A stretch of 52,985 bases of DNA from Geoalkalibacter sp. (GTDB lineage Bacteria; Desulfobacterota; Desulfuromonadia; Desulfuromonadales; Geoalkalibacteraceae), in the NCBI RefSeq assembly GCF_030605225.1, contig NZ_JAUWAV010000031.1, positions 1-52,985 on the forward strand, in the 5' to 3' direction. A model generated the notes under the pieces. It made no database searches. It was not told the origin of the DNA and was given only the letters and a program-made list of their open reading frames with translations. A program made the position numbers and the translations under genes. Positions 1 through 52,985 of this stretch are shown here, one piece after another. Within the stretch, counting starts at the first letter, position 1. The number at the start of each line of letters is the position of its first letter.

Positions 1-1
1 G

Positions 2-259
2 CATCTGCCCGAACTCGATCTGTGCATTTTCCAGCGCCGCGGCCCGCTGCCGCTTCTGCGCTATGCAACGGGCATCGCCCGCGGCCGCCACCTGGAGTTG
101 CCCGACGTGCTCTACCGCAAAGCCCAACAGGTCAGCCTGCGTTGCGCGAAGCCGCTGCCCGTGCAGGCCGACGGTGATCTCATCGGCCGCCTGCCCATGG
201 ATTTCTCCGTGGCGCGCGATGCCCTGACCATTCTCAGGCCCCCAGGAGGTATCCCCTGA
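2..259 (+). CDS. Lipid kinase (diacylglycerol kinase family), C-terminal part
   Basis: The window opens inside a reading frame giving the last 85 residues of a protein that ends at TGA 257-259. The segment VQADGDLIGRLP followed by an ALTILRP-type strand is typical of the C-terminal beta-domain of YegS/BmrU/DgkB-type lipid kinases, which phosphorylate diacylglycerol or related lipids at the membrane. The nucleotide-binding domain lies outside the window, so the exact substrate cannot be judged. The stop codon overlaps the proposed CTG start of the next gene, so the two are probably translationally coupled. Confidence 0.7.
   Translation, partial: HLPELDLCIFQRRGPLPLLRYATGIARGRHLELPDVLYRKAQQVSLRCAKPLPVQADGDLIGRLPMDFSVARDALTILRPPGGIP
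244..250 (+). promoter_or_regulatory. Ribosome binding site AGGAGGT that fixes the CTG start at 256
   Basis: AGGAGGT, a full Shine-Dalgarno match, lies five bases before CTG 256-258. No ATG, GTG or TTG occurs in this frame until TTG 364, so the site supports initiation at CTG. Confidence 0.75.
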
Positions 260-1428
260 AAGTCGCCATCGTCAGCGAAACCTTTCTGCCACAAATCAAC
301 GGCGTCTCCCAGACCCTCAACCGCCTGGTCGAGCACCTGCTGGCCCAGGGCGACAGCGTCCATTTGCTGATTCCCCGCTATCGCGAGAACCCGCCGACGG
401 AAAAACCCGGCCTCGGCATATCCATGTTTCCTGCCCTGGCCCTGCCCAACTATCCGGAGATTCTTCTGCCTTTCGCCACGCCGGGGCGCCTGCGGCGGCT
501 GTTGCGCGCCCAGGCGCCCGACGTGATGCACATCGCCACCGAAGGCCCCCTGGGCTGGGCCGCCCTGCGCGCGGCGCGCAGCCTCGGCCTGCCGGTGATC
601 AGCTCCTACCACACCAACTTTTCCCAGTATCTGGGCGCCTACCGCCTGGGCTTCGTCGAGGGGCCAGCCTGGCGCTACCTGCGCTGGTTTCACAACCGCA
701 CGGCGCGCACCTTCTGTCCCACCGCCTCAATCCGCGACCTTCTGCGGGCCAAGGGTTTCGCGCGGGTCGGCATCTGGGGACGAGGTGTCGACGGCGGGCG
801 TTTCCACCCGGCCAAGCGCGATCCGGAACTGCGCCGCAGCCTGGGTTTTGCGCCCGAGGATCGGGTGTTCGTCTACTGCGGCCGTCTCGCCGCGGAAAAA
901 AATCTGCCCCTGCTGATGAGCGCCTTTCGCCATCTCGCTTCGCCCAGGGCGCGGCTCCTGCTCATCGGCGACGGCCCCCTGCGCGAGCAACTCGCCGCCC
1001 AGGCCGACACCCGGGTGGTCTTCACCGGCTACCGCCAGGGCGAGGAACTCGCCCGACTCTACGCCGCCGCCGACGTCATGACCTTTCCCTCCCTGACGGA
1101 AACCTTCGGCAATGTGATGCTCGAAGCCATGGCGGCGGGTCTGCCGGTAGTCGGCTTCAATGTGCCCGGCCCCAAGGACGTCATACGCCCGGGAGAAACC
1201 GGACGGCTGCTCGAAACCATCGACGCCGCGGCCTTGGCCGGCGCCATGGCGGAGCTGATGGAAGACGAGCAGGAGCGCCGCCGCTTGGGCGTCAACGCCC
1301 GCGCCTACGCCTTGCGCCAGAACTGGTTCGCCATCAACGACGTGGTACGCCAAGCCTACCAGGAGCTATGCCGGGAGCGCCCCGCGAAGCCGGGAGCCCA
1401 ATCCTCCCTGGCGCCCCAGGGGTCCTAA
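256..1428 (+). CDS. GT4-family glycosyltransferase with CTG start
   Basis: This is a 390-aa GT-B fold glycosyltransferase. It probably adds a hexose from a nucleotide sugar to a lipid acceptor at the membrane, like MgtA or digalactosyldiacylglycerol synthases. With the CTG start the protein opens KVAIVSETFLPQINGV, the conserved first Rossmann strand and acceptor loop of GT4 enzymes. The first ordinary start codon (TTG 364) would remove 36 residues including this motif. The EX7E donor-site motif is at residues 282-290 (ETFGNVMLE). The gene overlaps the stop of a lipid kinase and precedes a PAP2 phosphatase, which suggests glycolipid or phospholipid metabolism. Family is secure; acceptor and sugar are unknown. 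Confidence 0.85.
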   Translation: MKVAIVSETFLPQINGVSQTLNRLVEHLLAQGDSVHLLIPRYRENPPTEKPGLGISMFPALALPNYPEILLPFATPGRLRRLLRAQAPDVMHIATEGPLGWAALRAARSLGLPVISSYHTNFSQYLGAYRLGFVEGPAWRYLRWFHNRTARTFCPTASIRDLLRAKGFARVGIWGRGVDGGRFHPAKRDPELRRSLGFAPEDRVFVYCGRLAAEKNLPLLMSAFRHLASPRARLLLIGDGPLREQLAAQADTRVVFTGYRQGEELARLYAAADVMTFPSLTETFGNVMLEAMAAGLPVVGFNVPGPKDVIRPGETGRLLETIDAAALAGAMAELMEDEQERRRLGVNARAYALRQNWFAINDVVRQAYQELCRERPAKPGAQSSLAPQGS

Positions 1429-1453
1429 CCATCGACCATCAAGGAGACTGCCC

Positions 1454-2032
1454 ATGCTGATGCCCAAAAAACCCAAGTTCGCCGGCGAGCTGGTGGATTA
1501 CTACAGCCGCCACATCACCCCCAAGGAAGTACGCATGATGCTGCGCTTCTGCGATCTGCGCCGCTACAAGCCCCTGACCGGCCTGATGCGCCTCTCCAGC
1601 CGCCTGGGCGATGCCCCCCTGTGGTATGTGACGGCCATCGTGCTGCTCGCCACGGGGGGTACCACGGGCCGCTGGGCGGTGGCCGCGATGGCGCTCTCCA
1701 TCCTGCTGTGCGTGAGCCTGTTCAAGATCCTCAAGAACCTCATCGGCCGGCCGCGCCCCTTCGAGGTGTGGGTCGATCTGCCCTGCCAAATGCTGCCGCC
1801 CGATCGCTTTTCCTTCCCCTCCGGCCACACCATGACCGCCTTTGCCGTATGCGGCACCCTCGCGGTGCTGCTGCCCGGCTCCCTGGCGTTTTTCCTGCCC
1901 GCCGCCATTCTCATCGGCCTGTCGCGCATCTTTCTCGGCCTGCACTATCCCACCGACGTGCTGATCGGCGCCCTGCTCGGCTCGGCCATCGGGCTGGGCG
2001 TGGGGCGGCTGGTGCTCGTGCTCGCCCTCTAA
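1454..2032 (+). CDS. PAP2-family phosphatase, membrane-bound
   Basis: The 192-aa protein carries all three signature motifs of the PAP2 acid phosphatase superfamily: K94-x6-R101-P102, P122-S-G-H125, and S157-R158-x5-H164-x3-D168. Hydrophobic stretches around residues 55-90, 127-155 and 169-192 should be membrane helices, with the catalytic residues facing one side. Such enzymes dephosphorylate phosphatidic acid, phosphatidylglycerophosphate or undecaprenyl diphosphate, and sequence alone cannot choose among these. An AAGGAG site precedes the ATG. It follows a lipid kinase and a glycosyltransferase, consistent with membrane-lipid work. Confidence 0.88.
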   Translation: MLMPKKPKFAGELVDYYSRHITPKEVRMMLRFCDLRRYKPLTGLMRLSSRLGDAPLWYVTAIVLLATGGTTGRWAVAAMALSILLCVSLFKILKNLIGRPRPFEVWVDLPCQMLPPDRFSFPSGHTMTAFAVCGTLAVLLPGSLAFFLPAAILIGLSRIFLGLHYPTDVLIGALLGSAIGLGVGRLVLVLAL

Positions 2033-2119
2033 GCCCTTCCGGAACGATCTCCCATCGCTTTTCTGCCACCCATCCTCTGGTAAAGTTTTCTCAAACCACC
2101 CGCGGATGGGGATCACGCC

Positions 2120-2611
2120 ATGCAGAAGCTCACCGAATTGTCTTTGCAGATCCGCTATTACGGAACGCTGCGCTTCGCCATGCTGACCGTCTTCATGGCC
2201 GCCACGGCCGGTCTCATGGCCGCCTTCTTCGGCGTGCGGACCGTTGCGCTGTTTCGCATTTTGCTGGCGCTCTTCGGCATCGCCGCGACGCTGATCTTCG
2301 CCTCTTTGCAGGCCAAGCTGAGTGCAGTTCATCAAGGCTGCATCGACTATCTGAAGCAGATTGCCGGGCAACATCCCCAGGTGGGAGAGGAATTCATCAG
2401 CATTCTGTTCGGGCACAACCTCTCCCACCCCTTCGATCGGCGCTTGGAAGAGCTCCGCACCTGGTTGTTGAAATTCTCCCTCACCCAATACTTTCTGCCG
2501 CGGGACAGCGCGGCGCGTTTTGCCGGACCCGTGACCCTGCTGGTGCTATCTCTGCACGGCCTGGCGGTGCTCCTCTGGTTGACGCTGTTGCTCTGCGCGC
2601 CGTTTTTCTAA
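2120..2611 (+). CDS. Small membrane protein, unknown function
   Basis: I do not recognise this 163-aa protein. It has two closely spaced hydrophobic segments near residues 19-37 and 43-62, a soluble middle part of about 75 residues with mixed charge, and a hydrophobic C-terminal segment near residues 137-162 ending CAPFF. No catalytic motif is visible. It lies on the same strand as the lipid genes before it and the helicase after it, about 90-100 bases from each, so it may be transcribed alone. Confidence 0.6.
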   Translation: MQKLTELSLQIRYYGTLRFAMLTVFMAATAGLMAAFFGVRTVALFRILLALFGIAATLIFASLQAKLSAVHQGCIDYLKQIAGQHPQVGEEFISILFGHNLSHPFDRRLEELRTWLLKFSLTQYFLPRDSAARFAGPVTLLVLSLHGLAVLLWLTLLLCAPFF

Positions 2612-2713
2612 AAAGGCGCATGGGAAATTATATCCATTCCAAAAATCGCGCGTCTCGGAGTAGACTGACACGTTTATCGCGCATCCTTTCCCCGACCACC
2701 CACAAGGACCTCC

Positions 2714-4480
2714 ATGACCGAAGACATGCTTCCCACGTTCGCCGCCCTGGGCCTGGCGCCCGCCATCGCCCGAGTCATCGACGAGATCGGCTACGAAAGC
2801 CCCTCGCCCATTCAGGCGCAAGGGATCCCGCCGCTGCTTGAGGGCCGCGACCTGCTCGGCCAGGCGCAGACCGGCACCGGCAAGACCGCCGCCTTTGCCC
2901 TGCCGCTGCTGAGCCGCCTTGATCCGGGGCTCAAAAGTCCGCAGATTCTGGTTCTCACCCCCACCCGCGAGCTTGCCTTGCAGGTGGCCGAGGCCATGCA
3001 GACCTATGCCCGCCACCTGCCCGATTTCCAGGTGCTGCCGGTGTATGGCGGGCAGAACATGGGCCAGCAGCTGCGTATGCTGGCGCGCGGCGTGCAGGCG
3101 GTGGTCGGCACGCCGGGGCGCATTCAGGATCACCTGCGGCGCGGTACCCTGCGCCTGGAGCGGCTGCTCGCGGTGGTGGTGGACGAGGCCGACGAGATGC
3201 TCAAGATGGGCTTCATCGAGGAGGTGGAGCAGATTTTGGAGCATACGCCGGCACAGAAACAGGTCGCCCTGTTTTCCGCCACCATGCCCAAGGAAGTGCT
3301 GCAGATCGCGCGACGCCAGTTGAAAGATCCGGTGGAAATCCGCATCAAGGCGAAAACCGCGACGGTGGAGACCATCACCCAGCGCTTCTGGCAGGTCAAG
3401 GGCCTGCACAAGCTCGACGCCCTGACGCGCATCCTCGAAGCCGAGGAGATCGAGGCGATGATCGTCTTCGTGCGCACCAAGACGGCCACCGTGGAACTGG
3501 CGGAGAAACTGGAAGCGCGGGGCTTCTCCAGCGCCCCCTTGAACGGCGACATGACCCAGGCCATGCGCGAGAAAACCATCGAGCGGCTGCGCGGCGGCGG
3601 CCTCGACATCGTCGTCGCCACGGATGTCGCCGCGCGCGGCCTCGATGTCCCACGCATCAGCCACGTGGTCAACTACGACATTCCCTACGACACCGAGGCC
3701 TACATCCACCGCATCGGCCGCACCGGCCGCGCGGGGCGCGAGGGCAAGGCGATCCTGTTCGTCGCGCCGCGCGAGATGCGCATGCTCTCGGCCATCGAGC
3801 AGGCCACGCGCCAACCCATCACCCCCATGAGCCTGCCGACGCGCAAGGACATCACCGACCGGCGCGTCGGCCAGTTCAAGGAACAGATCGCAGCGGCCAT
3901 GGAATCCCAGGATCTGGAATTCTTCGAGGAATTCATCGACAGCTACCAGAGCGAATATGATGTCGGCCTGCGCCGCCTTGCCGCCACCCTTGCCTACCTG
4001 GTGCAAAAGGATCGGCCATTGCAGCCCGAAGGTGGTTTCGCCGAGGAGACCGTCGAACCCGAACCCGAACCCGCGCCCCGCGCCCGCCCCGAGCGCCCCA
4101 GGGAATCGCGCGACGGCAATTGGCGGCGCTACCGCATCGAAGTCGGCCGCGCCCACAAGGTCGAGCCGGGAAATATCGTCGGCGCCATCACCAACGAGGC
4201 CAATCTGAGCAGCCGCGACATCGGCCAGATCAAGATTTATGATGCCTTCAGCCTGGTCGATCTGCCCCGGGATCTGCCGCCGGAGATTCTACGGAAGCTG
4301 CAGGGGGTCTGGGTCCGCGGGCAACGTCTGCAAATTAGCGAGGATCGGGGAGCGGATCAGGCGGCGCCGGGCAAACCGGCCAAAAGGCGCGTGCCGACCA
4401 AGGGCGCGGAGCAGCGCCCCTTCAAGGCGGGTTCGAAAAAACCGCCCCACAGCCGGCGCGGACCCAAAACGGGGAAATAG
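2714..4480 (+). CDS. DEAD-box ATP-dependent RNA helicase, DeaD/CsdA-like
   Basis: This 588-aa helicase has the Q motif (GYESPSPIQ, 26-34), Walker A AQTGTGKT (51-58), PTREL (83-87), TPGR (133-136), DEAD (157-160) and SAT (188-190), then the [10 protein letters not shown] motif VI. After a linker rich in Pro and Glu, a DbpA-type RNA-binding domain follows (about residues 475-550, with [19 protein letters not shown]). The protein ends in a basic tail. This is the layout of DeaD/CsdA enzymes, which unwind RNA in ribosome assembly and mRNA decay, often in the cold. AAGGA lies before the ATG. A second DEAD-box gene sits at 33400-34677. Confidence 0.9.
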
Positions 4481-4591
4481 CGCGGCGGCGGCCCCCATGC
4501 ATTCACCCCAAACTTTGTTAAGATATAAACATGAGCAAGGACGTTCAGGGCCGCCGGCGACGCGCCCGTATTTCATCCCCAAGGAGGCACC

Positions 4592-4771
4592 ATGGCCGAG
4601 AAGGATTGTATCAACCCCGAGGAACACTGCGCGCTGCACGCTTGTCAATTGACCTACAAGGAACGCAGTCCGGAGATCGAAAAACTTTTTGAAAATCCCC
4701 GCTACGTCTGCACCAACTGCGGCGCACAGGTTCATGAAGAAGAAAACGTCTGCAATCCCCGCCCCCTGTAA
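4592..4771 (+). CDS. Cys-rich small protein (59 aa), probable metal binder
   Basis: The ATG is preceded by a strong AAGGAGG and opens a 59-aa frame ending in TAA. It contains six cysteines (6, 13, 18, 40, 43, 54) and histidines at 12, 16 and 48. The CTNCG at 40-44 resembles half of a zinc ribbon, and the spaced C6/C13/C18 group could supply the other ligands. No catalytic domain or membrane segment is present. A strong hairpin terminator follows. Function is unknown; the good ribosome-binding site and terminator argue that it is real. Confidence 0.7.
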   Translation: MAEKDCINPEEHCALHACQLTYKERSPEIEKLFENPRYVCTNCGAQVHEEENVCNPRPL

Positions 4772-4806
4772 GGGCATATCGCCCTGCCCAAGGGCGCAAT
4801 TCTAGC

Positions 4807-4844
4807 AAGACAACGGGGGCCGCGACAACCGGCCCCGTTGTCTT
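4807..4844. terminator. Hairpin terminator between convergent genes
   Basis: AAGACAACGGGG and its complement CCCCGTTGTCTT flank a short loop, with one bulged G in the left arm. The hairpin lies between the converging Cys-rich gene and the HxlR gene, so it probably serves both. The ends are AA/TT rather than a long T run. Confidence 0.65.
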
Positions 4845-4873
4845 ACGCGACCCCCTTGGACCAACTCGCATCG

Positions 4874-5200
4874 CTATCCGCGTTGATCCAGCGCATGAAT
4901 CTGCTCGATGATCCGGGTCAGTTCTCGGCCTTTTTCCGTCAACTGATATTCGGTGCGCGGCGGCATTTCGGCAAAGACATCCCGTGACAGCAGCCCGTAG
5001 GCGGTGAGCTTGCGCAGGCGCTCCGCGAGAACCTTGGTGGAAATGCCCTCGATGCATCGCTCAAGCTGGCCCGGGCGCCGCACGCCCGCGCGCACCGCCA
5101 TGAGCACCGAGACCGACCACTTGCAGCCGATGACTTCCTCAAGCCGCCGATAGACGCTTTTGCGGGCACCGGCGGATTTATCCTTTGTCAGTGTTTTCAT
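4874..5200 (-). CDS. HxlR-family transcriptional regulator
   Basis: This 108-aa winged-helix protein matches the HxlR/YodB group. It has a conserved cysteine early (IGCKWSVSVLMAV, C26), then the recognition region PGQLERCIEGISTKVLAERLRKL and the wing YGLLSRDVF..PPRTEYQLTEKGREL. Members often sense electrophiles or redox state through that N-terminal cysteine. It is divergent from a small CxxC thioredoxin-like gene, which makes that gene a likely target. Its start codon lies only six bases from a pair of 15-bp repeats that may be its own operator. The start is the first ATG after the repeats. Confidence 0.85.
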   Translation of the reverse strand: MKTLTKDKSAGARKSVYRRLEEVIGCKWSVSVLMAVRAGVRRPGQLERCIEGISTKVLAERLRKLTAYGLLSRDVFAEMPPRTEYQLTEKGRELTRIIEQIHALDQRG

Positions 5201-5206
5201 GATTTT

Positions 5207-5240
5207 TCACCAAAAAGTGCCCATCTCACCAAAAAGTGCC
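5207..5240. promoter_or_regulatory. Candidate HxlR operator: two direct repeats
   Basis: TCACCAAAAAGTGCC occurs exactly twice, at 5207-5221 and 5226-5240, with starts 19 bp apart, or nearly two helical turns. Each copy holds CAC-N6-GTG-like inverted half-sites. The second copy is followed by an inverted repeat GCCGA-N6-TCGGC at 5238-5253. The repeats sit just upstream of the HxlR start, and on that strand the nearer copy supplies the GGTGA that could act as its ribosome-binding site. Operator function is inferred. Confidence 0.55.
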
Positions 5241-5336
5241 GACTTCAATCGGCGTCGGCCCGAGTGCTACCCTCAGTATAGACGGCATGGCGCCGTCATG
5301 CCCTCATCAGACCCAATCCGAGAAAAGGAGTCCATC

Positions 5337-5579
5337 ATGAACCGCAGCAAAGCAATCTTCTATCATGCGGGATGCCCGGTGTGTCGTCAGGCCGAGGACA
5401 ACCTGGCAAAGGCCCTTGATTCCTCGCGCTACGATCTCGAAATCGTGCATCTGGGCGAAAACAAAACACGCATCGCCGAGGCCGAGGCCAGCGGCGTCAA
5501 ATCGGTGCCGGCCCTGGTGCTGGACGGAACCCCCTTCCACATCAACTTCGGCGCCGACCTCAAGGCGCTTAAATCCTGA
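5337..5579 (+). CDS. Small thioredoxin/glutaredoxin-like protein
   Basis: ATG 5337 follows AAAGGAG and gives an 80-aa protein. FYHAGCPVCRQAEDNL places a CPVC redox motif at residues 13-16 at the start of the first helix. KSVPALVLDG contains the cis-proline loop of the thioredoxin fold. It lacks the N-terminal strand and helix of full-length thioredoxins and resembles short glutaredoxin-like thiol proteins. The divergent HxlR gene suggests control by thiol or electrophile stress. Its stop lies seven bases from the stop of the converging hydrolase gene. Confidence 0.8.
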   Translation: MNRSKAIFYHAGCPVCRQAEDNLAKALDSSRYDLEIVHLGENKTRIAEAEASGVKSVPALVLDGTPFHINFGADLKALKS

Positions 5580-5586
5580 AACGCTC

Positions 5587-6678
5587 TCATCCGCGTCCCC
5601 GAGCCGCCAAGGGTAGATCGGCGGGGATCAGGGGACGCGGCGTCAGGCGCTCGGGGAGACGTAGGATGGTCGTGCCGGGGGGCGGCTCCAGTTCGCGAAA
5701 GAGCCGCTCGCTCTGGCCGAGATAGCTTTTGGAAAGGTGCATGGGCAAAAACCAGGCGGGCCGCAATTCATCGAGCAGCGCGTTGACATCGGTGCTGCAC
5801 AGATGGTAAGCGGCGCGCGCGCGTGCCTCATCCTGCGCCAGAAAGGTGCATTCGCCGATGAGCAGGGTGACTTCGTGCAGCAACTCCTTTAGGCGCCGGC
5901 GATTTTCCGGTGTCATGCCGATATCGCTGAAATAGCCGATGCTCGCCGGTCTCTGCGTTGCGCGAATCTTTTCGTAGAGCGCGGCGGCTTCGGGCTCCCA
6001 AACCTCGACCACGCCCCCATCCGAGCGATGCGCAACCCGCAGCCCGCCTGCGTTCAAATTGCCTGCGAAGAAAAGTCGCTTGAGCTCCCTGATCCAGGGG
6101 CCGGGGAGCAGTCCGGCCGTCGCCAGGCGTGTTTCATCGACGGCAAATCCTGCCCGCTCCGTGATGCGGTAGACAAGAACCGGGATCTTGTGGTCGCAGA
6201 AAACGCCGTCCACTCTCAGATAAGGGTTGGCGTACAGGGTGCGGCCTTCACGGGCGCGCTCCCCGGCGTAACGGCCGACAAACCCCTCGGGACCCGCGAA
6301 CTCGACCGTGCGAAGTCGTTCCTCACCAACCTCATGCACGCGAAAGGTACACCAGAAATCCTCCGCCAGATTCCACTCATAGGCACCGAGTTTGTTGGCG
6401 AAGCGCTCCGCGATGCCGGGAGGGCCATACAGATCGATGGTGCGTGGCGACACCAGCACATGGCGCACCAGGGTATCCACCCCCATGAAATGATCCATGT
6501 GGGCATGACTGATGAACACCGCGTCAATGGAGCGCAACACCCTCTTGGCCAGGTGCTGGATCTGCCCGCAATCCAGCAGCAGAGCGCGCCCCAGGGGGCG
6601 CATCCGCACCAGCAGCAGGGGATCGTCCATCAGGCCGGAATAAAAGAGCGGTTCGCAGACGTTGAATGGCGGCGACAT
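5587..6678 (-). CDS. MBL-fold metallo-hydrolase, RNase Z-like
   Basis: The 363-aa protein has the motif HAHMDH (H58, H60, D62, H63), a further histidine in CDHKIPVLVYRI (H163), an aspartate in FSDIG (D252) and a histidine in PMHLSKSY (H314). These are in the order of the seven zinc ligands of RNase Z. It is longer than usual RNase Z (about 310 aa). The GHST motif of true tRNA 3'-processing enzymes reads LCST here (residues 293-296), and HEATF reads GECTF. It is therefore best called RNase Z-like, and tRNA processing is not assured. The start is the first in-frame ATG. Confidence 0.75.
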   Translation of the reverse strand: MSPPFNVCEPLFYSGLMDDPLLLVRMRPLGRALLLDCGQIQHLAKRVLRSIDAVFISHAHMDHFMGVDTLVRHVLVSPRTIDLYGPPGIAERFANKLGAYEWNLAEDFWCTFRVHEVGEERLRTVEFAGPEGFVGRYAGERAREGRTLYANPYLRVDGVFCDHKIPVLVYRITERAGFAVDETRLATAGLLPGPWIRELKRLFFAGNLNAGGLRVAHRSDGGVVEVWEPEAAALYEKIRATQRPASIGYFSDIGMTPENRRRLKELLHEVTLLIGECTFLAQDEARARAAYHLCSTDVNALLDELRPAWFLPMHLSKSYLGQSERLFRELEPPPGTTILRLPERLTPRPLIPADLPLAARGRG

Positions 6679-6759
6679 GACAAAAGCTTACCTGATTTTT
6701 TCAACGCTTTCGGCGGTGAGAGCCCGATGCCGAAGGCATCAATAGTTCATTATTGCCTC

Positions 6760-6788
6760 TTTAGTCGCGCCCGAGGAAGTGATATAAA
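6760..6788 (+). promoter_or_regulatory. Possible sigma70-type promoter for the HDOD gene
   Basis: TTTAGT at 6760-6765 and TATAAA at 6783-6788 are separated by 17 bases, about 60 bases before the HDOD start. The -10 is good and the -35 is poor. Confidence 0.4.
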
Positions 6789-6850
6789 GGAACCTTCATC
6801 ACGTCAGATTTATTCGCAGTCAATGACGGCAAGATCCACGAGGGGATGTC

Positions 6851-7852
6851 ATGGTTAAGCCGGTTCGTATCGATGAAGTGCTGGACGCCGAGATCTTGCC
6901 GACTTTGCCGGCCGTCGCCGTCAAGGTTCTTTCCATCGACCCTGAAACCGGGGCGGCGGACATGGCGCGCGTCATCGGGGCGGATCCGGCGCTCGCGGCT
7001 CGCATCCTCAAGACCGCCAATTCCCCCCTCTATGCGCCGCTGTCTCCGGTGAGCAGCATCAAGCGCGCCATCGCCCTGCTGGGCGATCGGCAGGTTCGCA
7101 CCCTGACCCTGGCTTTTTCCCTGGTCCCTCTGCAAAATGCCCTCCTCGATTTTTCCCGTTTCTGGGAGCATTCCCTGGCGACGGCCGTCGGAACGCGCCA
7201 CCTGCTCAGAATCCTGAGCCCCCGACATGCCGAGGACGGCTTCACCGCGGGTCTTCTGGCCAATATCGGCGCGATCCTGCTCGCCGGCGCCCAGCCCGCC
7301 AAATATCAGGGCATCCTCAAGAGTTCCCTGCACAAGGGCGTCTCCATCAAGGATATCGAGCGCGAGGTGTTCGGCTTCGATCATACCGAGATCGGGACCG
7401 CCGCCGCGCGGCGCTGGAAATTTCCGAGCAGCTTTCAGGCCGTCATCGCCCATCACCATGACCCGGAACAATTCCAGGGCAATGAAGAGAGCCGACGACT
7501 GGTGCAGGCCGTCCATCTCGCGGGAATGTTCGCCGATATGTTCCACACGGATCGGCCCGAACTGCCCAAAGGCAAGTTTCAGCGCGCCGTCAAGGAGATG
7601 CCCGATCTCAGAAACATGATTTTCGAGGATTTTTTCCGAAGCGTCGAGGAGGAAACCCAGGAGGCCGCCGCGTGGATGGGAATTCATCTCTCCCCAACCC
7701 GTTCCGTGGCGGAGATCCTGGAACAGGCTAACCAGAAGCTTGTGGCCATCAGCGCCGAATACGAAGAGGCGATCCAGTGGCTTTATCGCACTCAGATCGA
7801 CCTGATCCAACTCGCCAAGGAGGATCAGGCCGGCACGAAGGACAAAAAATGA
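6851..7852 (+). CDS. HDOD domain signalling protein
   Basis: This 333-aa protein starts with an HDOD domain: LPTLPAVAVKVLSI, then DPALAARILKTANSPLY, then SSIKRAIALLGDRQVRTL, over roughly residues 15-210. HDOD proteins are non-catalytic HD relatives that act in signalling, for example chemotaxis, motility or c-di-GMP-linked pathways. The C-terminal 110 residues have no recognised domain and end in a long, probably helical stretch (EEAIQWLYRTQIDLIQLAKED). It stands alone, with its stop codon buried in a perfect terminator hairpin. Partners cannot be told from the context. Confidence 0.85.
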   Translation: MVKPVRIDEVLDAEILPTLPAVAVKVLSIDPETGAADMARVIGADPALAARILKTANSPLYAPLSPVSSIKRAIALLGDRQVRTLTLAFSLVPLQNALLDFSRFWEHSLATAVGTRHLLRILSPRHAEDGFTAGLLANIGAILLAGAQPAKYQGILKSSLHKGVSIKDIEREVFGFDHTEIGTAAARRWKFPSSFQAVIAHHHDPEQFQGNEESRRLVQAVHLAGMFADMFHTDRPELPKGKFQRAVKEMPDLRNMIFEDFFRSVEEETQEAAAWMGIHLSPTRSVAEILEQANQKLVAISAEYEEAIQWLYRTQIDLIQLAKEDQAGTKDKK

Positions 7853-7887
7853 AGAAGGCCGGTGACTACCGGCCTTCTTCATTTTTT
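7844..7887. terminator. Perfect bidirectional terminator over the HDOD stop codon
   Basis: A 20-bp perfect inverted repeat (7844-7863 and 7868-7887) with a four-base loop GACT has six A on the left and six T on the right, so it can terminate from either side. The TGA of the HDOD gene (7850-7852) lies inside the left arm. The converging zinc-ribbon gene ends 21 bases beyond it. Confidence 0.9.
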
Positions 7888-7907
7888 CCCGAATTTTTCA
7901 CGGCCTC

Positions 7908-8063
7908 TCAGCCGATGTAGAGATTATGATTGCGGGCACGATTGGCAAGGATGGTCGGATCGAGGACTTCGCCGCATGAACAGCATTTCCACGCCTCAAA
8001 AGCACGAACGAAATCATAGAACTTTTCCGCGTACATTCTTCCTTTGCATTTGGGACATTTCAT
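7908..8063 (-). CDS. Small zinc-ribbon protein (51 aa)
   Basis: An ATG with a purine-rich GGGGGAA upstream opens a 51-aa frame beginning MKCPKCKGRMYAEKF and ending with NHNLYIG. It has two knuckles, CPKC (C3, C6) and CCSCGE (C27/C28-C30), which is a compact zinc ribbon. The rest is rich in aromatic and basic residues. I know similar tiny zinc-ribbon proteins from Geobacter-type genomes but no assigned role. It converges on the HDOD gene and shares its terminator. Confidence 0.75.
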   Translation of the reverse strand: MKCPKCKGRMYAEKFYDFVRAFEAWKCCSCGEVLDPTILANRARNHNLYIG

Positions 8064-8223
8064 GGAGAGTTCCCCCTTTCAGAGAATGAATGGAACATAC
8101 GGCTTCATGCTTACCGTCACTTCCTAATTCACCAGACATGCCAGATTCGGGGAAAAGTCAAATTTTTCCATGCAATTTTTTACGACGAAAAATTTTCCTC
8201 AGTGCTTCAACTACTTACAAACC

Positions 8224-8775
8224 TTAAAAATAACCACGCCAGTCGTCAATACGCTTTGGCCCGATCCCGGAAACCCGCCGCAGCGCCTCAAAGTCACCAT
8301 AATCGCCATTTTTTTGACGATCCTGTTCGATGCGTTCCGCCAGTCGTGGCCCGATGCCGGGCAATGCCTGCCAGTCTTCAAGGTTCATGCGATCCGGATG
8401 CAGGGGAATTCCGAGAGCCATGCGCTTGGCCGCACGCATCCACGCACTCGAAATATGCAATGAATTCAAATCACTACACGAAAGATCAAGTTTTATCCCG
8501 GCACTTGGCATGACGAGATCGGGAATCTCTCCCGAGTAATTCCCTGCGCAATCAAGATTCGTCAACGAAATGACGCCCTCCCACCATTGAGCGTCAGAAA
8601 ATTGATACACCCCGGATCGAGCAAAACCCTCGCCTAACTCAATCCAGATCAGGTCAGTCTCCGCAAGCAAAACGGCCGGCGGTCCTTCGCGAGGAAAGAG
8701 CTGCCGGCCGACATTGAGCGCGATGAGCAATAGCATCAGGGTCACCAGGGGCAAGACCCCGGCCGACCATTTCAC
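8224..8775 (-). CDS. Helix-hairpin-helix protein with N-terminal membrane anchor
   Basis: The 183-aa protein has one hydrophobic segment (about residues 7-24), then an unrecognised central region with three cysteines. A C-terminal pair of helix-hairpin-helix motifs follows, [16 protein letters not shown] and [16 protein letters not shown], as in ComEA-type DNA-binding proteins. It may bind DNA outside the cytoplasmic membrane, but this is inferred. Its ATG overlaps the cimA stop (ATGA), so it is the last gene of the long minus-strand run. Confidence 0.75.
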
Positions 8776-10349
8776 TCGGCATTCTCCTGATCCTTGACCA
8801 GTTTGTACTGAAAGGCATCGATCAGCGCCTGATAGGAAGCATCGATGATGTTGTCGCTGACGCCGACGGTGCCCCAGCGCCCGGTTTTGTCGCCCGACTC
8901 GATGAGCACGCGGGTCACCGAAGCCGTGCCTTTGCCGGCGGGCAGCACCCGCACCTTGTAGTCGAGCAGGCGCATGTCCCGCAGTTGCGGATAGAAGCTT
9001 TCCAGCGCCTTGCGCAGCGCATGGTCGAGAGCATTGACGGGCCCGTTGCCTTCGGCGGCGGTATGCTCGATGCGCCCGCCGACCTTGACCTGCACGGTGG
9101 CCTCGGACTGGGCCTTTTCTTCCTCGACGCGCTTGCTGTCGAGAACGCGAAAGCCGATGACCGAGAAGAAGGGCCGCAGGGTGCCCAGGGCGCGGCGCAT
9201 GAGCAGCTCAAAGGAGGCCTCGGCGCCTTCGAACTGAAAGCCCTTGTTCTCCAGATCCTTGATATTCTCAAGAATTTCCTGGGTCAGAGGATCCTTGCTG
9301 TCGAGATTGATGTTGAACTGCTCGGCCTTGGCGAGGATATTGGAGCGCCCGGAGAGATCGGACACCAGCACGCGGGTGACGTTGCCGACCAGTTCGGGAC
9401 GAATGTGCTCGTAGGTTTCGGCGTGGCGCTGAATGGCGGAAACGTGCACGCCGCCCTTATGGGCGAAGGCCGAGTTGCCCACATAGGGCTGGTGCTTGTT
9501 GGGCACGAGATTAGCCAGCTCATAGATGGTACGTGACAGGACGCGCAGGGTCTTGAGCTGTTCATCGCTGATGCAGTCGTGCTTGAACTTCAACTTCAGG
9601 GCGGGAATGATGGAACAGAGGTTGGCGTTGCCGCAGCGCTCGCCGAACCCGTTGATGGTTCCCTGCACATGCACCGCGCCGCAGGCCACGGCCATGAGGC
9701 TGTTGGCCACCGCGCATTCGCTGTCGTTGTGGGCGTGAATGCCTAGGGGCGTGCCGACGGCGGCCCGCACCGCCTCCATGATCGCGGGGATCTCGTGGGG
9801 CAGGGTTCCGCCGTTGGTATCGCAGAGCACGATGCAGTCGACCCCCGCCGCCTCGGCCGCCTTGAGGGTTTGCAGGGCGTAGGCGGGGTTGGCCTTGTAG
9901 CCATCGAAGAAATGCTCGGCGTCGTAGACCACCTCGCCGACATGGCTCTTGAGGTAGGCCAGGGAATCGTTGATCAGCTCAAGATTCTCGTCCAGGGAAA
10001 TGCGCAGCGCCTCATGCACGTGAAAATCCCAGGTCTTGCCGAAGATAGTGACGGTGTCGGGCTCGGCCTGGACCAGGGTACGGATGTTGTTGTCCTTGTC
10101 CGGAGTGGTCTTGGCGCGCCGCGTCGAGCCAAACGCGGCGATTTTCGCCTGTTTCAGGCGAACCTTCTTGATTTCCTTGAAAAAGCTGATGTCCTTGGGA
10201 TTGGAGCCGGGCCAGCCGCCCTCGATGTAGTGGATGCCGAGTTCGTCGAGTTTCTCGGCGATGCGGATCTTGTCCGCCACCAGAAAAGAGACATCCTCGG
10301 CCTGGGTGCCGTCGCGCAGGGTTGTATCATACAGATGGATCAGGCTCAT
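8772..10349 (-). CDS. cimA: Citramalate synthase
   Basis: This 525-aa enzyme belongs to the isopropylmalate/homocitrate synthase family. [13 protein letters not shown] at the start and [14 protein letters not shown] are the metal and substrate motifs, and a C-terminal LeuA-type regulatory domain follows from about residue 390. Length and sequence fit the Geobacter-type citramalate synthase, which condenses pyruvate and acetyl-CoA to start isoleucine synthesis without threonine deaminase. I chose ATG 10349 because GGGGA lies nine bases before it. ATG 10358 is also possible. It lies 106 bases after lysC, with two hairpins in between. Confidence 0.9.
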
Positions 10350-10370
10350 GCGTTTCATCCCCATTACGGA

Positions 10371-10396
10371 TCGGGGCGCAGCATGCTGCGCCCCGA
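10371..10396. repeat. 26-bp perfect GC palindrome upstream of cimA
   Basis: CGGGGCGCAGCA is followed directly by its reverse complement, with T and A at the outer ends. It lies just upstream of the cimA start on the transcribed strand. It has no T run, so it is not an ordinary terminator. It could be an mRNA stability or processing hairpin, or a protein-binding site. Confidence 0.7.
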
Positions 10397-10422
10397 AGGT
10401 TCCACGAGTATCGACGACGGTC

Positions 10423-10440
10423 GGCGGGGACCGCCCCGCC
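10423..10440. repeat. Second GC hairpin in the lysC-cimA gap
   Basis: GGCGGGG and CCCCGCC flank a four-base loop. It lies 15 bases after the lysC stop and 26 bases from the larger palindrome, so the spacer mRNA would carry two stem-loops in tandem. Confidence 0.6.
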
Positions 10441-10455
10441 CTTTGCACGAATACC

Positions 10456-11688
10456 CTATTCGGCCTTGACGTCTTTCTTCGCCAGACCGAAGGCTTCGTG
10501 CAGCACGCGCACCGCCAGTTCGGTGTACTTGCTGTCGATGATGCAGGAGATCTTGATTTCGCTGGTGGAAATCATGTGGATGTTGATGCCCTCCTGGGCA
10601 AGGGTCTGGAACATCTTGCTCGCCACGCCGGAATGGGAGCGCATGCCGACACCGACGATGCTCACCTTGGCGATGTTCTCGTCGCCCTGCACGCCGCTCG
10701 CCCCCACATCCTTGGCGGTTTCCTCGACGATCTTGATGGCCTTCTTGTAATCGGCCTTGGGCACGGTGAAGGTCAGATCGGTGAAACCCTCATGGGAGAC
10801 GTTCTGAATGATCATGTCCACGGTGATGTTGGCGTGGGACAGGGGCGAAAAAATCTGCGAAGCGATCCCCGGCTTGTCGGGCACCCGAAACACGGAGATC
10901 TTGGCTTCGTCTTTATTGTAAGTAATTCCCGAAACGAGAACGGCTTCCATATCGGCATCCTCCTTCATCACCAGGGTTCCCGGATTATCGTTGAAACTCG
11001 ACCGCACATGAACCACCACGCCATATTTCTTGGCAAACTCCACCGAGCGGATCTGCAACACCTTGGAGCCAAGGGATGCCATCTCCAGCATCTCGTCGTA
11101 GGACACCTTGTCCATCTTGGACGCCTCGGGCACGATGCGCGGGTCGGTGGTGTAGATGCCGTCGACGTCGGTAAAGATCTCGCAGACGTCGGCCTTGAGA
11201 CCGGCCGCCACCGCCACCGCCGAGGTGTCGGACCCACCGCGGCCGAGGGTGGTGATGTTGCCTTCGCGGTCGATGCCCTGGAAGCCGGCCACCACGATGA
11301 TGGTGCCGTTTTTCAGATCCTCGCGGATTCTCTTGTCGTCGATCTTCTCGATGCGCGCCTTGGAAAAGGCGCTGTCCGTCACGATCGGAATCTGGAATCC
11401 GCAGTAGCTCTTGGCCTTGTACCCCATGGACTGCAGGCACATGGCCAGCAGGGCGATGGACACCTGCTCACCGGTCGACACCAGCACATCGTACTCGCGT
11501 TCGCTGGGGAACTCGCACATTTCGTTGGCCAGCGCCACCAGCTTGTTGGTTTCGCCGGCCATGGCCGAAACCACGACGATGACATCGTTACCCTCATCGT
11601 AGGTTCGGGCGACCCGCCGCGCGACGTTGCGAATGCGTTCGATGGTGCCGACCGAAGTCCCTCCGTACTTCTGTACCACCAAGGCCAT
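10456..11688 (-). CDS. lysC: Aspartate kinase
   Basis: This 410-aa aspartokinase phosphorylates aspartate in the first step to lysine, threonine and methionine. The N-terminal kinase domain shows [20 protein letters not shown] and [13 protein letters not shown]. Two ACT domains follow (from about residue 265), with [12 protein letters not shown] and [16 protein letters not shown], which bind feedback amino acids. It is the usual single-function form. It lies between lpdA and cimA, so aspartate-family and isoleucine genes are adjacent. A GC hairpin lies about 25 bases before its start. Confidence 0.95.
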
Positions 11689-11714
11689 AGCTGTCTTCTC
11701 CTCCGTTGTTGAAA

Positions 11715-11732
11715 ACGGGGCGCATGCCCCGT
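11715..11732. repeat. GC hairpin upstream of lysC
   Basis: ACGGGGC and GCCCCGT enclose GCAT. It shares CGGGGCGCA with the palindrome at 10371-10396, suggesting related elements placed before both lysC and cimA. Confidence 0.6.
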
Positions 11733-11748
11733 GATGCCTGTCGTCGGA

Positions 11749-13149
11749 TCAGCGGTCGCGCCTGCGCCCGGCTTTGTGCACCGCCAGGCCATGTACATCT
11801 TCCGCGGCTTCCATGAGCATTTCAGGCAGGGTGGGATGGGCGTGAATGGTTCGTCCCAGGGCCTGGGCCGTCATCCCCGCCTGCATGGCCGCCGCGGCCT
11901 CCGCCACAAGGGTCGAGGCTTCTTCACCGACGCAAGAGGCGCCGAGAATGCGGTCATCGTCGGCCGCCGCCAGAATCTTCACCAGGCCCTGCGTCTCGCC
12001 GTCGCACAGCGCCTTGCCCGAGGCCTGATAGGCGAAGCGACCAATTTTCACGGCGATGCCTTGTTCCTTGGCATCCTCCTCGGTGAGACCGACCTGACCG
12101 ATCTCGGGCAGCGTGAAAATGGCGCTGGGCACCACGCGGTAATCGGCTTTGGCGTCACCGCCCATGGCATTGGTCACTGCGATGCCGGCCTGATAGGAGG
12201 CCACGTGAGCCAGTTGGATGATGTTGGTCACATCGCCGATGGCGAAGATTCCCGGCTGCGAGGTACGCATGCCTTCATCGACGAGAATCGCCCCCTTGTC
12301 GTCGCTGCGCACCCCCGCCTGTTCCAGACCCAGCCCGGCGCTGTTGGGAACACGCCCCACGGCGACCAGAACTTTTTCCACCTCAAGTTCTTCGCCGTCG
12401 GAGAGCCCGACGCGCACCAAGCCATCAGTCACCTTCAGACTCTCGACCGCCGTGGCGGCGCGCACACTGACGCCGGCTTCCTTGAAGGCTTTTTCCACCT
12501 CGCGCACGGCGTGGCGATCCGTGCGGGCAAGGAGTGTCGGCAATTGCTCAACGACCGTCACGCGAGTGCCGAAAGCGGCAAAAATACTGGCGAATTCACA
12601 GCCGATATACCCCCCGCCGATGACCAGCAGGCTCGCGGGAAGCTCTTTAATAGCAAGGATTTCGCGACTGGTCAAAACATTTTTCCCGTCTACGGGAAAG
12701 GCTTGGGGCCGCACCGAACGGCTACCGGTGGCGAGGATGATGTTTTTGGCGCGCAGGTGCGCCGTCACCTCGGGCCGACGGATGCGCAGACGACCCTCGC
12801 CCGCCAGGGACGCCTGTCCGCGATAGACATCGACGCCCTGCGCCCTGAGCAGTTGCTCGATGCCGCCCACCAGTTTCTGCACCACCTCGTCCTTGCGCGC
12901 CACGGCCTTGGCGAAATCAAAGCGCGGCGGATCGACCTGGATGCCGTGGGCTGCCGCCCCATGAATCCGGCGCAGCAGCAGCGCCGTGCTGTAAAGCGCC
13001 TTGGTGGGGATGCAACCGCGGTTGAGACAGGTGCCGCCCACCTGCCCGGCCTCGATGAGGCACACACACGCGCCCCGCTGAGCCGCGCGCAAGGCGGCGA
13101 CGTAGCCCCCGGGCCCGGCGCCGACGACGGCGATATCATATTCGTTCAT
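11749..13149 (-). CDS. lpdA: Dihydrolipoyl dehydrogenase
   Basis: This is a 466-aa FAD- and NAD-binding disulfide oxidoreductase. It has the FAD motif VVGAGPGGYVAAL, the redox pair C41-x4-C46 in GGTCLNRGCIPTK, the NAD motif VIGGGYIGCEFASIFAAFG, and the C-terminal active-site HAHPTLPEM. It reoxidises lipoamide of 2-oxoacid dehydrogenase or glycine cleavage complexes. No E1 or E2 gene is nearby, so it may serve several complexes. Its ATG overlaps the tsaE stop (ATGA), which sets the start. Confidence 0.92.
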   Translation of the reverse strand: MNEYDIAVVGAGPGGYVAALRAAQRGACVCLIEAGQVGGTCLNRGCIPTKALYSTALLLRRIHGAAAHGIQVDPPRFDFAKAVARKDEVVQKLVGGIEQLLRAQGVDVYRGQASLAGEGRLRIRRPEVTAHLRAKNIILATGSRSVRPQAFPVDGKNVLTSREILAIKELPASLLVIGGGYIGCEFASIFAAFGTRVTVVEQLPTLLARTDRHAVREVEKAFKEAGVSVRAATAVESLKVTDGLVRVGLSDGEELEVEKVLVAVGRVPNSAGLGLEQAGVRSDDKGAILVDEGMRTSQPGIFAIGDVTNIIQLAHVASYQAGIAVTNAMGGDAKADYRVVPSAIFTLPEIGQVGLTEEDAKEQGIAVKIGRFAYQASGKALCDGETQGLVKILAAADDDRILGASCVGEEASTLVAEAAAAMQAGMTAQALGRTIHAHPTLPEMLMEAAEDVHGLAVHKAGRRRDR

Positions 13150-13640
13150 GATGCGTTCTCCCTGCGCCAGAGCGCGAGAAGGCGCTCCGCCAGATCCGCC
13201 TGGGAGGCGTCGCCGGGCTGCAACTCGATGCGCCGGCAATTCTCATCAAGGGTCGTCAAGCGGATTTTCAACCCCGCGCCCTGCTGCTCGCCGAAACGAT
13301 CGGCCCACTCGACCACGGTGATGCCGTCGGCGTCCAGGTAGGAGGAAAAATCGAGATCCTCAAGATCCTCGGGGCGATTGAGTCGATAGAGATCGAAATG
13401 GTAAAGCGGCAGACGCCCGCGATACTGATTCATCAGCGTATAGCTGGGGCTGGTCACCGGTTCATCGGCCGCGACCCCGAGGCCCTGGGCAAGTCCCTGG
13501 GTCAGACAGGTCTTGCCCGCGCCAAGATCGCCGGCCAACCAGATGAGCAGGGGCTCACGCAGCAGCGACCCCAGCAATCGACCGAACGCACGGGTCTGTT
13601 CGGGGGAAGCGGAGATGATGTGTAAATCAACGGGCTTCAT
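13146..13640 (-). CDS. tsaE: tRNA threonylcarbamoyladenosine synthesis ATPase TsaE
   Basis: A 164-aa P-loop protein with Walker A GDLGAGKT at residues 37-44, then TSPSYTLMNQYRG and YHFDLYRL, which are TsaE signatures. TsaE works with TsaB and TsaD to make t6A37 on ANN-decoding tRNAs. Both ends are ATGA overlaps: its start with the CBS gene stop, its stop with the lpdA start. The neighbouring nnr agrees with the frequent nnr-tsaE pairing in bacteria. Confidence 0.92.
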   Translation of the reverse strand: MKPVDLHIISASPEQTRAFGRLLGSLLREPLLIWLAGDLGAGKTCLTQGLAQGLGVAADEPVTSPSYTLMNQYRGRLPLYHFDLYRLNRPEDLEDLDFSSYLDADGITVVEWADRFGEQQGAGLKIRLTTLDENCRRIELQPGDASQADLAERLLALWRRENAS

Positions 13641-14086
13641 CGACCCATGGCTCGAATGATGTCGAGGCGCGCCACCACACCCACCACCTTGTCCTCCTGC
13701 ACCACGGGAATCAGATGCGCCTTGTTCTCCGTCATGAGCAGGGCGATGTCCGGCACCGAGGTTTCCGGCGTGCAGCTCACCACTTCGGTGGTGCAGATTT
13801 CCGCCACCTTCTGAGCGGTGATCTTCTCGACCTCCGCCTTGAAATCCTTCTGGCTTTGCAGATAGATCACCCAATCGAAGATGGCGATCACCGTGGGAAT
13901 GTGCAGGGGGCGATCCTGCGCCACCAGATCCGTCTCGGTGACGATGCCGAAGAGCTTTCCGCCTTCGGTCACCACGGGCATGGCGCTGATGTTCTTTTCC
14001 ACGAAGAGCCGCGCCAGTTCCTCGACTCCCGTGTCGGGAGTCACGGAAATGACGTCGCGGGTCATGATATCCTTGGCTGTGAGCAT
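13637..14086 (-). CDS. CBS-domain-pair protein
   Basis: This 149-aa protein is a bare pair of CBS domains. The first starts TAKDIMTRDVISVTPDTGVEELARLF and reaches GIVTETDLV. The second starts VAEICTTEVVSCTPETSV and ends VVARLDIIRAMGR. CBS pairs bind adenosine nucleotides such as AMP, ATP, SAM or c-di-AMP and regulate partner proteins. It lies between nnr and tsaE, starting 25 bases inside nnr with AAGGAG in the nnr coding sequence. The diadenylate cyclase gene cdaA is in the same run. The ligand is not known. Confidence 0.85.
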   Translation of the reverse strand: MLTAKDIMTRDVISVTPDTGVEELARLFVEKNISAMPVVTEGGKLFGIVTETDLVAQDRPLHIPTVIAIFDWVIYLQSQKDFKAEVEKITAQKVAEICTTEVVSCTPETSVPDIALLMTENKAHLIPVVQEDKVVGVVARLDIIRAMGR

Positions 14087-15645
14087 GGCTGACTCCTTGA
14101 AAGCAGTTCGTGACGCGCGGCGGGCAATTCCCGCAGCAGGTCGGTTGCGGCCAGACCCGATGTCCCCAGGCGCCGGGCCAGACGGTCGGCGGCATGCCCA
14201 TGGAGAAACACCGCCAGCGCCGCCGCGGCGGCAGCCTCCATTCCCTGGGCGAGAAAACCGCCGATCAGGCCGGTCAGAACATCGCCCATGCCGCCCGAGG
14301 CCATGCCTGGATTGCCGCTGGAATTGATGTAGACGCGCCCGTCGGGAGCCGCGGTCAGGGTGCGGGCCCCTTTGAGCACCAGCACCACGCCGAAGCGTTC
14401 CGCGAACTCGCGGGCGAAGGCCACCCGGTCGTGCTGAACGGCGGCGATGCTCACCCCGGCCAAGCGCGCCATTTCGCCGGGATGAGGCGTGAGCACCCGC
14501 GCCGCGGGCGCCGCCCCGGCGAGAACATCGAGATGCCCGGCCAAGGCGTTGAGTCCATCGGCATCGATGACCAGGGGCAAAGAGCAATCACGCACCAAAC
14601 GGCGCACCAGCGCCTGGGTTTCCTCGGCCTGGCCGAGGCCGGGCCCCAAAGCCAGCGCCTGTTTGTCCCGCGCCACGGCCAGGATCGGCTCCAGAGCCTG
14701 CAGGCTCAGCGCACCGTCGACCTCGGGCAATGCGAGGGTCATGGGCTCCGTGACCTTGATTTCCAGAATATCATGGATGCCGGCCGGACAACCGAGGGTC
14801 ACCAGGCCCGCCCCGGCGCGCACCGCGCCGTCGGCCGTCATGGCCGCCGCCCCCGATTTTCCGGGTGAACCGGCGATGACCAGCAAGTGCCCGAAGGTTC
14901 CCTTATGTCCCTCGACGGGCCGAGGGGGCAGCAGGGCGCGGGCCTCCTCGGCATCGACCCAGTAACAGGACGGCCTTACCTCCCGGATGAGCGCCGGCGC
15001 AATGCCGATGTCCACGGTTTCCAGGCGCCCGACGTAAGCGGCGCCGGGAAAAACCAGATGGCCGATCTTGGCCCGCGCGAAGGTCAGGGTCAGATCCGCC
15101 CGCGCGGCGCAGCCGAGCACCCGCCCGTTGTCGGCATCGATGCCCGAGGGGATATCCACCGCGACCACGGGCAGCCCCTGGGTGTTGAGCCAAGCCACGG
15201 CCTGGGCATAATGACCACCCACCTCGGCGGACAACCCGGTACCGAACAAGGCATCGACGATCAGCCGCTGATCGCGGCATGCGTCCAAGGCTGTATTCAG
15301 GGTCGCGGCGTCGGGCGCAAAGATGACGGATGCGTCGAGGCGCAGCAACACCTCCAGATGAAGACGCGCGTCGCCACCGACGGCGCCGCGTTCAGTCAGC
15401 ACCAGGGTGCGTACCTGCCAGCCCTGCTCCAGAAGACAGCGCGCCATGACGAAGCCGTCTCCGCCGTTGTTGCCCTTGCCGGCCAGAACCAACGCCGGCC
15501 CCGGAAACAAATCGCCGTAACGCTCGATGAGCAATCGCGTCGCGCCGCGTCCGGCATTCTCCATCAGCACGGCGCCCGGCAGACCGATGTCATCGATGGT
15601 CCGGCGGTCGAGTTCGCGCATCTGCCCCGCGCTCAGCACCTTCAT
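14062..15645 (-). CDS. nnr: Bifunctional NAD(P)H-hydrate epimerase / dehydratase
   Basis: This 527-aa fusion repairs hydrated NAD(P)H. The N-terminal epimerase (YjeF_N) has GKGNNGGDG near residues 56-64 and VDALFGTGL. The C-terminal ADP-dependent dehydratase (about residue 235 onward) has TPHPGEMARL and the catalytic-loop region SSGNPGMASGGMGDVLTG. It follows acpS with an ATGA overlap, the common pdxJ-acpS-nnr arrangement. Its 3' end overlaps the CBS gene by 25 bases. Confidence 0.95.
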   Translation of the reverse strand: MKVLSAGQMRELDRRTIDDIGLPGAVLMENAGRGATRLLIERYGDLFPGPALVLAGKGNNGGDGFVMARCLLEQGWQVRTLVLTERGAVGGDARLHLEVLLRLDASVIFAPDAATLNTALDACRDQRLIVDALFGTGLSAEVGGHYAQAVAWLNTQGLPVVAVDIPSGIDADNGRVLGCAARADLTLTFARAKIGHLVFPGAAYVGRLETVDIGIAPALIREVRPSCYWVDAEEARALLPPRPVEGHKGTFGHLLVIAGSPGKSGAAAMTADGAVRAGAGLVTLGCPAGIHDILEIKVTEPMTLALPEVDGALSLQALEPILAVARDKQALALGPGLGQAEETQALVRRLVRDCSLPLVIDADGLNALAGHLDVLAGAAPAARVLTPHPGEMARLAGVSIAAVQHDRVAFAREFAERFGVVLVLKGARTLTAAPDGRVYINSSGNPGMASGGMGDVLTGLIGGFLAQGMEAAAAAALAVFLHGHAADRLARRLGTSGLAATDLLRELPAARHELLSRSQPCSQPRIS

Positions 15646-16025
15646 GACGCCTCCAGAAGCACCACGGCCTGGGCATAATCACCATCGTGGCTGTAGGAGA
15701 GATGAATCGCCGCGACGGCCCGCTCACGGCAAAGCTCATGGGCCTTGCCCGTCAGGCGCAGGGACGGTTTGCCCAGTTCATCGCGCACCACGTCCATGTC
15801 CTGCCAGGTGATGCCGCCGCGCAAGCCCAGCCCCAATGCCTTGAGAAAGGCCTCCTTGGCGGCAAAGCGTGCCGCCAGATGGGGCGCGGGATCTTTCTTG
15901 GCAAGGGCGTAGGCGCGCTCCTGCTCGGTAAAAATCCGCTCCAGCACCACCGCCTTATCCCCGGCAAGCAGGCGGCGAAAACGGCTGACCTGCGCCAAGT
16001 CGGTTCCGAGGCCGACCACCGCCAC
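15642..16025 (-). CDS. acpS: Holo-[acyl-carrier-protein] synthase
   Basis: The 127-aa protein transfers phosphopantetheine from CoA to acyl carrier protein. GLGTDLAQVSRF near the start and HLAARFAAKEAFLKALG carry the magnesium-binding Asp and Glu of AcpS. LSYSHDGDYAQAVV is the C-terminal signature. It starts two bases after the pdxJ stop and overlaps nnr by four. Confidence 0.95.
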   Translation of the reverse strand: MAVVGLGTDLAQVSRFRRLLAGDKAVVLERIFTEQERAYALAKKDPAPHLAARFAAKEAFLKALGLGLRGGITWQDMDVVRDELGKPSLRLTGKAHELCRERAVAAIHLSYSHDGDYAQAVVLLEAS

Positions 16026-16027
16026 CC

Positions 16028-16750
16028 TCAGCAGCCCTCGATGAGGGTCACCATTTCCCGCACCGCCCGCTCCATGCCGACCAGCACGGCGCGCGACACG
16101 ATGCTGTGACCGATGTTGAATTCCTCGATGCCGCCCAGGGCGACGACGGGGCGGACATTATGATAGTTGAGGCCGTGGCCGGCATGCACCGCCAACTCAA
16201 GCTGCTGCCCGATACGAACCGCCTGCTCGATCTTGACCAATTCGCCGGCCTGCTTCTGGGGGGATTTGGCTTCACAATAAAGACCCGTGTGAATTTCGAT
16301 GGCGTCGGTGCCGGTTTTCCGCGCGGCGCCAATCTGCGCCAGATCCGGGTCGACAAACAGGCTGACGAAGATCCCCGCATCGCGCAGGCGTCCAACCACG
16401 GCGGTGAGCAAGGCGGTTTGCCCGAGCACGTCCAGACCGCCCTCCGTGGTCAGTTCCTGGCGTTTTTCCGGAACCAGGGTCACGCAATCGGGGCGCACGC
16501 GCAGGGCAATCGCGAGCATCTCCTCGGTGGCGGCCATTTCCAGATTGAGGCGGGTCTGCACCGTGCGGCGCAACACATCCACGTCACGTTCCTGGATATG
16601 GCGGCGATCCTCGCGCAAATGCACGGTGATCCCCTTGGCGCCGGCCAGTTCCGCCAGAGCGGCGGCGATTACGGGGTCGGGCTCCGTCGTTCCGCGCGCC
16701 TGACGCACGGTTGCCACATGATCGACATTGACTCCCAGTCGCGGCATCAT
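16028..16750 (-). CDS. pdxJ: Pyridoxine 5'-phosphate synthase
   Basis: This 240-aa TIM-barrel enzyme condenses 1-deoxyxylulose 5-phosphate with 3-amino-2-oxopropyl phosphate to make pyridoxine phosphate. [29 protein letters not shown] and [12 protein letters not shown] are family hallmarks. ATG 16750 overlaps the glmM stop by four bases; the next codon is also ATG, so the start could be three bases later. The PLP it yields serves enzymes such as TrpB. Confidence 0.96.
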
Positions 16751-18120
16751 CCCTTCACCTTCTTTCTCTCGCCCAGATGGCGGTCGATTTCCTCGGCGAT
16801 CTGATGGGCCAGCTCGGTAATCTGGTACTTGTCCTGCCCTTCGAGCATGATGCGCAGCAGCGGTTCGGTACCCGAATAGCGGATCAGCACCCGTCCCGTG
16901 TCACCAAGCTTTTCGTGAGCATGATCGATGACCCGGCGGATGTCGGCGATCTCCTCGATCTCCCGACGCTCGGCCACCCGCACATTCACCAGAACCTGGG
17001 GCAGGGACACCATGACCTGGGCCAGTTCGGAGAGCGGCTTGCCGCTGCGCTGCATGATGGCCAACACCTGCAGCGCCGAAACCATGCCGTCGCCGGTGGT
17101 GTTGTGATCGAGAAAGATCAGGTGCCCGGACTGCTCGCCGCCCAGGTTGTAGCCGCCCTTGCGCATCTCCTCCACCACGTAGCGATCGCCCACGGCGGTC
17201 TTGACCACCTGTCCGCCGGCCTTTCGCACGGCGATATCCAGCCCCAAATTGCTCATCACCGTGGCGACCAGCGTGTCGTGAGCCAGCCGTTTTTCCTTGA
17301 GCATCGTGGTGGCGCAGATGGCCATGATGTGATCGCCGTCCACCTCGTTGCCGAATTCGTCGGTGAAGATGACCCGGTCGGCATCGCCGTCCAGGGCGAT
17401 CCCCAAATGGGCGCGGTGTTCCTTGACCGCCTCGGCGATGACCTCGGGATGCAGGGAGCCGCACCCCGCGTTGATATTGGTGCCGTTGGGATCGACGCCC
17501 AGGGGAATGACCTCGGCGCCCAGTTCGCGCAGCACCGCCGGCGCCACCTTGTAGGCGGCGCCGTTGGCGCAGTCGAGGACGATCTTGAGCCCCTTGAGGT
17601 CCAGATCGCGCGGAAAACTGTTCTTGAGAAACACGATGTAGCGGCCCACGGCGTCATCGATGCGAAAAGCCTTGCCGACCTCCGAGGCCACGGGTCGCAG
17701 GGAATCGATCTTGCCGCTGAAGATCAGATCCTCCATCTTGAGTTCCAGCTCATCGGGCAATTTGAACCCGTCGGCGGAAAAAAACTTGATGCCGTTGTCC
17801 TGGTAGGGATTGTGGGATGCCGAGATCACCACTCCGGCGTCGGCGCGCATGGAGGCGGTGATGAAGGCGATGCCGGGCGTCGGCAGGGGACCGACCAGCA
17901 GCACATCGACGCCCATGGAGCAGATGCCCGCGGAGAGCGCGTTCTCGATCATGTAGCCCGACAGGCGGGTGTCCTTGCCGATGACGATGCGGTGACGCCG
18001 ATTGCCGTCGCGAAAAATATAGGCCGCGGCCCGGCCGAGCTGCATGGCGGTTTCCGTCGTCATGGGGGGGATATTGGCCACCCCACGCACCCCGTCGGTG
18101 CCGAAAAGCTTTTTGGTCAT
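16747..18120 (-). CDS. glmM: Phosphoglucosamine mutase
   Basis: This 457-aa enzyme converts glucosamine 6-phosphate to glucosamine 1-phosphate for UDP-GlcNAc, feeding peptidoglycan and [11 protein letters not shown] opens the protein, the phosphoserine loop [15 protein letters not shown] has the catalytic Ser102, and ALDGDADRV binds magnesium. [11 protein letters not shown] is the phosphate-binding loop near the end. It lies after cdaA and the YbbR gene. In Firmicutes the same trio is known, and GlmM there inhibits CdaA. Confidence 0.96.
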
Positions 18121-18830
18121 TGCTGGGACTCCTCAGCGTTCTCTGTTGCGCGCCGCTCCTCGGCCGCCGGCGGTTCCGGCGGTGGCGGCGGCGGAAGAAT
18201 TTTCACCTGAACCTCGACGGTCTGCTCGGTCTTGAGCCGCGAATAGCGTCCCTCAAAGCGCAAGGGAACCATGAGGGTGAAACTTTCGCGCACCCCGCCG
18301 ATCTCGACCGGCTGGGTCGGGACCTCCGCGATATCCTTGATTTCGCCCTCGGCGCCCTCGATAAGCACACGATCCGGCGAAACCTTGAAATCACTGAGCT
18401 GATGGCCCTCGGCCAACTCCCCGGAAAACACGACGCGCACCGGCACGCTTTTCTCGCCGATGCGATCGAGGCGCACATCGACGAAGGAGGGCGAGATACG
18501 CGTGACCTTAAGGCCGCTGGGAATGTTCAAACGCTCTTCCAGGCGCTTGAAGGAGGTCAGTCCCGGCTTGAGGTCGGTCAGATCCACGGAAAAGCGGATA
18601 TCCCCGGCGCTCAAATTCATGAGCAGGGTACGCGGTCCTGTCAGGCGGATATCCACCAGATTGGGCACCTCGTTAGCGATGATCATCCCCTCGGGGCGAT
18701 TGAGATACTCGATGGGCACGGAAAAGCCGACCTCGACCTGGCGCTCGCCGATCACGAAAAACCACAGGACCAGGGCAAACACCAGGGAGACCAGCTTGAG
18801 AATCCAGTTTTCCGTCAAAGACTTGAGCAT
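18117..18830 (-). CDS. YbbR/CdaR-like membrane-anchored protein
   Basis: A 237-aa protein with one N-terminal membrane helix ([16 protein letters not shown]) followed by YbbR-type repeats (for example [18 protein letters not shown] and [11 protein letters not shown]). The C-terminus is rich in Pro, Glu and Gln with a run of seven prolines. In Firmicutes the equivalent CdaR binds and tunes the diadenylate cyclase. It is four bases from the cdaA stop and overlaps glmM by four. I chose ATG 18830, which places the membrane helix at the N-terminus. Confidence 0.85.
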
Positions 18831-18834
18831 GGCG

Positions 18835-19617
18835 CTACTTCTTCCTGCCGGCGGTGCGGGTTTCCAGCAGACGCTTGAGAACCCGCTTGAGCGAGGTCGA
18901 ATCCAGATCACGCGTCAGACGGCCACCGACCACGATGGAGATTTTTCCGGTTTCCTCGGAGACGACGATGGCCACCGCGTCGACCAGTTCAGTGAGGCCG
19001 ATGGCGGCGCGATGCCTGGTGCCCAGGGCCTTGCTGACATCCGGATTCTGGGTCAGGGGAAGAAAGCAGCCCGCCTGCTTGAGCCGTCCCTGCTGAACGA
19101 CCACGGCCCCGTCGTGAATCGGTGAATAGGGCAGAAAAATGCTCACCAGCAAATCGCTGGAGACCCGCGCGTCGATCTCGGTGCCGACTTCCAGAAAATC
19201 CTTGAGGCCGGTTTCGCGCTCGATGACGATCAGCGCGCCGATACGCCGGTTGGCCATGATCATGCAGGCCTTGACCAACTCATCGATCACCTCGGTTTCC
19301 TCGCGATAGGACAGGCCCGCGAAAAAAGGGTTGCGGCCGACGTGCATCAGGGCGCGGCGGATATCATTCTGAAAGATGACGATGATGACGAGAATGATGG
19401 AGGAGAGGAAATTGTCGAGCAGCCAGTGCAGGGTATAGAGCCCGCCCACCTGGGAGGCCACGTAGACGATGAGAATCACCGCCAGGCCCAGCAGCATCTG
19501 GACGGCGCGGGTACCCTTGATGAGCAGAATGATGCGATAGATGATAAAGGCGACCAGCCCGATATCCAGAAGATCGAGCCAGCGGATGTTTTTCAGTACC
19601 TCGAAGAATCCATCCAT
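18835..19617 (-). CDS. cdaA: Diadenylate cyclase, membrane type
   Basis: This 260-aa protein has three N-terminal membrane helices (about residues 16-33, 39-55, 66-83) and a cytoplasmic DAC domain with the catalytic motifs DGA (169-171) and RHR (201-203). It joins two ATP to make c-di-AMP, which in studied bacteria governs osmolyte and potassium transport and wall homeostasis. The order cdaA-YbbR-glmM matches the Firmicute module. C-di-AMP is less studied in Desulfuromonadia. Confidence 0.94.
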   Translation of the reverse strand: MDGFFEVLKNIRWLDLLDIGLVAFIIYRIILLIKGTRAVQMLLGLAVILIVYVASQVGGLYTLHWLLDNFLSSIILVIIVIFQNDIRRALMHVGRNPFFAGLSYREETEVIDELVKACMIMANRRIGALIVIERETGLKDFLEVGTEIDARVSSDLLVSIFLPYSPIHDGAVVVQQGRLKQAGCFLPLTQNPDVSKALGTRHRAAIGLTELVDAVAIVVSEETGKISIVVGGRLTRDLDSTSLKRVLKRLLETRTAGRKK

Positions 19618-19639
19618 GACAGGGTCGCCGCCGAAACAT

Positions 19640-20488
19640 TCATTGAGGGGAGGAATAGGGATGCACGGCGAAGGCGGTCAAGGCCGCCTCGCGCGCCGGG
19701 CCCACGTCATGCACCCGAAAAATCGCCACACCGGCCGCCACACCCAGTGCCACGGTCGCCAAGGTGCCGTAGAGGCGCGCCCGCGGATCAGGCTGCTCAA
19801 GAAGGGTGCCGATGAAACTTTTGCGCGAGGTGCCCAACAGCAACGGCCGCCCCAGGGAGTGAAATTCCCGCAACCGCCGCAGGATTTCAAGATTTCCGGC
19901 CAGGCTTTTGCCGAAACCGATGCCGGGATCCAGAGCGATTCGATCGGGACGAACACCCGCCGCGTGGGCCAGATCCATGCTCTTTTGCAGAGAAGCGCCG
20001 ACCTCGGCGATCAAATCCTGATAGTGGGTGTTTTCCTGCATGTGTTCGGGACGCCCGCGGGTGTGCATGAGAAAGAGCCCGGCGCCGCTCTCCGCGGCCG
20101 CTCGCGCCATTTCCGCATCAAAAGACAGTCCGCTGACATCGTTGATGAATTCGGCGCCCGCCGCCACTGCGGCGCGTGCCACCGCGGCCTTGGTCGTATC
20201 AATGGAAATAGGCACTTGGATCGCGCGCGCCAACCGCGCGATGACCGGCAACACGCGCGCCAGTTCCTCGTCGGCGCCGACGCCGGGCGCGCCGGGGCGC
20301 GTGCTTTCCCCGCCGACATCGATCAGATCGGCACCCTCGGCAACCATGAGACGCGCCCGTTCAAGCGCCGCCTCGGGATCAAGAAAGCGTCCGCCGTCGG
20401 AGAAGGAGTCGGGAGTGACGTTGAGAATCCCCATGATGCGGGGACGGTCCAGTTCAAGGCGGCAGGAACGCCCGGCCAGATAGCGCAA
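19640..20488 (-). CDS. folP: Dihydropteroate synthase
   Basis: A 282-aa TIM-barrel enzyme that joins p-aminobenzoate to dihydropterin diphosphate in folate synthesis, the target of sulfonamides. IMGILNVTPDSFSDGG, VDVGGESTRPGAP and DPGIGFGKSLAGN are the characteristic loops. It starts three bases after ftsH and ends 22 bases before cdaA. folC at 29755 is the next folate gene in the window. Confidence 0.95.
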   Translation of the reverse strand: MRYLAGRSCRLELDRPRIMGILNVTPDSFSDGGRFLDPEAALERARLMVAEGADLIDVGGESTRPGAPGVGADEELARVLPVIARLARAIQVPISIDTTKAAVARAAVAAGAEFINDVSGLSFDAEMARAAAESGAGLFLMHTRGRPEHMQENTHYQDLIAEVGASLQKSMDLAHAAGVRPDRIALDPGIGFGKSLAGNLEILRRLREFHSLGRPLLLGTSRKSFIGTLLEQPDPRARLYGTLATVALGVAAGVAIFRVHDVGPAREAALTAFAVHPYSSPQ

Positions 20489-20491
20489 GGC

Positions 20492-22369
20492 TCAGCGTCC
20501 CTCGCGTTGATCCTGTTCGCTCAGGCAACCGACGGCGGAGGGCGCGATGGTTTCGCCCGGCACGGTCTTTTCCTGCTTGGCCTCGGGGCCGAAGACCAGG
20601 GCTTTGAGTTCGGAGCCGTCGATGTTCTCGCGCTCCAGCAACGCCAAGGAAATCCGCTCCAGGGCGTCGCGATTCTGCTCGAGGATATCGCGGGTGCGCT
20701 GGTAGCAGCGCTGCACGATGTCACGGATTTCGTTGTCGATTTCCCGGGCGGTGGACTCGCTGTAGTTCTTCATGTGCCCCATGTCGCGGCCGAGAAACAC
20801 CTCGCCTTCCTTCTCGCCGAAGGTCAGGGGCCCAAGCTTTTCGCTCATCCCCCATTCGCAGACCATCTTGCGCGCGATGTGGGTCGCGCGCTCAAGGTCG
20901 TTGGACGCCCCGGTGGAGATGCTGGGAAACACCAGTTCCTCGGCGACGCGCCCGCCGAACAGGGTGCAGATGCGCGTGAGCAAGCCGTCCTTGGTCTCGT
21001 TGTATTTTTCTTCCTGGGGCAGATACATGGTCACCCCCATGGCGCGTCCGCGGGGAATGATCGAGACCTTGTGCACCGGATCGGCCCCAGGGAGAAACAA
21101 CGCAACCAGGGCATGGCCGGCCTCATGGTAGGCCGTGACCTTTTTCTCCTCCTCGGTGATCACCATGGAGCGGCGCTCGGCCCCCATCATGACCTTGTCC
21201 TTGGCGGCTTCGAGATCTTCCATGCTGACCTTGTCCTCGTCCTTGCGCGCCGCCAACAGCGCAGCCTCATTGACCAGGTTGGCCAGATCCGCGCCGGAGA
21301 ATCCCGGAGTGCCCTTGGCCACCACCGCCAGATTGACGTCGGGCGCCAGGGGAATCTTGCGCGCATGCACCTGCAGGATCTTCTCGCGGCCGCGCACGTC
21401 GGGCGGCGGCACGACCACCTGGCGATCGAAACGGCCCGGGCGCAGCAAGGCGGGGTCGAGAACGTCGGGGCGGTTGGTGGCGGCGATCAGGATGACGCCC
21501 TCATTGGACTCGAAACCGTCCATTTCCACCAGCAACTGATTGAGGGTCTGCTCGCGTTCGTCATGGCCCCCGCCGAGACCCGCGCCGCGATGCCGGCCGA
21601 CGGCATCGATTTCATCGATGAAAATGATGCAGGGCGCATTCTTCTTGCCCTGCACGAACAGGTCACGAACACGGCTGGCGCCGACGCCGACGAACATCTC
21701 GACGAAATCCGAACCGGAGATGGAAAAGAAGGGCACCCCCGCTTCCCCGGCGATGGCTCGCGCCAGCAGCGTCTTGCCGGTGCCGGGAGGTCCGACCAGC
21801 AACACCCCCTTGGGGATCTTGCCGCCCAGGCGGGAATATTTCTTGGGATCACGCAGGAAGGAGACGATTTCCTCAAGCTCGTCCTTGGCCTCCTCGACGC
21901 CGGCCACATCGTTGAAAGTGACCCGGGCGGTGGATTCATTGAGCAGCTTGGCGCGGCTCTTGCCGAAACTCATGGCCTTGCCGCCGCCCGACTGCATCTG
22001 CCGCATGAAGAAAATCCATACGGCGATCAGCAGCAGGATCGGCCCCCAGGAAATCAGCAGGGTAAACCAGAAACCGCGATCCTCCACGGGCTTGGCTTCG
22101 ATCACCACGCCGCGCTCCTTGAGCTCGGGGATCAGTTCCACGTCGGCGGGCGCATGCGTCTTGAAGGCCGTGCCATCCTCGAACTTACCCTCGATCTGCT
22201 GGCCCTGGATGGTGACTTCCGTGATCCGGCCCTCGGAAACCGCCGCGAGGAAATTGGAATAATTGATGGTTCTTTGCTCGGGCTCCTTTTGCGTCATCAT
22301 GTTGAAGAGCATGATCATCAACAAGGAGATGACCAGCCAGAGCGCAAGATTTTTATAGAATTGATTCAC
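20492..22369 (-). CDS. ftsH: ATP-dependent zinc metalloprotease FtsH
   Basis: A 625-aa membrane AAA+ protease. Two membrane helices (about 8-25 and 103-122) flank a periplasmic domain, then Walker A GPPGTGKT (193-200), [11 protein letters not shown], the [23 protein letters not shown], and the zinc site HEAGH (415-419). It degrades misfolded membrane proteins and regulators such as LpxC. The ftsH-folP and tilS-ftsH pairs are common in bacteria. There are 95 bases between tilS and its start. Confidence 0.97.
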
Positions 22370-22464
22370 GTTTCCCCCTGGGTCGGAACAGGATCCTTAA
22401 GAGCCGCCGCAACCGGGCAAGGCCGCGTTAACTATCGAGGAAAAGTACCACAGCCCCCTTGGAT

Positions 22465-23850
22465 TCACAAGCGAAGAGTCTCCATTTTTGCGTCATCAAG
22501 AACGACCCGCAAAATTTTCCCACCATCCGCAGAAGGGCCCCGCCCATCGCAGCGGCGCAGGCCGACAAGCCAGAGGATTTCCGCCTCGCGCACCAGCAGC
22601 GGAACCCTGCTGCGCTCCTCAAGCGACAACCGCGCTTCGAGAAACAGCTCCTTGACTTTCTTGCGCCCCGGCATGCCCGACAGCCGCATGCGGTCGCCGG
22701 GACGCCAGGAGCGAACCCGCAAGGGAAAGCACACCTCCGCGGCGCTGTATTCGACGGCCCTGGGCGACTCTCCGCGCGGGCGCTCCTCAAGGCTCAGGCG
22801 CAGGCATCGGCCGTCGGGCAGGACGTACACGCCGGGAGTGGGAATCGAGATAGAATAGGCGGGCAAGGATGTGGGTGGTTCGGTGCGAAAGTGCAGCATT
22901 CCCTGCTCGGCCAAGAGCCACAGACCGGGCAAATGATACTCCTTGCGGCCCATTCCGGATTTTTGCAGCAAACGCGCCGCGGCCGCCACATGCTTGTCCT
23001 CGATCCCGCGCAGATCGCCGCGCGCCTGCCCGATGGCCTGCCGCAGCACCCGATCGCGCAAGGCCGGATGCAGCGCCGCGGTTTGGGCTTGGGGCAAGCA
23101 CACATCCGCGCCGGGCTTCACCAAAGATTCCACCTGAAGCCGCCAGTAATCTTCCTCGCGGGCGAGGCGCTCGGCAAGACGCGCCAAGCCTTCCTCGATA
23201 CGCGGGTTGAAGGTTTCCAGCAGCGGCAAAACCTCATGGCGCAGCCGATTGCGGACCATGCCGAGATCCTGGTTGCTGGAATCTTCGACCCAGCAGAGCC
23301 CCTGTCGCAAAAGATAGGCGCGGATTTCGCCGCGCGACACCCCCAAGAGGGGACGGACCAGATGACCGCTGCGGGGCCGCATGGCGACAAGGCCTGTCGG
23401 CCCGGCGCCGCGCACCAGACGATGCAGCAGGGTTTCCGCCTGATCACCCCGGTGATGACCCAGGGCAATCAGATTGCAGCCCATCTCAGCGGCGGTCTCG
23501 CGCAGAAATTCATGGCGCGCCGCGCGGGCCACCTGTTCCAGCCCCCCCCGGCCCGGCTCCAGGCGCTCGCCTACCGCAATCCGCGCGACCCGCAGCGACA
23601 CCCCGAGCCCGGCGCACCAGGAGCGCACGAAATCAGCCTCGGCCGCACTTTCAGCACGCAGGGCATGATCAAGATGGGCGGCATGCAGATCCACGCCGAA
23701 CTCGGCGCGCAGCGACCAGAGAAGATGCAGCAGGGCAACCGAATCGCCGCCGCCCGACACCGCGACGAGAATGCGATCGCCGGCTTGAATCAACTGGTGG
23801 CGATGGATATAGCGACGGACATCATCGACCATGGGTGAGATCAAACCCAT
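22465..23850 (-). CDS. tilS: tRNA(Ile)-lysidine synthase
   Basis: A 461-aa PP-loop enzyme with SGGGDS at 32-37, then HLDHALRAES and LGHHRGDQAETLLHRLVRGAG. A C-terminal TilS domain follows (GDRMRLSGMPGRKKVKELF). It converts C34 of the CAU anticodon of tRNA-Ile2 to lysidine, switching decoding from AUG to AUA. The start is uncertain: ATG 23850 lies two bases from a terminator hairpin, and ATG 23832 is also in frame. GGAGG inside the hairpin is 12 bases from ATG 23850. Two CAU tRNAs lie directly upstream. Confidence 0.92.
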   Translation of the reverse strand: MGLISPMVDDVRRYIHRHQLIQAGDRILVAVSGGGDSVALLHLLWSLRAEFGVDLHAAHLDHALRAESAAEADFVRSWCAGLGVSLRVARIAVGERLEPGRGGLEQVARAARHEFLRETAAEMGCNLIALGHHRGDQAETLLHRLVRGAGPTGLVAMRPRSGHLVRPLLGVSRGEIRAYLLRQGLCWVEDSSNQDLGMVRNRLRHEVLPLLETFNPRIEEGLARLAERLAREEDYWRLQVESLVKPGADVCLPQAQTAALHPALRDRVLRQAIGQARGDLRGIEDKHVAAAARLLQKSGMGRKEYHLPGLWLLAEQGMLHFRTEPPTSLPAYSISIPTPGVYVLPDGRCLRLSLEERPRGESPRAVEYSAAEVCFPLRVRSWRPGDRMRLSGMPGRKKVKELFLEARLSLEERSRVPLLVREAEILWLVGLRRCDGRGPSADGGKILRVVLDDAKMETLRL

Positions 23851-23851
23851 A

Positions 23852-23889
23852 AAGAAAAACCCCCTCCGGGTCCGGAGAGGGTTTTTCTT
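23852..23889. terminator. Hairpin terminator between tRNA genes and tilS
   Basis: AAGAAAAACCC...CTCCGG pairs with CCGGAG...GGGTTTTTCTT, with one mismatch and a tiny loop. Both ends have A/T runs, so it can stop transcription from either side. On the minus strand it follows the two tRNAs and ends two bases before tilS ATG 23850. Its minus-strand descending arm carries GGAGG, a possible tilS ribosome-binding site. Confidence 0.75.
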
Positions 23890-23894
23890 GCGAT

Positions 23895-23971
23895 TGGTGG
23901 CGGTGCAGAGATTTGAACTCCGGACACTGCGGATATGAGCCGCATGCTCTAACCAACTGAGCTACACCGCC
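23895..23971 (-). tRNA. tRNA with CAU anticodon, probably elongator Met
   Basis: A full cloverleaf of 77 nt with encoded CCA. The acceptor stem is GGCGGTG/CACCGCC, with a standard D arm and the T loop TTCAAAT. The anticodon loop CTCATAT lies in a TGCGG/CCGCA stem and gives anticodon CAU. The GGCGGTG acceptor resembles the Bacillus elongator tRNA-Met that I recall. It lacks the C4 and C5 of E. coli tRNA-Ile2 that TilS recognises, so Met is likelier than Ile2, though Ile2 is not excluded. Confidence 0.88.
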
Positions 23972-23986
23972 GAAAAGAAGAACCAA

Positions 23987-24002
23987 GCCTCCCGAAGGAG
24001 GC
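23987..24002 (-). other. UUCG-loop hairpin between the two tRNAs
   Basis: On the minus strand GCCTCC and GGAGGC enclose TTCG, a very stable tetraloop, followed by a T-rich stretch before the next tRNA. It could be a partial terminator or an RNase processing signal in the tRNA precursor. Confidence 0.5.
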
Positions 24003-24010
24003 ATTGTTTT

Positions 24011-24088
<78 letters not shown>

Positions 24089-24101
24089 TCACGGAACCAG
24101 G

Positions 24102-24130
24102 AAGGTATCCAAATTCATCCGCCAAGTCAA
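24102..24130 (-). promoter_or_regulatory. Sigma70-type promoter of the tRNA genes
   Basis: On the minus strand TTGACT (24125-24130) and TACCTT (24102-24107) are spaced by 17 bases. The -10 ends 13 bases before the mature 5' end of tRNA-fMet, which leaves a short leader for RNase P. Confidence 0.75.
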
Positions 24131-24188
24131 GCAAATTTTTCTGTTCACCCGCGCCTCTCCACACCCTGCGCCCCGGCACGGGCCGCGT

Positions 24189-24968
24189 TCAGCGGCCGGC
24201 GACAAAGGCATCGATGCGCTCTTCGCTTTTCAGGCGGGCCACCACGCTTTGCGCATCGGCCGATTCGGCATAGGGTCCGATGCGCACCCGATACCAAGTG
24301 CCCTTGTCACCCAGATCGGCCTGCTGCACGAAGGCCGGAAAATTTTTGGTTTTCAGGCGATCGCTGAGATTGCGGGCATCCTCGGCGGAGCGAAAGGAGC
24401 CAACCTGCACCACGAAGCGACCATCGGCCGCCGTGGGCGCCGTTCTCGCAGGAGCGGGAGCGGGCGCGACAACAGGAGCAGGGGTTCGTGCGGCGGGTGC
24501 GCTCGCCGGCAGCGAACCCGTGGGGCGCAACACGGCGGTCGCCGCCGGTTGAGGCTCGGAGGAGGGTGCGTCCGGTGAAGCGGCGGGAGCCGTCGGTGGA
24601 CGATTGATGCCGCTGCCCAGGGGTGCGTCCTGGCCTTTGGGCAAGGTATCGAAAAAGGTCAGCGGCGGCTTTTCCGTGCCCGTGGACTCTTCCTCCGCCT
24701 GCGGCGCGGGGGCGACGGGAGTCGGGACCGGCGCGGCCGGCGACACCGCGGCCGGCGGCACCGCGGGCGCCGGTTCTTCCTTGGCCACCTGGATACGCGC
24801 CGGTTCGCTTTTTACGATCGGCGGCACGGCGGGTGACGAGCCGCCCTTGCCCACCATGACTCCCAGGGAAAAGCTGACCAGGGAAACCGCAAGCATCAGC
24901 ACCAGCAGAACCAGGGCCTGCTTCTTCTCCAGACGCCTCTGGCTGCGGGATTTCACGTCGCGCGTCAT
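24189..24968 (-). CDS. SPOR-domain membrane protein
   Basis: The 259-aa protein has a short basic cytoplasmic head (KSRSQRRLEKKQ), one membrane helix (about 19-40), a long Pro/Ala-rich periplasmic linker, and a C-terminal SPOR domain (about 185-259: GRFVVQVGSFRSAEDARNLSDRL...WYRVRIGPYAE). SPOR domains bind denuded glycan strands at the division septum, as in FtsN and DedD. It follows argS by 18 bases. Together with the FtsB-like gene at 26792 it suggests a divisome-linked neighbourhood. Confidence 0.88.
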   Translation of the reverse strand: MTRDVKSRSQRRLEKKQALVLLVLMLAVSLVSFSLGVMVGKGGSSPAVPPIVKSEPARIQVAKEEPAPAVPPAAVSPAAPVPTPVAPAPQAEEESTGTEKPPLTFFDTLPKGQDAPLGSGINRPPTAPAASPDAPSSEPQPAATAVLRPTGSLPASAPAARTPAPVVAPAPAPARTAPTAADGRFVVQVGSFRSAEDARNLSDRLKTKNFPAFVQQADLGDKGTWYRVRIGPYAESADAQSVVARLKSEERIDAFVAGR

Positions 24969-24986
24969 GTTCCTCAGACCTTTCGC

Positions 24987-26651
24987 CTACATTCGTTCCG
25001 GAGCGGAAACACCCAGCACTCGCAGTGCATTGTGCAGAACGATCCGCACGCAGTTGGCCAGATAGAGGCGCGCGCGGCTGGTTTCCGGATCCTCGGTGAT
25101 CACCCTGTTGCGATTATAATAGCTGTGGAACTGAGCCGCCAGTTCCTGCAGATAAAAGACCACCCGGTGAGGCGAAAAGCTCTGGGCGGCCGCCGCGACG
25201 GTTTCTGGAAACTGGGCCAGGCGTTTGGCCAGGGCCAATTCTTCCTCCAGCAGCAACCGATCGAAATCAACCTCGCCCAGGGCGGGAAGACTCAGGCCCT
25301 GCTCCTGCGCGGCGCGATTGATGCTGCACACCCGCGCGTGGGCATACTGCACGTAGAAAACCGGATTGTCGTTGCTCTGCTGCTTGGCCAGTTCCAGATC
25401 GAAGTCAAGCTGGCTGTCCGAGCGGCGCATGAGAAAGAAAAAGCGGCAAGCATCGCGCCCCACTTCGTCGATCACCTCGCGCAGCGTGACGAACTCACCG
25501 CTGCGGGTGCTCATGGCCACCTGCTGGCCGCCGCGCAGCAAGTTGACCAACTGCACGAGGATCACCTGCAGATCCTCGGGATCGCGGCCCAAACCAGCCA
25601 TCACCGCCTTCATGCGCGGCACGTAGCCGTGGTGGTCGGCGCCCCAGACATCGATGACCAGGTCGTAGCCCCGGTCGAACTTCTCCTTGTGATAGGCCAC
25701 ATCGGAGGCGAAATAAGTGGTGGCGCCGTTGGAGCGAACCATCACCCGATCCTTGTCGTCACCAAAGGCGGTCGTGCGAAACCACAGGGCGCCGTCCTGC
25801 TCATAGGCCAACTGCCGCTCGCGCACCAGCTCAATGCCGCGCGCCACCTCGCCTCGATCATAGAGGCTCTGCTCGCTGTACCAGCGGTCAAAGCGCACGC
25901 CGAAGGCTTGTAGATCCTCATCGATGCCCGCCAGGATGCGCTCGCCGCCGAAGCGGGCGAAAAACCGAACGGCGTCCGCCTCGCCCAGATCGAGCAGGCG
26001 ACGCCCCTCCTTGGCGACCACCTCCGCGGCCAGATCGCGAATATACTCGCCCTGATAGCAGTTGGCGGGAAAGTTCAGGGCTTCCCCCAGAAGCTCGCGG
26101 TAGCGCAGATACAGGGACAGCCCCAGGGTGTCCATCTGATTGCCGGCGTCGTTGATGTAGTACTCGCGATCCACCGCATAGCCGACATGTTGGAGCAGCG
26201 ACGCCACGGCGTCGCCCGTCGCCGCCCCGCGACCATGACCGATGTGCAGGGGACCGGTGGGATTGGCGCTGACGAATTCGACCTGAACCCTCTTGCCCGC
26301 CCCCAGATGGCAGCGCCCATAATCGGCGCCGGCGCGCGTGATGTCGTCGAGCGCCCCGTACCAGCAGCGGTTGCTGAGAAAAAAGTTGATGAAGCCAGGT
26401 CCGGCGATGTCGACCTTGCGCCACAGGCCATCGCCCTCGCCCAACGCGGCGACCAGTTCCTCGGCGATCTTGCGTGGCGCTTTTTTTTCGGCCCGCGCCA
26501 ACAACATCGCCAAATTGGCGGCGAAATCGCCATGCTCGGCATGGGCGGGAACATCCAGCACAATCTCGGGAAACTCGCCCGAATGCAGACGCCCCTGCGC
26601 ATAACATTGCCGCAAAGCCTGCTCGATGTGATTTTTGAGACGATTTTTCAT
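24987..26651 (-). CDS. argS: Arginyl-tRNA synthetase
   Basis: A 554-aa class I synthetase that charges tRNA-Arg. The N-terminal add-on domain shows HAEHGDFAANLAMLLA, the HIGH motif (136-139) is in NPTGPLHIGHGRGAA, and the C-terminal DALR-type helical domain ends with NALRVLGVSAPERM. The KMSKS site reads AMSTRSG; loss of its first lysine is usual in ArgRS. It has its own promoter in the gap behind the FtsB-like gene. Confidence 0.96.
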   Translation of the reverse strand: MKNRLKNHIEQALRQCYAQGRLHSGEFPEIVLDVPAHAEHGDFAANLAMLLARAEKKAPRKIAEELVAALGEGDGLWRKVDIAGPGFINFFLSNRCWYGALDDITRAGADYGRCHLGAGKRVQVEFVSANPTGPLHIGHGRGAATGDAVASLLQHVGYAVDREYYINDAGNQMDTLGLSLYLRYRELLGEALNFPANCYQGEYIRDLAAEVVAKEGRRLLDLGEADAVRFFARFGGERILAGIDEDLQAFGVRFDRWYSEQSLYDRGEVARGIELVRERQLAYEQDGALWFRTTAFGDDKDRVMVRSNGATTYFASDVAYHKEKFDRGYDLVIDVWGADHHGYVPRMKAVMAGLGRDPEDLQVILVQLVNLLRGGQQVAMSTRSGEFVTLREVIDEVGRDACRFFFLMRRSDSQLDFDLELAKQQSNDNPVFYVQYAHARVCSINRAAQEQGLSLPALGEVDFDRLLLEEELALAKRLAQFPETVAAAAQSFSPHRVVFYLQELAAQFHSYYNRNRVITEDPETSRARLYLANCVRIVLHNALRVLGVSAPERM

Positions 26652-26722
26652 GGAGATTCAGTCTTTCTCGAAAGAAGAGATCCTAGCCGCGGCCCTGTCG
26701 CCGATTGACGGAGCAAGTAGAC

Positions 26723-26740
26723 GCCGGGTCCAAACCCGGC
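26723..26740. repeat. Inverted repeat at the argS transcription start
   Basis: GCCGGGT and ACCCGGC flank CCAA. It abuts the -10 element of the argS promoter, so the predicted transcription start falls inside it. It may be an operator or a 5' hairpin; it has no T run. Confidence 0.5.
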
Positions 26741-26770
26741 ATGCTAGCGCCGTCGCGGGCAAGGTGTCAA
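26741..26770 (-). promoter_or_regulatory. Sigma70-type promoter for argS-SPOR
   Basis: On the minus strand, consensus TTGACA (26765-26770) and TAGCAT (26741-26746) are 18 bases apart, about 90 bases before the argS start and after the stop of the upstream FtsB-like gene. Confidence 0.65.
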
Positions 26771-26791
26771 GCACATGAAAACACACAGGAT

Positions 26792-27148
26792 TCAAGGCTC
26801 ATCCGCGTGAACGGGAGGGGCCGCGATGGTCGGGCGGGCGGGGGTGGGAAACTGATAGACCAGTTCGTCTTCCTTGACCATGCCGAGATCTCGGCGCGCC
26901 ACCCCTTCCAGATAGCGGCTGTCGTTGCGCAGGGCCTCAACCTCACGCCGCAGCTTGACGTTGTCGGCTTCGAGCTCGGCGATCCGGTCCTGCAAGGATT
27001 GCTTGTACTGCAGCATGCGCCAGGTATTGAGAACGCCCTTGTCGCCGAACAGGGCCGCGCCCAACAGGGCGAGCACCAGGACGAGCATCCATAAGGGCGG
27101 CCGCAAACGGCTGCGGACAACGGGGGCTTCTTTTTCGTCGGCGGCCAT
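26792..27148 (-). CDS. ftsB: FtsB/DivIC-family divisome protein
   Basis: A 118-aa bitopic protein with one membrane helix (about 20-36) followed by a coiled coil (RIAELEADNVKLRREVEALRND) and the conserved ARRDLGMVKEDELVYQF, the signature of septum formation initiators. FtsB links FtsL and FtsQ in activating septal wall synthesis. The usual eno neighbour is absent. Its C-terminus is a short Pro/Ala-rich tail. The symbol is assigned by family. Confidence 0.85.
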   Translation of the reverse strand: MAADEKEAPVVRSRLRPPLWMLVLVLALLGAALFGDKGVLNTWRMLQYKQSLQDRIAELEADNVKLRREVEALRNDSRYLEGVARRDLGMVKEDELVYQFPTPARPTIAAPPVHADEP

Positions 27149-27246
27149 GGCTTAGGGTCCAACGGCCGCCCCGAGGCGGCCGCAAGCAGAAGTATCGAAG
27201 GATTGAAACTGGGGAGGGGAGAATAAGGGAGCGGGCCGGTGTTACC

Positions 27247-27543
27247 TTAGTCGACGGTTACCTGGCCGCGAATCCGCTCCAGGGTCGCCGCGCCGATTCC
27301 CTCCACCGCCAGCAGATCTTCCACGCTGGCGAAGCGTTTTGCTTCGCGATGGGCCACGATTTTCTGGGCTTTGACCGCGCCGATGCCGGGCAGGGATTCC
27401 AGTTCCTGGGCCGACGCGGTATTGACGTTGATCAGGGCAACCTCAGCGACCTGCTGCCCGGTCTTTTGCTGGGCGAGGGCCGGCGCGCCGGCACCCAGCA
27501 TGAGCATTAGAACAAACACCAACGAATACAAAAGTTTCTTCAT
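27247..27543 (-). CDS. Secreted helix-hairpin-helix protein, ComEA-like
   Basis: I chose ATG 27543 because GGGGAGA lies just before it and a clear signal peptide follows (MKKLLYSLVFVLMLMLGAGAPALAQ, cut after ALA). The mature part is one ComEA-type domain: ALINVNTASAQELESLPGIGAVKAQKIVAHRE, then VEGIGAATLERIRGQ. At 98 aa it is a minimal ComEA, a periplasmic double-strand DNA binder used in DNA uptake. No other competence gene is nearby, so uptake is only a possibility. Confidence 0.85.
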   Translation of the reverse strand: MKKLLYSLVFVLMLMLGAGAPALAQQKTGQQVAEVALINVNTASAQELESLPGIGAVKAQKIVAHREAKRFASVEDLLAVEGIGAATLERIRGQVTVD

Positions 27544-27670
27544 GACAGATAATCTCCCCGAAAATGACAACAACAAATGAGTCAAGAAAACAACATCCGG
27601 CCCCTCCCGATGCTAAGGAGTAACACAGCAGGCTCTCAGGGTCAACGATGTTTGCGAAGGAACCCGCCGA

Positions 27671-29758
27671 TCATTGGACGCCGCCGAACACCCCGCCGTA
27701 CTTGGCCACCCGCCCCACCCCGCTCAGGGCGAACGAGAGCAAATAGCGGGTTTCGTCGGGCCGATCATAGAGGGTCAGGTAAATACTCCAGCACTGGGCG
27801 CGGTATTCAAGATCGTAGATCGTTTCCAGGGTTCGAGCGGTGACCAGGTCACGGCGATGGCTCGTTTGAAGATGCAAGGGATGCAGCAGTGAAGTGCGCA
27901 GGCTCAGATCCAGATATTCGAGGTCGTCGCGCAAATAATGATAGCCCAGGCTAAATGCCGTGCCGCGCCCGTCGTCGAGGCCCAGGGCGGTGCGCAGGTC
28001 TGAGAACCCGGAGGTTTTGCGCTCGCGCATTTGCAGGGCGTAGCGCCCATCCACATCCAGGGACAGCCAGCGGGTCGGACGCACCAGCAGTTCGGCGCGC
28101 ACATCGGAAAAAGGCCGCAGATTGTCGCGGGGGTTGAGAGGATCTACGGCCGATTCGCGGATATCGTAATCCTGGGACAGGCGAAAATAGACGAACTCGT
28201 GATAGACGGCGGCGCCGTCCGCGGGCTGCAGGCGCGCGGTCAGGCGATTGGTGAGACTGTAGCGCAGACGATGCACGGGACCGATCCGATCCTCGGCGTC
28301 AAAACGGGGCAGGCGCTCCTGTCCGGTTTGGGGAATGTACTCATAGGCGATTTCCGGGGCAAGGAGATGCTGGATGCGCCGCACGCTTTTGCCCTCGACC
28401 GCATAGACCCTGGCGAAGGAGGATGACACCCGCGTGATGAATTCAACCTGGCCTTTCTGGCTGAAATCATCGTCTTCGTCGGAGGCGGAATAAAAACGCT
28501 GCCGCAGGGCCACCTCCGGTGAGATTTCCAGCAGGCCGCCGACCTGAAAAGGCGCGGCCAGGGTGGGGCGCAGACTCAGGCGCTGGCCTTTATTGCCCTC
28601 GCGCCGCCAGAAAGAGTCGTAGTCACCGGTGAATCCATAAAACAGCGGGCTTTCGCCGAAGCGCCGCGGACTGGCGGCAAAGCGCACCTGCGGCAGACGC
28701 TGCAGCGTTTCATCATTGGGGCCATAGAGATCCTTGAGGTATTTCACCTGGCCGCTGAGGTTATTCTTGTACCAGGCACGGCTGAGAAAGACCTTGGACT
28801 CAGTCTTGTCGAGATTGTACTCACCGGCCACCTCGCCGAAGCGGTCGAAATAATCGCGTTCACTCACATATTGGACATCGGCGCCCAGGCGCACCTCGCC
28901 CGGCAACCGCCCGTCGTTGCGCCATTCCAGCAAAAAAGCGTCATCCTCCTGCTCGAAACCGTTGACATGGTAGAGCTTCGCCTCGCCCTCCTGAGCGTCG
29001 AACAGGTAGCGATACTCCACACCTTTGCCCAAACCGTAATCGGTGAAGTAATCAAGATAGAGGGTGGCATCCTGGTTGCGGGCGATCACCTGGTAATAGG
29101 CCAGGGACAATTCCCAGCCACGGCGATCCGAGTAGCCGTAGCGGGGCATGAGAAAGCCCGATTCCCGTTCGGTCTTGGCCGGATAGAGAAAATAGGGGAA
29201 ATAGAAAACCGGCAGGTCCTTGAGATAAAAGCGGGCATGGCTGCCGCGGGCGAATCCGCCGAGGCTCATCTCCAGGTCGCGGGCGCGAAACTGCCAATCG
29301 GGCCGCTCGCCCGCGCAGGTGGTGACGCTGCCGGTACCCAGGCGATAGCGCTGGGCACTGAGGCGCTCGATCCCCTCACCCTCCACGTAGAGCTGCTGCT
29401 CGGCCAAAAAAAACCGGCCGCGGGCCAACCGCCCCACTCCGCTCTCCAGGTTGATCTCCAGATCCTCGCCGGCGAGGGTGCCCTCGGCATCGCGGACCGC
29501 CACCGGCCCCGGCACCCAGGCGTCGCCGGTTTGCGGATCGTATTTGACTTCGTCCGCCAGCAGGGTCAGCCCATCTCGCTCAATGCGCACATTACCGCGC
29601 GCCTCATAGAGGCCCGTGGCGCGATCGGCGCTGAGCTGATCGGCTTCAATGCGCACCGGCGCCCCCTCCTGCCGAGACGCCTGCGCCCGGACCGTACCGG
29701 CGGCCGCAAGCATGAGAACGGCCGTCAGGCCAAGCAAAAATCTCCGGGCGACGCTCAT
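27671..29758 (-). CDS. lptD: LPS-assembly protein LptD
   Basis: This 695-aa outer-membrane protein inserts LPS into the outer leaflet. It has a signal peptide (about 1-25), an OstA/LptA-like periplasmic domain (about 30-150, IEADQLSADRATGLYEARGNV), and a C-terminal beta barrel rich in alternating aromatic strands. LPVFYFPYFLYP is a hallmark LptD segment. The chain is shorter than E. coli LptD (784 aa). ATG 29758 overlaps the folC stop (ATGA), which fixes the start. It proves an LPS-type outer membrane. Confidence 0.93.
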   Translation of the reverse strand: MSVARRFLLGLTAVLMLAAAGTVRAQASRQEGAPVRIEADQLSADRATGLYEARGNVRIERDGLTLLADEVKYDPQTGDAWVPGPVAVRDAEGTLAGEDLEINLESGVGRLARGRFFLAEQQLYVEGEGIERLSAQRYRLGTGSVTTCAGERPDWQFRARDLEMSLGGFARGSHARFYLKDLPVFYFPYFLYPAKTERESGFLMPRYGYSDRRGWELSLAYYQVIARNQDATLYLDYFTDYGLGKGVEYRYLFDAQEGEAKLYHVNGFEQEDDAFLLEWRNDGRLPGEVRLGADVQYVSERDYFDRFGEVAGEYNLDKTESKVFLSRAWYKNNLSGQVKYLKDLYGPNDETLQRLPQVRFAASPRRFGESPLFYGFTGDYDSFWRREGNKGQRLSLRPTLAAPFQVGGLLEISPEVALRQRFYSASDEDDDFSQKGQVEFITRVSSSFARVYAVEGKSVRRIQHLLAPEIAYEYIPQTGQERLPRFDAEDRIGPVHRLRYSLTNRLTARLQPADGAAVYHEFVYFRLSQDYDIRESAVDPLNPRDNLRPFSDVRAELLVRPTRWLSLDVDGRYALQMRERKTSGFSDLRTALGLDDGRGTAFSLGYHYLRDDLEYLDLSLRTSLLHPLHLQTSHRRDLVTARTLETIYDLEYRAQCWSIYLTLYDRPDETRYLLSFALSGVGRVAKYGGVFGGVQ

Positions 29759-31026
29759 TCCCCCACCTCCGCATGCTTCCTGAGCCAGTCGCGCACCTCG
29801 GCCACCAGATACAGGGAGCCGGCCACCACCACCAGAGGCGCCCGCGGCCACTCGGCGAGAGCCTGCCGCAAAGCCGCCGGCGGCGAAGCGCAGACCGTCG
29901 CGGCACAGCCCTGCCCCGCGAGAAATGTGGAGATCTCGTCCGCCGCCACCGCCTTGTCGACGCCTGGTTCCGCCACATAGGCCGCGGCCAGGTGCGGCAG
30001 CCAGGGCGCGCAAATTCTTTCCGGTCGCCGCTTGCCGCTCAGCCCCAGAACCCAGGGCAACTTCCCTAGCCGACATTCCTGCAAATAGGCGGCCAGAGCT
30101 TCGGCGCCGGAGATATTATGCGCACCGTCGAGCAGCACCGGAGGTCGCAGGGGCCAGCGCTCCAGACGCCCGGGCCAGTCAACGCTTTCGGTTGCGCGGC
30201 GCACCTCGGCCTCGCCGAGCTCGACCCCCTGCTCGCGCAGCAACTCCACCACAGCCAGCGCCACGGCCAGGTTCTCGCCCTGGTGCGCTCCGATCAGACG
30301 CGGCTTGAGACCGCACAGCCGCAGAGACCGCCCTTCATAGTCAAAGCCCTTTGCCTGCGGACTGATGCGGAAATCGCGACCCGCCCGGCGCACGGGTGCT
30401 CCGGCGGCGTGCGCGATGCCTTCGATCGCGGCCAGGGCTTGCGGCGCCTGAACCGCCAGCACCAGCGGCACGCCGGGCTTGATGATGCCGGCCTTTTCCC
30501 GGGCGATGGAGGCCAGATCGGGGCCCAGATGCTCGGCATGATCCTCGGACACCGGCGTGATGACCGTCACCCGCGGTTGAACGACATTGGTCGCATCCAG
30601 GCGTCCCCCCATGCCCACTTCAAGCACCATGAAGTCGACCTGCCGTTCGCGGAAATATTGCAGCGCCAAGACGGTGGTGAATTCAAAGAAGGTCAGGGGC
30701 AGATCCTCGGCACGGTGCCGCAGATCCTTGGTCAGGCGCACCACGTCGGCTTCGCTGATGCAGAGGTCGTTGACGCGGATGCGTTCGGTGAAGCAATGCA
30801 GATGGGGCGAGGTGTAGAGGCCGACCCGCAGGCCGGCCTCGCGCAAAACGCGCGCCAGGGTGGCGCAGACGGATCCCTTGCCGTTGGTTCCCGCCACGTG
30901 AATGACCGGGGCACACCGCTCGGGATGGCCGAGGCGTTCCAGCATCCGCTGGGTGTTGCTCAACCCCAGCTTGATGCCGAACCGCTGCAGACCATAGAGG
31001 TAGTCGAGCGTTTCGCGGTAGGTCAC
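29755..31026 (-). CDS. folC: Dihydrofolate / folylpolyglutamate synthase
   Basis: A 423-aa Mur-ligase-family enzyme that adds glutamate to dihydropteroate and folates. VIHVAGTNGKGSVCATLARVL is the P loop, YTSPHLHCFTERI the conserved active-site segment, and GRLDATNVVQP with ITPVSEDHAEHLG the Mur-ligase core. VLLDGAHNISGAEAL begins the C-terminal domain. It starts three bases after accD, a widely conserved pair, and overlaps lptD. Confidence 0.95.
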   Translation of the reverse strand: MTYRETLDYLYGLQRFGIKLGLSNTQRMLERLGHPERCAPVIHVAGTNGKGSVCATLARVLREAGLRVGLYTSPHLHCFTERIRVNDLCISEADVVRLTKDLRHRAEDLPLTFFEFTTVLALQYFRERQVDFMVLEVGMGGRLDATNVVQPRVTVITPVSEDHAEHLGPDLASIAREKAGIIKPGVPLVLAVQAPQALAAIEGIAHAAGAPVRRAGRDFRISPQAKGFDYEGRSLRLCGLKPRLIGAHQGENLAVALAVVELLREQGVELGEAEVRRATESVDWPGRLERWPLRPPVLLDGAHNISGAEALAAYLQECRLGKLPWVLGLSGKRRPERICAPWLPHLAAAYVAEPGVDKAVAADEISTFLAGQGCAATVCASPPAALRQALAEWPRAPLVVVAGSLYLVAEVRDWLRKHAEVGE

Positions 31027-31029
31027 CGC

Positions 31030-31878
31030 TCAGCTCTTGGTGAAGATGCGCAAAACCTGGGAAAGGCGCGCCTTCATTTCCTGACGGCGCACGATCATGT
31101 CGACCATGCCGTGCTCGAGCAGATATTCGGAGCGCTGAAAACCCTCGGGAAGCTTCTGGCGAATGGTCTGCTCGATGACGCGCGGACCGGCAAAGCCGAT
31201 CAGGGCACGCGGCTCGGCGATATTGAGATCGCCCAGCATGGCGAAGCTGGCCGTGACCCCGCCCGTGGTCGGATCGGTCAGAATCGAGATGAAGGGGATG
31301 CCCGCGGCCTTGAGCTTGGCCAGGGCCGCGCTGGTCTTGGCCATCTGCATGAGAGAGAGGATACTCTCCTGCATGCGCGCGCCGCCCGAGGAAGAAAACA
31401 GCAGCACGGGCTTGCCGGTCTCCAGACCCTTTTCGATGGCGCGGGTGATCTTTTCGCCGACCACCGAACCCATGCTGCCGCCCATGAAGCCGAAATCAAA
31501 CACGGCCACCACCACCGGCAAACCGTCGATGGCCCCTTCGCCGCAGACGATGGCGTCGGACATGCCGGTTTTCTTCATGGTGCTCTTGATGCGTTCCTTA
31601 TACTTCTTGCTGTCCTTGAAATCGAGAAAGTCCACGGAATGCATGCCGGCGTCCATCTCGACGAAGGTGCCGGTGTCGAGTACCAGGTCGATGCGCTCGC
31701 GGGCACTGATGCGAAAATGATAGTCGCACTTGGGGCAGACGTTTTGGTTGCGCTCGATTTCCTTGCTGTAGATGATCTCGTTGCAGTTTTTGCACTTGGT
31801 CCAGACCCCCGCGGGCATCTGTACCTGCTTTTCTTCCACGGGCGCGATGGGCGCTTTTTTCTTCAGGAACCAGGCCAT
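31030..31878 (-). CDS. accD: Acetyl-CoA carboxylase carboxyltransferase beta subunit
   Basis: The 282-aa beta subunit transfers carboxyl from biotin to acetyl-CoA in the first step of fatty acid synthesis. The N-terminal zinc ribbon uses C29, C32, C48 and C51. The crotonase-like core includes [25 protein letters not shown] and [15 protein letters not shown]. AccA is not in the window. ATG 31878 starts the MAWFLKKK head typical of AccD. A terminator separates it from trpA. Confidence 0.96.
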
Positions 31879-31919
31879 GAATTTATCCTCGCCGGCAGGG
31901 TAACGGCTCTCAATGCTGT

Positions 31920-31954
31920 AAAAAAACCCTCTCCGCCACCCATGGCGGAAAGAG
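31920..31954 (-). terminator. Intrinsic terminator between trpA and accD
   Basis: On the minus strand a CTCTTTCCGCC / GGCGGAGAG stem with a six-base loop is followed by GG and seven T. It begins a few bases after the trpA stop. I see no clear promoter between it and accD. Confidence 0.85.
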
Positions 31955-31957
31955 CGT

Positions 31958-32761
31958 CTAGGATCGGGCAGGCAGCGCCTGCTTGAGGGAACGCACAAAA
32001 ACGGCGGCGCGCGCGCACAGATCGGGCTCGCCTGCGTTCTCGGCGATGAGCTTGACCAGGGCGCTGCCGACCACCACCGCATCGGCATGACGGCCGATGG
32101 CCGCCGCGGCCACGGGGGTATTGATGCCAAAGCCCACCGCCACCGGCACCGGGCTGACCTGGCGCAAGCGTTGCACCAGCGGCGCGATGCCTTCGGCATC
32201 GACCGCCTGAACTCCGGTCACCCCCGTCATGGAAACGAAATAGAGAAACCCCTCGCCCTGGGCGGCCAACGCCTCCATGCGCGCCTGCGGCGTGGTGGGA
32301 GCGATGAGTTGGATGAAATCGACACCTGCCCGGCGCAAATGCGGGTGAATTTCGTCACGCTGCTCGGCCGGCAAATCGACCAGCAGCACGCCATCGACAC
32401 CGGCATCGGCCGCAGCTTGGGCAAAGCGCGCGCAACCAAAGCGAAACACGGGATTGAAGTAACCCATCAGGACCAAGGGGATCTGAGTGCGACGCCGCAC
32501 GCGGCTCACCAGTTCCAGAATCGCCCGCGGAGTGGCACCGGCCGCCAGGGCGCGTTCGCTGGCCGCCTGAATGGTCGGCCCGTCGGCCATGGGATCGGAG
32601 AAAGGCACCCCCAACTCGATGAGGTCGGCACCCGCCTCGGCGAGGCTCAACACCAAAGCCTCGGTGGTCGCGAGGTCCGGGTCGCCGGCCGTGAGAAAGG
32701 GAATCAGGCCGACTTCCCCGGCTGCCTGCAGGCGGGCAAAGGTCTGTGCGATACGGCTCAT
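31958..32761 (-). CDS. trpA: Tryptophan synthase alpha chain
   Basis: A 267-aa TIM-barrel subunit that cleaves indole-3-glycerol phosphate. The catalytic residues E49 and D60 lie in [14 protein letters not shown], and FLTAGDP and GYFNPVF are conserved. TrpA works with TrpB, but trpB ends about 2 kb upstream, separated by a helicase and an SRPBCC gene. A near-consensus promoter lies directly before this gene. Confidence 0.96.
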
Positions 32762-32794
32762 GAAAGTCCTTGGGAGCGATGATGGGGCGACTTT

Positions 32795-32823
32795 TTTATA
32801 AAAAAAATCCGTGCACTTTGCAA
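32795..32823 (-). promoter_or_regulatory. Sigma70-type promoter directly upstream of trpA
   Basis: On the minus strand TTGCAA (32818-32823) and TATAAA (32795-32800) are 17 bases apart, giving a leader of about 27 bases. The A/T-rich tract around it stands out in this G+C-rich region. Confidence 0.65.
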
Positions 32824-32843
32824 CGTCCTTGTTGCGCCGCGCC

Positions 32844-33377
32844 TCAGGGATTCGACGCCGAGGGCAATACCGGCCGCCCCTCCGGGGAGACGCGCAGGCG
32901 CAAAGCTTCGAGCACCGCCTGCTGATAGGCGGTGAATTTGTCCTGGCTGGTCAACCGCGCCAAAAAAGCTTGGGGCCCGCGAATGGCGCTGTGCATGGAA
33001 ATCAGCGTCTCCTCATCCACGGGGTCCAGGCGCAAGCTGGTGCGGGTGGTGCTGCCGAGGACCCCGCCGCGCACCCAGCTGAGTTTGCGCTCAGCGACCA
33101 CGGTCTCGATGGTGGCCGGTTTTTTTCCGGGATCGCCTTGCAGGGCCAAATCCAGGCGCGCTCCGGCATGCAAGGCCGGCGTGACCCGGGCGGCGACGAA
33201 GCCCGGCCACCAGTGCGGCCATGCATCGACATCGGCCAGCACTTCCCAAACCTGCGCGGGCGATGCCGCCAGGCGCAGTTCATGATCCACGGCGAATTCC
33301 ACCTGCCCGGTGGTTGCCATCATCAGGGCAAAGGCCACCAGCAGCAAAGAGCTCAGGATCAAGAGCTTGCGCAACAT
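32844..33377 (-). CDS. SRPBCC-family protein with N-terminal signal/anchor
   Basis: This 177-aa protein begins with a hydrophobic segment (LLILSSLLLVAFALMMATTG, about 5-24) and continues with a START/SRPBCC-like helix-grip domain. FAVDHELRLAASPAQVWEVLADVDAWPHWWPGFVAARV is the typical first strand and helix, and GARLDLALQGDPGKKPATIETVVAERKLSWV the following sheet. Such folds bind lipids or other hydrophobic ligands. ATG 33377 follows GGGGGAG. It lies 22 bases after the helicase gene and before trpA; the ligand is unknown. Confidence 0.75.
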   Translation of the reverse strand: MLRKLLILSSLLLVAFALMMATTGQVEFAVDHELRLAASPAQVWEVLADVDAWPHWWPGFVAARVTPALHAGARLDLALQGDPGKKPATIETVVAERKLSWVRGGVLGSTTRTSLRLDPVDEETLISMHSAIRGPQAFLARLTSQDKFTAYQQAVLEALRLRVSPEGRPVLPSASNP

Positions 33378-33399
33378 CGCGTCTGTCTCCCCCTTCGCC

Positions 33400-34677
33400 T
33401 CAGGACGAGGTTGCGCCGCCGTCGGTGGGCTTGCGACGCGGGCGGCGCCGACGCGGAGGACGCTTGCGCTCGCCGCTCGGGGCCGCCTTTTCGGGAACCG
33501 GCGCCTTCTTGCGGGGATGTGGACGTTTGTAATCCCAGAAAAAATCATCCTCCCCCGGCACCGCACTGGGAATGCGCCGCCCGATGTATTCCTCGATGTC
33601 GCCCAGATGCAGCACCAGATCCTCATCGGCCAGGGAGATCGCCTTGCCCAGAGCGCCGGCGCGCGCCGTGCGACCGATGCGATGCACGTAATCCTCGGGA
33701 TCCTGCGGCAGATCGTAATTGATGACGTGCGTCACCTCATCGACATGAATGCCGCGCGAGGCCACGTCGGTGGCCACCAGAAAACGCAGTTGTCCGCTTT
33801 TGAACTCGCTGAGAATGCGCATGCGCTTGGGCTGCGGGATGTCGCCGGAGATGACCGCCGCGCGAAAGTCATTGGCGCGCAGGCGCTCGGTGAGATGCTC
33901 GGCCTCGCGCTTGGTGTTGACGAAGATCAGCACCCGCGTGGCCTGCGCTTCCTTGGCCAGTAAGCCAAGCAGCAGGGGAAATTTCTCGCGGCGCGACACA
34001 TGAAAGAGAATCTGCTCGACACGCTCGGCGGTCACCTGTTCCGGCTCGACCTCCACGCGCTCGGCGAGGTTCATGAATTCGTAGGCCAGTTCGCGCACGC
34101 GGTGCGACAGGGTGGCGGAAAACAGCATGGTCTGGCGTTTTTCAAAAGGCGGCAGGCGGCGCAGAATGAAGCGCAGATCGCGGATAAAGCCCATGTCGAA
34201 CATGCGATCGGCCTCATCGATGACCAGAAATTCGATGCGCGCGAAACTGAACACCTTCTGCTTGGCGTAGTCGATGAGCCGCCCCGGCGTGGCGACGATG
34301 ACATCGACTCCGCCGCGCAGGGCGTCGCGCTGCTTCTGGTAGTCGATGCCGCCGAAAATCGGCTGCACCTTGAACGGACAGAATGCGCCAAGCCCCTTGG
34401 CGTCCTCGCAGATCTGCGCCACCAGCTCACGGGTCGGAGCGAGGATCAGGGCGCGGGGGTCGCTGCCGGTCGCCTGAGGGTTGCGCAGCATGCGCGTGAA
34501 CAGGGAGATGAGAAAGGCCGCGGTCTTGCCGGTGCCGGTCTGCGCCTGTCCGGTGACATCGTGACCGGACAATGCCAAGGGGATGGATTCTTCCTGCACC
34601 GGAGTCAGATCGGTAAAACCGACGCTCTCGATGCCCTTGAGAACCTCGGCCGGTAAATTGAGCTCGGTAAATTTCAT
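33400..34677 (-). CDS. DEAD-box RNA helicase, RhlE-like
   Basis: A 425-aa helicase with PVQEESIPLALSG (Q motif), AQTGTGKT (45-52), PTREL (81-85), TPGRLID, DEAD (154-157), SAT and HRIGRTARAG. A short basic tail follows (ERKRPPRRRRPRRKP), as in RhlE/RhlB types. Unlike the helicase at 2714 it has no DbpA domain. ATG 34677 follows AGGAG. It starts 58 bases after trpB on the same strand, inside the trp cluster, where no role in tryptophan synthesis is known. Confidence 0.92.
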   Translation of the reverse strand: MKFTELNLPAEVLKGIESVGFTDLTPVQEESIPLALSGHDVTGQAQTGTGKTAAFLISLFTRMLRNPQATGSDPRALILAPTRELVAQICEDAKGLGAFCPFKVQPIFGGIDYQKQRDALRGGVDVIVATPGRLIDYAKQKVFSFARIEFLVIDEADRMFDMGFIRDLRFILRRLPPFEKRQTMLFSATLSHRVRELAYEFMNLAERVEVEPEQVTAERVEQILFHVSRREKFPLLLGLLAKEAQATRVLIFVNTKREAEHLTERLRANDFRAAVISGDIPQPKRMRILSEFKSGQLRFLVATDVASRGIHVDEVTHVINYDLPQDPEDYVHRIGRTARAGALGKAISLADEDLVLHLGDIEEYIGRRIPSAVPGEDDFFWDYKRPHPRKKAPVPEKAAPSGERKRPPRRRRPRRKPTDGGATSS

Positions 34678-34735
34678 GCGTCTCCTAAGGCGCTGGAACA
34701 GCGGGGACAAAATCCCGGCCGTTCACCGCCGGAAA

Positions 34736-35929
34736 TTAGAGTTCAACACCGATGGCCTCGGCCACCGTGTGCATGTCCTTGTCGCCGCGCCCCGACAGGC
34801 ACAGGGCGATGATCGCCTCGCGCGGCAGACTCGGCGCGAGATGCTTAAGATAGGCCAGGGCATGGGCGCTCTCCAGCGCCGGGATGATCCCTTCCAGCCG
34901 GGTGATCAATTGAAAAGCCTCGAGGGCCTCATCGTCGGTGACCGCCACATATTCAGCGCGCTTGATCTCATGGAGAAAGGCATGCTCGGGGCCGACCCCG
35001 GGATAGTCGAGACCGGCGGATATGGAGTGCGCATTGAGGATCTGCCCCTCCTCGTCCTGCAGCAAAAAGGTCTTGTTGCCGTGCAGAACCCCGACCTGCC
35101 CGGCACTGATGGACGCGGCATGCTTGCCGCTGCCCATGCCCAGCCCCGCCGCCTCGACACCGATCAGGCGCACCGCGGAATCCTGCAGAAAGGGATAAAA
35201 CATGCCCATGGCGTTGGAGCCGCCGCCGATGCAGGCCAGAGCCACGTCGGGCAGACGGCCTGCGGCCTCAAGCATCTGCTCGCGGGTTTCGCGGCCGATC
35301 ACCGCCTGGAAATCGCGCACCATCCGCGGATAAGGGTGGGGTCCGGCCACCGTGCCGATGACATAGAAGGTATCGCGCACGTGGGTCACCCAGTAGCGCA
35401 AGGCTTCGTTCATGGCGTCCTTGAGGGTGGCGGTGCCGCTGACCACCGGATGGACCCGCGCGCCGAGCAGCTTCATGCGAAAGACGTTGAGGGCCTGGCG
35501 GCGGATGTCCTCCTTGCCCATGAAGATTTCGCATTCCAGGCCGAACAGCGCCGCCACAGTGGCGGTGGCCACGCCGTGCTGGCCGGCGCCGGTTTCGGCG
35601 ATCACCCGCTTCTTACCCATGCGCCGCGCTAGCAAAATCTGCCCGACGGTGTTGTTGACCTTGTGCGCGCCGGTGTGGTTGAGATCCTCGCGCTTGAGAT
35701 AGATCCGCGCGCCGCCGAAGTGTTCGGACAGCCGCCGCGCATGGTACAGAGGCGAGGGACGCCCCACGTAGTGCGCAAGATAGTCATTGAACTCGGCCGC
35801 GAAGGCGGGATCGCGACGCGCGGCGGCGTAGGCTTCTTCCAACTCGATGAGCGCAGGCATGAGGGTCTCGGCGACATAGCGCCCGCCGAACTGGCCGAAA
35901 TGGCCGCGCTGATCTGGTGTGTCTTTCAT
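34736..35929 (-). CDS. trpB: Tryptophan synthase beta chain (TrpB1)
   Basis: The 397-aa canonical beta subunit joins indole and serine using PLP bound to Lys90 in [21 protein letters not shown] is the phosphate loop and [12 protein letters not shown] ends the active site. Its opening [19 protein letters not shown] is typical of TrpB1, which pairs with TrpA. It lies 52 bases after trpF. A second, TrpB2-type enzyme is encoded at 36626-37981. Confidence 0.97.
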
Positions 35930-35981
35930 GGGGTATCCCTTGTCGATCCATCCCCGCCGGCAAGACGGGAACATCCTTGGT

Positions 35982-36614
35982 TCATTGGCCGAGGAGGCAA
36001 GCCGCCTTGGCGTTGCGGATAAACGCCGCCACCTTGTCCGGATCCTTGTGCCCCGGCGCGCTTTCCACTCCGCTCGACACATCAACGGCAAAGGGCCGCA
36101 CCACCTGTATCGCGGCAGCCACGTTGTCCGGCGTCAATCCGCCGGCGAGAATCACCGCGCCGCGCCGCGCCTGGGCGGCGGCCAGCTCCCAGTTGAAGGT
36201 GGCGCCGGTGCCGCCGTAATGCCCCGCCACCCAGGCATCGAGCAGCAATGCCGAGACCGGATAATCGGCCGCCGCCGCGAGACTCGCCGCGTCGCGCACG
36301 CGCAGCGCCTTGATAACGCGGCGTCCCGACAAACGGCAAGCCTCGGGTGTTTCGTCGCCATGGAGCTGAAGAAGATCGAGGCGACACTGCTCGGCGATTT
36401 CGTTGATCCGTTGCGGCGCCTCGTTGACAAACAGGCCGACGGAGCTGACAAAGGGCGGCAACGCCTCGATAATCGCGGCCGCCCGGGCCGGACTGACATA
36501 GCGCGGGCTGCCAGCGTAAAAAACGAATCCCAGGGCGTCGGCGCCGTTGGCAACGGCGTGCAGGGCGTCCTCAAGGCGCGTCAGTCCGCAGATCTTGACC
36601 CGCACGCCGGCCAT
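35982..36614 (-). CDS. trpF: Phosphoribosylanthranilate isomerase
   Basis: A 210-aa TIM-barrel enzyme, the third step of the tryptophan branch. [13 protein letters not shown] holds the catalytic cysteine, [10 protein letters not shown] and [17 protein letters not shown] are conserved loops, and the catalytic aspartate is in [15 protein letters not shown]. It is separate from trpC and lies between the two trpB genes, 11 bases after trpB2. Confidence 0.96.
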
Positions 36615-36625
36615 CGGAGACGCCC

Positions 36626-37981
36626 TCAGAGCTCGACCCGCGGCAGATTCGCCAGCGACGCGCGAATGCTCTCCTCGGGATAGGCATAGTCCTGCAACTG
36701 CCCGGCGAGGTAGGCGTCATAGGCCGACATGTCGAAATGGCCGTGTCCCGAGAGGCAAAACAAGATGGTACGGCTACGCCCTTCCTCACGCGCCTTGATC
36801 GCCTCATCCACCGCCCCGCGGATGGCATGGGAGGACTCGGGCGCAGGAACGATGCCTTCCTGGCGGGCAAACAGCAGGGCCGCCTCGAAGCAGGCATTCT
36901 GCGGGTAGGCGACCGCTTCGATCACGCCTTCGTGCAGCAACTGGCTGACCAGCGCACTTTGCCCGTGATAGCGCAGGCCGCCTGCGTGAATGCCGGGCGG
37001 CACGAAATCATGGCCCAGGGTATACATCTTGGTGATGGGAGTCAGCTTGGCCGTGTCACCGTAATCAAAGGCGTAGATCCCCTTGGTCAGAGTCGGGCAG
37101 GATGCCGGCTCCACGCCGACCAGGCGAATCTGCTTGCCGTTGACCTTGTCGCGCACGAAGGGAAAGGCGATGCCGGCAAAATTGCTGCCGCCGCCGCAAG
37201 CACCCAGCACCACATCGGGATAGTCGCCGACCAGGCGCAACTGTTCCATGGCCTCAAGTCCGATCACGGTCTGATGCAGGCAGACGTGGTTGAGCACGCT
37301 GCCCAGGGCGTAATTGGTGTCGGCGTGACTGGCGGCGTCCTCCACCGCCTCGCTGATGGCGATCCCCAGGGAGCCCGGCGTATCGGGCGTCTGTTCGAGA
37401 ATTTTGCGCCCCACTTGAGTCAATTGGCTCGGCGAGGGGATGACCTTGGCGCCCCAGACTTCCATGAGGCTTTTGCGGTAGGGTTTCTGCTCGCAGCTCA
37501 CCCGCACCATGTAAACCGTGACCTCCAGCCCGAAAAAGCTCGCCGCCAGGGCCATGGAGCTGCCCCACTGACCGGCGCCGGTTTCCGTGGCCAGGCGTCG
37601 GATGCCGGCCTGTTTGTTGTACCAGGCCTGGGGGATGGCGGTGTTGGGCTTGTGGGAACCGGCCGGCGAAACGCCCTCGTATTTGTAATAAATCTTGGCC
37701 GGGGTTTTGAGCGCCGCTTCCAGGCGGTGCGCCCGATAAAGCGGCGAGGGCCGCCATAGCTGATACGCCTTGAGAACCTCTTCGGGAATATCGATCCAGC
37801 GCTCACGGCTCACTTCCTGCTCGATGAGCGCCATGGGGAAAATGGGCGTCAGATCCTCGGGACGGGCCGGCTTGCCGGTCTGGGGATGAATCACCGGCGC
37901 CATCTCGCCGGGCATATCGGGAATCACATTGTACCAGCGCTTGGGAATCTGGCTGTCGTTGAGCAAAATCTTGGTCTGCAC
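36626..37981 (-). CDS. trpB2: TrpB2-type tryptophan synthase beta-like enzyme
   Basis: A 451-aa PLP enzyme longer than TrpB1 and with its own N-terminal part ([24 protein letters not shown]). The PLP lysine is K111 in PAGSHKPNT, and [15 protein letters not shown] is the phosphate loop. TrpB2 proteins are known from archaea and some bacteria; they make tryptophan from indole and serine but bind TrpA poorly. It may scavenge free indole beside TrpB1. It lies 25 bases after trpC, with TGGAGGA before the start. Confidence 0.94.
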
Positions 37982-38006
37982 CGCAAAGATCCTCCAAAAA
38001 ATAATT

Positions 38007-38786
38007 TCAACCGATCAGGCGTCGAAGTTTGGCTTCGATGTCGGTTTCGCGCATCAGGCTCTCGCCGATGAGAAAGGCATCGGCGCCGACGGCTTTGAGC
38101 CGCTCGAGGTCGGCACGCGTATCAAGACCGCTCTCCGAAACGCGCACCCGATCCCCGGGTATCAACGGCAACAGGCGCTCCGAGACGCCAAGGTCGGTGA
38201 CAAAGGTCGAAAGATTGCGATTGTTGATGCCGATGAGCCTTGCCGAGGTCTCCAGAGCCCTTGCCGTTTCGCTCTCGTCATGCACTTCCAGCAAAACCTC
38301 CAGGCCCAGATCCTCGGCGAGGTGGGAAAATTCCGCGAGCCGACCGTCCTCGAGGGCCGCGGCGATCAGCAGCACCGCATCGGCACCGGCGACGCGCGCT
38401 TCATAAAGCTGGTAGGCGTCGATGAGAAAATCCTTGCGCAGCAAGGGCAGCGCGACCTTTTCGCGAATCTGCCCGAGATAGGCCAGATCGCCGAGGAAGA
38501 AATCGCGGTCGGTAAGCACCGAGAGACAGGCCGCGCCGCCGCGCTCATAAGCTTGGGCGATGGCGACCGGTGCGAAATCCGGGCGGATGACGCCCTTGGA
38601 CGGCGAGCCCTTTTTGACCTCGGCGATAATCGCCATGCCCTCCCGCGCGCAGGCCCGCAACCGCGCCCCAAAAGGCCGCGCGGCCGGCAGATCGCTGGAG
38701 CGGGCACGCAGCTCGGCCAAGGGCAGCGCGCGGCGCGCGCCTTCGACTTCCTCCTGCTTGCGCTGAAGAATCCGCTGCAGAATCAT
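38007..38786 (-). CDS. trpC: Indole-3-glycerol phosphate synthase
   Basis: A 259-aa TIM-barrel enzyme that closes the indole ring. [17 protein letters not shown] carries the catalytic lysine region, [28 protein letters not shown] the second lysine, and [12 protein letters not shown] the conserved loop. It is monofunctional here, with trpF separate. It overlaps trpD by ATGA. Confidence 0.97.
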
Positions 38787-39856
38787 GCTGGAATCTCCCC
38801 CTCGGCCACACCCCGGGTGAGCCGCACCAGCCCTTCGAGACGAGCAAGCGCCGCGCCGCTGTCCACAGCCTCGCGCGCCAGCGGCAAGGCGGCGGCGATG
38901 TCGTTGGTCACTTCGGCCGCCGCCAGGGCGAAGGCGGCATTGAGCAGCACGATATCGCGCCGCGGGCTGGCCTCGCCCTGCAGAATGGCGCGAACGATGC
39001 GGGCGTTGACCTGGGCATCACCACCCTGCAGTTCGCTCAGGGCGCAGCGGCTAAACCCGAAATCCTCAGGCGCCACCTGATATTCGCGCACGCCTCCGGC
39101 AGCGATCTCGGCGACATAGGTCGGTCCGGTCAGGGTCACTTCGTCCATGCCGTCCGCGCCATGCACGACAAAACCGCGCCGACAGCCGAGATTGACCAGC
39201 ACCTGGGCGAGGGGCGCGACCAGATCCCTGCGGTAAACGCCCAACACCTGCCGATTGGCCCGCGCCGGGTTGGTCAACGGACCCAGGAGGTTGAAGATGG
39301 TGCGGATGCCGATTTCCCGGCGCGGGCCGATGGCGTGCCTCATGGCACCGTGCAGGGCTGGAGCAAAAAGAAAACCGACGCCCAGTTCGGCGATGCATCG
39401 TTCCACCACGCTTGGCGCCACATCGAGATTAACTCCCAGGGCTTCAAGCACGTCGGCACTGCCGCAGGCCGAGGAAATGCTGCGGTTGCCGTGCTTGGCG
39501 ACCTTGACCCCGCAAGCGGCCACCACCAGGGCGACGGTGGTCGAAACGTTGAAACTCTTGGTGCCGCTGCCGCCGGTCCCGCAGGTATCGAGAATGCTCT
39601 CGCGGTCGAGATTGATGTCGTCGCGATCCAGATCCAGGGCCGCCCCGGCTTGAATCGGCGTGGCATGGGCGCGCATCACCCGCGCGGCGCCGGTGATTTC
39701 GGCGATGGTTTCGCCCTTCATGCGCAAGGCGGTGATGAAGGCGGCGATCTGCGCGGGGGTGGCCTCGCCGCCCATGATCTCGCTCATCACCTCCACCATC
39801 TCGCTTTCGCTCAGACTTTGGCCCTCCACGACCCGGCCTATGGCTTCCTTGATCAT
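38783..39856 (-). CDS. trpD: Anthranilate phosphoribosyltransferase
   Basis: The 357-aa enzyme attaches phosphoribose to anthranilate. [17 protein letters not shown] is the pyrophosphate-binding loop, [23 protein letters not shown] and [10 protein letters not shown] are family signatures. It is not fused to trpG. It starts 10 bases after trpG and overlaps trpC by four. Confidence 0.97.
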
Positions 39857-39866
39857 GCGGGGCTCC

Positions 39867-40433
39867 TCAGGTCATCTCCAAAAAATTGCGCAACTGCTTC
39901 TTGCCTTCCACCGTGAGAATCGACTCGGGGTGATACTGGATGCCCCAGAGCGGCAACTCGCGATGAGCCAGGCCCATGATCTCCTGCTCGACGGTCCAGG
40001 CCGTGACCTCAAGACAGGCCGGCAGGCTGTCACGCTCGACCAACAGGCTGTGATAGCGCGTCGCGTCAAAAGGATTGGAAATTCCGGCGAACAGTCCTCG
40101 TCCATGGTGATACACGGGACTGGTCTTGCCGTGCATGAGACGCGCGGCGCGCACCACGCGACCGCCGAAGGCCTGGCCAAGGCACTGATGGCCCAGGCAG
40201 ACGCCGAGAATCGGCAGATGCCCGGCCAGTTCCTGGATCGCCGGCACAGAAATCCCGGCTTCCGTCGGCGAGCAGGGCCCGGGCGAAATCACCAGGCGAC
40301 GAGGATTTTTCCGGCGGATCTCGGCGATGCTGATGCGGTCGTTGCGATAAACCTCGACCTCCTCCCCCAGTTCACGAAAATATTGCACCAGGTTATAGGT
40401 GAAGGAATCGTAGTTGTCGATCATCAGCAGCAT
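39867..40433 (-). CDS. trpG: Anthranilate synthase component II (glutamine amidotransferase)
   Basis: A 188-aa class I glutamine amidotransferase with [27 protein letters not shown], the nucleophile Cys79 in GVCLGHQ, and the His-Glu pair in QYHPESIL. It supplies ammonia to TrpE. A lone TrpG of this type may also serve p-aminobenzoate synthesis, which would fit the folate genes in the window. It begins one base after the trpE stop. Confidence 0.95.
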
Positions 40434-40434
40434 G

Positions 40435-41916
40435 TCAGTCGAGTCCTTGCCGCGCGGTTTCGATGCTCTTGATCACGCCTTGCGCCTTATTGAGCGTTTC
40501 CTGATATTCGGACAGCGGGCAGGAATCGGCGACGATGCCGGCGCCGGCCTGCAAATGCAGACGGTCGCCCTGCACGACCAAGGTGCGGATGGCGATGGCC
40601 ATGTCCATGTTGCCGGAGAAGGAAAAATAACCGACCGCGCCTCCGTAGATCTCGCGGCGCGAGGGCTCGAGTTCCTCGATGATCTCCATGGCGCGAATTT
40701 TCGGCGCCCCGCTCAGGGTGCCGGCGGGAAAGGTCGCGCGAAAGACATCGAAGGCATCGCGCCCCTCCTCCAGGGTACCGCGCACGTTGGATACGATGTG
40801 CATCACATGGGAATAGCGCTCGATAAGCATCAGTTCGCTGACCTCGATGCTCCCCGTGCGACAGACGCGCCCGAGATCGTTGCGCGCCAGGTCGACCAGC
40901 ATGATATGCTCGGCCCGCTCCTTGGGATCGGCCAACAGGTCCTCGGCCAACCGACGATCCTCCTCGGCATCGCCACCGCGCGGCCGCGTGCCGGCGATGG
41001 GACGAACCTCGGCGGCCATGCCTTCCTTGCGCACCAAGACCTCGGGCGAAGCACCCACCACCAGCGTCTCGCCGAAACGCAGAAAAAACATGTAGGGCGA
41101 GGGATTGATGGTGCGCAACGCGCGATAGATATCAAAAGGATCGACATCCAGGATGCCGGAAAACCGCTGGGACAGCACCACCTGGATCACGTCCCCGGCA
41201 CGCACGTACTCCTTGCAGCGTTCCACGGCGGCCAAAAAATCATCACGACTGAAATTGGGAACGAGTTCCAGGGGCGGTCGTGCTTCGCCTTGCGGATAGG
41301 CGGGCGCGAAGGGCGTGCGCAGGCGGGAGATCTGCGCCTCGATGCGCTCGCAGCCGGCTCGATAGGCGGCCTCGACATCCACGCCGGGCGCCAGGCTGAC
41401 ATTGGCCACCACCTTGATCTTGTGGCTCATGTTGTCGAAGATCAGCAATTCATCGGTCAGAAGAAAGCAGCAGTCGTAGGTGCCGATGTCCCGTGAGGAG
41501 CGCTCCGGCAATTCCTCGATGAAACGCACCATATCGTAACCCAGGTAGCCGACCGCGCCGCCGCAAAAGCGCGGCAGTCCCGGCAGTTCAACCGGCCGAT
41601 GAGGCGAGAGCATTGCCCGCAGGCGCTCCAGCGGATCTCCACATGACCCGCCTTCCACGAGTTGCCCGTTTTCGAGAATTTCATAGGCAGGTCCGCGCGA
41701 ACGAAAGACCCGCCCACCGCCGCTGCCGAGAAAGGAATATCGCGCCCATTTTTCCCCGCCCTCCACGCTCTCCAGCAAAAAGGCGCCGGTACCGTCATCA
41801 ATCTTGCGAAAAGCCGACACGGGTGTCTCCATGTCGGCAAAGATTTCGCGGTAGATGGGAATCAGATTACCCTGTTCGGCGAGGATGCGAAATTCGGCAA
41901 GGCTGGGATGGTACAT
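40435..41916 (-). CDS. trpE: Anthranilate synthase component I
   Basis: A 493-aa chorismate-utilising enzyme. LLES at residues 47-50, in [19 protein letters not shown], is the tryptophan feedback site. The catalytic part has [18 protein letters not shown] and [18 protein letters not shown]. It is the first gene of the trp cluster, with a near-consensus promoter close upstream and no room for a leader-peptide attenuator. Confidence 0.97.
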
Positions 41917-41941
41917 GAGAACTCCCGGAAAAAATCAGGAC

Positions 41942-41971
41942 ACATTAGCACGCCGATGAAAGATCGGTCAA
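41942..41971 (-). promoter_or_regulatory. Promoter of the trp cluster with an internal dyad
   Basis: On the minus strand TTGACC (41966-41971) and TAATGT (41942-41947) are 18 bases apart. The spacer holds CCGAT-N5-ATCGG (41952-41966), an inverted repeat placed where a repressor could bind. The expected leader is only about 20 bases. Confidence 0.65.
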
Positions 41972-42006
41972 GCGCGCCAACTGCGCGGCAAAACTGCGCC
42001 AAATGC

Positions 42007-42036
42007 AAAAAGGCAAGGGATATCCCTTGCCTTTTT
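42007..42036 (-). terminator. Terminator of the ribosomal-protein / rpoA cluster
   Basis: AAAAAGGCAAGGGA and its exact complement lie two bases apart, forming a stem with A and T tails. It lies 25 bases after rplQ. It can work in both directions. Confidence 0.92.
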
Positions 42037-42060
42037 ACATGAACTCACGCCAAAGATCGA

Positions 42061-42555
42061 TCAGGCGTCTTTCTTTTCCTCAGTCTCAGGCTCGACCGCT
42101 TCGGCCGCAACCCCGTTGGAAGGTTCAGAGGCGGCGGGCGCGACGACCGGACTTGCCGCCGTCACGGCCGAAGCCACCTTGCGCGGACGAGCGGTAAATT
42201 CTTCTTCGACCAGCTCGATGATGGCGAGCGATGCATTATCGCCGGGGCGCGCCCCCAATTTGATGATGCGCGTGTACCCGCCGGGACGCTCCTGATAGCG
42301 CGGCGCGATGCGCTCGAACAGCTTGGCCACTACTTTTTTGTCCTGAATGACCTGTAGGGCTTGGCGACGGGCATGAAGATCGCCCCGCTTACCCAGGGTG
42401 ATCATCTTGTCGGCCAGCTTGCGCAGCTCCTTGGCGCGCGCATCGGTGGTGGTGATCCGATCATGATCAAGCAAAGAGGTCACCATGTTGCGCAGCATCG
42501 CCCGGCGATGGCTGGAATTGCGGCCCAGCGTTCTTCCTGCTTTATTGTGACGCAT
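42061..42555 (-). CDS. rplQ: 50S ribosomal protein L17
   Basis: The N-terminal 120 residues are a standard L17 ([34 protein letters not shown]). An acidic, alanine-rich extension of about 40 residues ([32 protein letters not shown]) makes it 164 aa, longer than the usual 120-130. It is the last gene of the cluster, after rpoA. Confidence 0.96.
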
Positions 42556-42590
42556 TTCCCAAAATCCTCACTTTCATAGTTGCGGTGCGA

Positions 42591-43607
42591 TCAATCTTCC
42601 TCTTCACCCTTTTGAATCATGCGCAGATACTCGGGATCAGGGAAATTATCCAGCTTCAAGCCAAGGGAAAGCCCCATGTCGGCAAGAATATCCTTGATCT
42701 CGTTGAGGGATTTGCGACCGAAATTTTGGGTCTTGAGCATTTCGGCTTCGCTTCTCTGCACCAGATCACCGATCAGCTGGATATTGGCATTTTTCAAACA
42801 GTTGGCGGCGCGCACCGACAGTTCGAGTTCGTCGACGCTACGATAGAGATTTTCATTGATCTTCTTGCTTTCTTCCTCAGCCTGCTCCTCGGGCGGCTCA
42901 TGGTCCTCATCAAAATTGATGAAGAGCTGCAGCTGCTCCTTGAGAATCTTCGCGGCAAAGGCCACCGCGTCGTCCGGACGAACACTGCCGTCGGTATGCA
43001 CCTCGAGCACCAGCTTGTCGTAATCCGTAATCTGACCGACGCGGGCGTTGCTGACGGTGAAGTTCACCTTGCGAATCGGCGTGAAAATCGAATCAATGGG
43101 GATGGTTCCCACGGGGGATTTCTCATCACGATTTCGATCAGCGGGCACATAGCCCTTGCCGAGCTTGACCACCATGTCGATTTCAAGATCCGCATCGGTG
43201 CCGCAGGTTGCGATATGATGCTCGGGATTCATGATCTCGACGTTGGAATCGGTAATAATGTCGCCCGCCGTTACGATTCCGGCCCCCTTCTTCACGATGC
43301 GGATATTGCGCGCTTCGCCGCCGTGCAGCCGCAACCGCACGCCTTTAAGATTAAGGATGATTTCGGAAACATCCTCCGTCACCCCAGGTGCCGAGGAAAA
43401 TTCATGCAACACGCCCTTGATTCGAACTGAGGCGATTGCCGCCCCCTGAAGGGAAGAGAGCAACACGCGTCGCAGGGCGTTGCCCATGGTGGTGCCAAAG
43501 CCCCGCTCGAACGGCTCGGCGGTAAACTTGCCGTAGCAGTCGGTCAGAGTATCAGATTCGACCTGCAACCGCTTGGGCCTGATCAGGTCTCTCCAATTTT
43601 TATACAT
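42591..43607 (-). CDS. rpoA: RNA polymerase alpha subunit
   Basis: A 338-aa alpha subunit. The N-terminal assembly domain includes [21 protein letters not shown]. After a linker of acidic residues, the C-terminal domain [17 protein letters not shown]...[19 protein letters not shown]-type region contacts UP elements and activators (here it reads [13 protein letters not shown]). It stands between rpsD and rplQ, the usual alpha operon order. Confidence 0.98.
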
Positions 43608-43652
43608 TCCAAACCTCCCTTGCGCGGTTTTGCCCGAGCAAACCAGCGGCCA

Positions 43653-44282
43653 TTACTTGGAATAGAGCTCGACGACCAGCTTCTCCTGGAACGCAGGAGT
43701 GGTAAGCTCTTCACGAACCGGCAGCGTCTTGAGGGTGCCCTTGCAGGCGGCGCGATCCAGTTCGAGCCAAGAAGGAACGCCGCGGCGCATAACCCCGTCA
43801 AGGGCTTCGTTGATCCGCGCGACCTGGCGGCTCTTCTCGCGCAGTTCAACGACATCGCCGGGACGCACCAGGAAGGACGGGATATTCACCTTGCGGCCAT
43901 TGACCAAAAAGTGATTGTGCCGCACCAGCTGGCGGGCTTCGTTACGCGAGGTGGCAAAGCCAAGCCGGTAAATCACGCTGTCAAGCCTCCGCTCGAGAAG
44001 CACCAGGAGATTTTCACCCGTAATGCCCTTCATGCGGTCAGCCTTCTCGAAGTAGGAGCGAAACTGCCCTTCGAGAAGACCGTAGGAGCGCTTGACCTTT
44101 TGTTTCTCGCGCAGCTGAATTCCGTAGTTGGACACCTTCACCCGCCCCTGGCCGTGCTGGCCGGGGGCGTAGTTGCGGCGTTCAACAGCGCACTTATCCG
44201 TATGACATCTGTCCCCCTTGAGGAACAGTTTGGTCGCTTCGCGACGACAATAGCGGCAGACAGCACCGGTATATCTGGCCAA
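43653..44282 (-). CDS. rpsD: 30S ribosomal protein S4
   Basis: A 209-aa primary 16S-binding protein with an S4 RNA-binding domain ([41 protein letters not shown]). The N-terminus has four cysteines, C9, C12, C26 and C31, the zinc-binding form. S4 often represses its own operon. It follows rpsK and precedes rpoA. Confidence 0.97.
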
Positions 44283-44302
44283 GGGTCTTCCTCCTTCTTG
44301 GT

Positions 44303-44698
44303 TTAAACTCTTCTACGTTTGGGGGGGCGGCATCCGTTGTGCGGGATCGGGGTGACATCCTTGATCAATGCGACGCTGAACCCGGCCGCCTGCAAAGCGC
44401 GCACCGCCGATTCGCGACCCGAACCGGGGCCCTTGACATAGACCTCAACCGAACGCATTCCGTGTTCCTGAGCCTTTTTCGCCGCGGTTTCGGCGGCGAT
44501 CTGGGCGGCAAAGGGCGTGCTCTTGCGCGAACCCTTAAAACCCATGCCACCGGCGGTGGCCCAGGAAATCACGTTGCCCGCCATATCGGTGATCGTGACG
44601 ATGGTATTGTTGAAGGTGGCCTGAATATGGGCGACACCTTTAGCAATATTCTTTTTTTCTACCTTCTTTTTGATCGTTTTCTTGCCGGGCTTAGCCAT
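44303..44698 (-). CDS. rpsK: 30S ribosomal protein S11
   Basis: A 131-aa protein with [30 protein letters not shown] and the conserved end [18 protein letters not shown]. The lysine-rich start ([15 protein letters not shown]) is typical. It lies 11 bases after rpsM. Confidence 0.98.
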
Positions 44699-44709
44699 GG
44701 TACCTCCAA

Positions 44710-45078
44710 TTATTTCTTCTTACCGGCAACCGTCTTCCGGGGTCCCTTGCGGGTCCTGGCGTTGGTTTTGGTCCTTTGCCCACGAGCGGGGAGCCCACGG
44801 CGATGGCGCAGGCCGCGATAGCAGCCCAAATCCATAAGCCGCTTGATGTTCATGGTCACTTCGCGCCGCAGATCACCTTCAACCTTGTATTCACGGTCGA
44901 TAATTTCACGAATCTTGGCGACTTCGGCTTCCGCCAGATCGTCCGTGCGGGTATTGGGATCCACCCCGGCCTTGGCCAGGATGTCATTGGCAACGGTTCT
45001 GCCAATGCCGTAAATGTAGGTCAATGCGACCTCCATGCGCTTGTTGCGGGGCAAGTCTATTCCAGCGATGCGTGCCAA
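44710..45078 (-). CDS. rpsM: 30S ribosomal protein S13
   Basis: A 122-aa protein starting [26 protein letters not shown] and ending in the basic tail [24 protein letters not shown] that reaches the P-site tRNA. It follows rpmJ by 21 bases. Confidence 0.98.
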
Positions 45079-45099
45079 TGTCCGATCCTCCTGGTCCTG

Positions 45100-45213
45100 T
45101 TAACCTTGTCTCTGTTTGTGCTTGGGATTTTCGCAGATGATGCGGATGACACCTTTGCGCCGGATCACCTTGCACTTGTCGCACATGCGCTTCACCGAAG
45201 CTCGTACTTTCAT
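45100..45213 (-). CDS. rpmJ: 50S ribosomal protein L36
   Basis: A 37-aa protein, [20 protein letters not shown] at the start and NPKHKQRQG at the end. The zinc ligands C11, C14, C27 and H32 are all present, so this is the zinc-binding form. It is located between map and rpsM, its usual place. Confidence 0.97.
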
Positions 45214-45282
45214 GGTCTTTTCCTCAACTCGTATAAGATTAAACCAGCTCTCAAGCCCGCCATTTAAACCAATATCATCGGC

Positions 45283-46029
45283 CTAGACCTGCGTGAGAAT
45301 CTCAACGCCCCGCTCGGTGATCGCCACAGTGTGCTCGAAATGCGCCGAGGGCAAGCCGTCCACGGTCACCGCCGTCCAACCATCTTCAAGAATCGTCACG
45401 GCGGGACCGCCCGCATTAATCATGGGCTCAATGGCCAATGTCATCCCCGCCTTAAGCCGTGGGCCCTGGCCGGGAGGGCCAAAATTTGGCAACTGGGGAG
45501 ACTCATGCAGCTGGCGCCCGATGCCATGCCCCACAAATTCACGAACAATACTGAATCCCTGAGCCTCGACATAAGCCTGCACCGCGTGAGATACGTCCGA
45601 GAGCCGACCGCCGGGCACGGCACGTTCAATTCCACAATGCAGGGCCCGGGAAGCAACGTCGATAAGCCGCTGCCGAACCCCATCGATCTTGCCGACCGGG
45701 ACGGTGATCGCCGCATCCCCGAAATAGCCATCGACCACGACGCCGAAATCCACACTAAGGATATCGCCTTCGCGCAGCGGATCGGAATCCGGAAAGCCAT
45801 GCACCACCTTTTCATTGGGCGATGCGCAAATAGTAAAAGGAAAACCGCCATACCCCTTGAAAGCGGGGCGGGCTTTCCTTTTCGCGCATTCCCGCTCGGC
45901 CAACCGATCAAGCTCCAACGTAGTCACCCCGGGAACGATGTTCTCCCGCAGCACCTCAAGAACCTCGGCGACCACGCGGCCGGCCTGCCGCATGCAATCA
46001 ATTTCCCTGGCGGTCTTGATGACGATCAC
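45283..46029 (-). CDS. map: Methionine aminopeptidase, type I
   Basis: A 248-aa metalloprotease that removes the initiator methionine from new proteins. The metal ligands lie in VDFGVVVDGYFGDAA, GHGIGRQLHE and LAIEPMINAGG. It overlaps adk by ATGA. infA, often between map and rpmJ, is not present here; the 69-base gap holds no frame for it. Confidence 0.97.
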   Translation of the reverse strand: MIVIKTAREIDCMRQAGRVVAEVLEVLRENIVPGVTTLELDRLAERECAKRKARPAFKGYGGFPFTICASPNEKVVHGFPDSDPLREGDILSVDFGVVVDGYFGDAAITVPVGKIDGVRQRLIDVASRALHCGIERAVPGGRLSDVSHAVQAYVEAQGFSIVREFVGHGIGRQLHESPQLPNFGPPGQGPRLKAGMTLAIEPMINAGGPAVTILEDGWTAVTVDGLPSAHFEHTVAITERGVEILTQV

Positions 46030-46673
46030 TTCACCGCGAGAAGCCCCAGGATCTGACCCTGGACCTCATTCATGGCAGCCATGCCATCCACTTCCCGCAA
46101 CAGCTTCTGCCCACGATAGTAATCGACCAGCGGCGCGGTCTGCGCAGCATAGACCTGTAATCTCTGCCGAATGGTTTCCTCGCGATCATCATCACGCTGC
46201 ACCAGAGCACCGCCACAAGCATCACAGACACCCGAAACGCGGGGAGGATCAAAGCGCACATGGAAACCACGTCCACATCCGCCACAGGTGCGCCGCCCCG
46301 TAAGCCGCTCGACGAGGACATCGACATCAACCTCAAGACTCACAACCGCGTCAAGCTCCCTGCCGAGCAGGGACAACTCCCTGCGCAAGGCGTCAGCCTG
46401 AGGCACGGTACGAGGAAACCCGTCCAGAATGAAACCGCGCTCGCAATCCGCCTCCTGAAGGCGATCGCGAACAATGCCGATCACCACCTGGTCAGGCACC
46501 AAGGCGCCGGCATCCATATACTCCTTGGCCCTGATTCCCATCTCGGTGCGATTGGCCACCGCCGCGCGCAAAATATCGCCGGTCGAGATCTGCGGGATCG
46601 CAAATCGCTCCATCAGCATCTTGGCCTGCGTTCCCTTGCCGGCGCCCGGCGGCCCGAGCAGTATCAATTTCAT
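46026..46673 (-). CDS. adk: Adenylate kinase, zinc-LID form
   Basis: A 215-aa enzyme that balances ATP, ADP and AMP. The P loop GPPGAGKGTQ starts at residue 7, and DGFPRTVPQA and the AMP-binding region follow. The LID domain has four cysteines, C130, C133, C150 and C153, so it should bind zinc. It lies between secY and map. Confidence 0.97.
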   Translation of the reverse strand: MKLILLGPPGAGKGTQAKMLMERFAIPQISTGDILRAAVANRTEMGIRAKEYMDAGALVPDQVVIGIVRDRLQEADCERGFILDGFPRTVPQADALRRELSLLGRELDAVVSLEVDVDVLVERLTGRRTCGGCGRGFHVRFDPPRVSGVCDACGGALVQRDDDREETIRQRLQVYAAQTAPLVDYYRGQKLLREVDGMAAMNEVQGQILGLLAVK

Positions 46674-46690
46674 CGCCGAATCCTTTGCGA

Positions 46691-48001
46691 TTAACCGCGG
46701 CGACCCTTGAGGGTCACCCCCTTCATGAAACCCTCATAGGAACGACTGACCAGATGGGCTTCAATTTGAGCGGCGGTATCAAGCCCCACGGCGACGACAA
46801 TCAACAGAGAGGTTCCACCAAAAAAGAAGGGAACATTGAATTGCCCGATCAAGACCGTCGGCAACACGCAGACTGCGGAAATATACATGGCCCCGGCAAA
46901 AGTCAACCGCGACAAGACCGTATCAAGAAAGTCGGCGGTTTCTTTCCCGGGACGAATACCGGGGACATAGCCACCCTGCTTGCGGACATTGTCGGCGACA
47001 TCCACAGGATTAAAGGTGACAGCCGTGTAGAAATAGCAGAAGAAAATGATAAATGCAACATAAAAAAGGTTGTACACCACATGGTCAGGGCTCATTACCG
47101 AGGCTAGCTTCTGCACCCAGGGCAGGTCGACCAAGCTGGCGACGGTCGCCGGGAACATGATAATGGAACTGGCGAAGATCGGCGGAATGACCCCGCTCAT
47201 GTTCACCTTGAGAGGCAGATGACTGGTTTGCCCGCCGTAGTTGCGCATGCCGACCACGCGGCGCGCATAATGAATGGGCACCCTGCGCTGGCCGCGCTCC
47301 ATGAAGACGATGGCCCAAATAACCGCCACCATGACCAGTCCGATAAAAATCATCGCCATGGGCGAGAGAGCGCCGGTGCGCAACAATCGCAGCGTATTAA
47401 CCAAGGCGGAAGGTATGGTCGCCACGATACCGGCAAAAATGATCAACGATATGCCGTTGCCAATACCGCGCTCGGTGATCTGCTCACCGAGCCACATGAT
47501 AAATGCGGTTCCTGCCGTCAAGGTCAGCACGGTCATGAGGATGAAGCCAATGCCGGGTTGCGACACGACCAACTCCCCGGCCGGACCACGCATGGTTTGC
47601 AAGCCGACGGCGATGCCGGCGCCCTGAATGATGGAGAGAACAATCGTGCCGTATCTGGTGTACTGAGTGATCTTTTTCTGCCCCTGCTCGCCTTCCTTGG
47701 AAAGTTTTTCGATAGGCTCGAACACCACTTTGAGCAACTGCAAGATAATCGAGGCACTGATATAAGGCATGATGCCCAGGGCGAAAACAGTCATGCGCTC
47801 CAGGGCCCCTCCGGTAAAGGCACTGACGAGACCAAGCAACGTTCCTTCGGTTCCCTCGAAGAAACCAGCCAGCACCTGACTGTCGATCCCGGGAATAGGA
47901 ATATGACATCCGACCCGATAAACCACCAGGACGCCGAGAGTGAAAAGGATTCGCCGTCTCAACTCCGGAATGCTGAAAATGTTTTGCAGGCTCGCGATCA
48001 A
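46691..48001 (-). CDS. secY: Protein translocase subunit SecY
   Basis: A 436-aa, ten-helix channel protein of the Sec translocon. The N-terminus is IPELRRRILFTLGVLVVYRVGCHIPIPGI, and cytoplasmic loops include RRVPIHYARRVVG and the KQGGYVPGIRPG segment between helices 8 and 9. It lies one base after rplO. Confidence 0.98.
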   Translation of the reverse strand: MIASLQNIFSIPELRRRILFTLGVLVVYRVGCHIPIPGIDSQVLAGFFEGTEGTLLGLVSAFTGGALERMTVFALGIMPYISASIILQLLKVVFEPIEKLSKEGEQGQKKITQYTRYGTIVLSIIQGAGIAVGLQTMRGPAGELVVSQPGIGFILMTVLTLTAGTAFIMWLGEQITERGIGNGISLIIFAGIVATIPSALVNTLRLLRTGALSPMAMIFIGLVMVAVIWAIVFMERGQRRVPIHYARRVVGMRNYGGQTSHLPLKVNMSGVIPPIFASSIIMFPATVASLVDLPWVQKLASVMSPDHVVYNLFYVAFIIFFCYFYTAVTFNPVDVADNVRKQGGYVPGIRPGKETADFLDTVLSRLTFAGAMYISAVCVLPTVLIGQFNVPFFFGGTSLLIVVAVGLDTAAQIEAHLVSRSYEGFMKGVTLKGRRG

Positions 48002-48002
48002 G

Positions 48003-48443
48003 TTAAATTACCTCGGCTTTACCGCCGGCGCCTTCGATTTTCGCCAGGGCCGACTTGCTGAATTTGTGAGCTTGAACCGTCAAGGCAACGCTCAGCTCGC
48101 CATCGCCGAGAACCTTGATGCCGTCGCCGATCTGCTTGATGAGCCCGGCCTGCATCAAGGCCTGCCCATCAACAACACTGCCTGCTGCAAAGATGTCCAG
48201 CTGACCAAGATTGACCAGAGAATAAATTTTCTTGTTCAGGGAAGTGAATCCCCGCTTGGGCAGACGCCGTTGAAGTGGCATCTGACCACCTTCAAAACCG
48301 GCCTTGACGCCACCGCCGGCCCGAGCCTTTTGCCCCTTATGCCCCTTGCCGGAAGTTTTACCCGTGCCGGAGCCATGGCCGCGGCCGATTCTCTTGCGGT
48401 TTTTCGTGGAGCCCAGAGCGGGCCGCAGATCACTCAGATTCAT
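48003..48443 (-). CDS. rplO: 50S ribosomal protein L15
   Basis: A 146-aa protein with the typical glycine-rich start [41 protein letters not shown] and the core [18 protein letters not shown]. It follows rpmD and precedes secY. Confidence 0.98.
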
Positions 48444-48460
48444 AGCCTGTTATCCTTAAT

Positions 48461-48640
48461 TTATTCTTCCACCACAACCATGTGGGAGACTTTTCTAATC
48501 ATCCCGCGAATTTCGGGGGTATCCTTGCGCACGACGGTCTGGTGCAGCTTTGTCAGCCCAAGGCCCTGAAGCACCTCGGTAAAATATTTCTTGCGGCCGA
48601 TCCCGCTTTTTTTCAAGGTGATTTTGAGTTCGCCAGCCAT
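48461..48640 (-). CDS. rpmD: 50S ribosomal protein L30
   Basis: A 59-aa protein beginning MAGELKITLKKSGIGRKKYF, with LQGLGLTKLHQTVVRKDTPE and MIRKVSHMVVVEE at the end, the L30 fold. It lies between rpsE and rplO as usual. Confidence 0.96.
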   Translation of the reverse strand: MAGELKITLKKSGIGRKKYFTEVLQGLGLTKLHQTVVRKDTPEIRGMIRKVSHMVVVEE

Positions 48641-48661
48641 TGCTCAATCCTTCCTTGGCCC

Positions 48662-49159
48662 TTAGGCCGATTCCTCAGCAACAACCCCACGGCGCGCGAG
48701 TACAACCTCAGCGCTCTTGAGTTGAGAAAGGGCGTTGATGGTGGCTTTGACCACGTTATGCGGATTGTTGGAGCCCAAACACTTCGACAGCACGTTTTCA
48801 ACCCCTGCCGCTTCAAGGATAGCCCGAGCGGCACCGCCGGCGATAACCCCCGTGCCTGCCGAGGCCGGCTTGAGCAAAACCTTACCGGCGCCGAATTTCC
48901 CAAGCACGTCGAAGGGGATGGTGCCGCCGGCCATGGGAACCTTGATTAGATCTTTCTTGGCCCGCTCGACACCTTTGCGGATCGCCTCGGGAACCTCCTT
49001 GGCTTTGCCCAGACCGACACCAACGCATCCCTGTCCGTCGCCAACGACCACCAAGGCCGAAAAGCTAAAGCGGCGGCCACCTTTGACCACCTTGGCGTTA
49101 CGGTTGATATGGATAACCCTGTCGGTCAGATTCATTTCGTTCGCATCAATGCGTTGCAA
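48662..49159 (-). CDS. rpsE: 30S ribosomal protein S5
   Basis: A 165-aa protein with the double-strand-RNA-binding-like N-terminal region [28 protein letters not shown] and the C-terminal [31 protein letters not shown]. It lies 21 bases after rplR. Confidence 0.98.
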
Positions 49160-49180
49160 GGGCGTTCTCCTTTTCTTTTC

Positions 49181-49549
49181 CTAAAAAACCAGGCCGGCTT
49201 CGCGAGCGCTGTCCGCCAATGCCTTGACACGACCGTGGTAGAGAAATCCGTTTCTGTCGAAAACCACTTCCCTGATGTCCTTGTCCAGGGCAACCCGCGC
49301 AATCGCCTTGCCGACGGCCTTGGCCGCCTCGATATTGCCGGAATATGCCTCGCCCTCGAGCACATCCTTGCTCAGGGTTGATACCGTGGCAAGGGTCTGG
49401 CCGGTGGTGTCCTCGATGATCTGCGCATAGATATGCCGGGCGCTACGGAATACACAAAGGCGCGGCCGCCCGGGGGTGCCGACAACCTTGCGGCGCACCC
49501 GATCCTTGCGCTTGAGCCGCGCGTTTCTTCTTTGCTGTGCGACGCTCAC
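49181..49549 (-). CDS. rplR: 50S ribosomal protein L18
   Basis: A 122-aa 5S-rRNA-binding protein: [35 protein letters not shown] and the end [28 protein letters not shown]. Confidence 0.98.
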
Positions 49550-49587
49550 AACCTCTCTCCTTTATGCGTGAAACCTAATGGATTGAC

Positions 49588-50127
49588 TTATTTTTTGCCG
49601 GTCTTGCCGGCCTTGCGAATAATCTTCTCGTCGGCGTACTTGATCCCCTTGCCCCGATAGGGTTCGGGCCCGCGGAAAGAACGAATCTTGGCCGCGGTCG
49701 CGCCGACCAATTCCTTATCGACGCCCCGAACCGTGATCTTGGTCTGCTTCTCGACCTCGGCGCCGATTCCTTCCGGGAGCTTATACTCGATCGGATGCGA
49801 ATAGCCAAGAGAAAGATTGAGCACGTTACCCTTGAGATCGGCACGATAACCGACGCCGTTGATTTCGAGGATGCGCTCGAATCCTTTGGTCACCCCGTCG
49901 ACCATGTTGGCGATCAAGGTGCGCACCAAGCCTTGCACGGCGCGGTGCTTGGCTTCCAGGCTCAGCGGTTCGACGCGAATCGTCTCGCCCTCGACCAAAA
50001 CCTTAACATCGGCCGGAAGGTTTCGGCCAAGACGCCCCTTGGGGCCCTGTACTTGAATAGCGCAACCGTCGAGAGCGATTTTCACCCCGGACGGAATCTG
50101 GACAGGCAGTTTACCAATCCGTGACAT
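49588..50127 (-). CDS. rplF: 50S ribosomal protein L6
   Basis: A 179-aa protein starting [21 protein letters not shown], with two L6 repeats and the conserved [26 protein letters not shown] at the end, part of the sarcin-ricin loop contact. Confidence 0.98.
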
Positions 50128-50150
50128 GGCATTTAACTCCTTGAATTCCC

Positions 50151-50549
50151 CTACCAGATGGTACAGATGAGTTCGCCGCCGATCTTGGCCTCGCGAGCGG
50201 CAACGTCGCTGACCACACCCTGGGAGGTCGAGAGAATGGCTGCACCCAGACCGTTCTTGACGCGGGGAATGTCTTCATTGCCCACATAGACACGGCGACC
50301 GGGAGTGGACACACGCTTGATTTCGTGAATGACATGAGCATTTGACTCATCGTACTTGAGATAGATGCGCAAAATGCCCTGCTTGTCATCACTGACGACT
50401 TTAAAATTCTTGATATAGCCCAGGTCTTTCAGGGTATTGGCAATCGCCACCTTGACATTGGACGAAGGGACATCAAGCTTGGGGTGTTTGGCCCGCCCCG
50501 CGTTACGAATCCGGGTCAGCAGGTCTGCAATGGGATCGGTCATTGACAT
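50151..50549 (-). CDS. rpsH: 30S ribosomal protein S8
   Basis: A 132-aa protein with [30 protein letters not shown] and the end [10 protein letters not shown] chose ATG 50549, since AAGGAG lies seven bases before it; a second ATG two codons later (50543) is also possible. S8 is the usual repressor of the spc operon. Confidence 0.97.
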
Positions 50550-50569
50550 GAGAATACTCCTTGAAGCCC

Positions 50570-50755
50570 TTACCAGCTCGACTTGATGACGCCGGGAATC
50601 TTGCCTTCGGACGCCAGCTTGCGCAGGCAGATACGGCACATCTTGAACTTACGATAATAAGCACGCGGGCGCCCGCAGAGGGGGCAGCGATTATATTGGC
50701 GAACCTTGAACTTACTAGGCCTCTCGGCCTTGATCATCATGGATTTTTTTGCCAC
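50570..50755 (-). CDS. rpsN: 30S ribosomal protein S14, type Z
   Basis: A 61-aa zinc form of S14, half the length of the zinc-free E. coli form. The ligands are C24, C27, C40 and C43 in [26 protein letters not shown]. It lies between rplE and rpsH. Confidence 0.98.
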
Positions 50756-50779
50756 AACATCCTCCGGTCGTCGAAAACT

Positions 50780-51319
50780 TTATTTCCTGAAAGGCATCCC
50801 CAGCTCGGCGAGGAGCTGCCGCGCCTCTTCGTCGGACTTGGCGCTGGTCACGATGGTGATGTTGAGGCCCTTCACCTTGGCAATCTTATCGATATCAATC
50901 TCAGGGAAAATAATCTGCTCACGAATCCCGAGAGTATAATTCCCACGACCATCGAACGCCTTAGGTGAAACTCCCTTGAAGTCGCGAACGCGGGGAAGAG
51001 CCACATTGATCAAGCGATCGAGGAACTCAAAAGCCTTTTCACGCCGCAAGGTCACCATGCATCCGATGGGCATGTTCTCACGCAGTTTGAATCCGGCGAT
51101 GGAGTTTTTTGCACGGGTGATGACGGCTTTCTGACCGGCCATGCGAGTGAGCTCCTCCACGGCCGATTCCAGGATTTTGGGATTCTGGATGGCTTCACCC
51201 AACCCCATGTTGATCACCACCTTTTCGATGCGGGGAACTTCCATCACATTGCGATACCGGAATTCCTTCATCAATTTAGGGGCGATTTCAATGTTGAAAA
51301 CTTCCTTAAGCCTGGCCAT
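50780..51319 (-). CDS. rplE: 50S ribosomal protein L5
   Basis: A 179-aa 5S-rRNA-binding protein starting [20 protein letters not shown], with [14 protein letters not shown] and [29 protein letters not shown] 51319 is 13 bases after the rplX stop. Confidence 0.98.
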
Positions 51320-51332
51320 GGAAAGATCTCCC

Positions 51333-51662
51333 TTACTTATCCACAATTTCGTTGCATTTCTTGCAGAACCGCACCTTACTGCCGTCATCGAGAAACCGCT
51401 TGCCGGTGCGGGTGGGCTTGGTGCAGGCGGGACAGACAAGCATGACATTGGCCGCCTGGATCGCAGCCTCCTTCTCGACAATGCCGCCCTCACCCTGACC
51501 GGGTCGGGGCCGGCTGTGACGTTTGACCATATTGAGGCCCTCGACGATCAGCCGCCCCTTTTCAGGGAAAACCTGCTGTACCTTGCCGGATTTACCGCTG
51601 TCCTTGCCGGTAGTGATCACAACCATGTCGTTTTTCTTGACATGCATTTTCGCAATTGCCAT
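51333..51662 (-). CDS. rplX: 50S ribosomal protein L24
   Basis: A 109-aa protein with the KOW motif ([35 protein letters not shown]-type start) and a C-terminal zinc knuckle, C77, C80, C100 and C103. ATG 51662 is preceded by GAGAG. Confidence 0.97.
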
Positions 51663-51693
51663 GGTTTTGCTCTCCATCTCTCGATCTGGCGGA

Positions 51694-52062
51694 TCAGATA
51701 ACTTCCGGCGCCAGGGAAACAATCTTCATGAACTGACGTGCACGCAACTCGCGGGCGACGGGGCCGAAAATGCGGGTTCCGACCGGCTCGCCGGCAGGAT
51801 TCACAACGACGGCCGAATTGTTGTCGAAGCGAATATAGGAACCGTCGGGGCGCCCGACCTCCTTGGCAGTACGCACGATCACCGCGCGAACGACATCACC
51901 CTTTTTGACCTTCGAGTTGGGCAGTGCCTCCTTGACGGAGCAGATGATGATATCGCCGATCCCGGCATACTTTCTCTTGGAGCCACCAATAACTTTGATA
52001 CAGCAGAGTTTCCGGGCGCCGGAATTATCCGCTACATCAAGCATCGTCTGCATCTGAATCAT
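51694..52062 (-). CDS. rplN: 50S ribosomal protein L14
   Basis: A 122-aa protein starting [39 protein letters not shown] and ending [17 protein letters not shown], a textbook L14. Confidence 0.98.
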
Positions 52063-52074
52063 GGCTCGTATCTC

Positions 52075-52341
52075 CTAGACGTTCGTGGTCTTTTCAAGAA
52101 TCTGTCGCACCTTCCAGCGCTTGTCCTTGGAAAGAGGACGCGATTCGACGATCAGCACTTTGTCGCCGACCTTGCAGGTGTTCTGCTCGTCATGCGCCTT
52201 GCAGGTCACCTTGCGCCGGATATATTTCTGATAAACGGGATGCTTGACCACCTGGTCCACGCGAACCACGACGGTTTTGTCCATCTTGTCGCTGACCACG
52301 ATCCCGATGCGGGTCTTCCGATTTCCACGCTCTGTCGTCAT
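52075..52341 (-). CDS. rpsQ: 30S ribosomal protein S17
   Basis: An 88-aa OB-fold protein with [36 protein letters not shown] and [17 protein letters not shown]. It lies between rpmC and rplN. Confidence 0.98.
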
Positions 52342-52359
52342 AACCTGTATTGCTCCCGT

Positions 52360-52548
52360 TTATCCCTGTTTCTCGGCCAGAATGGTCTTGACCCGGGCGA
52401 TGTCCTTCTTGACCTGGGCGATCCGGGAGGTTTTCTCCAGATGACCGGTATGAAGCTGAAACCGAAGGTTGAAAAGCTCCTGGGCGAGTTCCGTGTTTTT
52501 TTTCTCGAGCTCGGCAACCGCAAGCTCTCTCAATTCCTTACCCTTCAT
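52360..52548 (-). CDS. rpmC: 50S ribosomal protein L29
   Basis: A 62-aa helical-hairpin protein: [54 protein letters not shown]. Its start overlaps the end of rplP by 11 bases, so the two are coupled. Confidence 0.97.
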
Positions 52549-52963
52549 TGCCGACCACCTCCCTGGCGAGGAACTTGGTTTTCATCGGGAGCTTATGCGC
52601 GGCGAGACGAAAAGCCTCGCGCGCGTCTTCCTCGCGAACCCCCTGCATTTCGTAAAGGACCAAACCAGGCCTCACCACGGCGACCCAGGTTTCGGGAGAA
52701 CCCTTGCCCTTGCCCATACGGGTTTCGGCGGGCTTCTTGGTCAATGGCTTGTGAGGAAAAACCCGAATCCAGATCTTGCCGCCACGCTTGACATACCGGG
52801 TCATGGCGCGACGGGCCGCTTCGATCTGGCGGGAAGTCAACCAACCGCACTCGATGGCCTGCAGACCGAAATCGCCGAAATTCAGATCGGTGCCCCGGGT
52901 AGCCGCCCCCTTCATGCGACCTTTTTGTTGTTTCCTATATTTAACCTTCTTGGGCATTAACAT
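52538..52963 (-). CDS. rplP: 50S ribosomal protein L16
   Basis: A 141-aa protein with [34 protein letters not shown] and [30 protein letters not shown] chose ATG 52963, nine bases after AGGAG; ATG 52957, two codons later, would give the more usual MPKK start. Confidence 0.96.
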
Positions 52964-52969
52964 GACGGC

Positions 52970-52985
52970 TTACTCCTGAAAACCG
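52970..52985 (-). CDS. rpsC: Probable last codons of rpsC (30S ribosomal protein S3)
   Basis: The window ends with four codons reading GFQE and TAA, directly before rplP. In the conserved S10 operon rpsC precedes rplP, so this is probably its 3' end. Too little is present to identify it from sequence. Confidence 0.4.

Follow-up and report, generated by a model that had tools for sequence, protein, structure and literature searches.

A probable CTG-initiated glycosyltransferase gene at the presumed site of a former ATGA overlap in Geoalkalibacter

The glycosyltransferase gene and its start region

The window, that is, the whole 52,985-nt stretch of DNA that was analysed, is an entire contig of the 3.7 Mb draft genome of Geoalkalibacter sp. 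and starts at the contig end. This end truncates the first gene, the 3' end of which (positions 2–259, + strand) we identified as coding for a YegS-type lipid kinase (PF19279 YegS_C, 39 bits, cut-off 27); its stop codon, as read from the sequence, is the TGA at 257–259 (+). A CTG codon at 256–258 (+) overlaps this stop as CTGA and opens the frame of a GT4-family glycosyltransferase of the GT-B type (GT; 256–1428, +; 390 aa), which is followed by a PAP2-superfamily phosphatase gene with an ATG start (1454–2032, +; PF01569, 91.7 bits, cut-off 27.2). Upstream of the CTG lies the Shine-Dalgarno (SD) sequence AGGAGGT (244–250, +), whose first codon, AGG (244–246), stands at the place of the ATG of relatives, and the spacer (251–255, +) measures 5 nt after AGGAGGT or 6 nt after AGGAGG.

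Translation from CTG 256 would yield a protein of 390 aa opening with LKVAIVSETFLPQINGVS. No ATG, GTG or TTG occurs in frame between the closest preceding stop, a TGA 27 codons upstream, and the TTG at 364–366 (+), an internal leucine codon that is CTG in the congeners G001, G002 and G003; with all seven start codons of translation table 11 admitted, CTG is the only one from that upstream stop through codon 1. TTG 364 is codon 37, and a start there would therefore delete 36 residues. The initial annotation, which had proposed CTG 256 as the start, located the SD, the five-base gap, the CTG and the overlap with the upstream TGA correctly, and our frame scan agrees with it on the lack of a standard start before TTG 364 and on the 36 residues at stake. 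Its further claim, that reading from the CTG restores a GT4 opening, is borne out by the 390-aa frame and by the starts of homologues, 69 of 103 of which coincide with the CTG position.

The GT carries the domains of GT4 enzymes, PF13439 (112.3 bits, cut-off 28.5) and PF00534 (135.8 bits, cut-off 26.4). Its AlphaFold2 model (pLDDT 91.3), in which beta-1 spans residues 2–6, alpha-1 residues 16–30 and beta-2 residues 34–40, has the GT-B fold, with TM-scores of 0.79/0.82 for BshA (PDB 6n1x) against the model. Foldseek ranked BshA and MshA highest and placed PimB' and PimA further down; BshA, MshA and PimA, which have the GT-B fold, are among the PDB matches of the GT by structure and by sequence, at about 20% identity. 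None of the 21 NCBIfam models listed scored above its cut-off, the top one being NF053787 (N-acetylglucosaminyl phosphatidylglycerol synthase; 185.2 against 480 bits). Judging from the lipid kinase gene before it and the PAP2 phosphatase gene after it, the GT likely functions in membrane glycolipid synthesis.

For 45 of the 60 conserved window ORFs, chosen and entered by hand, a start codon common to congeners was assigned (33 ATG, 7 GTG and 5 TTG), with 4 of the 45 not common to three congeners. AGGA, GGAG or GAGG lies upstream of 34 of these genes and the full AGGAGG upstream of 2; likewise, AGGAGG is found 4–9 nt before 2 of the 634 internal CTG codons of the same genes. The predicted SD duplex of the GT gene (−13.2 kcal/mol) is equalled or beaten by one of the 45 genes (median −8.1), and that of G002 (−10.3) is unexceptional, being reached by 10 of the 45 window genes; these energies use the canonical anti-SD, from which the host's own may differ. 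The canonical sequence was assumed because the 16S 3' end was not found: in G000 the RF00177 search for 16S came up empty, and an exact-pattern search of G000–G003 did not find the canonical 16S 3' tail, though G001 is one contig. The rRNA is perhaps masked or located outside the searched sequence.

Conservation ahead of the first standard start was assessed within a bound of 36 codons, the length of the GT stretch in question. The test started from 51 window ORFs biased at the third codon position; aligned codons and mismatches sufficed for 16 of them, the other 35 falling outside it. Coding-type conservation was seen in two of the 16, namely the GT, where third positions account for 38 of 62 mismatches (0.61), and the kinase truncated by the contig end (0.62); the position-3 shares of the remaining 14 ranged from 0 to 0.42. 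When two non-syntenic regions were compared (G003:C2:400–553 kb and G001:C1:3323–3479 kb), 11 of 857 ORFs had a hit and none was coding-like. Two other censuses were dropped: the one by alignment length ahead of the first standard start picked out many genes, since similarity at the DNA level continues into overlapping neighbours, and the one by codon position over all ORFs was noisy from shadow ORFs and gave the GT only 0.44, because the stretch took in the kinase overlap. An aspartate-kinase-like ORF (10456–11748; AA_kinase and ACT), considered as a second case, proved to have a normal ATG at codon 21, preceded by a conserved GGAGGAG.

Homologues, congeners and the origin of the CTG

Three sets were searched for homologues: 58 genomes (the own genome and relatives), 136 from the order, again counting the own genome (22 with E ≤ 1e-90), and a named genome collection (80 of 112 loci kept). 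Of 147 loci, 118 matched at E at most 1e-20 and 115 were used, giving 103 distinct starts. The start codons of homologues, which the initial annotation had suggested inspecting, support its reading: in 69 of the 103 the very codon that aligns with the CTG is an ATG, GTG or TTG (51 ATG), and in 100 a standard start lies between codons −25 and +3. The exceptions are the window, G002 and L025; in the last, the domain sits within a much longer open frame (826 codons), so that this place is no start. CTG itself occurs at the homologous position in 10 of the 103 starts, but eight of these have a standard start 2–16 codons upstream, and their CTG is therefore most simply leucine. The window gene shows the pattern of a CUG-initiated gene, with an in-frame CTG at the homologous start and no ATG, GTG or TTG nearby. 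Homologues lacking the first 36 residues, which the initial annotation had held to contradict its reading, were not seen among the 118 loci, since 115 align from residue 12 or earlier; the three others (L024, L047 and L094), left out of the start count, align only past residue 12 because their stretch ends there. As a separate observation, an in-frame stop falls inside the matched part of the homologue of Syntrophomonas sp. UBA4807 (L065, 2501–3649).

The nearest relative, Geoalkalibacter sp. CSMAG_1185 (G002), encodes on contig NZ_JAUVWH010000078.1 a protein 82% identical to the window GT. It has the same CTG, an identical AGGAGG (6/6) and equal spacing, with four of the six spacer bases changed; the SD thus lies at initiation distance in two species, as in CUG-initiated genes with a conserved SD. 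In G002, no ATG, GTG or TTG is present in frame from codon −25 to +84, the next standard start lying 85 codons in and a GTG 78 codons upstream in open frame. Its other upstream candidates, ATA at −2 and ATT at −18, are like the GTG at −78 not common to the window. The G002 junction reads AGGAGGATAGCC-CTG, and its kinase ends ...TILRPPGG* at a TAG that ends two bases before the CTG; together with the CTGA of the window, this gives both species the close stop and start of coupled gene pairs. We also observed that the GT frame of G002 (L009/L038) has no stop for 320 codons upstream; it crosses the kinase gene, which is read in another frame, and includes GTG codons at −78 and −245, which makes this upstream open frame a trap for gene finders.

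The junction could be aligned in four congeners without length change. In G001 and G003 it reads GAGGCCCGC-ATGA-..., with ATG as the GT start and TGA as the kinase stop (...TILRPA*), and an ATGA of this kind is also found in the outgroup G030; in all three, the ATG is at codon −4. The window reads AGGCCCCC-AGGA-GGTATCCC-CTGA, so that codon −4 is AGG and the kinase C-terminus is extended to ...TILRPPGGIP*, against ...TILRPA* in the two congeners. The SD occupies the place of the ancestral ATG, a point that was not part of the initial annotation. Within the changed stretch, 7 of 12 bases differ from G001, as against 5 of 36 just upstream.

In a tree built from 25 protein sequences selected manually, 23 of them different, the window groups with G002 (support 99/98) and G001 with G003 (97/94); support is 92/91 at the fork uniting the four congeners and 100/98 where G030 joins them. 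Given this grouping and the ATG in G001, G003 and G030, an ATG at −4 is most simply ancestral and the CTG derived once. By parsimony, a single event, ATGA to AGGA, most simply abolished both the old start and the kinase stop, and CTG, until then an ordinary leucine codon, would have become the start. The tree also contains a homologue from a Lentisphaeria MAG (L091, 2501–4116; 56% identical) among the Desulfuromonadales rows, either by horizontal transfer or because of a mixed bin.

Because the loss of the ATG by parsimony precedes the split of the window species and G002, their divergence reports on selection after the loss. With our own Nei-Gojobori script, the 390 codons gave dS 0.50, dN 0.12 and a ratio of 0.25, and codons 2–36 a ratio of 0.13 (9.3 synonymous and 4.7 nonsynonymous changes). 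Relative to G001 and G003, third-position differences in codons 2–36 amount to 14/23 and 13/23, with nine nonsynonymous codon differences each. These sequence comparisons indicate that the GT gene stayed under purifying selection after the ATG was lost. The gene, the SD and the spacing have been kept, the codon CTG in two species only.

Alternative readings and the proposed mode of initiation

The GT4 gene is very probably translated from CTG 256. A start at TTG 364, giving a protein of 354 aa, is highly improbable: this is the first standard start in frame, and PF13439 is still recognised in the truncated frame (90.0 bits), but the codon is CTG in all three congeners, and G002 has its next standard start only 85 codons in. 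Furthermore, such a start would delete beta-1, alpha-1 and part of beta-2 from a model of pLDDT 91, together with the columns T9, G16 and L24, which are invariant in 21 homologues, and would leave codons 2–36 untranslated despite their dN/dS of 0.13. Just as improbable is a −1 slip from the kinase frame at CCC-TGA, which would produce a kinase–GT fusion and dispense with CTG initiation. There is a run of C before the TGA, and the frame required is indeed −1; SD-like elements occur upstream of known recoding sites, and one lies upstream of this slip site as well. However, the slip site is not the same in G002, where the kinase stop is a TAG ending two bases before the CTG, and the congeners and the outgroup have separate genes with ATGA overlaps.

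Equally little probability attaches to another non-standard start just upstream, for example AGG 244, which is the ancestral start position, since CTG is the sole table-11 start in the upstream frame, the G002 candidates are not common to the window, and the SD spacing suits CTG. That the gene has no start and is decaying would fit the loss of the ATG and the weakness of CUG, but is a shade less probable again, as the frame is intact in both species (390 and 408 codons) and the ratio of 0.25 was obtained over a divergence wholly post-loss by parsimony. Least probable of all is an assembly error at base 256: the window does begin at a contig end, but the same codon and SD recur in the record of a different species with an 82% identical protein.

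Initiation at CTG 256 would have arisen and would operate as follows. The ancestral start of the genus would be the ATG four codons upstream, which overlapped the kinase stop as ATGA. In the ancestor shared by the window species and G002, ATGA would have changed to AGGA, whereby start and kinase stop disappeared together; this would have left the first half of AGGAGG, with the next leucine codon, CTG, becoming the start, and the order of substitutions from ATGA to AGGAGG is one that we infer. In the present gene, the strong AGGAGGT five bases upstream would recruit ribosomes to CTG 256, probably mostly ones that have just terminated kinase synthesis at the TGA overlapping it (translational coupling), and CUG would be read by fMet-tRNA with a first-position mismatch. 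Both the SD and the delivery of ribosomes by the kinase stop would compensate for the weak CUG. What carries this reading is the geometry, the conservation in two species, the polarity of the tree under parsimony and the purifying selection after the loss, all taken from sequence; initiation at CUG, coupling and low expression we infer.

ATGA-type stop–start overlaps are associated with termination–reinitiation coupling in the relevant part of PMC6728339. In predictions for the isolated RNA, the mean unpaired probability was 0.21 for the SD and 0.10 for the start in the window (0.36 and 0.25 in G002); such predicted pairing speaks against efficient stand-alone initiation and fits coupling better than free initiation. 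As to a possible unusual decoding, each of four genomes contains GGGCTCATAACCC twice; we take this to be the anticodon arm of the initiator tRNA, and by sequence it appears to be the usual one in all four. The window itself contains tandem tRNA-Met genes (23895–23971 and 24012–24088, both −), the second with an initiator-type anticodon arm.

Known CTG starts and weak start codons in the genus

One study reportedly measured all 64 start codons, and the figures given here are quoted through later papers. As the initial annotation had it, CTG starts are very rare in bacteria: in the passages concerned, the share of CUG among bacterial start codons is given as 0.024%, one of the two papers stating explicitly that annotated starts are meant (PMC11497404, PMC11983097). 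Passages of the former also cite CUG as giving 0.86% of the AUG output and describe fMet-tRNA on CUG as forming a weak first-position pair, observed with a tRNA variant (PMC11497404). With this output, expression of the GT may be low.

The closest precedent is the FIB rep gene of the F, pO157 and P307 plasmids, for which passages of PMC11983097 report a CTG start, abolition of replication upon changing CTG to CTC, an earlier N-terminal analysis cited by the authors, and a GTG 14 codons downstream wrongly given in most GenBank records. According to the same passages, it resembles the window GT in having the CTG beside a good SD (GGAGG in pO157), but is a plasmid replication gene proven by mutation, whereas the GT is a chromosomal enzyme gene identified by sequence evidence; in contrast to FIB rep, the ancestral ATG of the GT is visible in relatives. 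Evolutionary switches from AUG to CUG, with the idea of SD compensation, were described by Belinky et al. 2017, who in the part of the paper concerned count 2 among 61,358 ancestral AUG starts (PMC5622118). There, the start codon itself was substituted, whereas in the window the start appears shifted 12 nt downstream to a former leucine codon, with the SD on the old ATG. Starts from CTG are further reported, in the relevant passages, for an orphan rhs toxin ORF of Salmonella, at a small reporter level (PMC7043789), and for ano of E. coli O157:H7, where rpsL of Deinococcus deserti is cited too (PMC5960689); rhs and ano are bacterial CTG-start genes like the GT, but unrelated and likened to it by CTG use alone. 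A method in PMC13245402 admits CTG as a near-cognate codon, with no CTG start listed in the passages concerned.

Many of the works found on CTG or CUG starts are eukaryotic or viral. A literature search pairing Geoalkalibacter with start codon returned no paper, and none on the start of this GT gene was found in searches that did not use gene names. CTG starts in bacteria are thus rare but documented, and the GT would by its sequence be one more, with clear comparative evidence for its origin.

Most gene finders do not allow CTG, and the 0.024% figure depends on gene finders. Tools restricted to standard starts could give the window GT without its first strand and helix, and the G002 GT either lacking 85 residues or carrying 78 extra ones. 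Conserved CTG starts whose ancestral ATG persists in congeners let true CTG starts be recognised by comparison, and they amount to a natural experiment in which a weak codon may be offset by a strong SD and a stop overlap. More tentatively, and less probably than not, one T-to-G substitution within an ATGA overlap, which would destroy start and stop, seed an SD and shift the junction 12 nt onto a CTG kept across speciation, might regularly create such starts, under-annotated as they would be, in GC-rich genomes tolerating non-AUG starts.

Weak starts were also found elsewhere in the window. Four genes (43653–44312, 44710–45099, 46691–48007 and 48662–49180, all −), which encode SecY and the ribosomal proteins S4, S5 and S13, have apparent TTG starts, and these are TTG in all four Geoalkalibacter species compared; in S5 and S13, an in-frame ATG lies 8 and 14 codons further in. 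Weak starts on normally highly expressed genes are surprising and may reflect a relaxed choice of start codons in the genus.
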